NCBI RefSeq assembly: GCF_016793285.1
Contig: NZ_JAEUMO010000016.1
Coordinates: 1 to 63,377, forward strand
Length of the DNA stretch: 63,377 nucleotides
Direction: 5' to 3'
DNA from: Phenylobacterium sp.
GTDB lineage: Bacteria; Pseudomonadota; Alphaproteobacteria; Caulobacterales; Caulobacteraceae
The stretch's first letter is position 1. The number at the start of each line of letters is the position of its first letter. Both the position numbers and the translations under genes were made by a program. This document shows, piece after piece, positions 1 through 63,377 of this stretch. The notes under the pieces were generated by a model that was given only the letters and a program-made list of their open reading frames with translations, was not told the origin of the DNA and ran no database searches.

Positions 1-94
1 CGAAACGTATGTTCCGCGCGCGCGGCGATCTCCGTCCGCGCCGCCGCGCTGCGCCTTGCCCGATCCCGGGAGCGCTCCGCTTCTTAAGTACCGA

Positions 95-1675
<1,581 letters not shown>

Positions 1676-1724
1676 CCGGCGCCTTTAACGGCTCGTTTGG
1701 GGTCCGTCCGTAGGGTCTCGCCCT

Positions 1725-2774
1725 ATGTCGTCGGATATCGATTCCCTGTTGAGAGGCGCCAAGGCCTACGAGCTGGCCAAGAAGGCGATCGACGCGATGG
1801 AAGCCCATCGCGTCTGGCCGACCGCCGTCAATTTCGAGCTCTGGCTCCACTACGTGTCCTCGAAGGACAGCGAAGTGACCCAGAAGATCGCCTCGGTGAT
1901 CGAGTCCGGTGAGCAGTTCACCGAGCAGGTCGGCGAAGAGATCGCCTCCAAGCACCTGCCGAGCGGCAAGCTCTCCGGCGAGTTGATCGACGCAGGCAAG
2001 AGCCTGACCGAAGAACTGGACAGCGTCTCGCGCGCCATCGAATCCGCCCGCGAGACGAGCGAGGCCTACGGCCAGCAACTGGCCACCGCCTCGGAGTCGC
2101 TGCAGGGCGAGGACGCCGAGGCCGTCCGCGTGATGGTCGAGACGTTGTCGGCAGCCACGAAGAGGGTCCGGGACGAGAACTCGGCGCTGGAGAACCAGCT
2201 CGCCGAGACCACCGACGAGCTGGGCAAGCTGCGCGAACACCTGGAGCAGGTGCGCCGCGAGGCGATGACCGACGGCCTGACCAACCTCGCGAACCGCAAG
2301 GCGTTCGACGAGGCGCTGGACTCGGCGTGCAAGGGCCCGGTCACTCTGGCGATCGTCGACATCGACCACTTCAAGTCGTTCAACGACACCTGGGGCCACC
2401 AGACGGGCGATCAGGTCATCCGCTATGTGGCGAGCGTCATCGGCCGCGTCGCCGAAACGGGCGAGCGGCTCGCCGCGCGCTACGGCGGCGAGGAGTTTGC
2501 GGTGATCTTCCCGGGCGAGACGCCCGGGGTCGCGCTGCAGGCGCTGGAACAGGCTCGCGAAGAGATCAGCTCGCGCATCCTGAAGCGCCGCTCGACCAAC
2601 GAAGACCTCGGAGCGATCACGATTTCGGGCGGCATCGCGCAGAAGCTGGCGGACGAGACGCCGGCGATGCTGCTGGAGCGGGCCGACGAGGCGCTCTATG
2701 CGTCGAAGAACGCGGGGCGCAACCGCAACACCCTGGCCGAGCTGGACGAAGCCTCGAAGGCCAGGGCGGCATAG
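1725..2774 (+). CDS. Diguanylate cyclase, GGDEF domain with helical N-terminus (DgcB-like)
   Basis: Predicted to make cyclic di-GMP from two GTP. The protein has 349 residues. Residues 1-180 are helical, with a likely coiled coil at about 140-180 (heptad-like Glu/Leu/Arg pattern). The GGDEF domain follows, starting at the TDGLTNLANR motif, with VDIDHFKSFND (211-221) and an active A-site GGEEF (254-258). There is no transmembrane segment, so it is cytosolic. The product-inhibition I-site (RxxD five residues before GGEEF) is not conserved; the corresponding residues are TGER. The architecture resembles DgcB of Caulobacter, but that link is an inference. The start is the ATG at 1725, 49 bases after the helicase stop, so the two may share a transcript. 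Confidence 0.9.
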   Translation: MSSDIDSLLRGAKAYELAKKAIDAMEAHRVWPTAVNFELWLHYVSSKDSEVTQKIASVIESGEQFTEQVGEEIASKHLPSGKLSGELIDAGKSLTEELDSVSRAIESARETSEAYGQQLATASESLQGEDAEAVRVMVETLSAATKRVRDENSALENQLAETTDELGKLREHLEQVRREAMTDGLTNLANRKAFDEALDSACKGPVTLAIVDIDHFKSFNDTWGHQTGDQVIRYVASVIGRVAETGERLAARYGGEEFAVIFPGETPGVALQALEQAREEISSRILKRRSTNEDLGAITISGGIAQKLADETPAMLLERADEALYASKNAGRNRNTLAELDEASKARAA

Positions 2775-2875
2775 CCTCCGCTCGCCCCGCCAAGCGGTCG
2801 TTCGGCTTTTCGCCCTTGGCTGACGCGGGGGTATTCTGGCTTCGTTGACCGCAATCAGGCTCAACGGAGGACGCC

Positions 2876-3682
2876 ATGGACGGCGCGCAGGCCCCCGCCA
2901 AGGTGAAGACGAGCGTCGAAGACGGCGTCGGCATCATCACCCTATCCGATCCCGGCACGCTGAACGCGGCGGGCCTCGACCTGATGAGCGAGCTGCAGGC
3001 CGCGTTCGACGACTTCGCCTACGGCGACAAGGCCCGCGCGATCGTCATCACCGGCGAAGGCCGCGGATTCTGCTCGGGCGCGAACCTGTCCGGCGGCAAC
3101 TCCGCCAGCCGCGCGACGGACGCCAGCAACGGCCCGAACCAGGCGCTGCTGCGTACCTACAACCCGTTCGTCTCCGCCGTGCGCAAGTCGCCCAAGCCGC
3201 TGGTCTCGGCGGTGAACGGCGTCGCGGCGGGCGTCGGGGTGTCGCTGGCCCTGTCGGCTGACCTGGTGGTGGCCGCCGAGAGCGCCTACTTCCTGCTCGC
3301 CTTCCGCCGTATCGGCCTGGTGCCGGACGGCGGCGCGACGTGGATGCTGCCCCGGCTCATCGGCAAGGCGCGCGCCATGGAGCTGATGCTGCTGGGCGAG
3401 AAGCTGCCGGCCAGGACCGCCGCCGAGTGGGGCCTGATCAACAAGTGCGTGCCCGACGCCGAGCTGACGGACGCCGCGATGCAGTACGCCCGGGCCCTCG
3501 CCGAAGGGCCGGCCTCGCTGGCGCTCACGCGGAACCTGGTGTGGGACTCGCTGGACGCGGCGTGGCACGAGCAGATCGAAGCCGAGGCCTACGCCCAGGC
3601 CGTCGCCTCGCGCACCAGCGATGCGCGGGAAGGCATCATGGCCTTCGCCCAGAAGCGCCCGGCGAAGTTCACCGGCCGCTAG
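2876..3682 (+). CDS. Enoyl-CoA hydratase/isomerase family, PaaG-like
   Basis: Crotonase-fold acyl-CoA enzyme of 268 residues. The oxyanion-hole region GFCSGANLSGG is present. The two catalytic glutamates of true enoyl-CoA hydratases are not in place: the aligned positions are Ser (GVGVSLAL) and Phe (LLAFRR). Instead the segment AFRRIGLVPDGGATWMLPR carries an Asp (D151) where PaaG, the 1,2-epoxyphenylacetyl-CoA isomerase, has its catalytic Asp, and the C-terminus KFTGR also matches PaaG (QFTGK). The function is therefore more likely isomerisation of an enoyl- or epoxy-CoA than hydration. No other paa genes lie in the window. A clear Shine-Dalgarno (CGGAGGA, 2865-2871) precedes the ATG. The stop TAG sits inside the CTAG that opens the downstream hairpin repeat. 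Confidence 0.88.
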   Translation: MDGAQAPAKVKTSVEDGVGIITLSDPGTLNAAGLDLMSELQAAFDDFAYGDKARAIVITGEGRGFCSGANLSGGNSASRATDASNGPNQALLRTYNPFVSAVRKSPKPLVSAVNGVAAGVGVSLALSADLVVAAESAYFLLAFRRIGLVPDGGATWMLPRLIGKARAMELMLLGEKLPARTAAEWGLINKCVPDAELTDAAMQYARALAEGPASLALTRNLVWDSLDAAWHEQIEAEAYAQAVASRTSDAREGIMAFAQKRPAKFTGR

Positions 3683-3755
3683 TGTGCTGGATCTGAAGTT
3701 CGCCTGCTTCCGGGTCGGCGCGCCGAGCGAACTTCAGATCCAAAAAGCACACTAG
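3679..3755. repeat. Bulged hairpin repeat, copy 1
   Basis: Near-perfect inverted repeat. The left arm at 3679-3703 (10 plus 15 bases) pairs exactly with the right arm (3727-3741 and 3746-3755), with a four-A bulge at 3742-3745 and a 23-base loop. Both ends are CTAG. The left end overlaps the stop codon of the PaaG-like gene. It is one of two related elements in opposite orientation. Confidence 0.85.
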
Positions 3756-3769
3756 AAACAAATATTTCT

Positions 3770-3844
3770 CTAGTGTCCTTATCGATTCCGAAGTTCGACC
3801 GAGTCTGCCTCACGCGCTTGCGAACTTCGGAATCGGGACACTAG
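3770..3844. repeat. Bulged hairpin repeat, copy 2 (inverted orientation)
   Basis: Same architecture as the element 14 bases upstream: CTAG ends, a 9 plus 15 bp stem (3770-3778 and 3783-3797 pairing with 3821-3835 and 3836-3844), a 23-base loop and a four-base bulge (TTAT, 3779-3782). The bulge is on the opposite arm, so the copy lies in reverse orientation. The stem differs from copy 1 at several positions, always with matching changes in the other arm. It is probably a REP- or MITE-like mobile palindrome. Confidence 0.82.
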
Positions 3845-3871
3845 CCGACGCTTCCGCTTACAGGCTAAGGA

Positions 3872-3905
3872 CCCTCGCACGCGCAGCCGCTTGCGAGGGC
3901 CTTTT
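3872..3905 (+). terminator. Hairpin with short T-tract just before the GST start
   Basis: CCCTCGCA (3872-3879) pairs with TGCGAGGG (3892-3899) around a 12-base loop, followed by CCTTTTC. This has the form of an intrinsic terminator, probably ending transcription from the PaaG-like gene. It touches the GTG start of the GST gene, so the GST message would need its own start here or be leaderless. An attenuator role cannot be excluded. Confidence 0.5.
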
Positions 3906-3906
3906 C

Positions 3907-4581
3907 GTGCTGACCGTCCACCATCTCGAGAACTCCCGCTCCCAGCGCGTGCTGTGGCTTCTGGAGGAGCTGGAAGCGCCCTATGAGATCGTGCGGTACG
4001 AACGCGACCCGCAGACGATGCTGGCGCCGCCCGAGCTGAAGGCGATCCATCCGCTGGGCAAGTCACCTGTCGTCACCGACGAAGGCGAGACCGTCGCCGA
4101 GACCGGGGCGATCATCGAGTACATCCTGGACCGATACGGCGCGGGCCGGCTCGCCGCGCCGACGGGCACGGCCGAGCACCGCCGCCTGCGCTACTGGCTC
4201 CACTACGCCGAGGGCTCCGCCATGCCCCCGCTCCTGCTCAAGCTGGTGTTCGGCGAGATGGCGCCGCGCTCGCCGGCGATCGTGCGGCCGCTGGTCCGCG
4301 CCATCGCCAGGCAGGCGCAGCGGGGCTTCATCGACCCGCAGGTGGCCGCACACCTCAACTACATCGAGGGCGAGCTGGAGAAGGCCGAGTGGTTCTCAGG
4401 GCCCGAGTTCAGCGCCGCCGACATCATGATGAGCTTCCCGCTCGAGGCGGCGGCCGAGCGTGCGGCGGCGCGCGTGGGCCGACCGCGGCTGGCGGCGTTC
4501 CTGAAGCGGATCCATCAGCGGCCGGCCTACCGGCGGGCGCTGGAACGCGGCGGACCCTACGCCTACGCCGCGGGCGACTAG
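3907..4581 (+). CDS. Glutathione S-transferase family protein
   Basis: Cytosolic GST-fold protein of 224 residues that probably conjugates or reduces small electrophiles with glutathione. The N-terminal thioredoxin-like domain begins at once (LTVHHLENSRSQRVLWLLEE), with the expected active-site Ser in SRS (10-12), the cis-Pro region KSPVV and the ETGAIIEYI glutathione-binding motif. An all-helical C-terminal domain follows. The GTG at 3907 is needed to keep the first beta strand; the next ATG would remove the active site. The start lies directly after a terminator-like hairpin and no good ribosome binding site is visible. Its stop shares the tetranucleotide CTAG with the stop of the convergent 2TM gene. 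Confidence 0.87.
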   Translation: MLTVHHLENSRSQRVLWLLEELEAPYEIVRYERDPQTMLAPPELKAIHPLGKSPVVTDEGETVAETGAIIEYILDRYGAGRLAAPTGTAEHRRLRYWLHYAEGSAMPPLLLKLVFGEMAPRSPAIVRPLVRAIARQAQRGFIDPQVAAHLNYIEGELEKAEWFSGPEFSAADIMMSFPLEAAAERAAARVGRPRLAAFLKRIHQRPAYRRALERGGPYAYAAGD

Positions 4582-4856
4582 GGCCGCGTGCGCCGGAGCT
4601 TCTCGAGCTCTTCCTCGATCAGGCGGTCGCGGATGCCCTCGCCGTTCATGTAGACGGAGGCGCCGTGGGCAGCCAGGCCGATGCCCCAGCCCAGCATGGG
4701 CCAGATCGGCCAGAAGTAGTCGCCGAACGAGGTCGCGACGTAGATCGCCGTCAGTCCGGCATTGACCACCACGTAGGCCAGCAGGTGGCTGCGGAAAGCC
4801 AGCTTCATGTCGGCGCGGCGGATGGCCAGGCGGCGCAGTTCGACGTCGTCGGTCAT
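4578..4856 (-). CDS. Small 2TM-domain membrane protein
   Basis: Protein of 92 residues from the ATG at 4856; a GTG at 4880 would add eight. A charged N-terminal helix (ELRRLAIRRADMKLAFRSHL) leads into two hydrophobic segments (about LLAYVVVNAGLTAIYVAT and FWPIWPMLGWGIGLAAHG) and a basic and acidic C-terminus ending EELEKLRRTRP. This pattern fits the 2TM domain family (PF13239), whose function is unknown. It is convergent with, and overlaps by four bases, the GST gene. Nothing in the sequence shows a specific role. Confidence 0.75.
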   Translation of the reverse strand: MTDDVELRRLAIRRADMKLAFRSHLLAYVVVNAGLTAIYVATSFGDYFWPIWPMLGWGIGLAAHGASVYMNGEGIRDRLIEEELEKLRRTRP

Positions 4857-4900
4857 GTCGGATCCCGGGTTGCTGGACACAGGATACCGCGTTCCGACGG

Positions 4901-5314
4901 TCAGTCGAGTTTCACTGGTGTAATGGTCACGCTCTCGCCGCAGCCGCAGGCATCGGTCTCATTGGGGTTGCGGAACACGAACTTCGCAGCGAGCCGCGTG
5001 ACCTCGTAGTCGATCACGGTGCCCAGCAGGAACAGCACCGCCTTCGGCTCGACCAGGATGGTCACGCCCTTGTCCTCGACCACCTCATCCAGCGGGTCGG
5101 CGGTCTCGGCGTACTCCAGGACATACTCCTGGCCGGCGCAGCCACCGTTCTTCACGCCGACCCGCAGGCCCACATAGGGCTTCGCGGCTGCATCCTGCCG
5201 AGATCTTTCCATGATCTCGCGCACGCGGCCGGCGGCCGCGTCGGTCAGGCTGACGACCTTCGGTCGCGGGCGGCGCGCGCGCGGCGCGGGCGTGTTGAGG
5301 TCGAGTTCAGGCAT
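4901..5314 (-). CDS. sufA: Fe-S cluster assembly scaffold/carrier SufA (HesB/IscA family)
   Basis: A-type carrier of 137 residues thought to take clusters from SufBCD to target apoproteins. The three family cysteines are present: C59 (GGCAGQEY) and C123 and C125 near the C-terminus (ACGCGE). The family body begins at about residue 20 (VVSLTDAAAGRV), after a short Pro/Arg-rich N-terminus. It is the last gene of the suf operon. Its ATG overlaps the sufT stop in the arrangement TGATG, which suggests translational coupling. The usual GGCSGF motif reads GGCAGQ here, an ordinary variation. Confidence 0.92.
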   Translation of the reverse strand: MPELDLNTPAPRARRPRPKVVSLTDAAAGRVREIMERSRQDAAAKPYVGLRVGVKNGGCAGQEYVLEYAETADPLDEVVEDKGVTILVEPKAVLFLLGTVIDYEVTRLAAKFVFRNPNETDACGCGESVTITPVKLD

Positions 5315-5685
5315 CAGAACATATTGAGCGCGAGCTTGGCCTCGTCGCTCATCCGTGAGGGATCCCAGGGGGGATCGAAGACCAGTTCGACCTTGACCGA
5401 GCGGACCTCCTTGATTTCAGAGACCGCGTCCTCGACCCAGCCCGGCATCTCGCCCGCCACCGGACAGCCCGGCGCGGTCAAGGTCATGTCGATCGCCACG
5501 TCCTTGTCGTCGGAGACGTCGACCTTGTAGATGAGGCCGAGTTCGTAGATGTCGACCGGAATCTCCGGGTCGAACACCGTCTTCAGCTTCTCGATGAGCT
5601 GATCGGTCAGCGCATCCAGTTCCGCCTGGCTGAGCGGAGTGCTGGGGGTCGGCTCTATCGCGGTCGCGTCGTCCATCGGGCTCAT
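5314..5685 (-). CDS. sufT: SUF system DUF59 protein SufT
   Basis: DUF59/MIP18-type protein (PF01883) of 123 residues from the ATG at 5685. The domain is clear: TVFDPEIPVDIYELGLIY, then TLTAPGCPVAGEMP with the conserved Cys, and VELVFDPPWDPSRMSDEAKLALNMF at the end. Related proteins help mature Fe-S proteins, probably during cluster transfer. A longer reading frame reaches into the end of sufS, but a start four bases after the sufS stop fits operon spacing better; an ATG at 5676 is the alternative. It lies between sufS and sufA, as in many alphaproteobacteria. Confidence 0.88.
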   Translation of the reverse strand: MSPMDDATAIEPTPSTPLSQAELDALTDQLIEKLKTVFDPEIPVDIYELGLIYKVDVSDDKDVAIDMTLTAPGCPVAGEMPGWVEDAVSEIKEVRSVKVELVFDPPWDPSRMSDEAKLALNMF

Positions 5686-5689
5686 GGGT

Positions 5690-6904
5690 CTAGGCGAAGA
5701 AGGCTTGGGTCTTCGTGAGCGCATCCACGAAGGCGTCGGCCTCTTCCAGGGTGTTATATAGGGCGAAGGACGCCCGCGCGCTCGACGTCACGCCAAAGCG
5801 CCGCATCAGGGGCTCCGCGCAGTGGGTTCCGGCCCGCACGGCCACCCCGTAGCGATCGAGGATCTGGGCCACGTCGTGGGCATGCGCGCCATCGACGGTG
5901 AAGGACAGGATCGCGCCCTTCTCCGGGGCGTCGCCGATGACGCGCAGCCAGTTCATGCCCTGCAGCCGTTCGCGGGCGCGGGCGTACAGCGCATGCTCGT
6001 GCTCGGCGATGGCGAAGCGATCCTGCGCCGAGAGCCACGCGACGGCTGCGCCCAGGCCGATGGCCTCGATGATCGGCGGCGTGCCGGCCTCGAAGCGGTG
6101 CGGCGGATCTGCGTAGGTGATCTCGTCCTTGCTGACGATGCCGATCATCTCGCCGCCGCCCTGGTAGGGCGGCAGCGCGGCCAGCCTTTCGGCCTTGCCG
6201 TAGAGGATGCCGATGCCGGTCGGGCCGTAGAGTTTGTGGCCCGAGAAGACGTAGAAGTCGCAGTCGATGTCGGCGACGTCGACGGGTTTGTGGACGATGG
6301 CCTGGCAGCCGTCGAACAGCACCAGCGCGCCCGCTTCATGGGCCATCCGGGTCAACGCCTTGGCGTCGTTGATCGTGCCCAGGACGTTCGACATGTGGGT
6401 GAGCGCGACGACCTTCGTCCTGGGTCCCAGCAGGGCCTGGAAGGCCTCCAGGTCCAGGCGGCCGTCGTCGGTGACCGGGACCCACTTCAGCACCACGCCC
6501 TTGCGTTCGCGCAGGAAGTGCCAGGGTACGATGTTGGCGTGGTGCTCCATCTCGGAGATCACGATCTCGTCGCCCGCCTGGAGCGACGCGCCGATGCCGG
6601 CCGCGACGAGATTGACCGCCTCGGTTCCGCCCTTGGTGAAGACGATCTCGGTGGGCGCGGCGTTGATGAAGGCCGCCACCGTGTTGCGCGCGGCCTCGTA
6701 GGCGTCGGTGGTCTCGTTGGCCAGCGTGTGCAGGCCGCGGTGGACGTTGGCGTAGGCGTGCTCCATCGCATGCGTCATCGCCTCGATGACGGCGCGGGGC
6801 TTCTGCGCCGAGGCGGCGCTGTCCAGGTAGACCAGCGGCTTGCCATGCACCTGGCGCGACAGGATGGGGAACTCGGCGCGGATCGCCTCGGCGTCGAAGG
6901 CCAT
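5690..6904 (-). CDS. sufS: Cysteine desulfurase SufS (class II)
   Basis: PLP-dependent enzyme of 404 residues that takes sulfur from L-cysteine as a persulfide for cluster assembly. Visible features are the PLP-binding Lys in FSGHKLYGPTG (K224), the His-rich cofactor region EMEHHANIVPW, and the catalytic Cys in AGTHCAEPLMRRF (C362), in the short-loop context typical of class II (SufS/CsdA) enzymes. The ATG at 6904 lies two bases after the sufD stop (TGAGCATG). No SufE or SufU gene is present, so the sulfur relay partner is either elsewhere or dispensable. A second, class I desulfurase is encoded earlier in the same operon. Confidence 0.95.
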   Translation of the reverse strand: MAFDAEAIRAEFPILSRQVHGKPLVYLDSAASAQKPRAVIEAMTHAMEHAYANVHRGLHTLANETTDAYEAARNTVAAFINAAPTEIVFTKGGTEAVNLVAAGIGASLQAGDEIVISEMEHHANIVPWHFLRERKGVVLKWVPVTDDGRLDLEAFQALLGPRTKVVALTHMSNVLGTINDAKALTRMAHEAGALVLFDGCQAIVHKPVDVADIDCDFYVFSGHKLYGPTGIGILYGKAERLAALPPYQGGGEMIGIVSKDEITYADPPHRFEAGTPPIIEAIGLGAAVAWLSAQDRFAIAEHEHALYARARERLQGMNWLRVIGDAPEKGAILSFTVDGAHAHDVAQILDRYGVAVRAGTHCAEPLMRRFGVTSSARASFALYNTLEEADAFVDALTKTQAFFA

Positions 6905-6906
6905 GC

Positions 6907-7928
6907 TCAGCCTCCCCTCAGCCGTTCGGCGACCCAGGCGGCGGCAATGTCGCGGGCGGGCTCGTGCCCGATCCGCTCGACCACCTCGCCCACGAACGCC
7001 TCGGTCAGAAGCGCGCGCGCGACATCGTCCGGCATGCCGCGCTGGCGGGCGTAGAACAGGGCGTCCTCGTCCAGCCGCCCCACCGTGTTGCCGTGGGCGC
7101 AGGAGACGTCGTCGGCGTAGATCTCCAGCTCCGGCCTGGCGTCGACCTCGGCGCGGTCCGACAGGATCAGCGCGTGATGGCCCATGCGCGCGTCGGTCCT
7201 GTCGGCGCCCTCGGCCACGACGATGCGGCCCTGGAACACGCCCCGGGCCTGGTCGCGCACGACGCCCTTGGCGAGCTGCTCGGTGACGCCGTCGAGGCCC
7301 TCGTGGGTGACGACCGTGGTCAGGTCGGCGTGACGCTTGTCGGCCAGCAGGTAGACGCCGTCGAGGCGCAGGTTCGCGTGGCCGCCGGGGTGGCGGACGG
7401 TCGTCTGGAGACGCTGGCGACGCGCGCCCCCGGTGATCACGGTCTGGCCGAAGCTGGCCTCGGCTGCGAGCTGCACCTCGGCCTCGCTGACCGTCACGCC
7501 CTCGGCGTCGTCGGCCGCCAGGACGACCCGCTCGACCTGGGCGCCGACGCCCAGGCTGAACACGAGGCCGGTCTGGCTGAGGTAGCTCCCCTCGCCTTCG
7601 TAGCTCTCCAGCAGCGTGAGCCGGCCGTCGGCTTCGACGTCGATGGAAACGCGGGCCGCATGGCTGCCGTCGCCGCGAGAGACGATGCGGAGCGCCACCG
7701 TGCGGTCGCCGTGAGGATCGACGCCGATGTGGGCCGCGCCCTCGCCGTTGGCGATGACCACGATCTCCTCGGCCGCCCCATCGAACGGCCCTGCGCCAAC
7801 GGCGGCAGCGGGTGCGGAGTCAGGCGGGACCTGGCGGATCAGGCCGCGCAGGTCGGTCCAGCGCCAGTCCTCGTCGCGCTTGCCGGGAAGCTCGGCGGCG
7901 TCGCCGGTCTTGATGGCGGAGGCGACGC

Positions 7929-7932
<4 letters not shown>
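6907..7932 (-). CDS. sufD: Fe-S cluster assembly protein SufD
   Basis: Component of 341 residues of the SufBC2D scaffold. The family core is present: beta-helix repeats in the middle, and the C-terminal SufBD signature running from about ADDVSCAHGNTVGRLDEDAL into FYARQRGMPDDVARALLTEAF. The N-terminal KRDEDWRWTDLRGL is the usual SufD entry motif. The likely start is a TTG at 7932 overlapping the sufC stop (TTGA); there is no ATG or GTG nearby that would keep the N-terminus. It lies immediately upstream of sufS. Confidence 0.92.
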
Positions 7933-8678
<746 letters not shown>

Positions 8679-8680
8679 CT

Positions 8681-9081
8681 TCAACGGGTCTCGTCGGCGA
8701 GGAACTGGGCCATGACCCCGAGCGCGTCCTCGACGCTCTCGACGGTCTCTTGCTTGCGGGGCGCGGTGGAGCCGGGGCTCGCCGTGCGCTTGTCGGAGAG
8801 GGTGACGCTCGCCTTGCCGGCCTCGAAGTAGGCGGCGATCCGGTAGGCCTTGTGGTCCAGCGAGACGGTGTAGCGGCGCAGGTCGGCGCCGAGGGCCCGC
8901 GCCTTCAGGAAATCGGCGTCGGCCCGGACGGCCTCGTACAGCGCCTGGGCAGAGGCGAGGTCCTGCTCCTGCTGGCGCCGCTCGGCCTCCTCGCGGGCGC
9001 GCCGCTCCATTTCCCGCCGGGCGAATTCGGTCTCGAACGCGTCCTTCAGCGTCAAGGCCCTGGGCTTCCTGGTCCGAGCCG

Positions 9082-9085
<4 letters not shown>
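8681..9085 (-). CDS. Uncharacterised protein encoded between sufB and sufC
   Basis: Protein of 134 residues that I do not recognise. It is hydrophilic with no signal peptide or membrane segment. A basic N-terminus ([16 protein letters not shown]) is followed by a strongly charged helix ([24 protein letters not shown], about residues 21-44), then a more globular part with [21 protein letters not shown] and a C-terminal helix. There are no cysteines, so it is not a cluster or sulfur carrier by direct ligation. Translation is tightly coupled: its ATG overlaps the sufB stop (ATGA) and its stop is two bases before the sufC ATG. Co-expression with the SufBCD scaffold is therefore certain in effect, but its role is unknown. 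Confidence 0.85.
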
Positions 9086-10550
<1,465 letters not shown>

Positions 10551-10551
<1 letters not shown>

Positions 10552-11678
10552 TACGCAACTTCCTTCCGCCGCGCGGCGTGGCGGGCGTGGGCTTCAAGCC
10601 AGGCGTCGGCGAAGCGGTTCCAGTCTTCGGCGGTCGAGCACCAGCCGCCCGAGACGCGGATGGCGCAAGGGGCGAGGTCTTCGAGCCCCATGGCGGTGAG
10701 CACCGGCGAGGCCTTGACCTTGCCCGACGAGCAGGCGGAGCCCGCGCTGATCATCACGCCGGCGAGGTCGAGGGCCATGACCTGCAGGTCCGAGGTCCAG
10801 CCGGGCGCAGCGACACAGAGGGTGTTGGGCAGGCGCGGCGCGGCCTTGCCTATCACGACCGCGGCGGCGGCCTCGAGCCGTTCCGCGGCGGCGTCGCGGA
10901 GCGGACCTTGCGCGGCCAGGCCCTCGACGGCGATCTGAGCTGCTGCGCCGAAGCCACTGATTCCGGGGAGATTCTCGGTGCCACCGCGACGGCCGCGCTC
11001 CTGCCCGCCGCCATGCTGACGGCGAACCAGCGTGGCCCGTGGGCCGAACGTGAGCGCGCCCACGCCCTGCGGCCCGCCGATCTTGTGGGCGGAGATAGCC
11101 AGGGTGTCGGCGCCCAGCCCGCGGCTGTCGACCGCGACCTTGCCGGCGGCCTGGATGGCGTCGACGTGCAGCCAGCCGTCGGCCGCGCGCACGATCTCGG
11201 ACGCCACCCTGACGGGCTGGATCACGCCGGTCTCGTTGTTGGCCAGCATCAGGGCCACGAACGGCTTGCCGTCGGCGACGTCCCAGCGGGCCAGGCGCTC
11301 GGAGAGCCAGTCCAGGTCGGCGGTCCCGTCGCGGGTCACCGGTAGCACCTCGAACGCCACGCCCGAGGCGGCGGCGGCCTCACGGATCGAGTCGTGCTCG
11401 ACGGCCGAGACGATGAGGCGGCGCGTACCGGCCGCGACCGCGCTTTCCATGGCGAGCGCGTTGGCCTCTGTCCCGCCGCTCGTGAAGATCACGGTCGAGG
11501 CCGGCGCGGCGATCAGCTTCGCAACGTGCTCGCGCGCCTGCTCCATCGCCGAGCGCGCGGCGCGGCCGGCGGCGTGGATCGACGACGGATTGCCGACGGC
11601 CTCCATCGTGCGCGTCATCGCCGCGATGGCTTCGGGCCGCACCCTCGCGGTGGCGTTGTGGTCGAGGTAGACGCTCAT
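10551..11678 (-). CDS. Cysteine desulfurase, class I (IscS/NifS-like)
   Basis: PLP enzyme of 375 residues. The N-terminus [14 protein letters not shown], the PLP Lys in [11 protein letters not shown] (K199) and the catalytic Cys in [14 protein letters not shown] (C316, long mobile loop) mark it as class I, distinct from SufS further down the operon. The ATG at 11678 overlaps the iscR stop (ATGA). An IscS-like gene between iscR and sufB is a known arrangement in alphaproteobacteria that lack a separate isc operon. It may feed sulfur to SufBCD or to other users such as tRNA thiolation; the sequence does not decide this. Confidence 0.92.
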
Positions 11679-12106
11679 GCCGCCGCCCTGCCGCGCAGGC
11701 GGCCGCCGACCACGTCGGCGAGGCTGACCGAGGCGAGGTAGTCCTCGATCCGGTCGCCCAGGTCGGCCCAGAGGTCGTGGGTGAGGCAGCGCTCGCCCTT
11801 GATCATGCAGCCCTTGCCGGCGTCGCAGCGGGTGGCGCGCAACGGCTCGTCCACGGCGTGGACGATCTCGGCGATGGTGGTGGCCGACGCCTCGCGGGCC
11901 AGCCGATAGCCGCCGCCGGGACCCCGCGCGCTCTTCACGAGGCCCTTGCGGCGCAGGCGGGCGAACAGTTGCTCCAGGTAGGAGAGCGAGATCTCCTGCC
12001 GCGCGGCGATGTCGGCCAGGGCCACGGCCCGGACGGTCTCGCCTTCGCGGCGCGCCAGGTCGGCCATCGCCATCACGGCATACCGGCCTTTCGTGGAGAG
12101 ACGCAT
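11675..12106 (-). CDS. iscR: Rrf2-family Fe-S cluster regulator IscR
   Basis: Winged-helix transcription factor of 143 residues that senses Fe-S cluster status and controls this operon. The start MRLSTKGRYAVMAM is canonical; a GTG at 12163 would add 19 unlikely residues. The DNA-binding part contains ISLSYLEQLFARLRRKGLVKSARGPGGGY. Cluster ligands are present: C94, C100, C107 and H110 (TRCDAGKGC, GERCLTH). The spacing between the second and third Cys is one residue longer than in E. coli IscR. It is the first gene of the operon. A promoter with an IscR-type box lies about 110-140 bases upstream, so autoregulation is expected. Confidence 0.93.
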   Translation of the reverse strand: MRLSTKGRYAVMAMADLARREGETVRAVALADIAARQEISLSYLEQLFARLRRKGLVKSARGPGGGYRLAREASATTIAEIVHAVDEPLRATRCDAGKGCMIKGERCLTHDLWADLGDRIEDYLASVSLADVVGGRLRGRAAA

Positions 12107-12213
12107 GGCAGTCCTTTTGTCCCTGGCGGGCCAATGCAGTTTTCGCGCGCATCCGGAGCGCACTATGTTATGAGCGCCCGCCCGTGCGGGGACCGGTCGC
12201 CCCGGATGGCAGC

Positions 12214-12242
12214 GACTTAGGAAGACCGAGTAGGCTAGTCAA
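12214..12242 (-). promoter_or_regulatory. Predicted promoter of the iscR-suf operon
   Basis: Read on the minus strand, TTGACTA (12242-12236) and CCTAAGTC (12221-12214) are separated by 14 bases. This fits the Caulobacter housekeeping promoter form (TTGACnn, 10-14 bases, GCTAnAWC) with one clear mismatch in the -10. The transcript would have a leader of about 100 bases before the iscR ATG at 12106. Confidence 0.55.
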
Positions 12243-12246
12243 GTAT
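12222..12246 (-). promoter_or_regulatory. IscR-type operator overlapping the suf promoter
   Basis: The minus-strand sequence begins ATACTTGACTA, matching all 11 positions of the left half of the type 1 IscR consensus (ATASYYGACTR). The right half, TACTCGGTCTT, matches 7 of 11 positions of YAGTCRRSTAT. The site covers the -35 element and spacer, where binding would block RNA polymerase. It is also about 25 bases from the start of the divergent hydrolase gene. Confidence 0.55.
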
Positions 12247-12268
12247 TCTGCGGGAGAAGAGGGTTCGC

Positions 12269-12919
12269 ATGCCTGAAGTGGTGCTGACGGGTGCAGCCGG
12301 CCGGATCGAGGGCCGCTATTCCCAGGGCAAGAGCGAGACCGCGCCGGTCGCCCTGATCCTGCATCCCCACCCCAAGGCCGGCGGGCAGATGAACAACCCC
12401 GTCGCGGTGCAGCTCTTCCACCTCTTCATGAAGCGCGGCTTTTCGGTGCTGCGGTTCAATTTCCGCGGCGTCGGCCGTTCGCAGGGCGAGTTCGACGGCG
12501 GGATCGGCGAACTGGCCGACGCGGCGACGGCGCTGGACTGGCTCCAGAGCACCAACCCGGCCGCCTCGCAGTGCTGGGTCGCCGGCTACTCGTTCGGCGC
12601 CTGGGTGGGCATGCAGCTCCTGATGCGGCGTCCGGAGACCGACGGCTTCATCTCGGTCTCGCCCCCGACCAACGCCTACGATTTCAGCTTCCTGGCCCCC
12701 TGCCCGGCCTCGGGCCTGATCCTGCACGGCCAGAACGACAGCGTGGTGCCGCCCATCGACGTGGAACGCGTCGTGTCCAAGCTGCGCACCCAGAAGGGCA
12801 TCGTGATCGACTACGACGTGGTCGACGGCGCCAGCCACTTCTGGATGGAGAACCTGCCCGACGTGGAAAGCCGCGTCGGCGCCTATCTCGACAAGCGCCT
12901 GGAAGCCAGCCCGGCGTGA
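12269..12919 (+). CDS. Alpha/beta hydrolase (COG2945-type)
   Basis: Small cytosolic hydrolase of 216 residues. The nucleophile elbow is GYSFGAW (Ser in G-Y-S-F-G), the acid is probably the Asp in HGQNDSVVPP, and the His is in DGASHFWM, giving a complete catalytic triad. The N-terminal HPHPKAGGQMNNPV and FNFRGVGRSQGEFDGG motifs are typical of the COG2945 group, whose substrates are unknown. The Shine-Dalgarno AGAAGAGG precedes the ATG. It is divergent from iscR with a short shared region containing the IscR box, so it may be co-regulated. The next gene overlaps its stop (GTGA). Confidence 0.88.
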   Translation: MPEVVLTGAAGRIEGRYSQGKSETAPVALILHPHPKAGGQMNNPVAVQLFHLFMKRGFSVLRFNFRGVGRSQGEFDGGIGELADAATALDWLQSTNPAASQCWVAGYSFGAWVGMQLLMRRPETDGFISVSPPTNAYDFSFLAPCPASGLILHGQNDSVVPPIDVERVVSKLRTQKGIVIDYDVVDGASHFWMENLPDVESRVGAYLDKRLEASPA

Positions 12920-13284
12920 CGGCGCCCGCCGACGCCATCCGCGCGCGGCGCAAGCTCACCAACAGGCTGATCGCCGCCCACGCGGCGGCGCGGCTGCGGC
13001 CGTTCTTCACGGCGGACGTGAAGCTGATCGTGGGGGACGGCGGCCTGATCCTCGGCGCCGACGACGTCATGGCCGCCTTCGCCGCGCAGTTCGCCGAGCC
13101 GGGCTTCACCGCCTATGTGCGCGAGACCGCCACGGTGGAGGTCGACGCCGGCGGTGAGCGCGCCGCCGAGCAGGGCCGCTGGAGTATCACGGGGCGCGAG
13201 CTGGGCGGGAGCTACCTGGCCGTCTGGAAGAAGGTCACCGGCCAGTGGGTGATCGAGAGCGAACTCTACGTGACGCTGACCTAG
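12916..13284 (+). CDS. NTF2-like (DUF4440/SnoaL-type) protein
   Basis: Protein of 122 residues starting with GTG at 12916, overlapping the hydrolase stop by four bases. The sequence has the shape of the cone-shaped NTF2 fold: an N-terminal helix (IRARRKLTNRLIAAHAAARL), then alternating strands ending in RWSITGRELGGSYLAVWKKVTGQWVIESELYVTL, which is characteristic of DUF4440 and SnoaL-like proteins. No catalytic residues can be assigned. Translational coupling suggests a function linked to the hydrolase. The stop shares CTAG with the convergent small gene. Confidence 0.78.
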   Translation: MTAPADAIRARRKLTNRLIAAHAAARLRPFFTADVKLIVGDGGLILGADDVMAAFAAQFAEPGFTAYVRETATVEVDAGGERAAEQGRWSITGRELGGSYLAVWKKVTGQWVIESELYVTLT

Positions 13285-13481
13285 AATCGCCGGGCATGGA
13301 CGCGGTTGAGCGCCGCGGCGACGGAGGCGGCGAAGGCGGCTGACCGACGCGCGGCGCTGCGGTCCGGGGCAAGACCGCCGAGGCTGCCGCCTTGAGGCGT
13401 GGTCAGCCGCCAGGACCAGACCTCGCCGGCGTCCGCGAGGGAGAGGCGGTAGCCGGATGTGGGAGAGAGAGGCTCGTCCAT
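13281..13481 (-). CDS. Small hypothetical protein
   Basis: Reading frame of 66 residues that I cannot assign to a family. The N-terminal half (GYRLSLADAGEVWSWRLTTPQGGSLGG) looks like a small beta hairpin unit with two Trp. The C-terminal half (SAARRSAAFAASVAAALNRVHARRF) is an Ala/Arg helix. A GGGAG ribosome binding site lies upstream of the ATG, and the frame ends exactly against the convergent NTF2-like gene, which supports a real gene. There is no signal peptide or membrane segment. Confidence 0.55.
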   Translation of the reverse strand: MDEPLSPTSGYRLSLADAGEVWSWRLTTPQGGSLGGLAPDRSAARRSAAFAASVAAALNRVHARRF

Positions 13482-13540
13482 GCTCCCAGCGTGAAGCGCG
13501 GGCGTGCAGGGGGTTCGTGGGCGCGCGTGGAGATTCCATG

Positions 13541-13692
13541 CAATTCCTCCCGCTTGCGGGAAGGGGGACCGTCCGCCGAGCGTAGCGAAGAGCGGTTGGT
13601 GGAAAGCGGCCGGCTGGGCGGTCCGTTCGGCTCGGATCGAACGCCGAGCTTGAGGCTTTCCCTCTCCACCGCTCTCCCGTCTGCGACGGGAA
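13541..13692. repeat. Composite intergenic inverted repeat
   Basis: The 219 bases between the small gene and the kinase hold no gene but several nested inverted repeats: CCCGCTTGCGGG near 13550, GGTGGAAAGC near 13599 facing GCTTTCC...CCACC near 13655, and CCCGT...ACGGG at 13676-13690. It resembles the REP-like palindromic elements common between genes in alphaproteobacteria. It may also end transcription of the kinase operon. Confidence 0.5.
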
Positions 13693-13700
13693 AGGCAGGG

Positions 13701-15281
13701 CTACTCCGCTCTCGGCAGGGTCACCCGGAAGGTCGCGCCGGGGCCGGGGGCGAGGTCGATGCGGCCCTGGCTGGCGGCCAGCAGGGAGCGGGCGATGGGA
13801 AGGCCGAGCCCGGTGCCGCCCTGGGCCCTGCGGCTGGTGAAGAACGGCTCGAACAGGCGCTCGCGATCGGCCTGCGGGACGCCGGGGCCGTCGTCGGAGA
13901 CGGTGACGACCACCTCGCTGCCGTCGAGCGCGGCACGCACCCTCGCCTGCCTCGCGCCGACCTGGCGGGCGTTCTGGAGCAGGATCGTCAGCACGCTCTC
14001 CAGGGTCGTGGCCGGCGCGGCGACGGCCGGCAGGTCGGGGGGCACGTCGACGGCGACCGCGAAGGCGTCGCCGATCTGAGCGTCGACCGTGCGCCGGACG
14101 GCCTCGGCGAGGTCGGCGGCGACACCGGCTTCCGGCAGGGCCATGTCGGCGCGGGCGAGGTCGAGCAGGCGCGTGACGAGCTGCGAGAGGCGGTCGGAAT
14201 CGCCCGCGATGTTGTCCAGGAACCGGCGGCGCTCGGCCGGCGACATGGTCTCGAAGTGGTCCTGCAGCAGCTCGACGGCGCCGCCGATGCCGGCGAGCGG
14301 GGTCTTGAACTCGTGGCTGACGGCGGCGGCGAAGTCGCGCAGATAGCCGCTGCGGCGCTCGATCCGCTCGGCCATGGCGCGGAAATCGGCGTAGAGGTCG
14401 CGGATTTCGCGGGCGGCGGTGCGCGGCGTGGGCGGGATCTCGCCGCCGCCGGCGGCCACTTGGCGCGAGGCCGCGCTGAGTTTCTCGATCGGCCCTGCGA
14501 CGCCGCGGGAGATCAGGCCCGACAGCACCACCAGGATGCCGAAGATCAGCACGGCGCCGAAGATGATCTTGCCGCGGTCCTCGTAGAGCCCGCGAAACAG
14601 CGCCCGCGGGGAGCGCGAGAGCAGCAGCACGCCCTTCACCTTGCCGCCGACCACGATGGGCCGGGCGTGGTGCAGGCGGATGCCGGAAGCCTTGGAGAGC
14701 CACTCGAACGAGGACTGCCGGTCGTTCAGGTCGCCGTTGACGCGCATCACCGTGTAGGGCCGCCCGGACAGCGCCCAGCGCACTTCCGGCAGCCCCGAGA
14801 AGTCGCGGCCGTACCCCTGCCCCGCCACGCCGTAGCCGTGGCGGTCCAGGACGTAGACCGAGGCCAGGGTCGTCTGGAGGGTGCGCTCGACCACCGGATT
14901 GATCTGCCGGGCCACGTAGACCGCGTCGGGATCCAGCGCGTTGCGGGTCTTCCGCATCCAGGGGCGCTCGGGGAGCACCTGGCCCAGCGTGAGGTCGATG
15001 GTCGTGAACTCGGGCCGGTAGTAGCCCTCGGGCGGCTTGGCGGGCTTGGGCCGGGGCGTCGGTGCGCCGGGCCATTCCGTCGCCGCCACGGCCGCCAGCG
15101 CCGCGCCCTGCGCCACCAACTCGGCCTCGGTCTGGCGCACCAGGGTGTTCTCGTAGACCCTCAGGTAGAGTGCGGCGAAGCCCGGCATGGCGGCGGCGAA
15201 CAGCAGCACCGCGAACAGGATCCAGCGGAGCCGCAGCGGCGGCCACCAGCGGCCGACCCAGTCCTTGAAGGCCTCGATCAC
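13701..15281 (-). CDS. Sensor histidine kinase
   Basis: Membrane histidine kinase of 526 residues. TM1 is at about residues 21-41 and TM2 at about 239-259, enclosing a periplasmic sensor region of about 195 residues. A HAMP-like linker follows, then the phospho-acceptor H323 in VSHEFKTPLAGI, the N-box LLQNARQV, G1 DDGPGVP, F-box FEPFFT and G2 GTGLGLPI. The GTG at 15281 overlaps the regulator stop (GTGA), so I prefer it to the GTG at 15305. It is the third gene of the DUF4173-regulator-kinase operon. The overall form is CreC-like, but the signal is not evident from sequence. Confidence 0.9.
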   Translation of the reverse strand: MIEAFKDWVGRWWPPLRLRWILFAVLLFAAAMPGFAALYLRVYENTLVRQTEAELVAQGAALAAVAATEWPGAPTPRPKPAKPPEGYYRPEFTTIDLTLGQVLPERPWMRKTRNALDPDAVYVARQINPVVERTLQTTLASVYVLDRHGYGVAGQGYGRDFSGLPEVRWALSGRPYTVMRVNGDLNDRQSSFEWLSKASGIRLHHARPIVVGGKVKGVLLLSRSPRALFRGLYEDRGKIIFGAVLIFGILVVLSGLISRGVAGPIEKLSAASRQVAAGGGEIPPTPRTAAREIRDLYADFRAMAERIERRSGYLRDFAAAVSHEFKTPLAGIGGAVELLQDHFETMSPAERRRFLDNIAGDSDRLSQLVTRLLDLARADMALPEAGVAADLAEAVRRTVDAQIGDAFAVAVDVPPDLPAVAAPATTLESVLTILLQNARQVGARQARVRAALDGSEVVVTVSDDGPGVPQADRERLFEPFFTSRRAQGGTGLGLPIARSLLAASQGRIDLAPGPGATFRVTLPRAE

Positions 15282-15994
15282 GCGCCGGGCGCGCCGCCCT
15301 GGCACGGCCCGAGACGGTAGCCGACGCCGGCGCGGGTCTCGACGACGTCGTGGGCGCCCAGCGCCGCGAACTTGCCGCGCAGGTTGCGCACATGGCTGTC
15401 GACGGTGCGGTCGGTGATGGCGAAGCCCGGGCCATGCAGGCGGTCGATGATGGCGTCGCGGGTGAAGACGCGGGTGGGGCCGCCCAGCAGGATCTTCAGA
15501 ATGCCGAACTCGGTGACGGTGAGCGGGACCTCCGCGTCGTCCCAGCGCGCCACCCAGCTTTCGGGATCGAGCGTCAGGCGGCCGTGGCTCATCGGCGCGT
15601 CGGCCTTGGCGGCGGGCGCGGCGGCGCGGGCGCGGCGCAGGATGGCCTGAACGCGAGCCACCACCTCGCGTGGGCTGAAGGGCTTCACGACGTAGTCGTC
15701 GCCGCCCAGCTCGATGCCGAGCACCCGGTCGATCTCGTCGTCGCGGGACGACAGGAAGAGGATCGGCAGGTCGCCCTGGGCGCGCAGGCGGCGGCAGACT
15801 TCCAGCCCGTCCAGCTTGGGCATGTTGATGTCGAGCACCACGAGGTCCGGCGCGGCCTTGGCCACCTGGAGGAGCGCGGCCTCGCCGTCCTCGGCCTCGC
15901 GGGCGCTGAGGCCCGCCTTCTCGAGGGCGAAGACCAGGAGCTGGCGGATGTGCGGATCGTCGTCGACGACGAGGACCTGGGGCATGAAAGTCAT
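15278..15994 (-). CDS. OmpR-family response regulator
   Basis: DNA-binding response regulator of 238 residues paired with the overlapping kinase gene. The receiver domain has the acidic pair DDD near residue 11, the phospho-acceptor D55 (LVVLDINMPK) and K104 (YVVKPFSP). A winged-helix output domain follows, with VPLTVTEFGILKILL and the recognition region TDRTVDSHVRNLRGKF. The ATG at 15994 overlaps the stop of the DUF4173 gene (ATGA). An upstream extension of the frame is the antisense side of that gene's tail and is not real coding. Target genes cannot be predicted. Confidence 0.92.
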   Translation of the reverse strand: MTFMPQVLVVDDDPHIRQLLVFALEKAGLSAREAEDGEAALLQVAKAAPDLVVLDINMPKLDGLEVCRRLRAQGDLPILFLSSRDDEIDRVLGIELGGDDYVVKPFSPREVVARVQAILRRARAAAPAAKADAPMSHGRLTLDPESWVARWDDAEVPLTVTEFGILKILLGGPTRVFTRDAIIDRLHGPGFAITDRTVDSHVRNLRGKFAALGAHDVVETRAGVGYRLGPCQGGAPGA

Positions 15995-17511
15995 GTTCTC
16001 GGGTTCGCGGCTGGGGTCAATGGAGGGGGTGGCGGGTTGCCCTGGCAATCGCGGCCGCGAGACGTGTTCGCCTGAGGCGTCTCGTAGATGTAGAAGCGCG
16101 CCAGCAAGAGCCTTCGCGCGTCGCGCCAGCGCCAGCCGCGCCATGTCGCCTGTTGGCCGGCCATGTCGGCCTGAATGATCCGCCGTGTGTACTGGATGCG
16201 GTCATGCAGCGCCGGCGAGATGTCGCGGTTCTCGATCTTGGCGAGCGGCAGAAGGGCGGCGCCCTTCAGGCTGCGCATGTAGCAGAGGTCGAGCGCCACG
16301 CCGTTCCCGCCCATCTCTCGCGCGTGCCGCACATTCCATGACGCCGCGACCGACCCCAGATCGACCACGCTACAGCCGACGAGCACGGCGCCGACCGCCG
16401 CAAGGTTGGCGTTGATGAGCCAGCCCGAGCTCTTTGCGCGCAGCAGGCGCCAGAGGATCAGCAGGAGGCCCGTGGCCACCAGGCCCATCCACAGCAGCGC
16501 CGCGATGCGCATGCGGGTCAGCGAGTAGGCGTCGATGTAGTCGACGGTGCGGAGCGCGGTGGACGCCACGAGGAAGACGTTCTGCGCGACCCAGGCAATC
16601 ACCAGCGCGCGGACCAGAGGGCGGCTCGCGGTCTCAGACCCCGGCCGCAGGAAGGCCAGCACGAAGAGGCCGGCCAGCAGGGCCGTCGCGATCAGCGGAT
16701 AGGCGCCCTGGTGCGCGTAGTCGGCGAAGCTGACGCCGTCCGGCAGGCCCGCGCCGCTCCAGAGGTAGACGATGTCGAGGCCGTTCTGGACGGCGAAGAC
16801 GAGGTTGAAGACCGCCAGCGCCGCGGTGATCGAGGCGGCGGCGGCGCCCGGCAGCGTGAGGTCGCGGTCGAGGCCGGGGGTTCGCAGGGTGCGGCGCAGG
16901 CCGCGGGGCCGCAGCAGCGCCCAGACCGGCAGGCCGACCACGAGCCAGAAGATCAGCCGGCCGGGCTCGAAGGCCGGCAGGCTGAAGCCGCGGAAGACGC
17001 CGGCGAGCACCGGGTTGGCGATCACGAAGAGCTGCAGGAACACCAAGCCGCCGACCACCGGCAGGACCGCGGCCAGCAGCAGCGCGGTGACCTTCATCGG
17101 GCCCGAGCGGGCGCGGACCTTCAGCGCACGGCGCACGTCGACCAGCGGCCCCACCAGCGCCTTCAGCCCGCCCACGACCAGCCGCTGGAGCCAACGCCAG
17201 CCGTCGTCGCCCTGCGCGGCCCGCGGCGCGAGCGCGGCGACGGCCATGGCCAGCGCCCACAGCAGGAAGCCGATGAAGCTGGGCCGCTCAAAAGGCAGGA
17301 TAGCCAGAGCCAGCGCGGCGGCGAGGGCCAGCACGGCGAGGCGGCTGCGCCGGATCGCCGGGGCGGCGAAGGCCAGGGCCAGGGTGACGACGGTCAGCAG
17401 GACCCCGAGGTTCAGGCCCAGGCCGTTCTTGTCGAACAGCAGGAGGTCGCCGATGGCCACGGCGGCGACCAGCAGCCCCGCCTTGATCCAGAAGCTCCCG
17501 CGCCGGCCCAT
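15991..17511 (-). CDS. DUF4173/DUF4153 multi-pass membrane protein
   Basis: Integral membrane protein of 506 residues with about ten hydrophobic segments, beginning with AGLLVAAVAIGDLLLF and then LGVLLTVVTLALAFAA. The segment TRMRIAALLWMGLVATGLLLI with an upstream DYIDAYSLT matches the DUF4173 family (PF13777). The C-terminal 130 residues are soluble (NVRHAREMGGNGVALDLCYMRSL onward) and end in a Pro-rich tail. The family has no known biochemical function. It is the first gene of an operon with a response regulator and a kinase (ATGA and GTGA overlaps), which suggests a role linked to that signalling pair. Confidence 0.85.
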   Translation of the reverse strand: MGRRGSFWIKAGLLVAAVAIGDLLLFDKNGLGLNLGVLLTVVTLALAFAAPAIRRSRLAVLALAAALALAILPFERPSFIGFLLWALAMAVAALAPRAAQGDDGWRWLQRLVVGGLKALVGPLVDVRRALKVRARSGPMKVTALLLAAVLPVVGGLVFLQLFVIANPVLAGVFRGFSLPAFEPGRLIFWLVVGLPVWALLRPRGLRRTLRTPGLDRDLTLPGAAAASITAALAVFNLVFAVQNGLDIVYLWSGAGLPDGVSFADYAHQGAYPLIATALLAGLFVLAFLRPGSETASRPLVRALVIAWVAQNVFLVASTALRTVDYIDAYSLTRMRIAALLWMGLVATGLLLILWRLLRAKSSGWLINANLAAVGAVLVGCSVVDLGSVAASWNVRHAREMGGNGVALDLCYMRSLKGAALLPLAKIENRDISPALHDRIQYTRRIIQADMAGQQATWRGWRWRDARRLLLARFYIYETPQANTSRGRDCQGNPPPPPLTPAANPRT

Positions 17512-17555
17512 CGGATGCCGTCCCCTACTCTGACGGGGAGCATCCTGCGCCGAGA

Positions 17556-17589
17556 CCTGAGGACGAGCGCTTGGGCGGACGTCCTCAGG
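17556..17589. terminator. Hairpin between the monooxygenase and DUF4173 genes
   Basis: A perfect 10-bp stem (CCTGAGGACG at 17556-17565 with CGTCCTCAGG at 17580-17589) and a 14-base loop, located 34 bases past the monooxygenase stop. There is no T-tract, so it may be a rho-assisted terminator or an RNA-stabilising structure rather than an intrinsic terminator. Confidence 0.45.
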
Positions 17590-17622
17590 CGGCGCGGTTC
17601 ATGTGCAGATTCCGTGCAGGGC

Positions 17623-19440
<1,818 letters not shown>

Positions 19441-19501
19441 TGCGTCCTCCCGTGTAGGTGATCGTCGTTCAGCGTGCCGAACGATCGTTTGACGGGCAAG
19501 T

Positions 19502-19516
19502 GTGACGTCAGGTCAC
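19502..19516. promoter_or_regulatory. Candidate operator upstream of the Baeyer-Villiger monooxygenase
   Basis: GTGAC and GTCAC are separated by five bases, a perfect inverted repeat 62 bases upstream of the ATG. A second palindrome, AACGATCGTT (19480-19489), lies between it and the gene. The layout is typical of TetR- or GntR-type operators. No regulator gene is adjacent. Confidence 0.4.
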
Positions 19517-19582
19517 TGAACCCCGCGCTCACCCCTCCGCGAACGTCGGGGTCGCGCTTGTCCGGGGATGACGTTCAGGAGG

Positions 19583-20707
19583 TCAGGGCCGCACGACCCT
19601 GCCGCCGGTCATGGGCGCGGGAACGCCCGTGGTCTTCGGGAACGAGATCGGCAGGCCGCGATGGGCGCGGACGGCGAGGAAGGCGATGGCCTCGGCCTCG
19701 ATGGCGTCGCCGCGCCAGCCGTGGTCCTCGGCGACGCGGACGGGCGCCGGCAGGCGCTCGGCGAGCGCCTTCATGATCTCGGGATTGCGCCGTCCGCCGC
19801 CGGTGACGATCACCTCGCGCGGATCGGTGCGCAGGCTCTCGAAGCCGCGCTTCACGGCCTCGGCGGTAAAGGCGACGAGGGTCGCGGCGGCGTCCTCCAG
19901 TTGGAGCGCCTCCAGCGGCTCCAGCGAGAAGTCGTGGCGGTCCAGCGACTTGGGCGCGCGGGCGGTGAAGTACGGATGCGCCAGCAGCGCGCGCACCACG
20001 CCCTCGTCGGCGCGGCCGACGCTGGCGTACTTGCCGCCGGCGTCGTAGCGGCCCGCGCCGCGGGCCTGGACCAGGAGGTCCAGCATGCCGTTGCCCGGCC
20101 CGGTGTCGAAGCCGACGATGTCGTCGCCGCCGGTCCAGAGGGTGAGGTTCGCCACGCCGCCGATGTTCAGCACCGCCAGCGGCGGCGCCAGCCCCGACGC
20201 CTTGGCCCGCGCCAGGTGGTAGGCCGGCGCCAGCGGCGCGCCCTCCCCGCCCGCCGCCACGTCGGCCGAGCGGAAGTCGTAGACGACGGGCCGCCCGCAG
20301 AGCCTGGCCAGCAGCGCCGCGTCGCCCAACTGGACCGTTCGGCCCGGAACCCCGGGCTTCGGCCGCTCGTGCAGCACCGTCTGGCCGTGCATGCCCACGA
20401 GGTCGAGGTCGGGGAACGACAGGCCGTTCTCCTGCAGGAAGGCCTCGGCCGCGGCATGGTGCTCCTCGGCGATCATCTCGGCGGCATGACGGAAGATCGG
20501 CGGCTCGGGTTCGCCCCGCGGCCACTTCAGGGCCTGCTGGGTCGCTTCCAGCACGACGTCGCGCGTGGCGTCGGAGAGCCTGCGCTCGCCGGCCGGCCCG
20601 AACGTCAGGATCTTCTCTCCATCGGTGTCGAGGACCGCCATGTCCACGGCGTCCAGCGACGTGCCCGTCATGAATCCCAGCACCAGCATGGGGACCTTGA
20701 CTGCCAT
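19583..20707 (-). CDS. anmK: Anhydro-N-acetylmuramic acid kinase AnmK
   Basis: Cell-wall recycling kinase of 374 residues that opens and phosphorylates 1,6-anhydro-MurNAc to MurNAc-6-phosphate. The N-terminal GFMTGTSLDAVDMA is the family's ATP-binding signature. Further markers are MHGQTVLHERP, LNIGGVANLT, GFDTGPGNGMLD and VTGGGRRNPEI. The ATG at 20707 is chosen; an ATG at 20776 would extend the protein across a 36-bp palindrome with no family similarity. It is divergent from tyrS, a common alphaproteobacterial arrangement. The unusual 5' region with two palindromes is annotated separately. Confidence 0.95.
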   Translation of the reverse strand: MAVKVPMLVLGFMTGTSLDAVDMAVLDTDGEKILTFGPAGERRLSDATRDVVLEATQQALKWPRGEPEPPIFRHAAEMIAEEHHAAAEAFLQENGLSFPDLDLVGMHGQTVLHERPKPGVPGRTVQLGDAALLARLCGRPVVYDFRSADVAAGGEGAPLAPAYHLARAKASGLAPPLAVLNIGGVANLTLWTGGDDIVGFDTGPGNGMLDLLVQARGAGRYDAGGKYASVGRADEGVVRALLAHPYFTARAPKSLDRHDFSLEPLEALQLEDAAATLVAFTAEAVKRGFESLRTDPREVIVTGGGRRNPEIMKALAERLPAPVRVAEDHGWRGDAIEAEAIAFLAVRAHRGLPISFPKTTGVPAPMTGGRVVRP

Positions 20708-20726
20708 GAGCCGGCCCAGGTAGCCA

Positions 20727-20762
20727 GAGCATTCGCCGGTTCGATCGAACCGGCGAATGCTC
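20727..20762. repeat. Perfect 36-bp palindrome upstream of anmK
   Basis: Eighteen bases (GAGCATTCGCCGGTTCGA) are followed directly by their exact reverse complement, with no loop. It lies 20 bases upstream of the anmK ATG in the anmK-tyrS divergent region, so it could be an operator, a cruciform or a leader hairpin for anmK. Confidence 0.85.
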
Positions 20763-20781
20763 AGTCTTTTCTTCAAGGAGA

Positions 20782-20828
20782 GACCATTCGTCGTCCGGGG
20801 TCGGACTTAGGTAAAGCGACGAATGGTC
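20782..20828. repeat. Second palindrome in the anmK-tyrS region
   Basis: GACCATTCGTCG (20782-20793) pairs perfectly with its reverse complement at 20817-20828. A smaller inner repeat, TCCG...CGGA, lies inside the 23-base loop. The arm shares CATTCGYCG with the 36-bp palindrome 20 bases away. The rest of the 348-base anmK-tyrS gap (20829-21055) holds no gene that I can support. Confidence 0.75.
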
Positions 20829-21055
20829 GGGCCGCCATGATCGGACCTGCGCCCCTGACCGGCCGCTATTACCGCCTGCGATCCTAGCAGGCGACCGATC
20901 CCACGCGCCTGCCACCCTGGCCGGCGCCTGATCCGAAAACCCGGAGACCGCCGGCCCCAACCTCACCTGGAGCCTGCCCCGTGTCCTCTATCTCCCTCGA
21001 AATCCTCGGTCGCCCTGTGCTAGACGGCGCCGCGCCCGATCACGAGATTCCCCGA

Positions 21056-22312
21056 ATGCCCGAAGCCGCCTTCAAGTCCGAGTTCCTGAAGACACTGCAG
21101 GCGCGCGGGTACATCCATCAGGTCACGCACCCGGCGGAGCTGGACGAGGCCGCGTCGGGCGGGATCGTGACCGCCTACATCGGGTTCGACGCGACGGCGC
21201 CCTCGCTGCACGTCGGATCGCTGATCCAGATCATGATGCTGCGCCGCCTGCAGCAGGCCGGCCACAAGCCCATCGTGCTGATGGGCGGCGGGACCACCAA
21301 GATCGGCGACCCCACCGACAAGGACCAGTCGCGCCCGCTGCTCACCCACGAGCACATCCAGGCCAACATCGCCTCGATCAAGACGGTGTTCGCGAAGTTC
21401 CTGACGTTCGGCGACGGGCCGACCGACGCGATCATGGTCGACAACGACGCGTGGCTGTCGAAGTACGGTTACGTCGACTTCCTGCGCGAGTTCGGCGTGC
21501 ATTTCACGGTCAACCGGATGCTGGCGTTCGACAGCGTGAAGGCGCGGCTGGAGCGCGAGCAGCCGATGACCTTCCTCGAGTTCAACTACATGCTGATGCA
21601 GTCGGTGGACTTCCTGGAGCTGGAGCGGCGCAACAACTGCGTGCTGCAGATGGGCGGCTCGGACCAGTGGGGCAACATCGTCAACGGCGTGGAGCTGATC
21701 CGCCGCGTGGAGCAGAAGCCGGCGTTCGGCCTGACCACGCCGCTGCTCTCGACCGCCTCGGGCCAGAAGATGGGCAAGACGGTCGGCGGGGCCGTGTGGC
21801 TCAACGCCGACATGCGCAGCCCTTACGACTACTGGCAGTTCTGGCGGAACACCGAGGACGCCGACGTGGGCCGGTTCCTGCGCCTCTTCACCGACGTGCC
21901 GCTGGACGAGGTCGCGCGGCTGGAGGCGCTGCCGGGGGCCGAGATCAACGAGGCCAAGAAGGTGCTCGCCAACGAGGCCACGCGGATGCTCCACGGCGAC
22001 GCCGAGGCGCAGAAGGCCGCGGCCGCCGCGCAGGCGGCCTTCGAGCAAGGCGCGCTTTCCGCCGACCTGCCGACGCACGAGACGCCGGCTGCCGGGCTGG
22101 AGGCGGGCGTGCAGCTCGCCGACCTCGCCGTCGCGGCCGGGCTCGCCGGCTCCAAGGGCGAGGCGCGCCGCCTGGCCCAAGGCGGCGGCCTGCGCGTCAA
22201 CGACAAGCCGGAGACCGACGGCAACCGCCTGATCACCGCCGCCGACCTGGTGGACGGCGTCGTGAAGCTGGGCGCCGGCAAGAAGAAGATCGTGCTGGTG
22301 AAACCCGTCTGA
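21056..22312 (+). CDS. tyrS: Tyrosyl-tRNA synthetase
   Basis: Class I aminoacyl-tRNA synthetase of 418 residues that charges tRNA-Tyr. The catalytic domain has [16 protein letters not shown] (HIGH-type motif HVGS), [21 protein letters not shown], and the KMSKS-type loop KMGKT. A C-terminal S4-like RNA-binding domain ([22 protein letters not shown]) completes it. The ATG at 21056 gives the usual N-terminus ([17 protein letters not shown]). A GTG at 20981 would add 25 unlikely residues. Confidence 0.96.
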
Positions 22313-22320
22313 CCCTCACT

Positions 22321-22421
22321 CGTCATGGCCGGCATTGTCCCGGTCATCCAGACGCGCCGGCCTTCGGGATACCTGGCGACGACGGTGCGTCTGGATCCCC
22401 GGCACAAGGCCGGGGATGACG
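22321..22421. repeat. Intergenic inverted repeat (CCGGGGATGACG family)
   Basis: Two arms of about 35 bases, 22321-22355 and 22387-22421, are imperfect reverse complements. The right arm contains CCCCGGCACAAGGCCGGGG followed by ATGACG. Such palindromes are widely repeated in alphaproteobacterial chromosomes. A related half-arm (TCCGGGGATGACG) appears at 19561-19573, next to the anmK 3' end. It separates tyrS from bcp. Confidence 0.75.
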
Positions 22422-22443
22422 TTCAAGAACCTGGAGCTATCGC

Positions 22444-22905
22444 ATGACCACCGTGACGGAAGGCGCCGCTGCGCCGGACTTCGACCTGGAGACCCCGGAC
22501 GGCCGGGTGAAGCTCAGCGACTACGCCGGCAAGACCCTGGTGCTCTATTTCTACCCGAAGGACGACACCGGGGGCTGCACCAAGGAGGCCCAGGCCTTCA
22601 CCGAGCTCGCACCCGAGTTCGCCAGGGCCGGCGTGGCGGTGATCGGCGTCTCCAAGGACTCCGTCGCCTCGCACAGGAAGTTCGTCGCCAAGTACGACCT
22701 CGGCATCCCGCTGGGCTCCGACCCGAGCGGCGAGACCGTCGAGCGCTACGGCTCCTGGGTCGAGAAGAGCCTCTACGGCCGCCACTACATGGGCATCGAC
22801 CGCTCCACCTTCCTGATCCGGGACGGCAAGATCGCGAAGATGTGGCGCAAGGTGAAGGTTCCCAACCACGCCCAGGCCGTCCTGGACGCCGCCAAGGCCC
22901 TGTAA
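22444..22905 (+). CDS. bcp: Thioredoxin-dependent peroxiredoxin (BCP/PrxQ type)
   Basis: Peroxide-scavenging enzyme of 153 residues. The peroxidatic Cys is C45 in the PxxxTxxC motif (YPKDDTGGCTKEA). The usual Pro before Gly-Cys is Gly here (DTPGC in most relatives). The second Cys found five residues later in many BCPs is absent, since there is only one Cys in the protein, so it should act as a 1-Cys enzyme. It is cytosolic, with no signal peptide. The start is the ATG at 22444, just after the inverted repeat. Confidence 0.92.
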   Translation: MTTVTEGAAAPDFDLETPDGRVKLSDYAGKTLVLYFYPKDDTGGCTKEAQAFTELAPEFARAGVAVIGVSKDSVASHRKFVAKYDLGIPLGSDPSGETVERYGSWVEKSLYGRHYMGIDRSTFLIRDGKIAKMWRKVKVPNHAQAVLDAAKAL

Positions 22906-23056
22906 ACGCCCCGTCGGACGCAGCCTTGCCGGTAATCGATATCAACTTTTGGCCGACCGCCGCTCGCGGGCCGGACGGGCTGCGAACCGGCTTGCCTGTC
23001 GCGGGAAAGTCGTCGCATATCGCGCGGGTCCAGGGGCCGGGGACTTGAGCGCACGC

Positions 23057-24211
23057 ATGGAACGTCTGGCGAAGCTCAAGAGCTCGCTCGTCGAGCTGTT
23101 TCCGGAGCGGCACCTCTACGTGCGCTCCGGCGGCGCGATGAAGGGCTTCGTCCTCACGACGCGGAAGCAGATGATGATCGCCGGCGGCGTGGCCGCGGGC
23201 GCGCTGTGGATGGGCGTCTGCACCGCCGCGATGCTGGTGAACCTGCTCTCCGCCTCCAGCGCGGACCGCGAGATCGCGCAGCTCAAGGCGCAGTCCGAGC
23301 GCTATGTCGCCGACCGCCAGGCCCGCCTCGACAGCGCCATGGCCCGGCTGAACGCCGCCTCGGGGTCGAACGCCGACGTCGCGCAGGCGATCGAGAAGCG
23401 CCACGCCGCGCTCGCCATGCTGCTCACCGACCTGAAGGGCGCGCCGGGCGCCGCCCAGGCGCTGACACCCGCCATCAACCGCGCGCTCGCCGCGCAGGAC
23501 GCGAGCCCCGTGCGCCGCGTCGAGATGGTGCGCATCGGCCAGGAGCAGCTCCTGGAAGCCGCCGACAGCTTCGCCAAGGGCCGCGCCGACCGCCTGCGCC
23601 TGGCCTTCCGCATGGCCGGCCTCTCGCCCTCCTCGTTCGTGGACCGCGGCAGCTCGCTGGGCGGACCGCTGATCGACTCGAAGGACCCGCGGGCGCTGGC
23701 CGCCGTGCTCGACGTGGACGACGACTTCGCCGTGCGCATCCAGCGCGCCGCGCGCGATCTCAACGAGTCCAAGCAGCTCGCGCAGGCCGCAGAAGACCTG
23801 CCCGTGGCGCGGCCGACCAACGCCGGATCGCAGACCAGCGGCTTCGGCGTGCGCTTCGACCCCTTCACCCGCCGCCCGGCCTATCACTCGGGCCTGGACT
23901 TCAACGGCGGCTACGCCCAGCCGATCTACTCGACCGGGCCGGGGGTGGTGTCGTTCACCGGCCAGCGGTCGGGCTATGGCAACGTCGTCGAGATCGACCA
24001 CGGCCGCGGCCTGAAGACGCGCTATGCCCACCTTTCGGGCTTCGCCGTGCGGCCCGGTCAGCGGGTGGCCGTCGGTCAGCGGATCGCGGCGATGGGCTCG
24101 ACGGGACGCTCGACAGGCACGCACCTTCACTATGAAGTGTGGGTCAACGGCCGGGCGCAGAACCCGGGACGCTTCCTGAAGGCGGGCCAATATGTTCTCC
24201 AAGCCGACTAG
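23057..24211 (+). CDS. M23 family metallopeptidase, membrane-anchored (LmdC-like)
   Basis: Probable peptidoglycan endopeptidase of 384 residues. A short cytoplasmic part is followed by one TM segment (about residues 40-63), a helical or coiled-coil region (about 70-170), and the C-terminal M23 LytM domain with zinc ligands H277 and D281 (HSGLD) and the HLH pair H356/H358 (THLHYEVW). All ligands are present, so it should be active, unlike EnvC/NlpD-type activators. The bactofilin gene overlaps its end by 20 bases. In other alphaproteobacteria bactofilins localise such M23 enzymes, and the same is inferred here. The ATG at 23057 is preferred over the GTG or longer options upstream. Confidence 0.87.
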   Translation: MERLAKLKSSLVELFPERHLYVRSGGAMKGFVLTTRKQMMIAGGVAAGALWMGVCTAAMLVNLLSASSADREIAQLKAQSERYVADRQARLDSAMARLNAASGSNADVAQAIEKRHAALAMLLTDLKGAPGAAQALTPAINRALAAQDASPVRRVEMVRIGQEQLLEAADSFAKGRADRLRLAFRMAGLSPSSFVDRGSSLGGPLIDSKDPRALAAVLDVDDDFAVRIQRAARDLNESKQLAQAAEDLPVARPTNAGSQTSGFGVRFDPFTRRPAYHSGLDFNGGYAQPIYSTGPGVVSFTGQRSGYGNVVEIDHGRGLKTRYAHLSGFAVRPGQRVAVGQRIAAMGSTGRSTGTHLHYEVWVNGRAQNPGRFLKAGQYVLQAD

Positions 24212-24608
24212 GGACGCCGCGAGCGAGATCGCCGCGTCGGCGCCGCGCAAGCTGGAGCCGGCCTCGCTGGTGGCCGCCGGAGTCCGCATCGCCGGCAACG
24301 TCGAGACCCAGGGCGACCTGCATCTGGACGGCGCCGTCGAGGGCGACCTGCGCGTCGGCCTGCTGGTGATCGGCGAGGCGGGCAGCGTATCGGGCGCGGT
24401 CCATGCCGACGCAGTGGAGATCCGCGGCCGGGTCACCGGCGTGATCTGCGCGCGCCGCGTGAAGCTGTGGGCCACCGCCCGCGTCGACGGCGACATCAGC
24501 CACACCGAACTCTCGATCGAAGCCGGCGCCCACTTCGAAGGCCGCAGCCTGGCGCTGATCTCGCCGGCCGATGAGACCCCCGCCCTCAGCGTGGTGGCGG
24601 CGGAGTAG
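24192..24608 (+). CDS. Bactofilin (BacA-like cytoskeletal protein)
   Basis: Polymer-forming cytoskeletal protein of 138 residues (PF04519). The central beta-helix repeats are visible as regular glycine-spaced strands: GVRIAGNVETQGDLHLDGAV, EGDLRVGLLVIGEAGSVSGAV, then repeated turns to about residue 118. Flanking N- and C-terminal stretches are short and unstructured. It starts inside the end of the M23 peptidase gene, so the two are translationally linked. Bactofilins act as membrane-bound scaffolds for cell-wall enzymes, for example at the stalk base in Caulobacter; that role here is inference. Confidence 0.93.
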   Translation: MFSKPTRDAASEIAASAPRKLEPASLVAAGVRIAGNVETQGDLHLDGAVEGDLRVGLLVIGEAGSVSGAVHADAVEIRGRVTGVICARRVKLWATARVDGDISHTELSIEAGAHFEGRSLALISPADETPALSVVAAE

Positions 24609-24611
24609 ATC

Positions 24612-24637
24612 GCCTTCCCTTCCCATCAGGGAGGAAG
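24612..24637. terminator. Hairpin between convergent bactofilin and prfB genes
   Basis: CCTTCCCTTCCC and GGGAGGAAGG form an imperfect stem around ATCA in the 31 bases between the two convergent stops. It has no T-tract. The position suggests a shared terminator. Confidence 0.4.
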
Positions 24638-24639
24638 GA

Positions 24640-25750
24640 CTACTCCCGCGTCGCGCCGACGCGCTGGGCCAAGGCGGCGCCCATGAAGCGGTCGAGGTCG
24701 CCGTCCAGGACGCCGTCGGTGTCGGACGTCTCCACGTCGGTCCGCAGGTCCTTCACCATCTGGTACGGCTGCAGCACGTAGCTGCGGATCTGGTGGCCCC
24801 AGCCGATGTCGGTCTTCTGGTCCTCGACGGCCTGGGCCGCGGCTTCGCGCTTGGCCAGTTCGGCCTCGTAGAGGCGCGCCTTGAGCTGCTTCCAGGCCTG
24901 GTCGCGGTTCTGGTGCTGCGAGCGCTGGTTCTGGCAGGCGACGACGATGCCGGTCGGGATGTGCGTGAGGCGCACCGCCGAGTCCGTCTTGTTGACGTGC
25001 TGGCCGCCCGCGCCCGAGGCCCGATAGGTGTCTGTGCGCACGTCGGAGGGGTTGATCTCGATCTCGATGGTGTCGTCCACCACCGGATAGACCCAGACCG
25101 AGGCGAAGCTGGTGTGCCGCTTGGCCGCAGCGTCGAACGGCGAGATGCGGACCAGCCGGTGGACCCCGCCCTCGGTCTTCAGCCAGCCGTAGGCGTTGGT
25201 CCCCTTCACCTGCAGGGTCACCGACTTGATGCCGGCCTGTTCGCCCGAGGTCTCTTCCAGGAAATCCACGTCCATGCCGTGCGCCTTGGCCCAGCGGCTG
25301 TACATGCGCAGCAGCATGCCGGCCCAGTCGTTGGACTCGGTGCCGCCGGCGCCGGAGTTGATCTCGACGAAGGCGTCGTTGCCGTCGGCCTCGCCCGAGA
25401 GCAGCGCCTCGAGTTCGGCGCGGCCGACGCGTTCCTTGATCGCCTTCAACTGCTCGCGGGCTTCCTCGAGGCTGGCGTCGTCGCCCTCCTCGTCGGCCAT
25501 CTCGGCGTAGCCGATGGCGTCGCCCAGATCTCGCTCCAGCGAGCGCACGGCGTCAACCGACGCGGCCAGACGCGAGCGGTCGCGGCTGACGGCCTGGGCC
25601 TCGGCCGGGTTGTCCCACAGCGTCGGGTCTTCGACCCGCGCGTTCAGTTCATCGAGTTTTCGGAGGGCCGGTTCCCAGTCAAAGACGCCTCCTGAGCAGT
25701 TCGATCGACTGCTCGATGTCGGCCTTCGCGGCCTCGACATCCGCTCTCAT
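24640..25750 (-). CDS. prfB: Peptide chain release factor 2, with programmed +1 frameshift
   Basis: Release factor for UGA and UAA, 369 residues after frameshifting. Codons 1-23 run from the ATG at 25750 to CTT (25684-25682), followed by an in-frame TGA (25681-25679). Skipping the T at 25681 continues with GACTGG..., giving 346 further residues. The anticodon-like tripeptide SPF ([11 protein letters not shown]) and the catalytic GGQ ([12 protein letters not shown]) are present. The N-terminal part alone ([14 protein letters not shown]...LLRRRL) is the expected RF2 start, so this is autoregulation and not a broken gene. It lies downstream of the PBP1A gene on the same strand. Annotate as joined segments 25750-25682 and 25680-24640. 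Confidence 0.95.
25678..25693 (-). promoter_or_regulatory. prfB frameshift signal
   Basis: On the minus strand: AGGAGG, CGT, CTT TGA C. A Shine-Dalgarno-like AGGAGG lies three bases before the slippery CTT and the UGA stop with a following C, the same layout as in E. coli prfB. Low RF2 activity slows termination and favours the +1 shift. Confidence 0.93.
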
Positions 25751-25810
25751 GGAGAGACTCCCAAAACGTGAGCCGCGGGCTCTAGCCTGCTGCGGCGGTC
25801 CTAGCAACCA

Positions 25811-25833
25811 CCTCCCCCGCAAGCGGCGGGAGG
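25811..25833. terminator. Hairpin after the PBP1A gene
   Basis: CCTCCCCCGC and GCGGCGGGAGG flank AA, forming a strong GC stem 12 bases past the PBP1A stop in the gap before prfB. There is no T-run on the minus strand, so an intrinsic terminator is uncertain; it may be a small REP-like element. Confidence 0.4.
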
Positions 25834-25844
25834 CAAGACGCGCG

Positions 25845-28289
<2,445 letters not shown>

Positions 28290-28374
28290 CTCTGAACGGC
28301 TCCGGCGGACCCCCTGGGGGCGCAACTCGCCTGTCGTCCTAGCCTGTGTCGCAGCGGGCGCCAATGCGGCGGGA

Positions 28375-29598
28375 TCAGCGCGACGCCAGCTTCACCTGCT
28401 CGCCGAAGTGGGCGTCGATGGCGCGCGCGACGGCCGTCATCAGCCGGCCGCGCTGGACCGGATCGCGCAGGCGCGCCTCGTCCTCGCCGTTGGAGACGAA
28501 GCCCATCTCCAGCAGCACGGCGGGCACGTCGGGCGCGAGCAGGACCATGAAGCCCGCGTCGCGATGGCTGCGGCGCAGCATCGGCGCGCGGCCCTCGATG
28601 CTGGAGAGCAGCGTCTGGGCGAAGATGGCCGAGCGGTTGCGGGTGGCGCGCTGCGTCAGGTCGAAGAGGATGTCGCGAACGCCCTGGTCGCCGGTCAGAC
28701 TGGCCTTCATGAACCAGTCGTTGGCGCTGACGAACCGCGTGGCGCGCTGCGAGGCCTTGTCGGAGAGCGTGTAGACCGACGCGCCCTTCAGCTCGGGCTC
28801 GGGCCCGGAGTCGGAGTGCAGCGAGATGAAGAGGTCCGCGCCGGCGCGCTGGGCCACGCGGACGCGGTCCTCCAGCGGGATGTAGACGTCGGTCGAGCGG
28901 GTCAGCACCACCTTGTAGCGGCCGGTCTTGGCCAACTGGTCGGCGAGCGTCAGGGCCGCGGCGAGGTTGATGTCCTTCTCGTAGCCGCCCGCCCCCTGGG
29001 CGCCGGCGTCCTTGCCGCCGTGGCCCGCGTCGATGACGACGACCTTCTTCAGCGGCAGGGCGAGCTTGGCGGGCGCGGCGGCCGCGGCCTTCTTCACCGG
29101 CAGGAACTGCGTGCGGATCTGCGGCTGCGCCGCGGCGGCCTGGGCGGGCCCGGGCGCGGCGGCGGCCACGTCGATCACATAGCGGTAGCTCGTCACGCCG
29201 TCGGCCGGCGGGAGCAGGAAGCGGCGCCTGAGCTTGCCGTCGCCCGCCAGGTCCATCTGCAGGCGCGCCGCCCCCTGGACCTGATCGACGGTCCAGGCCT
29301 TCACGACGCCGCGGCCGGCGCCCTGCTGGACTTGGGCCACCGTCACGCCCGGCAGCAGGATCACCACGCGGCGGTCGAGGGAGCCGTCGGAGACCACCTT
29401 GGCGCTGGTCGAGGCGCCGAGTTCGATGACGAGGCGCGTCTCGGCCGAGTCGCCGCCCATGCGGATCTTCAGGAGGTCGACCTGCTCGGTCGCGGCGTGG
29501 CCGACGGCGACGGCCGCGAGGCCAAGGCAGAGCGCCGCCGAGAGAGCCACGAGCCGCCCCCGGTTCCGCGCCACCGCACCCGCAACTCGCCGAAGCAT
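28375..29598 (-). CDS. N-acetylmuramoyl-L-alanine amidase (AmiC-type)
   Basis: Periplasmic septal cell-wall amidase, 407 residues from the ATG at 29598. It has a signal peptide (RGRLVALSAALCLGLAAVAVGHAA), an AMIN domain (about residues 35-150, for septal targeting), an Ala-rich linker and a C-terminal Amidase_3 domain. Zinc ligands and catalytic residues are visible: His in DAGHGGKDAG, Glu in YEKDINLA, His in SLHSDS and Glu in LLEMGFVSN. A longer frame to 29649 would run into a good promoter -10 element, so 29598 is preferred. It lies upstream of PBP1A on the same strand and is probably co-transcribed with it. Confidence 0.93.
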   Translation of the reverse strand: MLRRVAGAVARNRGRLVALSAALCLGLAAVAVGHAATEQVDLLKIRMGGDSAETRLVIELGASTSAKVVSDGSLDRRVVILLPGVTVAQVQQGAGRGVVKAWTVDQVQGAARLQMDLAGDGKLRRRFLLPPADGVTSYRYVIDVAAAAPGPAQAAAAQPQIRTQFLPVKKAAAAAPAKLALPLKKVVVIDAGHGGKDAGAQGAGGYEKDINLAAALTLADQLAKTGRYKVVLTRSTDVYIPLEDRVRVAQRAGADLFISLHSDSGPEPELKGASVYTLSDKASQRATRFVSANDWFMKASLTGDQGVRDILFDLTQRATRNRSAIFAQTLLSSIEGRAPMLRRSHRDAGFMVLLAPDVPAVLLEMGFVSNGEDEARLRDPVQRGRLMTAVARAIDAHFGEQVKLASR

Positions 29599-29646
29599 CC
29601 TAAAGCCCCGAAAACACGGAGATTCGCATGAAGCGAACCCAATGCC

Positions 29647-29672
29647 CATATAGCGGCGGGCCTCGTGGACAA
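29647..29672 (-). promoter_or_regulatory. Predicted promoter of the amidase-PBP1A operon
   Basis: On the minus strand: TTGTCCA (29672-29666), an 11-base spacer, and GCTATATG (29654-29647). The -10 matches GCTAnAWC at all but the last base. A start about 40-45 bases before the amidase ATG fits. Confidence 0.5.
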
Positions 29673-30025
29673 AGGGTTAACGAGGTATTGCCGCGCGCGA
29701 CGATCAGGTGACGCTGCCGCTTTTCTTTTCAGGCCCCATGTTGCAATGTCCGGCCGCGCGACGTCGATGCGCCCGTATGGGCCCGCACGCCACGCGACAA
29801 AACCACCCAGCGTCGGCCTCGACCGTGTACTCGGCGACGACGCTCAGATCCGATCCGCGCCCCTCGGGACGCGCCTAGGAACACACCCGATGAGCTGCGC
29901 AGCTCGAGCCATTTCCGGCCCCAAGGCCTCCGCATACGGCGCCCCCGGCGTCGTCGCGGGCCCCGCGCGCGCTCGTCCCATTTGCCGGCAGCGCCCGAAC
30001 CTCGTGGCGCGCCGCGGAGAGACTT
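29673..30025 (+). other. Gene-free region upstream of rne
   Basis: About 350 bases with no supportable gene. It must contain the rne promoter and probably a long 5' leader. Long leaders are the site of RNase E autoregulation in other bacteria, but I see no specific conserved structure. It contains a T-rich patch (CTTTTCTTTTC near 29723) and several GC-rich short inverted repeats. Confidence 0.4.
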
Positions 30026-32707
<2,682 letters not shown>

Positions 32708-32759
32708 GCGGTTAGGATTCGGCGGTCATGGGGGACCTGGGACTTCGAGAGAGTTGAGC

Positions 32760-34151
32760 ATGGTTCCCCGCTTCCGGTCGGTCTCAGGTCTCGCGCTCGC
32801 CGCCGCCGTGGCGGCGAGCGCGAGCCTCGCCGCCGGCCAGGCCGCCGCCCAGAGCCTGATCCGCGACACCGAGATCGAGGAGATCCTCGCCCGGGACGCC
32901 GATCCGATCCTGGTCGCGGCCGGCATCGACCCCAAGAACGTCGAGATCGTCCTCGTCGGCTCGAAGGACCTGAACGCCTTCGCCGCGCCCCGGGTGATGG
33001 GCTTCAACACCGGCCTGATCCTCGAGGCGAAGGACCCGAACGAACTCCAAGGCGTCATCGCCCACGAAGTCGGCCACCTGGCCGCCGGCCACTCCGCCCG
33101 CTCGGGCGACATGAGCCGGGCCGGCATGAAGCCCTTCCTGCTGACCATGGGCCTGGGCGTGCTGGCCGCCATCGCCGGCGCGCCCGACGCGGCGGCGGGC
33201 CTCGCGTCCAGCGCCAGCTACTTCGGGACCCTGGGGTTCCTGGGCTACAGCCGCGAGCAGGAGAGCCGCGCCGACCAGGCGGGGGCCACCCTGCTCGACA
33301 AGGCCGGCCTGTCGGGCAAGGGCCTCGCCGACTTCTTCGACAACTTCCGCTACCAGGAGGTCTTCGACGAGGCCCGGCGCTTCGGCTACTTCCGCAGCCA
33401 CCCGATCTCGTCCGACCGGATCGAGGCGCTGCGCCGCCGCGTCGAGGTCCAGCCGAACTTCGGCAAGACCGACAGCGAGGCCGCCAAGGCCGAGCACGCG
33501 ATCATGAAGGCCAAGCTGGACGGCTTCATCAATCCGCAGGTCTCGATCACCAAGTACGACGAAAAAGCGACCGACTATCCGAGCCGCTATGCCCGGGCGA
33601 TCGCCTACTACCAGTTGAAGGAGCCCGACCGCGCGCTCAAGCTGGTCGATGCGCTGCTCGCCGAACAGCCGGACAACCCCTACCTCTGGGAGCTGAAGGG
33701 GCAGATCCTCTTCGAGTTCGGCCGCACCGAGGAGGCCGAGGCCCCGCAGCGCAAGTCCGTGGCCCTGAAGCCCGAGGCGCCGCTGCTGCGGATCAACCTC
33801 GGCCAGACCCTGATCGCGCTCGACGACAAGAAGAAGGTCAACGAGGGCGTCGCCGAACTGAAACGCGCGCTCACCCGGGAAGACGACAACGCGGTCGCCT
33901 GGCGCCTGCTGGCCGAAGCCTACGACAAGCTGGGCGAGGACGGCCTCGCCCGCCTCGCCACCGCCGAATACAACTACAACATCGGCGACAAGCAGCAGGC
34001 CCGCGTCTTCGCCATGCGCGCCCGCGAGATGCTGACGCGGGGCACGCCGGACTGGCGGCGCGCCACCGACATCGTCCTGGCCGCCGAGCCCACCCGCGAA
34101 GACCTCCGCCAACTGGGCCGCGAAGGCTCGATCGCCGGCAATACGCGTTGA
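32760..34151 (+). CDS. M48 metallopeptidase with TPR repeats (BepA-like)
   Basis: Periplasmic zinc protease of 463 residues. A signal peptide (SGLALAAAVAASASLAAGQAAAQ) is followed by the M48 domain with HEVGH (H102, E103, H106) and the third ligand Glu in SREQESRADQAG. A C-terminal TPR array starts at about residue 265 (ARAIAYYQLKEPDRALKLVDAL). The architecture equals BepA/YfgC, which checks outer-membrane protein assembly. The ATG at 32760, with CGAGAGAG upstream, is preferred over a TTG at 32754. It follows rne by 52 bases and precedes the DsbA-like gene. Confidence 0.92.
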   Translation: MVPRFRSVSGLALAAAVAASASLAAGQAAAQSLIRDTEIEEILARDADPILVAAGIDPKNVEIVLVGSKDLNAFAAPRVMGFNTGLILEAKDPNELQGVIAHEVGHLAAGHSARSGDMSRAGMKPFLLTMGLGVLAAIAGAPDAAAGLASSASYFGTLGFLGYSREQESRADQAGATLLDKAGLSGKGLADFFDNFRYQEVFDEARRFGYFRSHPISSDRIEALRRRVEVQPNFGKTDSEAAKAEHAIMKAKLDGFINPQVSITKYDEKATDYPSRYARAIAYYQLKEPDRALKLVDALLAEQPDNPYLWELKGQILFEFGRTEEAEAPQRKSVALKPEAPLLRINLGQTLIALDDKKKVNEGVAELKRALTREDDNAVAWRLLAEAYDKLGEDGLARLATAEYNYNIGDKQQARVFAMRAREMLTRGTPDWRRATDIVLAAEPTREDLRQLGREGSIAGNTR

Positions 34152-34184
34152 GCCTCAGGCCGCGCCGACCTATCTGGACCTTCG

Positions 34185-34913
34185 ATGATCCGCCTCGCCC
34201 CTCTCGCCGTCCTCGCCGCGGCCGCCCTCGCCCTGGCCTCGTGCCAGAAGACCGATGACGCCGCCTTCGGCGCGAAGGTCCGCGCCTACCTGCTCACGCA
34301 CCCCGAGGTCCTGGAGGAGGCGATCGGAAAGCTGCAGGAGAAGAAGCAGCAGGCGGCGCTGACCGCGTCGAAGGACGCCATCGCCAGGTTCCGCCGCCAG
34401 ATCGAGAACGACCCGCGCGACGTCGTCGTGAACCCGGCCGGCACGATCACGGTGACCGAGTTCTTCGACTTCAACTGCGGCTACTGCAAGCTGGTCGCGC
34501 CCGAGGTCGTGAAGCTGGTGCAGGAGAACCCGGACGTCCGGCTCGTGCTGAAGCAGTTCGCCTTCCAGACCCCCTACTCGATCCAGGCCGGCAAGATCGC
34601 ACTGACCGCCGATGCCAAGGGCAAGGCGCTGCCGCTCTACGCCTCGCTGCTGGCCCAGAAGCCGCTGGACGGCGCCGCCATCGACCGCAGCCTCGCGTCC
34701 GTCGGCCTCGACCCGGCCGCCGCGCGCCGCGCGGCCGAGGCCCCGGAGATCACCCGGCAGATGGAGGACGCCCGCGAACTCGCCGCCCAACTGCAGATCG
34801 ACGGGACCCCGGCGTTCGTGGTGGGCGACCAGGTGATCCACGGCGCCGACATCCAGGGCGTCCGCGCAGCCGTCGAGGCGGCCCGCGCGAAGGACCTGAA
34901 GCGTCCGACCTGA
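34185..34913 (+). CDS. DsbA-family thioredoxin-like lipoprotein
   Basis: Thiol-disulfide oxidoreductase of 242 residues. The signal peptide ends in a lipobox (LASC, Cys20), so it should be lipid-anchored on the periplasmic side. An N-terminal helical segment (about 25-75) resembles the oligomerisation arm of ScsC/BdbD-type proteins. The thioredoxin domain has the active site CGYC (98-101) in FFDFNCGYCK and the cis-Pro loop GTPAFVVGD. It may introduce or isomerise disulfides in periplasmic proteins. No DsbB is nearby. It lies 33 bases after the M48 protease gene, probably in the same transcript. Confidence 0.9.
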   Translation: MIRLAPLAVLAAAALALASCQKTDDAAFGAKVRAYLLTHPEVLEEAIGKLQEKKQQAALTASKDAIARFRRQIENDPRDVVVNPAGTITVTEFFDFNCGYCKLVAPEVVKLVQENPDVRLVLKQFAFQTPYSIQAGKIALTADAKGKALPLYASLLAQKPLDGAAIDRSLASVGLDPAAARRAAEAPEITRQMEDARELAAQLQIDGTPAFVVGDQVIHGADIQGVRAAVEAARAKDLKRPT

Positions 34914-34996
34914 CGCGCGGCCTCCTGGCGCCGGCGAAGCGGCCCCGACGTCAAGCCGAGCCTCTGCTAGACTGGGCGAAACGAACGGGGATGGGC

Positions 34997-36487
34997 ATGG
35001 TCGAACGTGTGCTGGTGATGGGGGCCGGGATGGCGGGTCTGTGGACCGCCATGGCGCTGGCCGGTCCCGAGCGCGAAGTCACGGTGCTGGACCGCGATCC
35101 GCCGCCGCCGCCCGGCGGCGCCGACACCGCCTTCGACGACTGGAATCGCCGCGGCGTGGGCCACCTGCGCCACAGCCACGCCTTCCTCGCGCGCCTGCGC
35201 ACCCTGGCCCGCGACCGCCACCCGGCCCTGCTGGAGGCCCTGATGGCCGAGGGTGTGCGCGAGCTGGGCTTCGAAGGCGGACTGCCGGAGAACCTGAAGA
35301 AGGGCTACGTCCCCGCCCCCATCGACCGCGACCTTGCGATCCTGACCAGCCGGCGCACGACCCTGGAACTCGTCATGCGCCGCTACGCCGAGGGCCTGGC
35401 GAACGTGACCATGCGGCCGCAGACCTTCGTGAAGGAGCTGATCGTCGAGGCCGGCGCGGCGCGGCGCGTCACCGGCGTGCGGCTGGAGGACGGGTCCGAA
35501 CTCGCCGCCGACGTCGTCGTCGACGCCACAGGCCGGACCAGCCAGGCCTACGAGCAGCTCCGCGGCCTCGGTGCGGACATCCCGGAGAGTTCCGAGCCCT
35601 GCGGGGTGATCTACTTCACGCGCCACTACCGCCTGCTGGAGGGCCAGAGCGAGCCGCCGCGCACGCGCAACTCGGCCACCGGCGACCTCGGCTATCTCAA
35701 GTTCGGCGTCTTCCCCGGCGACAACGGCTGCTTCTCGATCACGCTGTGCGCGCCCGAGGTCGAGGAGGAGCTGCGCAAGGCCATCGTCGATCCGGACGTG
35801 TTCGACGCCGTCTGCCGCCAGATGCCGGGCCTCGTGCCGTGGGTCGATCCGGAGCGCGCGCGCCCGACCAGCAAGGTGTTCGGCATGGGCCAGCTCGAGA
35901 GCCGCTGGCGCGACGTCGCCCCCGAGGGCAAGCCGGCCGTCCTCGGGCTCTTCCCGGTCGGCGACAGCGTTGTGCGCACCAACCCCCTCTACGGCCGCGG
36001 CTGCTCGTTCGCCGCGGTGAGCGCCCACCTGCTGCTCGACGCCCTGAACGCCAGCCCTGACCCGACCGCGCGCCTGCTCCACTATCGGGCCGGCGTCGAG
36101 CGCGAGCTGCGGCCGTACTACGACGTGATGCGCCAGGCCGACCGCTCGGCGATCAAGCGGGCGAAGGCGGCCCTGGCGCCGGACTCCCGGCCCTCGCTGC
36201 GCGGCCGGATCGTCAAGAGCTTCATGGAGGACGGCATCGCCATTGCGCTGCGCACCGATCTCGACCTGATGCGGGGGTTCCTGAAGGGGTTCCACATGCT
36301 GGAGCACCCGCAGGCGTGGATGAAGCGGCCGAAGAACCTCGCGAAGATCCTGCGCGTCTGGGCCCGCGGGAAGGCGAAGAACGCCGACCTCTACGCTCCC
36401 AGGCCCGGACCGGACCGGCGGCCCCTGTTCGACGCCCTCGGGCTCGACGCCGCCGCCGACGAGCAGCGGGCGCGCGCGGCGGCCTGA
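34997..36487 (+). CDS. FAD-dependent oxidoreductase/monooxygenase
   Basis: Flavoprotein of 496 residues. It has an N-terminal Rossmann motif GAGMAG (in LVMGAGMAGLWTA), the middle DG motif of flavoprotein hydroxylases (GLFPVGDSVVRTNPLYGRGCSFA), and VVVDATGRTSQA. No transmembrane segment is evident. The group is often called squalene-epoxidase-like or FAD-binding monooxygenase, and the substrate is unknown. The ATG at 34997 is preferred, since for the ATG at 34991 the ribosome binding site would abut the start. A GCTAGACT -10-like element is 20 bases upstream. It abuts the convergent acyl-CoA-dehydrogenase-like gene in TGATCA, with no spacer. Confidence 0.82.
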   Translation: MVERVLVMGAGMAGLWTAMALAGPEREVTVLDRDPPPPPGGADTAFDDWNRRGVGHLRHSHAFLARLRTLARDRHPALLEALMAEGVRELGFEGGLPENLKKGYVPAPIDRDLAILTSRRTTLELVMRRYAEGLANVTMRPQTFVKELIVEAGAARRVTGVRLEDGSELAADVVVDATGRTSQAYEQLRGLGADIPESSEPCGVIYFTRHYRLLEGQSEPPRTRNSATGDLGYLKFGVFPGDNGCFSITLCAPEVEEELRKAIVDPDVFDAVCRQMPGLVPWVDPERARPTSKVFGMGQLESRWRDVAPEGKPAVLGLFPVGDSVVRTNPLYGRGCSFAAVSAHLLLDALNASPDPTARLLHYRAGVERELRPYYDVMRQADRSAIKRAKAALAPDSRPSLRGRIVKSFMEDGIAIALRTDLDLMRGFLKGFHMLEHPQAWMKRPKNLAKILRVWARGKAKNADLYAPRPGPDRRPLFDALGLDAAADEQRARAAA

Positions 36488-37738
36488 TCAGATCAGCATC
36501 GAGTTGGGCGGCAGCCCCACGAGGCTGCGCCCGTGCATCTCCAGCACGGCGTCGATGTCGAACACGACGTGGGTCGAGATGACCGCGATGTCGCGCACCG
36601 CGCGCTGGAACGGCTGGTCCAGCATCTGCGCGCCCGATCCCGCCGCCTCGCCCAGCAGCGCCACCGCCTCGCGGCAGAGCTGGACGGCATAAGCCACGCG
36701 CGAGCGGATCGCGATGCGCGCGGCCACCTGCTCCGGTCCCTCCAGCGCCCCCGCGGCGACGTTGTCGCGGCCGGCCCGGCGGATCGTCTGCTCCGCCACG
36801 TCGATCATCACCGCAGCCTTGCCCAGCCGGATCTGCGCCGCCGGGCGGTCGACCTGGCGCGCCTGGGCGCCCATCCGCACGTGCTGCTCCAGCCGCGCGC
36901 GGAACGCCGCCAGCGCCGACCGGGCCGCGCCGACGGCGGAGATCGCCGCGGTCATCGCCAGGAACGGGAGCATGGGCATGGAGTAGATGGGATTCTCGTA
37001 GCCCCGCGAACCGGGCCCCTGCCCCTTCGCCAGCAGATCCATCGCCAGGGTCCGGGCGGCGGGCACGAAGACGTCGCGCACGGCGATGTCGTTGCTGCCG
37101 GTGCCCACCATCCCGGCGATGCGCCAGGTGTCCGGGACCTCGACCTCGGCGGCAGGAATGAACACCGTCAGCACCTGCGGCGGGCCCTCGGGCCGGACGA
37201 CGATGGCGCTGCCGCCCACCCAGTCGGCGTGCATCACGCCGGTGCCCCATTTCCAGCGCGCGGTGACGCGATAGCCGCCTTCGACCGGCACGGCCTGGCC
37301 CGGCGGGGCGCTGACGACGGGGGCCACGATGTAGCGGCCGCCGCCGAATAGCTGCGCCTGCGTCTCAGGCGGCAGGTGCGAGGCGATCCAGTTGTGCTCG
37401 GCGCAGAACGAGGCGACCCAGCCCGTGGAGGCGCAGGCCTCGGCGATCGGCAGGCTGGCGTCGATGAACTGGTCGGGGGTGACCTCCAGGCCGCCGAAGG
37501 CCCGGGGCACATAGATGTAGAAGTAACCCGAGGCCCGGATCGCCGCCCAGATGTCGTCCACCGGCCGGCGGAGGCGTTCGGCCTCGGCCGCGGCGGCGGC
37601 AATGCGGGGCGCGAGCGCCTGCATCCGCGCGACCACGATCTCGGGCGTCAGCGCCGCGAGCGCGTCCGGCGACAGGAAGTCGTCGCCGGCGGGAATGCGC
37701 CGCTCGGCGAGCGGCAGGTCGTTTGCCCCGTCGTCCAT
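36488..37738 (-). CDS. Acyl-CoA dehydrogenase-like flavin monooxygenase (HsaA/HpaB-type oxygenase)
   Basis: Protein of 416 residues with the acyl-CoA dehydrogenase fold. The helical N-terminus reads VDDIWAAIRASGYFYIYVPRAFGGLEVTPDQFIDA; the middle beta domain has VEGGYRVTARWKWGTGVMHADWV; the C-terminal type 2 domain (PF08028) carries RDIAVISTHVVFDID. This pattern is that of reduced-flavin-dependent oxygenases such as HsaA and dibenzothiophene or hydroxyphenylacetate monooxygenases, rather than true dehydrogenases. A flavin reductase partner is not in the window. It is the last gene of a TetR-VOC-oxygenase operon. Confidence 0.82.
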   Translation of the reverse strand: MDDGANDLPLAERRIPAGDDFLSPDALAALTPEIVVARMQALAPRIAAAAAEAERLRRPVDDIWAAIRASGYFYIYVPRAFGGLEVTPDQFIDASLPIAEACASTGWVASFCAEHNWIASHLPPETQAQLFGGGRYIVAPVVSAPPGQAVPVEGGYRVTARWKWGTGVMHADWVGGSAIVVRPEGPPQVLTVFIPAAEVEVPDTWRIAGMVGTGSNDIAVRDVFVPAARTLAMDLLAKGQGPGSRGYENPIYSMPMLPFLAMTAAISAVGAARSALAAFRARLEQHVRMGAQARQVDRPAAQIRLGKAAVMIDVAEQTIRRAGRDNVAAGALEGPEQVAARIAIRSRVAYAVQLCREAVALLGEAAGSGAQMLDQPFQRAVRDIAVISTHVVFDIDAVLEMHGRSLVGLPPNSMLI

Positions 37739-37747
37739 GACGCGACC

Positions 37748-38440
37748 TCAGGCGACGGGCTGCGGAACGGGCGGCGTGGCGTAGGACGCCGCCTTGGCCA
37801 GCACGTCGTCGGGCATGGCCAGCAGGTGCTCGTACACCGCCTGCGGATAGACCATGTGGGGCTTGGCGGGATCGAAGGCCGGCTGCGGCACGGGGCTGGG
37901 CCCCGAATAGGCGGCGGGGGCCTTGTAGCGCTGCGCCTCCTCGGCCGAGATGCCGGCCTTGGCGAGCACGGCCGGATCTATCCAGACCGCCGGATCGACC
38001 GCCACCGCCGAGGTCGCGACCTCCAGGGTCATCCGGTCGGGCCCCGCGAAGTAGATCGACTTGCACATGCCGTGGTCGATGGGCCCGATGACATTGACGC
38101 CGCGGCTGCGGATGCGGTCGCGCATGGCCAGGAGGTCGGCCTCGCTGTCCACGCCGAACGCCAGGTGCTGCAGCGTACCGGCGGCGCTGGGCAGGCCGCC
38201 CGAGCCCGCGTGCGTTCGCCCCACCTCGATGGGGATGTCCGCCACCGCTTCCATCTGGACGATCGAGAAGTAGCTGTGGTCGTTCATGCGCAGGAACGCA
38301 TGCAGGGCGCCCGGCACCCCGTGCATGTCGAAGATCGCCACCAGGGGACAGCCCATCACCTGGGTGAAGAACTCGATGTGTGTCTTGATGTCGGCCGCCA
38401 TGAAGGCGAGGTGGTGGACGCCGGTCGGGTGCTGGCTCAT
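37748..38440 (-). CDS. VOC-family protein (glyoxalase/extradiol dioxygenase fold)
   Basis: Protein of 230 residues. Paired beta-alpha-beta-beta-beta modules are seen, with likely metal ligands His in VHHLAFMA, His in LQHLAFGV and Glu in MTLEVATS. It is shorter than two-domain extradiol dioxygenases, and the last 80 residues (PAVWIDPAVLAKAG onward) are an extension of unknown role. The ATG overlaps the TetR stop (ATGA), and the oxygenase gene follows after nine bases. The context suggests a step in breakdown of a cyclic compound, but the reaction cannot be named. Confidence 0.8.
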   Translation of the reverse strand: MSQHPTGVHHLAFMAADIKTHIEFFTQVMGCPLVAIFDMHGVPGALHAFLRMNDHSYFSIVQMEAVADIPIEVGRTHAGSGGLPSAAGTLQHLAFGVDSEADLLAMRDRIRSRGVNVIGPIDHGMCKSIYFAGPDRMTLEVATSAVAVDPAVWIDPAVLAKAGISAEEAQRYKAPAAYSGPSPVPQPAFDPAKPHMVYPQAVYEHLLAMPDDVLAKAASYATPPVPQPVA

Positions 38441-39099
38441 CTGACGCTCTCCCTGGCTCGGCCCCGTTCGGTCAGGAAGCCCCCGAGCAAGGCCTCCAGG
38501 ATCATCTCTTCGTGGGCAGCGCGGGCCGCCGGCAGATCGGGATCGACGCCGAACCCCTCTCGCATCAGGGGCGCCAGGTTGATCACCCCCACGCCGCCGG
38601 TCTGCAGGGTCACGATCAGCATCTCGGGCGGGAACGGGCGCAGGTCGCCGTCGGCGATGGCCTGACGGGCCAGTTCCGCCAGGCGACGGTTGCGCGGCCC
38701 GATCAGCCGGCGATTCAGCCACTCCAGGCGCTCGCCCCCCGCCATGCCCTCGAGGGCCACGATCCGGCCCAGCGCCGGGTGATTCCAACTGATCTGGAGG
38801 AAGAGCCGCATGGCCATGCGCAACTGGCTGACCGCGGGCAGGTCGCGGGCCACGGCCATCAGCCGCTCCTCCTCGGCGATGACCGCGGCAAGCGCCAGCA
38901 TCGCACTGCGCCAGAGCTGGGCCTTGTCCTGAAAGTGGTAGTGTAGGGCCGGCTGCGAGACCCTGGCCGCCCTGGCGATGCCGCCCAGGGTCACGCGCTC
39001 GAAGCCCAGGCGGGAGAACTGGTCCAGCGCCACCTCACGGATCCGGGCGGCCGTGGCCTCCCCCTTCGGTGTGCTCGACCAGTCGGTGGCGTCAGGCAT
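38437..39099 (-). CDS. TetR-family transcriptional regulator
   Basis: Repressor-type regulator of 220 residues. The N-terminal HTH is clear: IREVALDQFSRLGFERVTLGGIARAARVSQPALHYHFQDKAQLW. A helical ligand-binding domain with no specific signature follows. The ATG at 39099 (MPDATDWSS) is chosen; a longer frame crosses the likely operator. It is divergent from an alpha/beta hydrolase and heads the operon with the VOC and oxygenase genes, so it most likely controls both directions from the inverted repeat at 39122-39143. Confidence 0.87.
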   Translation of the reverse strand: MPDATDWSSTPKGEATAARIREVALDQFSRLGFERVTLGGIARAARVSQPALHYHFQDKAQLWRSAMLALAAVIAEEERLMAVARDLPAVSQLRMAMRLFLQISWNHPALGRIVALEGMAGGERLEWLNRRLIGPRNRRLAELARQAIADGDLRPFPPEMLIVTLQTGGVGVINLAPLMREGFGVDPDLPAARAAHEEMILEALLGGFLTERGRARESVR

Positions 39100-39121
39100 C
39101 GCATTGACTCGGCAATCAGCT

Positions 39122-39143
39122 TTTCTGATTTTGTAGTCAGAAA
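39122..39143. promoter_or_regulatory. Candidate TetR operator
   Basis: TTTCTGA (39122-39128) and TCAGAAA (39137-39143) form a perfect 7-bp inverted repeat with an 8-base spacer, in the 85-base gap between the divergent TetR and hydrolase genes. A TTGACTC at 39104-39110 could serve as a -35 for the hydrolase. Confidence 0.5.
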
Positions 39144-39184
39144 GTGATCCGGCCATCAAGTCGGCGGCAGCGGGGAGAGCGACC

Positions 39185-40336
39185 ATGGCGATCGTGCGGG
39201 AGGCCTACGGCTTCGTTCATGCGGACAACAGCCGGCTGAAGGAGGTCTACGGCGGCCCCTCGGGCCAGGTCTTCGTCGAGTGCATGCGCATCCGGCCCGA
39301 CACGGGCACGTCGAAGACCGCCATCCTGTTCAGCCACCCCATCGGCGGCGGGTCGTTCCTGCCGCTGGTCTCGGCGCTGGCCCGGGCCGGACGCCACGTC
39401 GTCTACTGCAACCCGCGCTACCGCGGGAACGACACGGCGCTCATCATGGAGAAGTGCGTCCTGGACCTGGGCGCCTGCATCGCCGACCTGAAGACCCGCT
39501 TCGGCTATGAGAAGGTGATCCTGGGCGGCTGGTCCGGCGGCGGCTCGCTGTCGATGTTCTACCAGGACCAGGCCGAGCACCCGACGATCACCGAGACACC
39601 CGCGGGCGATCCGATCGACATCAAGGGCGCGGGGTTGCAGCCGGCCGACGGCGTGATGCTGCTGGCGGCGCACATCAGCCGCTCGGTGACCATGACCGAA
39701 TGGATGGACCCCTCGATCCTGGACGAGACGCGGCCTTTCGAGCGCGATCGCGGCCTCGACATCTACGACGCCGCCTGTCCGCAGCGGCCGCCCTACTCCG
39801 CCGAGTTCGTCGCCCGGTTCCGGGAGGCGCAGATCGCCCGCAACCGGCGCATCACCGACTGGGCCAAGGCGCAGCTCGCCGACCTCAACGCCAACGGCGA
39901 TCCCGACGCCGAGCGCTGCTTCGTGGTGCAGGGCACCATGTGCGACGTCCGCTGGACCGACCCCTCCCAGGACCCGTCCGACCGCCGCCCCTACACCTGC
40001 TATCTCGGCGACCCCAGGATCGTGAACGACGGGCCGGTGGGTCTGGGCCGCTTCACCACCCTGCGCTCGTGGCTGTCGCAATGGAGCTACGACGAGAGCC
40101 GCGCCAACGGCGTCACCAACGGCCGCCGGATCAGTTGTCCGACGCTGGTGATCAACAACACCGCCGACCTGGCCTGCACGCCCAGCCACGCCCAGCGGCT
40201 GTTCGACGCCGTGGGCTCGCAGGACAAGTCGATCGTGCATATCGAAGGCGCCGACCACTACTATGCCGAGCGGCCGGATCTGCTGCCCAAGGCGACGGCC
40301 GCGGTCGGCGCCTGGCTGGACGCGCGCGGCTTCTAG
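39185..40336 (+). CDS. Alpha/beta hydrolase
   Basis: Hydrolase of 383 residues. The nucleophile is the Ser in GGWSGGGS. The His is probably in EGADHYYAERPD near the C-terminus, and a candidate Asp lies in NNTADLACTP. HPIGGGS near the N-terminus may supply the oxyanion hole. It has a long lid region (about 150-290). No signal peptide is seen. It is divergent from the TetR-VOC-oxygenase operon and upstream of an aldehyde dehydrogenase, so it may cleave an ester or a ring-fission product from that pathway. A hairpin (40337-40371) follows the stop. Confidence 0.83.
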   Translation: MAIVREAYGFVHADNSRLKEVYGGPSGQVFVECMRIRPDTGTSKTAILFSHPIGGGSFLPLVSALARAGRHVVYCNPRYRGNDTALIMEKCVLDLGACIADLKTRFGYEKVILGGWSGGGSLSMFYQDQAEHPTITETPAGDPIDIKGAGLQPADGVMLLAAHISRSVTMTEWMDPSILDETRPFERDRGLDIYDAACPQRPPYSAEFVARFREAQIARNRRITDWAKAQLADLNANGDPDAERCFVVQGTMCDVRWTDPSQDPSDRRPYTCYLGDPRIVNDGPVGLGRFTTLRSWLSQWSYDESRANGVTNGRRISCPTLVINNTADLACTPSHAQRLFDAVGSQDKSIVHIEGADHYYAERPDLLPKATAAVGAWLDARGF

Positions 40337-40371
40337 AGCCTCGACGGTTCGGACGAACCGCCGACGGCTCC
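40337..40371. terminator. Hairpin after the hydrolase gene
   Basis: GAGCC...GGCTC outer and CGGTTCG...CGAACCG inner pairs form a long imperfect stem right after the TAG stop. No T-tract follows. It may reduce read-through into the aldehyde dehydrogenase gene. Confidence 0.4.
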
Positions 40372-40440
40372 AGGCCGCACTTGACCGACCTGACGTAAGG
40401 GGCGTTGCCTTCCTCCCGACAATTGCTCCGGGAGGATCCC

Positions 40441-41844
40441 ATGTCCGACTACAAGCTGCTCATCAACGGCGCCCTGGTGAAGGGCGACGCCACGCTGGAC
40501 GTGGTCAACCCGGCCACGGAGGAGGTGTTCGCCTCCTGCGCCCGGGCCTCGAAGGGCCAGCTCGACCAGGCGGTCGCCGCCGCCAAGGCCGCTTTCCCCG
40601 CCTGGAGCGCCACCTCGATCGACGAACGCCGCGCGGTGCTCGTCAAGATCGCCGACGCGATCCAGGCCAACCTGAACGACCTCGCCCGCCTGCTGACCCA
40701 GGAACAGGGCAAGCCGCTGGCCGACGCCACCGGCGAGGTGTTCGGCGCCTCGGCCTTCTTCCGCTATTTCGCGAGCCTGGACCTCCCGGCCAGGACCGTG
40801 CAGGACGACGCGTCGGGCCGGGTCGAGGTGCGCCGCAAGCCGCTGGGCGTGGTGGGCTGCATCATCCCCTGGAACTTCCCGATGATCCTGATGGCGTTCA
40901 AGGTCCCGGCGGCGCTGCTGGCCGGCAACACGGTCATCGTGAAGCCTGCCCCGACCACGCCGCTGACGGCGCTGAAGCTGGGCGAGATCATCAAGGACAT
41001 CGTGCCGCCGGGCGTCGTGAACATCATCGCCGACGCCAACGACCTGGGCGGCGAGATGACCCGGCATCCCGATATCCGCAAGATCAGCTTCACCGGCTCG
41101 ACCGAGACCGGCAAGAAGGTGATGGCCTCGGCCGCCGACGCCCTCAAGCGCGTGTCGCTGGAGCTGGGCGGCAACGACGCCCTGATCGTCCTGGACGACG
41201 TCGACCTCAAGGAGACCGCGCCCAAGGTGTTCGGCGCGGCCATGCAGAACGCCGGCCAGGTCTGCATCGCGGCCAAGCGCATCTACGTCCACGAGAGCAT
41301 GTACGACGCCATGTGCGACGAGTTCGCCCGTCTGGCGGGCGAGATGGTGGTCGGCGACGGCCTCGAGCAGGGGGTCCAGATGGGCCCGCTCCAGAACAAG
41401 CAGCAGTTCGACAAGGTCATGGGCTTCATCGAGAGCGCCCGGAAGGATGGCAAGGTCATCGCCGGGGGTGGCCGTCAGGGCGACAAGGGCTACTTCATCC
41501 AGCCCACCGTCGTGCGCGACATCGCCGACGGGACCAAGCTGGTCGACGAGGAGCAGTTCGGCCCGGTGATGCCGGTGATCAAGTACTCCGACCCGGCCGA
41601 GGCCGTGCGCCGCGCCAACGCCTCGATCTACGGCCTGGGCGGCTCGATCTGGGCCAAGGACAGCGAGAGGGCCTGGGGCCTGGCCGAGCAGATGGAGTCG
41701 GGTTCGGTGTGGGTGAACAAGCACGCCGACCTGCAGCCGCACCTGCCCTTCGGCGGCGCCAAGTTCTCCGGCGTGGGCTCGGAGCTGGGCGAAGAGGGCC
41801 TGAAGGAGTTCACCCAGGTCCAGGTCCTCAACATGGCGCGCTGA
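40441..41844 (+). CDS. NAD(P)-dependent aldehyde dehydrogenase
   Basis: Aldehyde dehydrogenase of 467 residues oxidising an aldehyde to the acid. The general base is E241 (LELGGND), the nucleophile C275 (NAGQVCIAAKR), the cofactor region is PWNFPMILMAFKVPAAL and ISFTGSTETGKK, and the C-terminal FGGAKFSGVGSELGEEGL completes the fold. The ATG at 40441 has a strong GGGAGGA ribosome binding site; the frame to 40405 is not needed. The sequence resembles broad-range succinate-semialdehyde/aldehyde dehydrogenases. Its place after the hydrolase suggests a role in the same catabolic block. Confidence 0.92.
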   Translation: MSDYKLLINGALVKGDATLDVVNPATEEVFASCARASKGQLDQAVAAAKAAFPAWSATSIDERRAVLVKIADAIQANLNDLARLLTQEQGKPLADATGEVFGASAFFRYFASLDLPARTVQDDASGRVEVRRKPLGVVGCIIPWNFPMILMAFKVPAALLAGNTVIVKPAPTTPLTALKLGEIIKDIVPPGVVNIIADANDLGGEMTRHPDIRKISFTGSTETGKKVMASAADALKRVSLELGGNDALIVLDDVDLKETAPKVFGAAMQNAGQVCIAAKRIYVHESMYDAMCDEFARLAGEMVVGDGLEQGVQMGPLQNKQQFDKVMGFIESARKDGKVIAGGGRQGDKGYFIQPTVVRDIADGTKLVDEEQFGPVMPVIKYSDPAEAVRRANASIYGLGGSIWAKDSERAWGLAEQMESGSVWVNKHADLQPHLPFGGAKFSGVGSELGEEGLKEFTQVQVLNMAR

Positions 41845-41907
41845 GCGCCTGACCTTCACGGAAAATCGCGAGCGGCGGCTTCGGAGGGGCCGCCGCCCGC
41901 AGATCCG

Positions 41908-43932
41908 TCAGAACCGGTAGGTGGCCCCCACGCGCACCGTCCGCGGCTCGACCACGCGGCTCAGACGCCCTTCGGTCGGCGCGGCGTCGAAGGCGGGCAC
42001 GAAGCTCTCGTAGAAATAGGCGATGTCCTTGTCGCGGCTGTTCAGGACGTTCAGCAGCTCGCCGTAGACCTCGATGTCGGCGAACACGCGCGCGCCGCGC
42101 AGGTTGACGACGGTCGATCCCTTGTCGCGCACGGAGTTGTCCTCGATCAGCGGCGACGGGCCGAGATGGCGGACACGCACGCTGGCCTTCCAGTCGTCCG
42201 AGACATAGCTGACGCCCACGGAGCCGGAGTTCTCGAAGGCGTTCGGGATATGGTCGCCGTTGTCGTAGCGGGCGTGGCTGGCCGACCAACTGCCGTCGAC
42301 GGCGAGCCAGTCCACCGGGCGCCAGAAGGCCACGACGTCGTAGCCGCGCCGCCGGCTCGCGCCCGTCGGCTCCACGGCGTTGGAGTCGCCCACGAACCGC
42401 AGCTCGCTGCCCACCTTCAGCTTCCAGTAGTTGGTGGTGAGCGTCAGGCGCCCGAGCTGGAAGCGCGCGCCCACCTCCTCGCCCGTGCCGCGCACCAGGA
42501 TCGGCACGGGCGTCGCGGCGAACCGCCCCCGCACGTCGTTGGAGTGGAAGCCGCGGCCCCAGTCCGCGTAGAGCTCGATGCTGTCGGTGAGCCTGTAGGC
42601 GACGTCGACCTTCGGCGAGACGATGCCGTCGCCGGCACGGCCCACGCCGAGGGCCGCGGCGGCGGCGTCCTTGGCCTCGACGTCGGCGTGATAGTAGTCG
42701 CCGCGCAGGCCGCCGATGATCCGCAGCCCCTCCAGCGGCTCCCAGGTCGCCTCGCCGTAGGCCGCCGCGGAGGCCTCCTTCACCGCATAGAAGCCGAACG
42801 ACGAGACGAGCCGCCGGGACGAGGTCTGCGCCACGCCGACGTTGGAGATGTCGTCGTAGCGGGTCTCGGTCCCGACGCGCACCTGGAGCGTCGGGCCTGC
42901 GACCCAGGTCCGCTCGGCGCGCAGGCCGAGGATCACGCGCCGGTCGAACTGGTGGATCTGCGCGCTCGAGCCGTCGGCGTTGGCGTAGGTCGGGTTGGAG
43001 TACATGTCCCAGTCGTAGGCCTGGCCGTACAGGTTGGCCTTCCAGCCGTCGCCGGTGAGCCTGGCGTTCACGACGAAGCGGTCGGTCCGGCCCGTCGCGG
43101 TCGGATCCGGGGAGCAGAAGACGTCCGCGCAGGCGGACGAGCCCACGATCCGCTCGGGGATCTGCTCGGTCGGCCGCCAGGTCCCGTGATAGCCATGCGC
43201 GGTCAGTTCGAGACGCCCCAGCGGGATGTCGCGGGCGTACTTGGCGAAGGCCGCGTAGTGGCGCAGGTGTTCGGCCTGCTCCCAGCGGCCGTCGTAGACC
43301 TTGCCCTCGGCGACCAGGGTGAACCGGCCGGCCGCCTCGTCGCCGACGCTGCCGCCCGCCGCGATCCGGCCGTAGCCGAACGAGCCAGCCTCGCCCGCCA
43401 CCCAGGGCCGGTCGTAGCCGTCGATCGTGTTCATGTAGATCGCGCCGGCCAGCGCGAAGTCGCCGCCGTCCGCCCGGTACGGGCCCTTGCGGTAGTCCTC
43501 GCGGCTGACGACCTCCGGGATCAGGCCGTTGAGGTCGAGGTAGCCCTGTCCGTGCCCGTGGGTGCGGAAGTTCATCTGCACGTCGTCGATGTAGGTCGTG
43601 AAATCGGTGCCGTGGTCGAGGTTGAAGCCCCGCAGGAAGTACTGGTTGGCCTTGCCCGATCCCGAGTGCTGGGCGGCGATCAGGCCCGGCACGGCCTCGA
43701 CCAGTTCGGCGGGCTTGAGCAGCGGCCGGACCAGCATGTCGGCGCCGGCGATCGTGCCCTCGCTGGCGGCGTGGGCGACGCCGATCTTGGCCTCGCCGCG
43801 GCCGAAGACGACGACCTCCTGGACGCCCGTCGCGTCGTCGGCGGCAGCCGCCGCCTCATCCGCGGCGAGCGCCGGTCCACAGACGAGCCCCGCGCCGAAG
43901 ACGCACAGCGCGGCGAGACTGGCATGACGCAT
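41908..43932 (-). CDS. TonB-dependent outer-membrane receptor
   Basis: Receptor of 674 residues with a signal peptide (MRHASLAALCVFGAGLVCGPALA), a plug domain (VLVRP- and VPGLIAAQHSGSGKANQYFLRGFNLDHG) and a 22-strand barrel ending in the aromatic C-terminal strand VRVGATYRF. The plug carries the His-rich motif FRTHGHGQGYLDLNGLIPE, followed by YRKGPYRADGGDFALAGA, a signature of a TBDR group often linked to metal or small-ligand uptake. The ATG at 43932 gives the proper signal peptide. A palindrome 85 bases upstream has the spacing of a Zur box, so zinc uptake is a possible but unproved role. Confidence 0.88.
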   Translation of the reverse strand: MRHASLAALCVFGAGLVCGPALAADEAAAAADDATGVQEVVVFGRGEAKIGVAHAASEGTIAGADMLVRPLLKPAELVEAVPGLIAAQHSGSGKANQYFLRGFNLDHGTDFTTYIDDVQMNFRTHGHGQGYLDLNGLIPEVVSREDYRKGPYRADGGDFALAGAIYMNTIDGYDRPWVAGEAGSFGYGRIAAGGSVGDEAAGRFTLVAEGKVYDGRWEQAEHLRHYAAFAKYARDIPLGRLELTAHGYHGTWRPTEQIPERIVGSSACADVFCSPDPTATGRTDRFVVNARLTGDGWKANLYGQAYDWDMYSNPTYANADGSSAQIHQFDRRVILGLRAERTWVAGPTLQVRVGTETRYDDISNVGVAQTSSRRLVSSFGFYAVKEASAAAYGEATWEPLEGLRIIGGLRGDYYHADVEAKDAAAAALGVGRAGDGIVSPKVDVAYRLTDSIELYADWGRGFHSNDVRGRFAATPVPILVRGTGEEVGARFQLGRLTLTTNYWKLKVGSELRFVGDSNAVEPTGASRRRGYDVVAFWRPVDWLAVDGSWSASHARYDNGDHIPNAFENSGSVGVSYVSDDWKASVRVRHLGPSPLIEDNSVRDKGSTVVNLRGARVFADIEVYGELLNVLNSRDKDIAYFYESFVPAFDAAPTEGRLSRVVEPRTVRVGATYRF

Positions 43933-44016
43933 GGAACCGGCGGCCCCTTCCCCGAACAACGGACCGCGTCATGGCCGAAGGCGTCGGCGCGCGGCAGTAC
44001 GGAACGGTTTCAGGCG

Positions 44017-44033
44017 ACGTTACGGGATAACGT
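44017..44033. promoter_or_regulatory. Candidate Zur-like operator upstream of the TonB-dependent receptor
   Basis: ACGTTA, five bases, TAACGT: a perfect 17-bp inverted repeat. Its core GTTA-N5-TAAC has the same half-sites and spacing as the Zur box (GTTATAnnATAAC). It lies 85 bases upstream of the receptor ATG and 70 bases upstream of the divergent FkbM-like gene. Confidence 0.4.
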
Positions 44034-44102
44034 AACGGCCGAACGGTCGGCGTCCGGCGCGGCGCCTTCGCGGCGCTTCCGCACGCGTGCTAAGCAGCCG
44101 CG

Positions 44103-44950
44103 ATGCAGAACGACGACGCCACCCTGAGGACCCTCCTGGCGCTGCGCGCGCAGAACCAGCGGATCGCCGGCTACCACGCCCGCCAGGAGATCGAGCGGCT
44201 CCAGGCGGCGGCGGCGCGCGACCCGAAGCGGCTCGAGCCGTTCGGCTTCAAGGTCTATTCGCAGAACGACGAGGACGGGATCGTCGAGGAGATCTTCCGC
44301 CGCCTCGGGATCGAGACCGGCCGCTTCGTCGAGATCGGCGTGCAGAACGGCCTGGAGTGCAACTCGCTCTACCTGCTGCACAAGGGCTGGCGCGGCGTCT
44401 GGCTGGAGGGGAACATCGGCCAGCGCGGCCCGATCGAGAGCAAGTTCGGCGAGATCCTGGGGCGGCGGCTCCAGGTCGGCTGGGGCTACATCTCCCGCGA
44501 CACGATCAACCACGTCTTCAGGGGCATGGGCGCCGACGACGACGTCGACTTCCTGTCGATCGACATCGACGGGATGGACATCTACCTGCTGGAGGCCCTG
44601 ACGAGCCGGCCGAAGGTCATCTGCATCGAGTACAATGCGAAGTGGCCCGCGCACCTGGCCAAGACGCCCGTCTACAATGGCGAACTGCGCTGGACCGGAA
44701 CCGACTACATGGGCTCCAGCCTGAAGGCGATGGCCGAGGTGGCCGCCGCCAAGGGCTATCGCCTGGTGGGCACGAACCTGACGGGCGCCAACGCCTTCTT
44801 CGTGCGCGCCGACCTGGCCGCAGACCTCTTCCCCGATCCGGCCACGCCCGAGGCGCTGCACAACCCGCCGCGCTACTGGCTGTGGTCGGACCACTACGTC
44901 AACATCGGCCACCGCGCCGATTTCGGCCCCTACGTCGACCTGCAGGCCGA

Positions 44951-44954
<4 letters not shown>
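44103..44954 (+). CDS. FkbM-like protein (putative methyltransferase fold)
   Basis: Protein of 283 residues. The central part [32 protein letters not shown] looks like an S-adenosylmethionine-binding Rossmann start (VEIG.QNG.E), and [20 protein letters not shown] is the FkbM-type motif after strand 4. It has no signal peptide or TM segment. Relatives occur in polysaccharide clusters, where they may methylate sugars, but activity is not established. It stands alone between a TonB receptor and thiG, and its stop shares CTAG with the thiG stop. Confidence 0.65.
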
Positions 44955-45742
<788 letters not shown>

Positions 45743-45743
45743 C

Positions 45744-45944
45744 TCAGCCGCCTCCGATGAAAGTCACGATCTCGATCCGGTCGCCGTCGGCGAGCGCGGT
45801 GCTGGCATAGACCGACCGCGGCACGATCTCCAGGTTCCGCTCGACGGCCACTTTCCTGGTGTTCAGGCCCAGCGCCGCGACGAGGCCGGCCACGTCGGCC
45901 ACCCCCTCGAAGCTCCGGACCTCGCCGTTGACGGTCAGTTGCAT
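45744..45944 (-). CDS. thiS: Sulfur carrier protein ThiS
   Basis: Ubiquitin-like sulfur carrier of 66 residues ending in GG (VTFIGGG), with its C-terminal Gly thiocarboxylated to deliver sulfur to ThiG. The sequence [26 protein letters not shown] and [25 protein letters not shown] is typical. The C-terminus has a third Gly, one more than usual. The ATG at 45944 fits; the longer frame to 46070 crosses an intergenic inverted repeat and is not coding. Confidence 0.92.
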
Positions 45945-46001
45945 GATGCGGTTGTGGGGCGGACGCCCTCGGAAGACAAGCCGGCGCGGCGCCAACCTGC
46001 T

Positions 46002-46108
46002 CCGCTCATCCCCGCGAATGCGGGGACCCAGGCTTGCTTGTGGACCGCCGGAGCGCGCCGAGAACTCCAAAGGAAAGTCTGGGTCCCCGCATTCGCGGGG
46101 ATGAGCGG
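46002..46108. repeat. 30-bp perfect inverted repeat, thiS-aroQ intergenic region
   Basis: The arm at 46002-46031 is the exact reverse complement of 46079-46108. Each arm is itself partly palindromic (CCCCGCGAATGCGGGG). The spacer has 47 bases. A partial extra copy, GGGGATGAGCGGG, follows at 46112-46124. This is a widespread type of alphaproteobacterial palindromic element; related short forms occur at 59685-59700. The rest of the 252-base gap holds no gene. Confidence 0.8.
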
Positions 46109-46196
46109 GGGTGGGGATGAGCGGGAATAGAGGCGCCGTCCTTGTGACCTTGGCCTGGGATGGCTAAAAGACCGCCGGAATCGACGGCGGAGCTCA

Positions 46197-46634
46197 ATGC
46201 CGAAACCGATCTATGTGCTGAGCGGCCCCAACCTCAACCTGCTGGGGACCCGCGAGCCGGAGATTTACGGACATCAGACCCTGGACGACGTGCGGGCCCT
46301 CTGCGAGGCGCGTGCGAAGGCCAGGGGCTTCGAGGTCGTGTTCCGCCAGTCCAATCACGAGGGCGAGTTGATCGACTGGATCCAGGAGGCGCGCAACGAA
46401 GCCGCGGCGCTGGTCCTGAACCCGGCGGGCTACGGCCACACCTCGGTCGCCATCCTGGACGCGCTGAAGATGCTCGGCATCCCCGTCGTGGAGTGCCACC
46501 TCTCGAACCCTGCCGCGCGCGAGGCGTTCCGCCGGAAGACCTATGTGTCGCTGGCCGCCACCGGAATAGTCTCCGGCTTCGGGGCCGCGAGCTACGAACT
46601 GGCCGTCGAGGCCGCCGCGGGCCTCGCCCGCTAG
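46197..46634 (+). CDS. aroQ: 3-dehydroquinate dehydratase, type II
   Basis: Shikimate-pathway enzyme of 145 residues that removes water from 3-dehydroquinate. Type II features are the N-terminal [18 protein letters not shown] with the catalytic Y24, the [15 protein letters not shown] motif, H80 in [16 protein letters not shown] (usually NAGAYTHTS) and ECHLSN with H100. The length is normal. It lies 30 bases upstream of accB in a conserved aroQ-accB-accC order. Confidence 0.95.
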
Positions 46635-46664
46635 ACCAGACCGATAGACAAGGGCCGAATACCC

Positions 46665-47159
46665 ATGCCGACCTCCCCGAAGGCGCCCGCCGATCCGTTC
46701 GACGCACGCCTCGTGCGCAAGCTGGCGGACATCCTCACCGAGACGGGGCTGACCGAGATCGAGGTGGAACAGGGCGCGCTGAAGATCCGCGTCGCCAAGC
46801 AGGCGGTGGCCGTCGCCGCCCCCGTGGCGCACTACGCCGCCCCGGCCCCGGTCGCCCCCGCTGCGCCGGCCCAGGCCGCGCCGTCCGCCGTCGCCCCCGC
46901 CGCGGCCGCCCCGGCCCGTGCGGCCGGCGAGGAGGTGAAGTCGCCGATGGTGGGCACGGTCTACCTGCAGCCCAACCCGGCGTCCGCGCCCTTCGTGAAG
47001 GTGGGCGACACCGTCGAGGCCGGCCAGACGCTGTTCATCGTCGAAGCCATGAAGACCATGAACCCGATCCCGGCCCCGCGCGGCGGCAAGATCGTGGAGA
47101 TCCTGGTCGACGACGCCCAACCCGTCGAATTCGGCGAGCCGCTCGCGATCATTGAGTAG
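46665..47159 (+). CDS. accB: Biotin carboxyl carrier protein of acetyl-CoA carboxylase
   Basis: Carries biotin between the carboxylase subunits in the first step of fatty-acid synthesis. The protein has 164 residues: an N-terminal region ([22 protein letters not shown]), an Ala/Pro-rich linker (about 48-88) and the biotinyl domain ([23 protein letters not shown]) with the biotinylated Lys at K130 in EAMKTMN. It is directly followed by accC after four bases. Confidence 0.96.
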
Positions 47160-47163
47160 TCGG

Positions 47164-48510
47164 ATGTTCGAAAAGATCCTGATCGCCAACCGGGGCGAGA
47201 TCGCGCTGCGCGTCCACCGCGCGTGCAAGGAGATGGGCATCTCCACCGTCGCGGTACACTCCGAAGCGGACTCGTCGGCCATGTGGGTTCGACTTGCCGA
47301 CGAGAGCGTCTGCATCGGACCCCCGCCCGCGGCCAAGAGCTACCTGCACATCCCGGCGATCATCGCGGCCTGCGAGATCACCGGCGCCCAGGCCGTACAC
47401 CCGGGCTACGGCTTCCTCTCCGAGAACGCCCGCTTCGCCGAGATCGTGAACGCCCACGGCTTCACCTTCATCGGGCCCAAGCCCGAGCATATCCGCATGA
47501 TGGGCGACAAGATCACCGCCAAGCAGGCGGTGAAGGCGGCCGGCATCCCGGTCGTGCCCGGCTCGGACGGCGCGGTGACCACCGAGGAAGAGGCCTACGC
47601 GGCCGCCGCGGAGATCGGCTTCCCTGTGCTCATCAAGGCGGCCGCCGGCGGCGGCGGGCGCGGGATGAAGGTCGCCAGGACCGAGGCCGACCTCGTCGAG
47701 GCCGTGCAGACCGCCCGCAGCGAGGCCAAGGCCGCCTTCGGCGACGACGCGGTCTACATGGAGCGCTACCTCCAGACCCCGCGGCACATCGAACTGCAGG
47801 TGGTCGCCGACAGCTTCGGCAACGTCTGCCACCTGGGCGAGCGCGACTGCTCGCTGCAGCGCCGACACCAGAAGGTGCTGGAAGAGGCCCCCTCGCCCGC
47901 CATCGACGCCGCCGCGCGCGCCAGGATCGGCCAGGTGGTGGTCGATGCCGTTCGCGCCATCGGCTACCTGGGCGTCGGCACCATCGAGTTCCTGTACGAG
48001 AACGGCGAGTTCTTCTTCATCGAGATGAACACCCGCCTCCAGGTCGAGCATCCGGTCACCGAGGCCATTACCGGCATCGACCTGGTGCGCGAGCAGATCC
48101 GCATTGCCGCCGGCCTGCCGCTCAGTTTCAAGCAGTCGGACGTGGTCTTCGAAGGCCACGCCATCGAGTGCCGGGTGAACGCCGAGAATCCGAAGACCTT
48201 CGCCCCCTCGCCGGGCCTGGTCACCGACTATCACGCGCCGGGCGGCCTGGGCGTGCGCATGGATAGCGCCCTCTACGCCGGCTATTCGATCCCGCCCTAC
48301 TACGACAGTCTGATCGGCAAGCTGATCGTCCACGGCCGCGACCGGGCCGAGTGCATCGCGCGCCTGAACCGCTGCCTGGGCGAGATCGTGGTGGGTGGCA
48401 TCGACACCAACATCCCGCTCTTCCAGGAACTGCTGCACCAGCCCGACATCCTGAACGGCGACTACAACATCCACTGGCTGGAACGGTGGATGGCGGCGCA
48501 GGCGGGGTAA
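47164..48510 (+). CDS. accC: Acetyl-CoA carboxylase biotin carboxylase subunit
   Basis: ATP-grasp enzyme of 448 residues that carboxylates biotin on AccB. The N-terminus [17 protein letters not shown] is canonical; an in-frame ATT-type start at 47152 is not needed. Key motifs are the Gly-rich ATP loop [53 protein letters not shown], and [13 protein letters not shown]. It ends about 30 bases before a convergent transporter gene. Confidence 0.97.
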
Positions 48511-48544
48511 GCCTCACCTCCTGCGCGCAGCGTCGGGAGGTCGA

Positions 48545-50149
48545 TCACTTCACGCTCTTGAGGCGGCTGGGCAGCAGTTCGCCGCCGGTGCGCAGGATCG
48601 GATAGGCCGAAGCCTCCACGAGGTGGGAGTTGATGCGCTTCAGATCGCGCAGTGCGTCCAGGTGCAGCGAACTGGTCTCGACGGTCTTGGGATTGCCCGA
48701 GCGCAGGCGCTCGAAGTGGGCGGCCACGGCTTCGGTCTCGATCTCGCGGAACGCCTCCTTCTCGGACATCAGCGAGCGGGCCGTGGCGGGATCGCGGTTC
48801 ATGAACAGCGAGCCGGCGAGCCGCGCATTGCCGATCAGGCGGTCGACCAGCCGGACGAGCTCGGCCTCGCCCTCCTCCGAGAAGGCCACGCCGCGGGCCT
48901 GACGGCGCTGGGCCACGCTGAGCAGGTCGTTGGAGATCAGGTCGCCGGCGTGCTCCAGGTTGGTGGCGAAGGTCAGCACCTCCATCTGCCGTTCGAGCTC
49001 GGCGGGCGAGAGGCGTTCGTGCGGCAGGCCGAGCACGTAGCCCTTGATCGCGCTGTTCAGGCCGTCGAGCACGTCGTCGAGCTGGCGCGTGGTGGTGATC
49101 GGCTCGCGGCTGTCGGATTGCAGCGCCTCGCGCAGACCCTTCAGCATCCCCTCCACGGTGTCGGCCATCCGCAGGCCCTCGCGGGTCGCGAGCGCCAGGG
49201 CCACCTGCGGCGTCTCGCGGGCGGCGGGGTCGAGGTAGATCGGCGCGCCGGGACGGGCCTCGGCGGCGGGACTGGGCAGCAGGCGGCGGATCAACTCGGC
49301 GTAGGGCTTCAGCCAGGGCAGGAAGGCGAGCGCCAGGGCGAGGTTGAACAGCGTGTGGAAGTTGGCCAGCGCCCGGCCGGGGTCGGGACCGAGGCGGGCC
49401 ACGAGCGGGGCGAGGTAGGCGAAGAAGCCGAGGACGAGCGCGAGCCCCGCCAGCCGGTTCACCAGGTTGCCCAGCGGCAGGCGGCGATTGGCCGGATTGC
49501 TGCCGACATCGCCCTCCAGCAGCGGGTTGATCGCCGAGCCGAGGTTGGCGCCGAGCACCAGGGCCACGCCCGTCTCGATCCCCACCACGCCCTTGGCGGC
49601 CAGCGACATGGCGAGCAGGACGGTGACCACCGAGGAGTGCGCCGCCCAGGTCAGCAGCGCCGCGCCCGCGACGACCAGCGGAATGAACTGGCCGGCCTGG
49701 CGCAGGGCCTCGGCGGCGCCCGGCTGTGCGACCAGCGGTTCGAGCAGTTGCAGGAACTGGTGCAGCGCCGTGAGCACGAGACCCAGGCCGATCAGCACGC
49801 GGCCGAAGTCGTGCCAGGCGTCGCGCCCACGCCGCCAGAGCACCACGCCCGCCAGCACCAGGATCGGCGCCAGGATGGCCACATCGAACGAGAGCGCCTG
49901 GACGACGAGGCTGGAGCCGACGTTGGCGCCCAGCATCACCGCCAGCGCCGGGGCGAGCTCCACGAGGCCGCCGGCCGTGAAGGCGGTCAGCATCAGCGCC
50001 GTGGCGGTGCTGCTCTGGAGCGCGACGGTCACCGCGGCGCCGGCGCCGAAAGCCCGCAGGCGGTTGCGCAGCGCCCCGGCCAGGAAGTGCCGCAGCTTGG
50101 GCCCGAACGTCCGCTGCACGCCCGTCTGCACCATATGGACGCCCCACAT
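48545..50149 (-). CDS. Na/Pi-cotransporter II family membrane protein with PhoU-like C-terminus
   Basis: Membrane protein of at least 534 residues. The first half has two inverted repeats of the Na/Pi-cotransporter type, shown by QSSTATALMLTAFTAGG and AHSSVVTVLLAMSLA, with about eight TM segments. From about residue 320 a soluble helical PhoU-like domain follows (ATREGLRMADTVEGMLKGL, ATNLEHAGDLISNDL). It probably moves phosphate or a related anion. The start is a problem: the family N-terminus (DTTLVIFELAGFAALLMWG) continues 17 codons upstream of the ATG at 50149, where an ATA at 50200 sits 10 bases behind AGGAGG. The ATG would delete most of TM1. See findings. Confidence 0.87.
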   Translation of the reverse strand: MWGVHMVQTGVQRTFGPKLRHFLAGALRNRLRAFGAGAAVTVALQSSTATALMLTAFTAGGLVELAPALAVMLGANVGSSLVVQALSFDVAILAPILVLAGVVLWRRGRDAWHDFGRVLIGLGLVLTALHQFLQLLEPLVAQPGAAEALRQAGQFIPLVVAGAALLTWAAHSSVVTVLLAMSLAAKGVVGIETGVALVLGANLGSAINPLLEGDVGSNPANRRLPLGNLVNRLAGLALVLGFFAYLAPLVARLGPDPGRALANFHTLFNLALALAFLPWLKPYAELIRRLLPSPAAEARPGAPIYLDPAARETPQVALALATREGLRMADTVEGMLKGLREALQSDSREPITTTRQLDDVLDGLNSAIKGYVLGLPHERLSPAELERQMEVLTFATNLEHAGDLISNDLLSVAQRRQARGVAFSEEGEAELVRLVDRLIGNARLAGSLFMNRDPATARSLMSEKEAFREIETEAVAAHFERLRSGNPKTVETSSLHLDALRDLKRINSHLVEASAYPILRTGGELLPSRLKSVK

Positions 50150-50255
50150 CAGGAGCGCGGCGAAGCCGGCGAGCTCGAAGATGACCAGGGTGGTGTCTAT
50201 GGCGCGGGAACCTCCTCGTCCGGACCGCGCATAAGGCGACCGGGCGGCGGCGGCA

Positions 50256-51611
50256 TCAAGTGGGGAATCGGACCACGACGCGCAGGCCGGGCGCGGCGTC
50301 CTCCAGGCGCAGGTCCGCGCCGTGGCGCTCGGCGGCGGCGGCCACCAGGCTGAGGCCGAGGCCGAAGCCGGGCGCGTCGCCCTTGCCGCTCCGGTAGAAG
50401 CGTTCCAGCACCCGCGGCCGCTCGTCGGCGGGGACGCCGGGGCCGTTGTCGCTCACGGCGAGCTCGACTGCGTGGCCCTCGCGGCGGCCCTCGACGCGGA
50501 TCGCCCCGCCCGGCGGCGTGAACTTGACGGCGTTGTCGAGCAGGTTGCTCAGCACCTGGAAGACCAGGTCGCGGTCGCCGCGGATGGCGAGTCCGGCCGG
50601 CGCGCGCAGGTCGAGGGCCTGCCCCTTCTCCTCGGCGGCCGGGCGATGCAGGTCGACCGCGTCCTCCAGCAGCAGCGTGAGGTCGACCGGCGCGTGGGCG
50701 TCGCTGGGCCCGCTCTGCAGGCGCGCGATCCGCAGCAGCGCCTCGAACATCGCCTGGAGCCGCTGGGCCTCGTCGAGGGCGGCGGCGGCGAGGGTCCTGG
50801 CTTCCTCGGGGTCGCCGGCGGCGGCCAGTTCCTCCAGCTCGGCGCGCAGCCGGGTCAGCGGGGTGCGCAGCTCGTGGGCTATATTGTCGGAGACCCGGCT
50901 GATCGACGCGACGAGGCCCTCGATCCGCGCCAGCATCTCGTTCAGCGTCGCCGACAACTGGTCGAAGTCGTCGCCGCTGCCGTGCAGTTCGACCCGGCCC
51001 GACAGGTCGCCGCCGATCACCGCCCGTGCGGCGCGGTTGATGCGCTCCAGGCGATGCGAGACGGCGTAGGTCATCACGAGACCGCCCAGCAGGCCCAGCA
51101 GCAGGCTCATGCCCGCGCCCCAGGACAGGGCCTCGAAGATCATGTCCTCGCGCTCATCCAGATCCTCGGTGTCGACGCCCACCAGCAGCCGGTAGCCGTC
51201 GCGCAGCGCCATGTCGCGCACGACCGCCTCGTGCTCCTCCTCGGTTCCGGTGGCGTAGGTCCCGAACTCGTAGCGGACCCAATCGCCCGACCGGATATCC
51301 GGCCAGTCCTGGAGGTTGGCGGCCACGACCGCCCCGCCCGGCGCGATCAGGACGTGATAGGGCAGCCGGCCCTTCGCCGCCGCCACGCGCGCCTCCAGCG
51401 CCCGGATCAGCGCGTCGCGGCCGTCTGCGGCGTAGATCGCCGCCAGCCGGTCGCCGTCGGCGCGGATCGTCGCCTCGACCGCGCGGAGCGGCCGCCAGAC
51501 GCCCGCGACATAGGTCACCGCCAGCATCAGGCCGACCGAGCCGGTGAAGAGCGCCATGTAGACCAGGGTCAGCCTGAGCGTCAGGCTCTTCAGGACGCGG
51601 CGGAGGTTCAT
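50256..51611 (-). CDS. Sensor histidine kinase
   Basis: Kinase of 451 residues. TM1 is at about 13-36 and TM2 at about 161-184, with a periplasmic sensor of about 125 residues between them. It has a HAMP domain (SHRLERINRAARAVIGGDLSGRV), the phospho-acceptor H246 in NIAHELRTPLTRL, N-box NLLDNAVKFT, G1 SDNGPGVP, and G2 GFGLGLSLV. The ATG overlaps the regulator stop (ATGA). This is the last gene of a glycosyltransferase-PepSY-regulator-kinase run. Its paired PepSY protein suggests a periplasmic signal, but the ligand is unknown. Confidence 0.92.
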   Translation of the reverse strand: MNLRRVLKSLTLRLTLVYMALFTGSVGLMLAVTYVAGVWRPLRAVEATIRADGDRLAAIYAADGRDALIRALEARVAAAKGRLPYHVLIAPGGAVVAANLQDWPDIRSGDWVRYEFGTYATGTEEEHEAVVRDMALRDGYRLLVGVDTEDLDEREDMIFEALSWGAGMSLLLGLLGGLVMTYAVSHRLERINRAARAVIGGDLSGRVELHGSGDDFDQLSATLNEMLARIEGLVASISRVSDNIAHELRTPLTRLRAELEELAAAGDPEEARTLAAAALDEAQRLQAMFEALLRIARLQSGPSDAHAPVDLTLLLEDAVDLHRPAAEEKGQALDLRAPAGLAIRGDRDLVFQVLSNLLDNAVKFTPPGGAIRVEGRREGHAVELAVSDNGPGVPADERPRVLERFYRSGKGDAPGFGLGLSLVAAAAERHGADLRLEDAAPGLRVVVRFPT

Positions 51612-52282
51612 GCGCGCAGGCTGTAGCCCATGCCCCGGATCGTCTGGAGCAGCGGCGGGTCGAAGTCCTTGTCGAGCTTGGCGCGCAGGCGGCTGACGTG
51701 CTGGTCGATGATGTTGGTCTGCGGGTCGAAGTTGTAGTCCCAGACCGCTTCCAGGAGCATCGAGCGGCTGACGACGCGCCCGGCGTTGCGCAGCAGGTGC
51801 TCCAGGAGCGCGAACTCGCGGGTGGTGAGCTCGATGGGCTGGCCGCGGCGCGTCACCGTGCGGGTGAGCAGGTTCATCTGCAGGTCGGCGAGGCTGAGTT
51901 CCGTCGTCTCCTGCACCGGCTGCGCCTTGCGCCGGCCCAGGACCTCGACGCGGGCGATCAGTTCCGAGATGGCGAAGGGCTTGGCGAGGTAGTCGTCGCC
52001 GCCGGCCCGCAGGCCCTTCACGCGATTGTCGACGTCGCCGAGCGCCGAGAGGATCAGGACCGGCGTGCCGTCGCCCGACGCCCGCATGGTCTGCAGGATC
52101 TTCAGCCCGTCGACGTTGGGCAGCATGCGGTCGAGGACGATGACGTCATAGGTCTCGGCGGCGACCTGGAAGAGCGCCTTCTTGCCGTCGGCCACGTGGT
52201 CGACCAGCCAGCCCTCGCCCTTCAGGCCCTTCACCACATGGCCCGCGACCCGTTCGTCATCTTCCACGACCAGCACGTGCAT
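51608..52282 (-). CDS. OmpR-family response regulator
   Basis: Regulator of 224 residues. The receiver domain has acidic residues EDDE (7-10), the phospho-acceptor D51 (VIVLDRMLPNVDG) and K101 (YLAKPFA). The winged-helix domain includes QPIELTTREFALLEHLLRN and the recognition part TNIIDQHVSRLRAKL, ending TIRGMGYSLRA. It lies 10 bases after the PepSY gene and overlaps the kinase start. Targets are not evident; an effect on the adjacent genes is possible. Confidence 0.93.
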   Translation of the reverse strand: MHVLVVEDDERVAGHVVKGLKGEGWLVDHVADGKKALFQVAAETYDVIVLDRMLPNVDGLKILQTMRASGDGTPVLILSALGDVDNRVKGLRAGGDDYLAKPFAISELIARVEVLGRRKAQPVQETTELSLADLQMNLLTRTVTRRGQPIELTTREFALLEHLLRNAGRVVSRSMLLEAVWDYNFDPQTNIIDQHVSRLRAKLDKDFDPPLLQTIRGMGYSLRA

Positions 52283-52292
52283 GGCGCTCGGC

Positions 52293-52793
52293 TCAGTCTC
52301 CGATCAGGGGCGTGATCGCGCCCGTGCGGACGTCGACGAGCACGTCGCGGTCCTCGGCGCCGACCAGTTCCACCTCGTAGTAGTGCCGCCCGCCCCGGCG
52401 CTCCAGCCCGATCTCGGCGACCTTGCCCTTGGTGGCCTCCTCGACCATGGCGATGGTCTGGCTGAGGGTGCGCGGCGCGGTCTGGGCGGCCTTCAGGTGG
52501 TCGCCGACGATCGGCAGGTGGGCCTTCAGCGGCCTGGACTGGCGCACGAGGCGGCCGGTGGTGGCGTCCACCAGGGCCTCGACGGGCTTGCCGTCCTTCA
52601 CGAGGCGGACCTCGTAGACCATGTCGCCCAGGTCCATGTCGAACTCGGCGTCGTAGGCGCGGGCGCCGAGCTGGGATTCGGCGGTCGCGACCGCCTGGGC
52701 CAGGGTCACCTTGGGGCGGACGACCTGGCCGATGGCCGGCGTGGTCAGCAGGGCGGCCGCGGCGGCCCCGAGGAAAGCTGTGCGGATATTCAT
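52293..52793 (-). CDS. Secreted PepSY-domain protein
   Basis: Periplasmic protein of 166 residues. A signal peptide (TAFLGAAAAALLTTPAIGQ) is followed by two PepSY-type repeats: VTLAQAVATAESQLGARAYDAEFDM...YEVRLVKDGKPVEALVDATTGRLV and TLSQTIAMVEEATKGKVAEIGLERRGGRHYYEVELVG...VLVDVRTGAI. PepSY proteins often accompany two-component systems and may modulate protease or sensor activity. The ATG at 52793 is preferred over a GTG at 52802. It lies five bases after the glycosyltransferase stop and is followed by the regulator. Confidence 0.86.
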   Translation of the reverse strand: MNIRTAFLGAAAAALLTTPAIGQVVRPKVTLAQAVATAESQLGARAYDAEFDMDLGDMVYEVRLVKDGKPVEALVDATTGRLVRQSRPLKAHLPIVGDHLKAAQTAPRTLSQTIAMVEEATKGKVAEIGLERRGGRHYYEVELVGAEDRDVLVDVRTGAITPLIGD

Positions 52794-52798
52794 GTCGG

Positions 52799-53995
52799 TC
52801 ACTCCGTGCGTTGCCCCCGCGCCGTCTCAGATAGCCGCGCGAGATGGGGCGCGCGTTCGGCCAGCATTTGGTTTTCGTCATGCAGCAGCCGGGCGCTGGC
52901 GACGGCGGCGCAGAGGCGCGCCAGCGTGGCGTCGAGCCGGAACGCGGCGACCCGCCCGCCGGGCCCGATCCGCGTCGCCGGATCGGTCTGGACGAGGATC
53001 GCGCGGGCGAGGTCGGGGGGCGAGGCCGGATCGGCCAGGAGTCCGTGGCGGCCGTCCTCCAGCACCGCGGCGGCGGCGCCGGCGGTGCGGGAGGCGACGA
53101 CCGGCACGCCGCAGGCCATCGCCTCCAGCAGGCTGTTGGACGCGCCCTCCCAGAGCGACGGCAGGACGTAGGCCTGGGCGGCGGCGACGAGCGGGAACGG
53201 GTTGGCGACCTCGCCCTCGAAGCGGACGGCGGCGGCGAGCCCGGCTGCGCCGGCGCAGGCCTCCAGCGCGCGCCGCGCCTTCGGCGGCCCGCCGCCCAGC
53301 ACCAGCAGGCGCAGGTCGGGACGCTCGCGACGCGCCAGCGAAATGGCCTCGATCAGGCCCTCGTAGTTCTTCTGCCGGTGCAGACGGCCCACGGAGACCA
53401 GGTAGGGCCGGCCGTCGGAGAGCCAGGGATGGCGGACGGGCCGCGCGGCGCGCTCGCGAACGGCGTCGGCGTCGACGCCGTTCGGCAGGACACGCACCCG
53501 CCCGTCGCGGCGGGCGCGGCGGAACGGCCCGGCGGCCGCGATCTCGGCGGAGACGCAGATCAGGCGCGTCGCGTCGGCGGCCACGAGGCGCAGACCCAGA
53601 CCGCGCACCCATCGCTGCGCCGTGCCGCCGTGCGCCGGGTCGTTGCTGATCCGGTAGAGCCGCGGCGTGTCCGGCAGGCCGCGCAGCGCCGCCCAGCAGG
53701 CCAGATGGCCGTGGTTGCCCATCGAGAGCACGACCGACGGCGCCAGCGCCTTCAGTCGCCGATGCAGCGCGGGCACGGCGGCGGCGAGCGCCAGGGCGCG
53801 CGCGCCGCGGCCCCGACCGAGGCACGTCACCGCGGGCCCCGCCAGCTCGGCCGCCAGCGCGCCGCCCTTCAGGCAGACGATCTCGACCGGCACGCCGCGC
53901 CGCGCGAGCGCGTTGGCCAGATGGACGGTGTTGCGCGCCACGCCGTCCCCTGCGAGCCCGCCGGCGAACAACACGACAGGACCGGATGCAGGCAT
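52799..53995 (-). CDS. Glycosyltransferase, GT4 family
   Basis: GT-B-fold glycosyltransferase of 398 residues. The N-terminal domain starts VLFAGGLAGDGVARNTVHLANALARRG (Gly-rich acceptor loop). The C-terminal domain has LVSVGRLHRQKNYEGLIEAI, then PSLWEGASNSLLEAMACGVPVVA with the EGxSNxxLEAMA donor-binding signature of GT4. The sugar and acceptor cannot be named, but it probably builds a lipopolysaccharide or surface glycan. The ATG at 53995 is the natural start; upstream frame is antisense to aat. It heads the run with PepSY, regulator and kinase. Confidence 0.87.
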   Translation of the reverse strand: MPASGPVVLFAGGLAGDGVARNTVHLANALARRGVPVEIVCLKGGALAAELAGPAVTCLGRGRGARALALAAAVPALHRRLKALAPSVVLSMGNHGHLACWAALRGLPDTPRLYRISNDPAHGGTAQRWVRGLGLRLVAADATRLICVSAEIAAAGPFRRARRDGRVRVLPNGVDADAVRERAARPVRHPWLSDGRPYLVSVGRLHRQKNYEGLIEAISLARRERPDLRLLVLGGGPPKARRALEACAGAAGLAAAVRFEGEVANPFPLVAAAQAYVLPSLWEGASNSLLEAMACGVPVVASRTAGAAAAVLEDGRHGLLADPASPPDLARAILVQTDPATRIGPGGRVAAFRLDATLARLCAAVASARLLHDENQMLAERAPHLARLSETARGQRTE

Positions 53996-54109
53996 GGCCC
54001 GAGCCTGCCGCCGGCGGATGGCGGCGGACTCACCGCAACATTTGCTTTTGCCCATCTTCGACGGGGCCTGGGCTAGCGAGGGCTGCGCCAGCGGCGCTAG
54101 ACGTGGCCC

Positions 54110-54928
54110 ATGTCCGCGTTCGACGCCCGTGACCTGCTCGACTGCTATGCGCGCGGCGTCTTCCCGATGGCCGACGCGCGCGAGGACGACCGCGTCTTCC
54201 TGATCGACCCCGAGCGGCGCGGCGTGATTCCGCTCGACGCCTTCCATGTTCAGCGGCGGCTGGCGCGGACGGTGCGGTCGGACCGGTTCGAGGTGCGGGT
54301 GAACACCGCGTTCCACGAGGTCGTGCTCGCGTGCGCGGCCTCGGGTCCCGGCCGGACGGAGACCTGGATCAACCGGCCCATCGAGCGGCTCTACCTGCGG
54401 CTTCACGAGACCGGGCACGCCCATTCCGTGGAGTCCTGGCAGGACGGGGCGCTGGTGGGCGGGCTCTACGGCGTCTCCCTGCGCGGCGCGTTCTTCGGCG
54501 AGAGCATGTTCTCGCGGCGCACCGACGCCTCGAAGGTCGCGCTGACGCACCTGGTCGCCCGGCTGATCGCCGGCGGCTTCCGCCTGCTGGACACCCAGTT
54601 CATGACCGATCACCTCGGCCGGTTCGGCGCGCAGGAGATCTCCCGCGCCGAGTACCATCGCCGGCTCGCGGCGGCGATGGAGGCCACCGCCAGCTTCTAC
54701 GTGGCGGGCGCGGCGGGTTCGCTCCTGGGCGCGGGCGGCTCGGCTTTCGGCGCCGGCGTCGCCGCGGGCGGCGGGGTCGCGGGCGGCGGCACGGCCTTGG
54801 CCGGCGGAAGGTCGAGCACCTTGGGCTCCTCGGCCGCGGGCGCCTTGGCGGGCGGCGGGCGCGCGGCGGCGGGTGCGACGCCCGGCGCGGGCGCGCTGGC
54901 CCTGCAACTGATCGCCCAGGCGTCGTAG
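54110..54928 (+). CDS. aat: Leucyl/phenylalanyl-tRNA-protein transferase, with extended C-terminus
   Basis: N-end-rule enzyme that adds Leu or Phe to N-terminal Arg or Lys and so marks proteins for ClpS-ClpAP. The normal core occupies residues 1 to about 198: [90 protein letters not shown] and [23 protein letters not shown]. From there a 74-residue Gly/Ala/Ser-rich tail continues, entirely inside the 232-bp antisense overlap with the DUF2155 gene. The tail is not part of the family and may be functionless read-through. A GCTAGACG -10-like element lies just upstream of the ATG. Confidence 0.92.
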
Positions 54929-55518
54929 GTGGCGTGCTCGACCGGGTTCAGGCCGGGCGACGACGCGAACATCCAGCCCCTGAACGCCCGCTTCGGCGCC
55001 GGCGTCGGCCGGCCGGGCTGCGGGCGCGGCTGGGAGTCGATCGTCACATAGACGACGGAGTCCTCGATGGCCTCGTCGGGCGCCGAGCGTTCGCAGGCGC
55101 TGACGGTGAAGACGAGCCCCTTCCAGCGCACCGGCGCGCCGACGCGGGCTTCGAACCTCAGGGTCTCGGCCGTGACCTTGTCGAGGGCCTGGAGGACGGC
55201 GACGTCGTAGGCGCGCGAGCGGCGGATGGGCGCGTCCGCGGGCTTCTCGGCCACGCGCTCGCGCGGCGCGGCGGCCGGCGCGACGTCCTTGGCCTCGACG
55301 GGGGCGGCGGCGGCCGGCGCGGGCGCGGCGACCGTCGCCGGCGGCGCTTCCTCGGGGGGCGCGGCGAGCGGCGCGGACGGCGCCTCGGGCGGCGGCGGCG
55401 GCGACGGGGCGGCGGGCTGGGCCGAGACGACGCCCGCGACCAGGCCGCCGAGCACCAGCCCGCCGAGACCGAGAAGCGGGGCGGCGCGGCGGATCAGGCG
55501 GGCTGGCGGTCGGCGCAT
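54697..55518 (-). CDS. DUF2155 domain protein, periplasmic
   Basis: Secreted protein of 273 residues. A signal peptide ([23 protein letters not shown]) is followed by a Pro/Ala-rich stretch (35-95) and the DUF2155 core (about 125-205): [61 protein letters not shown]. The family is restricted to alphaproteobacteria and its function is unknown. After C205 a second Pro/Ala-rich tail runs to the stop, antisense to the 3' end of aat. It lies four bases after the NDUFA12 gene on the same strand, a pairing seen in many alphaproteobacteria. Confidence 0.85.
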
Positions 55519-55522
55519 GCCG

Positions 55523-55927
55523 CTATTCCGGGCTCCAGGCCTCGTAGTCGCCGGTGGCGCGCTGGCGCTCGCCGCCGCGCGAGATCGCGCCCGCGGGCCG
55601 GCGCGCGTAGATGGTGCCGGTCAGGTTGGGCAGGTGGTCCTTCTCCCACGCCCGGCGGGGAAGCGGCGCCACGGTCGGCGGCTCGTCGAACGTGTAGCGC
55701 AGCCAGCCGTGCCAGTCGGGCGGCACCTTCGAGGCGTCCGCGTAGCCCTTGTAGATCACCCAGCGGCGCTTGCGGCCCTTGTCGTAGGCGTCGCGGTCGT
55801 CGCGCGCCTCGTAGTAGCGGTTGCCGAGCTCGTCGGTCCCGACGTAGCGGCCGCGGCGCCAGGTGGTGAAGTGGATGCCGGTCGTGGCGCCGTTCCACCA
55901 GGTGAAAATGGTCTTCAGGACGGACAA
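55523..55927 (-). CDS. NADH:ubiquinone oxidoreductase accessory subunit NDUFA12
   Basis: Small complex I accessory subunit of 134 residues (17.2-kDa type), shared by alphaproteobacteria and mitochondria. The family pattern is clear: LKTIFTWWNGATTGIHFTTWRRGRYVGTDELGNRYYEARDD, RRWVIYKGYADASKVPPDWHGWLRYTFDEPPT, and the C-terminal RATGDYEAWSPE. The start appears to be a TTG at 55927, since no ATG or GTG lies near. It is the first gene of a pair with DUF2155. Confidence 0.92.
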   Translation of the reverse strand: MSVLKTIFTWWNGATTGIHFTTWRRGRYVGTDELGNRYYEARDDRDAYDKGRKRRWVIYKGYADASKVPPDWHGWLRYTFDEPPTVAPLPRRAWEKDHLPNLTGTIYARRPAGAISRGGERQRATGDYEAWSPE

Positions 55928-56008
55928 ATCGGGGCTCTTCTCGGACCGGGTTGCGGCCGGACAATAGCCGCGCCGCCCCGCCCCGCCAAGGGCGGCTTTC
56001 CCGGCAAT

Positions 56009-56042
56009 ATGTTGGGGATTAGCAGGGTTCTACATCCAACAT
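56009..56042. promoter_or_regulatory. Inverted repeat upstream of the NrdJ-like gene
   Basis: ATGTTGG (56009-56015) and CCAACAT (56036-56042) form 7-bp arms 20 bases apart, 56-90 bases upstream of the ATG. This could be a repressor site. The remaining 170-base gap holds no other obvious signal. Confidence 0.35.
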
Positions 56043-56097
56043 CTATTGTCCCCGAATCGATTCCCCGCCCTACCTTGTCCGGATGGGGAGAGACCTC

Positions 56098-58566
56098 ATG
56101 GACAGCGAAACCTCGCGGGCGGGAATCGAGGGCCGGATCCTGGAGCTGGGCGACCGGCTCGTGGAGGTCGAGGCGCCGGCGCACTTCACCGGCGCCCGCG
56201 TCGAGGCCTGGGTCGACTGGGCGGGCGGGCGCACCGACCTCGCCGACGCCATCCTCGAGGCCGCTCACGAGATCTCCGCCAGCGCGCAGACCAAGGGCCT
56301 GACCCCCGACCTCAAGACCCGCACGACGTTCCGCGGACACCTCGCCGAGGCCATGCTGCTGGGCCACGTCGCGCTCTCTCCGGCGGCGCCGACGCTGAAG
56401 GTGCTGGAGCCCGGCGACGAGGCGCTGGAGCGCGTGACGGCGGCGCATCGGGGCCGCGAGGCGGCACAGGCCGCGGCGGCGCTGACCAGCGGGCGGCTGC
56501 AGGCGGTGATGGACGCGGTCCTGCGCTGCGAGGGCGATGCCGAGGCCTGCGCGGACCTGACGCGCAACGCCAGCCTGGCCCGGGCGGCCGACGCCGCGCG
56601 GGCCGCGGGCGCGGCGGACGCCACGATCCTGGACGCCATCGCGCTGGCGCGCGCCGGCGAGACCGCATGGCTGTGCTCGGCGCCGCCGCCGGCGCCGGCG
56701 ACCCCGCTCGTGGCGCCGGGCGCGACCGGCGCGGCGCTGGCGCGCGCGGCCTGGACGACAGGACGGGTCGTCGCCGCCCGGGACGGGGGGCGCGCCTCAG
56801 CCATCGCCGAGGCCGCCGCCCTGCCCGCCGCCGGCGTCGAGCTGATGGCGTTCTGGCGCGACGGCGCGTTCGACGAGGCGGCGTTCGAGGCGACCGTGCG
56901 GCTCGCGGCCACCGCCCTGGCGGCGCTCCACGACGGGCCGGTGCGGCTGGGGCTCGCCGGCCTGGGCGACTGGCTCGCGGCGCATGGCTTCGACTACGAC
57001 AGCGACGCGGCGCGGCAGGCGGCGCGCAACCTGTTCCAGGCCGCCCATGACGCGACCGGGGAGCTGGACCTCGACCTGCGCGTCGCCCTGTTGCAAGACC
57101 CCGAGCTCGCGCTGCGCCTCGGCGCCCGGACGGACGCCGCGCCCTGGGACGGGCCGGTGGCCGTGGCCGAGACCTCCGACGGCGAGGCCGTCCGGGTGCT
57201 GTCCGAGGCGGCGATCCTGGCGCTCCACGCCGTGGGCGCGGACCAGGCGCAGGTGCAGGGCCTGCTGCTGGGCCACCGTCACTTCGCAGACGCGCCGGGC
57301 GTGAACGCGCAGACCTTGGCGGCGCGCGGGTTCACCAGCCTGGAAATCGAGGCGGCACAGGCCGAGCTGCCGTTCGTGCGCAGCCTCGCCCATGCCTTCG
57401 CACCCCACATCGTGGGCGAAGGCTTCCTGCGCGACGTGCTGGGCGCGACGCCGGAGCAGATCGCCGACCCCGCGCTGGACGTGCTGACCCTGGCCGGGTT
57501 CGCGGCGGCCGACGTCGCGGCGGCCGAGGCGTTCATCCTGGGCGGCGACACCCTGGCCGGCGCCGCGGCGCTGACCGACGATCAGCGGGCCGTGCTGCGG
57601 ACCGCTGCGGAGGTTCCCCTCGCCGCCCAGGCCGCGATGCTCGCGGCGCTGGCGCCGGTGCTGGACGCGCCGCCGGTTCTGGAGATCGCCCTGCCGTGGT
57701 CGGCGACGATCGCCGACGTCGAACAGGCGCTAGCGACCGGCGACATCGCGATCCGGCCCAGGCGCGAGGGACCGCCCTCCGCCGCCGCGCTCGCCATCCC
57801 GGCCGTGGCCGACCTGCCGGCCCGCGTCCAGACGCAGCAGCCGGAGCCCGAGCCGCGCGAGCGCGTGGTCGAGCGGATCGTCGAACGCGATCGGACCCGC
57901 CGGAAGCTTCCGGACCGCCGCAAGGGCTACATCCAGAAGGCCAGCGTGGGCGGCCACAAGGTCTACCTCCACACCGGCGAGTACGATGACGGCGAGCTGG
58001 GCGAGATCTTCATCGACATGCACAAGGAAGGCGCGGCCTTCCGCTCGCTGATGAACAACTTCGCGATCGCGGTGTCGCTGGGCCTGCAGCATGGGGTGCC
58101 GCTGGACGAGTTCGTCGACGCCTTTGTCTTCACCCGCTTCGAGCCGGCGGGAGAGGTGAAGGGCAACGACACCGTAAAATCAGCCACTTCCATCCTCGAC
58201 TACATCTTCCGCGAGCTCGGGATCAGCTACCTGGGCCGCAACGAGCTGGCGAGCGCCGACCCCGGCGAACTCAACGCCGACGGCCTGGGTCGCGGCAAGG
58301 CGGACGCCGCCGAGGCGGGTCTCACCACCGAGCCCGAGCCGCAGCCGGCGTCGCGCTTCATCAGCCGCGGGTTCGCGCGCGGCGCGGCGCCCGACAACCT
58401 GGTCTTCCTGCCCACCGCAGGCCGGCCGCCGGGCTCGGCGGCGATGGCCTCGGCCGAGGTCTGCGCGGCCTGCGGCGACATCGCCGTGGTGCGCAAGGGC
58501 CAGGCGCTGATCTGCGAGACCTGCGGCGCGCGCGCGGGTCGGTTTCCGGAAGCCCCGACCGGCTAA
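56098..58566 (+). CDS. Degenerate NrdJ-like protein with TSCPD domain and C-terminal zinc ribbon
   Basis: Protein of 822 residues related to class II ribonucleotide reductase (NrdJ, usually about 1,200). Residues about 605-720 are a well-kept NrdJ C-terminal segment ([56 protein letters not shown]), and C789/C792/C806/C809 form its zinc ribbon. Weaker matches precede it: [21 protein letters not shown] (about 282-302, like IGLGITGLAD) and [20 protein letters not shown] (about 440-460). The catalytic parts are missing: there is no NPCGEQ, no finger-loop Cys, and no Cys at all from about 205 to 788. It is therefore very unlikely to reduce nucleotides. A GGGGAGAG site supports the ATG at 56098. 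It could be a regulatory pseudoenzyme; the function is unknown. Confidence 0.8.
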
Positions 58567-58655
58567 CCCCTTCCAAGTTACCGCGAATTAAGTGGCGCCT
58601 GACGGGCGTTGCAGGCATCCGTGACGGCAAGACTGCAGGGAATTGCCCAGAGAAG

Positions 58656-59672
58656 ATGTCGCGTTTGTCCCGTTTCCTGGCCGCCGCGGCCGCCGCGTCC
58701 ACGATCCTCCCGATCGCCGCCGCCGCATACGCCGGCGAAAAGGAGATCCCCATGCGCAAGTCGTTCGGGGGATCGTGCGTGAAGTGCGAGCTGTCCGGCC
58801 GCAACCTCTCCGGCGCCAGCATCATCGGCGCCAACTTCTCCGGCTCCACCATGATCGGCGTGATCCTGCGCGACTCGAAGCTGCACGCCTCGGTGTTCGC
58901 CAACGCCGACCTCAGCAAGGCCGACCTGTCCGACAGCGCCATGACCGGCGCGAACTTCTCCGGCGCCAACCTCACCGCCGCCAAGATCCGCTCGGTCGAA
59001 GCCAACGGCGTCGTCTTCGGCAGCGCCAACCTCACCCGCGCCGACTTCGGCGACAGCCAGGCCACGGGCGCGGTGTTCGCCAAGGCGATCCTGGCCGGCG
59101 CCAACCTGCGCTCGATGACGATCCGCGGCGCCGTCTTCTCGTCCGCCGACCTCAGCCAGGCGGTGCTGAACGACATGGAGGGCGCGGGCGCCGTCTTCGA
59201 GCGCGCCACTCTGCGCAACACCAGCTTCCGCTCGGCCGAGCTGCAGGGCGCCAACTTCTCGCGCGCCGACGCGCGGGGCGCGGTCTTCTCCGATGCCGAC
59301 CTGACCGGCACCGTGCTGGTCTACGGCACGTTCGAGCGGGCCTCGTTCCGCTCGGCGGACCTGACGGGCGCGAACCTGCAGGGCGCGACCTTCGACGGCG
59401 CGGACTTCCGCGACGCGGACCTGTCGCACGCGCTGTTGCAGGGGGCCGACCTGTCGGGCGCGCGCGGGCTCACCCAGGACCAGGTCGACGACGCCTGCGG
59501 CGACTCGCGGACGCGCCTGCCGTCGGGGCTGACCCTCAGGGCGTGCAGCGGCGCGCGCCTGATCTACAGGAACCACCCGAAGCCGGCGGTCCGCTTCGCG
59601 CCCCCCGTTCCGCCCGCGCCCCCGGTCCCGCCGACGCCCCGCTACTTCGTCGCGGCCACGAAGGGGCCCTGA
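58656..59672 (+). CDS. Secreted pentapeptide-repeat protein
   Basis: Protein of 338 residues. A signal peptide (RFLAAAAAASTILPIAAAAYAG) is followed by two Cys (GSCVKCELSGRNL) and about 40 consecutive A(D/N)LxG/F-type five-residue units from about residue 45 to 275, which should fold as a right-handed quadrilateral beta helix. A C-terminal part with two Cys (DDACGDSRTRLPSGLTLRAC) and a Pro-rich tail (PPVPPAPPVPPTP) follows. Export separates it from the cytosolic Qnr/MfpA gyrase-protecting type. Its role is unknown; a structural or envelope function is possible. It stands between the NrdJ-like gene and aspS. Confidence 0.85.
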   Translation: MSRLSRFLAAAAAASTILPIAAAAYAGEKEIPMRKSFGGSCVKCELSGRNLSGASIIGANFSGSTMIGVILRDSKLHASVFANADLSKADLSDSAMTGANFSGANLTAAKIRSVEANGVVFGSANLTRADFGDSQATGAVFAKAILAGANLRSMTIRGAVFSSADLSQAVLNDMEGAGAVFERATLRNTSFRSAELQGANFSRADARGAVFSDADLTGTVLVYGTFERASFRSADLTGANLQGATFDGADFRDADLSHALLQGADLSGARGLTQDQVDDACGDSRTRLPSGLTLRACSGARLIYRNHPKPAVRFAPPVPPAPPVPPTPRYFVAATKGP

Positions 59673-59684
59673 CGCCGCGCCTAT

Positions 59685-59700
59685 CCCGGCGAATGCCGGG
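59685..59700. terminator. Short hairpin between convergent genes
   Basis: CCCGGC GAAT GCCGGG, a perfect 6-bp stem with a tetraloop, in the 43 bases between the pentapeptide-repeat gene and aspS stops. It has no T-tract and resembles the arms of the inverted-repeat element at 46002-46108. Confidence 0.45.
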
Positions 59701-59715
59701 GCGGGCGGGGACGGA

Positions 59716-61494
59716 TCAGACCTTGATCGGCGGGGCGAGGCGGATGTGCAGCTCCTTGAGCTGCTTGTCCTGCACCTCGGACGGCGCGTTCATCATCAGG
59801 TCCTGGCCCTGCTGGTTCAGCGGGAAGGCGATGACCTCGCGGATGGCGTTCTGGCCGGCCAGCAGCATGACGATGCGGTCGATACCGGGCGCGAGGCCGC
59901 CGTGGGGCGGCGCGCCATGGCGGAAGGCGTTCAGCATGCCGCCGAACTCCTCCTCGACGGTCGAGGCCGGATAGCCCGCGATCTCGAAGGCGCGGACCAT
60001 GATGTCCGGCCGGTGGTTCCGGATCGCGCCCGAGCACAGCTCGTGGCCGTTGCAGACGATGTCGTACTGGTAGGCCAGGATATCCAGAGGATCCTTGCTG
60101 TTCAGCGCCTCCAGCTCGCCTTGCGGCATCGAGAACGGGTTGTGGCTGAAGTCGACGTGGTTCGTCTCCTCGTTCATCTCGAACATCGGGAAGTCGACGA
60201 TCCAGACGAACTCGAAGCGGTCCTCGTCGACGAGCTTCAGGTCGGTCCCGGCCTTGATGCGTGCGGCGCCGGCGAACTTGTAGAAGACCTTCGGGTCCCC
60301 CGCGACGAAGAAGGCGGCATCCCCCTGCCCCAGACCCAGCGAGCCCATCAGCGCGTCGGTCTTCTCAGGTCCCAGGTTCTTGGCGATCGGGCCGCCCCAG
60401 CCGCCCTGGTCCTCGGACCAGAAGATGTAGCCCAGGCCGGGCTGACCCTCGCCCTGGGCCCAGTTGTTCATGCGGTCGCAGAAGGCGCGGCTGCCGCCGG
60501 TCTTCGCCGGGATCGCCCAGACGGCGTTCTTTTTGTCCTCGAGGATGCGGGCGAAGAGGCCGAAGCCGCCGCCGACGAAATGCGCGGAGACGTCCTGCAT
60601 CACGATCGGGTTGCGCAGGTCCGGCTTGTCCGAGCCATACTTGGCGATCGCCTCGCGGTACGGGATGCGCGGGAACGGGTAGGCCGTCACCGGCTTGCCC
60701 TCGCCGAACTCGGTGAAGACGCCGTGCATCACCGGCTCGATGGCCGCGAAGACGTCTTCCTGGGTCACGTAGGCCATCTCGACGTCGAGTTGATAGAACT
60801 CGAGCGAGCGGTCGGCGCGCAGGTCCTCGTCGCGGAAGCAGGGCGCGATCTGGAAGTAGCGGTCGAAGCCCGAGACCATCAGCAACTGCTTGAACTGCTG
60901 CGGCGCCTGCGGCAGCGCGTAGAACTTGGTCGGGTGCAGGCGTGAGGGCACCAGGAAGTCGCGCGCGCCTTCCGGCGAGCTGGCCGTCAGGATCGGCGTC
61001 TGGAACTCCAGGAAGTCCTGCGCGATCATCCGGTTGCGGATCGACTGGATCACCTTCGAGCGCAGGACGATGTTCTTGTGCAGCGTCTCGCGGCGCAGAT
61101 CGAGGTGGCGGTTCTTGAGCCGGATCTCTTCGGGATAGTCAGGCTCGCCGAAGACCGGCAGCGGCAGTTCGGCCGCTTCCGAAAGGACCGCGACGTCCTT
61201 CACCTTCACCTCGACCTCGCCCGTGGGCAGGTTGGCGTTGATCGTCTCGGCGGAGCGGGCCACGACCTCGCCGTCGACGCGGATCACGCTCTCGGCGCGC
61301 AGGTGATCGACCAGGTCGAAGCCGGGCGTCGTCGGCGCGAGCACGAGCTGCGTCAGGCCATAGTGGTCGCGCAGGTCGATGAAGATCAGGCCGCCGTGGT
61401 CACGCTTGCGGTGAATCCAGCCCGAAAGGCGGACGGTCTTGCCGGTGTCGGCGGCGCGGAGCGCGCCGCAGGTGTGGGTGCGGTAGGCGTGCAT
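59716..61494 (-). CDS. aspS: Aspartyl-tRNA synthetase
   Basis: Class II synthetase of 592 residues with the bacterial GAD insertion. The OB anticodon-binding domain ([34 protein letters not shown]) precedes catalytic motif 2 ([21 protein letters not shown]) and motif 3 ([15 protein letters not shown]). The anticodon-loop residue is H33 (KRDHGG), where discriminating enzymes such as E. coli have Leu (RRDLG), and a Gly occurs in VDGEVVAR. Both features are those of a non-discriminating enzyme that also charges tRNA-Asn for GatCAB. The ATG at 61494 is clear. Confidence 0.96.
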
Positions 61495-61627
61495 TTTCTT
61501 AAGGGGAACTGGGGTGTTTTAGGAGGCGCGGAAGGGCGCACGGAGGGGGCGGAAAGTCAAGGCGCGGCTCGCTTGACTTCGCGCGCGCGGGACCGTCCCA
61601 TCGGCGACGTCCAGACGGGGATTTCCA

Positions 61628-63072
<1,445 letters not shown>

Positions 63073-63076
<4 letters not shown>

Positions 63077-63377
63077 ACCGTCTCAGCGCCCTTCTCGCCG
63101 CCGCGGCCCTCGCGGTCGCCGGGACCGCCCAGGCCGCCACCACGGCCATCGTCAATGCACGCATCCTGACCGCCGGACCGGCGGGCGCGATCTCCGCCGG
63201 AACCATCGTCGTTCGCGACGGCAAGATCGTCGCCGTCGGCGCGGGCGTCGCGGCCCCGGCCGGCGCGCAGGTGGTCGACGCCAAGGGCGGCGTGGTCACC
63301 CCGGGCTTCGTCGCCGCCAACAGCCACCTCGGCGCCCTGGAGATCAGCGCGCTCGGCAACGACGTCTCGGTGCGAAC
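63073..63377 (+). CDS. Amidohydrolase-family protein, second copy (truncated by window end)
   Basis: The first 101 residues are visible; the gene continues beyond the window. A signal peptide (RLSALLAAAALAVAGTAQA, no lipobox) precedes AIVNARILTAGPAGAISAGTIVVRDGKIVAVGAG, the same beta-sandwich start as its neighbour. At the metal-ligand site it reads TPGFVAANSHLG instead of DTHSHLG: the first His of the HxH pair is Asn. So this copy may bind metal differently or be inactive and work as a partner subunit. The ATG overlaps the stop of the upstream copy (ATGA). Confidence 0.8.

Follow-up and report, generated by a model that had tools for sequence, protein, structure and literature searches.

Gene order and family assignment

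The window, i.e. the whole stretch of Phenylobacterium sp. DNA that was analysed (63,377 nucleotides), carries an open reading frame of 822 amino acids (aa) at 56098-58566, which is the gene of a class II ribonucleotide reductase (RNR), nrdJ, eroded in place. The gene and its neighbours are as follows.

54697-55518, minus strand: DUF2155 protein, neighbour in the conserved slot
55523-55927, minus strand: NDUFA12, divergent upstream neighbour in the conserved slot
56098-58566, plus strand: reductase-dead NrdJ orthologue, 822 aa; start ATG at 56098, with an in-frame ATG also at 56083
59716-61494, minus strand: aspS, downstream in the conserved slot

Three stretches of the 822-aa protein were matched by the model of B12-dependent RNR, NF005736 (1222 positions; E 2.6e-112). 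The score of 376 bits missed the cut-off of 1737 bits, whereas a true NrdJ (L079) scored 2276 bits. As weak support, the same model gave a sub-cut-off match in the Caulobacter vibrioides control genome, and none of 14 control genomes reached the cut-off. TSCPD (PF12637) was the sole Pfam domain above its cut-off (41 vs 22.8 bits), and it matched all 36 members of alignment A1 (19 short and 17 NrdJ rows) at E 0.01. The Pfam RNR barrel family remained under cut-off (17.9 vs 23.9 bits). Among solved structures, phmmer matched residues 362-501 to R. sphaeroides NrdJ alone (7b9p, 7b9q), of which 7b9p represents the first part of an alphaproteobacterial NrdJ.

The gene order aat, DUF2155 (minus), NDUFA12 (minus), gene (plus), aspS (minus) was present with short genes and, whole or in part, also with true NrdJ in family f5, in some f4 genomes and in other alphaproteobacteria (e.g. 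L094 and L100). At several NrdJ loci, both inside and outside f4, the fetched flanks lacked part or all of this neighbour set. The 822-aa gene occupies this ancestral nrdJ slot and is therefore an orthologue that decayed in place. A paralogue of a complete nrdJ, raised as a possibility by the first-pass annotation, was ruled out by the slot and by the single TSCPD match per genome. In many Caulobacterales loci, with dead or working NrdJ, a pentapeptide-repeat protein lies 3' of the gene (58656-59672 in the window).

The same annotation had described a catalytically empty relative of class II RNR, about a third shorter than NrdJ, with four NrdJ body segments in the right order. This description was borne out by the NF005736 match, the missing catalytic residues (below), the length (822 vs about 1230 aa) and the alignment of all four segments, in order, with NrdJ.

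Loss of the catalytic centre

Relatives were sampled at 133 loci, comprising 61 complete short ORFs (<1100 aa; 59 distinct), 59 complete long ORFs (at least 1150 aa), 11 cut or fragmentary ORFs and two loci without a match. The finger-loop motif NPCSEY was present in 59/59 complete long ORFs and in none of the 61 complete short ORFs, which also lacked NPC as such (0/61). A second batch gave NPCSEY in 11 of 12 long and none of 8 short ORFs. The twelfth long ORF, a full-length NrdJ (L139, 1234 aa), has SPCSEY where others have NPCSEY; this is possibly an early step of erosion, possibly a harmless variant.

A joint alignment was built from the 61 short rows, two duplicate pairs included, and 35 long rows. 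The three positions taken to be those of the catalytic cysteines were Cys in 35/35 NrdJ, but in only 0, 1 and 0 of the 61 short rows. Region 176-275 of L079, which presumably includes loop 1, was at most half filled in 61/61 short rows. Neither the three catalytic cysteines nor the NPCSE finger loop by which a class II RNR is recognised was thus found in the short proteins. Within the 822-aa protein, no Cys occurs between residues 194 and 788, in agreement with the Cys-free stretch of about 205-788 noted at first pass. The loss of the catalytic cysteines and the finger-loop motif had also been recognised then; the motif had been given as NPCGEQ, and that of this NrdJ family is NPCSEY.

Six cysteines are found in the tail of NrdJ. 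Four of them, with CxxC...CxxC spacing, were kept in 61/61 short rows, and the redox pair C1221 and C1233 (L079 numbering) was lost in 61/61; a likely zinc site has thus been separated from the redox pair by evolution. The zinc ribbon, earlier called nearly unchanged, is so in its zinc-type cysteines and not in its redox pair. In the NrdJ of S. nassauensis, the six-Cys array both binds zinc and passes electrons (PMC5704485).

Modules of the protein and predicted fold

The following modules, all on the plus strand, were delimited in the 822-aa protein.

56488-56667: insert 1, residues 131-190, a retained NrdJ insertion with Cys 144 and 151; YebC/TACO1 N-terminal-like pattern in relatives
56695-57177: relic of the catalytic barrel, residues 200-360, lacking the finger-loop motif and the catalytic cysteines
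57181-57600: insert 2, residues 362-501, helical, NrdJ-specific and retained
57898-58257: TSCPD (IscU-like) module, residues 601-720, above the Pfam cut-off
58348-58410: conserved tail segment, residues 751-771, with F-I-S-[KR]-G-F-x-R at 754-761; the underlying row set omits L045, L205, L096, L117, L133, L209 and L141 (missed by the motif pattern)
58453-58542: zinc ribbon CxxC-x13-CxxC, residues 786-815, lacking the redox Cys pair

An AlphaFold model of the 822-aa protein has the RNR-barrel fold, in line with the residual barrel for which such a comparison with NrdJ had been proposed. The predicted fold was also obtained from a short-only alignment devoid of NrdJ, with the TSCPD part poorly predicted there, and imposition of the fold by the NrdJ rows of A1 was thereby ruled out. 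By sequence, no solved structure resembled the TSCPD core (best E 0.95).

Insert 1 corresponds to residues 302-375 of L079. The N-terminal domain family of TACO1 and YebC (PF20772) matched it in 16 of the 36 A1 members with E-values of at most 0.01 (lowest 5.2e-7). Two PF20772 scores, 23.6 and 18.2, fell short of the curated threshold of 36, and the window protein had no match up to E 1. In a PDB profile search with insert 1, the hits after NrdJ were 1lfp (E 0.03), an engineered protein (0.22), 9scz (2.2), 1mw7 (2.3) and 1kon (4.2). The last is named yebC, and 1lfp, 1mw7 and 9scz are YebC-like.

Conservation and selection

Identity was scored in windows of 25 residues between 12 short representatives and 14 NrdJ. 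Across the TSCPD core (976-1075 of L079), short-long identity was 0.79-0.87, compared with 0.84-0.88 among NrdJ. The windows over NPCSEY and PTGTIG fell to 0.15 and 0.14, whereas NrdJ-NrdJ identity there was 0.93 and 0.95. Well-filled windows of the relic barrel had an identity to NrdJ of 0.13-0.33.

In 14 Phenylobacterium rows, dN/dS was 0.074 for TSCPD and 0.065 for the zinc ribbon, compared with values of 0.207 and 0.285 in inserts 1 and 2 and of 0.334 over the body as a whole; these rows include the duplicate pair L009 and L055, and synonymous changes were high (pS about 0.5). In 7 of 8 genome pairs compared, identity was higher for TSCPD than for RpoB. The claims of the first-pass annotation that TSCPD (about 605-720) is nearly unchanged, and that selection acts on the C-terminal module and not on catalysis, are thus supported by the core identity, the low TSCPD dN/dS and the loss of the catalytic positions.

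NrdR-box-like palindromes upstream of the gene

Two palindromes resembling NrdR boxes lie between NDUFA12 and the gene. They form the sole tandem pair in the window scoring at least 32 against an NrdR-box consensus.

56002-56017, no strand assigned: NrdR-box-like palindrome 1, CGGCAATATGTTGGGG
56034-56049, no strand assigned: NrdR-box-like palindrome 2, ATCCAACATCTATTGT, starting 32 bp after box 1

None of 200 shuffles of the region reached the pair score, and a similar pair, 32 bp apart, lies upstream of the class I nrdA of the window genome. NrdR is reported to act through a pair of boxes separated by about three helix turns, and its repression to depend on dATP (PMC9110341); the 32-bp spacing at 56002/56034 conforms to this arrangement.

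For comparisons between genomes, a pair was defined by a score of at least 33 and a spacing of 31 or 32 bp, values chosen after earlier scans of the same regions. Near the start, such a pair was present in 41/46 short genes of the window's family (f1 plus records named Caulobacteraceae or Caulobacterales) and in 0/405 control tiles. True NrdJ of other alphaproteobacteria had a pair in 40 of 54 cases (control tiles 9/865). Pairs were few in the short copies of f2 (0/3), f3 (2/8) and f4 (0/11), in the true NrdJ of f4 (1/10) and f5 (1/7) and in other eroded genes (1/8), for which control tiles gave 1/122. A looser pair test gave 20/21 and 12/14 in the window's family, and 4/21 in the short copies of f2-f4.

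Three loci of genus g18 (probably Brevundimonas) from which the gene has been lost keep NDUFA12 and have no pair, and a sister that has the gene has one. It is therefore unlikely that the boxes serve the divergent NDUFA12. At six f4 loci without the gene, no pair scored above 30. Given the counts in the window's family and the absence of pairs at the g18 loci, the dead gene of Caulobacteraceae most likely still answers to NrdR, to judge from these putative sites. Elsewhere in the order, NrdR-type control seems mostly lost or too diverged to be recognised, in dead and working copies alike.

Distribution within the order

The TSCPD module, in dead or working form, was found in 286 of 298 genomes of the order with one match each, the sole exception being G130 with two weaker matches. 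Among the matches listed, frames in f1, f2 and f3 were mostly 770-990 aa and those in f5 about 1190-1390 aa, with f4 mixed; odd frames were G256 (1164 aa), G262 (432 aa) and contig-edge fragments. The module was absent from 12/298 genomes and is therefore dispensable there. Eleven lost-gene loci were read, and in nine the gene is cleanly missing, with NDUFA12 immediately followed by the pentapeptide gene and then aspS.

An RNR barrel above cut-off was present in 298/298 genomes. In the window genome (97% complete), PF02867 found one protein, the class I alpha subunit NrdA (NF006577, 1023 bits vs 620), and no class II catalytic chain. G009, G051, G057 and other genomes with a dead NrdJ encode an additional RNR barrel protein, about 740-780 aa long, beside the 640-aa NrdA.

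On the TSCPD tree of the order, from which row L111 is omitted (missed by the motif pattern), the eroded state needs 4 changes. The RpoB tree needs 2 changes, and a single eroded clade was not rejected (p-AU 0.217). One origin of erosion inside the order is left undecided by these trees.

Erosion elsewhere in Alphaproteobacteria

In the class, the module was found in 145/212 genomes, nearly all with frames of about 1200-1360 aa. Short exceptions were f19 (526 and 533 aa), f65 (663 aa, in a genome with 10% contamination), f110 (808 aa) and f103 (912 aa), and three f64 genomes with proteins of 272-274 aa that consist of linker plus TSCPD. The count of eroded forms leaves out G552 (L207, a contig-edge fragment), and G495 (1062 aa) and G537 (1098 aa) lie outside the set read. 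The free-standing TSCPD proteins of f64 are encoded as follows.

L200, 5409-6227: free-standing TSCPD protein
L201, 5144-5968: free-standing TSCPD protein
L202, 5700-6521, minus strand (reverse-complement coordinates): free-standing TSCPD protein

These genes occupy the nrdJ slot between NDUFA12 and aspS, and their products have neither insert 1 nor a zinc ribbon. The eroded genes of f64, f19, f65 and f110 adjoin NDUFA12 and DUF2155, and the NPCxE motif is absent from the eroded forms of f64, f19, f65, f110 and f103.

The TSCPD frame was 269-307 aa in 89/93 f64 genomes. In the sister family f113 the module was present in 24/25 genomes, with frames of 1196-1218 aa. In 6/6 f64 genomes tested, the sole RNR was, by match pattern and length, a class I-like NrdA, and in 2/2 f113 genomes tested it was NrdJ. 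Rhodopsin was present in 3/3 f64 and 2/2 f113 genomes tested, and genomes are 1.0-1.5 Mb. The rhodopsin, the AT content, the small genomes and their frequent assembly into one contig suggest that f64 is probably SAR11.

On the class-wide TSCPD tree, 7 changes are required to account for the eroded forms, and their grouping in one clade was rejected (p-AU 0.025), a value to be read with caution as this tree holds very long branches (f65, f19 and L209). The tree suggests that TSCPD was separated from catalysis more than once.

Discussion

The closest known system is the alphaproteobacterial NrdJ (PRK07562/NF005736 type), with which the dead protein shares the gene slot, the order of modules, the RNR-barrel fold and a TSCPD about 80% identical. 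It differs in being about 400 residues shorter and in lacking the catalytic residues, the first barrel region, a match to the class II N-terminal domain and the redox Cys pair. Catalytically dead homologues of the RNR large subunit, in which the RNR fold is used for something else, are known from betaherpesviruses. The kind is therefore known, and the bacterial NrdJ variant is undescribed as far as searched; the viral proteins derive from class I, whereas the dead NrdJ is bacterial and class II, with the strongest selection on TSCPD.

In the passages covered from the open-access literature, no account of this protein as a dead reductase was found, and of two papers that use 'TSCPD' as a whole word, the bacterial one concerns, by its title and abstract, a sulphate reducer. 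According to a review from 2022 on insertions and tails in RNRs, no role has been reported for the class II IscU-like (TSCPD) domain (PMC9669993). The Caulobacter gene CCNA_01966 is listed as NrdJ under nucleotide reduction in a B12 paper (PMC6538847), and is treated as NrdJ or as vitamin B12-dependent ribonucleotide reductase (PMC6538847, PMC5869019). The Caulobacter records L058, L061 and L064 are all short and all lack NPC, and these relatives suggest that CCNA_01966 is no reductase.

We consider it rather probable that nrdJ eroded in place to a reductase-dead form, was kept for its TSCPD module and runs with the dNTP-supply regulon. In cells with ribonucleotide reduction provided by class I NrdAB, nrdJ would have lost its active site, the first region of its barrel and its redox tail, and would have kept the TSCPD module, the zinc ribbon and the two helical inserts on a smaller inert barrel. 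The TSCPD module probably has an activity separable from reduction. The chances are about even that its job lies in DNA-precursor supply, a placement based on the NrdR-type control that the Caulobacteraceae gene keeps, like class I nrdA.

A tentative and rather unlikely proposal is that the protein forms oligomers in response to purine dNTPs and interacts with class I RNR or with a further component of the same system. The dATP/dGTP-induced oligomers of S. nassauensis NrdJ depend on its C-terminal domain (PMC5704485), and dimerisation of the IscU-like domain is suggested as their cause (PMC9669993); a dNTP-responsive oligomer on class I RNR is therefore the leading mechanism. An essential role is disfavoured by the natural losses in the order and by the growth of S. 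meliloti lacking nrdJ when given E. coli nrdAB (PMC6759758).

It might be argued that the reductase is still active through an unusual active site, as the RNR fold is retained in the predicted structure and the B12 paper lists the Caulobacter orthologue under the name NrdJ (PMC6538847). This has next to no probability, given the loss of NPC and the catalytic cysteines and the poorly filled region 176-275 throughout the 61 short rows. A neutral relic in slow decay would account for the drift of the relic barrel and for the clean absence of the gene from nine of the lost-gene loci. It is largely refuted, and very improbable, as frames are intact across the order, dN/dS is 0.07 in TSCPD and 0.33 in the body, the promoter boxes are conserved in the window's family, and the module is kept in 89/93 f64 genomes of 1.0-1.5 Mb. 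NrdJb, the second of the two chains into which the class II RNR of Pseudomonas is split, likewise carries an IscU-like (TSCPD) domain and a zinc ribbon outside the working catalytic chain, and a redox or helper subunit akin to it could serve another reductase. NrdJb, however, shuttles thiols for NrdJa; the dead protein has a relic barrel attached, its redox pair is gone in 61/61 short rows, and no NrdJa was found in the window genome, which has class I NrdA only. Such a role is improbable.

More weight is due to the view, still an unlikely one, that the modules kept in the dead protein have nucleic acid or the ribosome as their binding partner and are unrelated to dNTP supply, NrdJ having been merely their carrier. 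The YebC/TACO1-like pattern of insert 1 in relatives points that way, the zinc ribbon and basic linker could bind RNA or DNA, and RpoB-level conservation of TSCPD fits a near-invariant partner. Against this, the free-standing f64 protein has lost insert 1 and the zinc ribbon, PF20772 scores under its cut-off and leaves the window protein unmatched, and in the window's family the gene is linked to RNR control by its NrdR-type boxes. A broader alternative is that TSCPD has long been a regulator or adaptor of alphaproteobacterial DNA-precursor supply in its own right, the reductase being the dispensable half, and that lineages repeatedly drop catalysis while retaining the module, at the extreme as the free-standing f64 protein of about 274 aa; this is possible, with the balance somewhat against it.

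For the preferred reading of a dead reductase kept for its TSCPD module, the tandem NrdR-box-like palindromes upstream of the dead nrdJ are new here. The TSCPD end is almost unchanged in many bacteria and therefore probably has an undescribed job there. As nature has parted TSCPD from catalysis, its role is directly testable.
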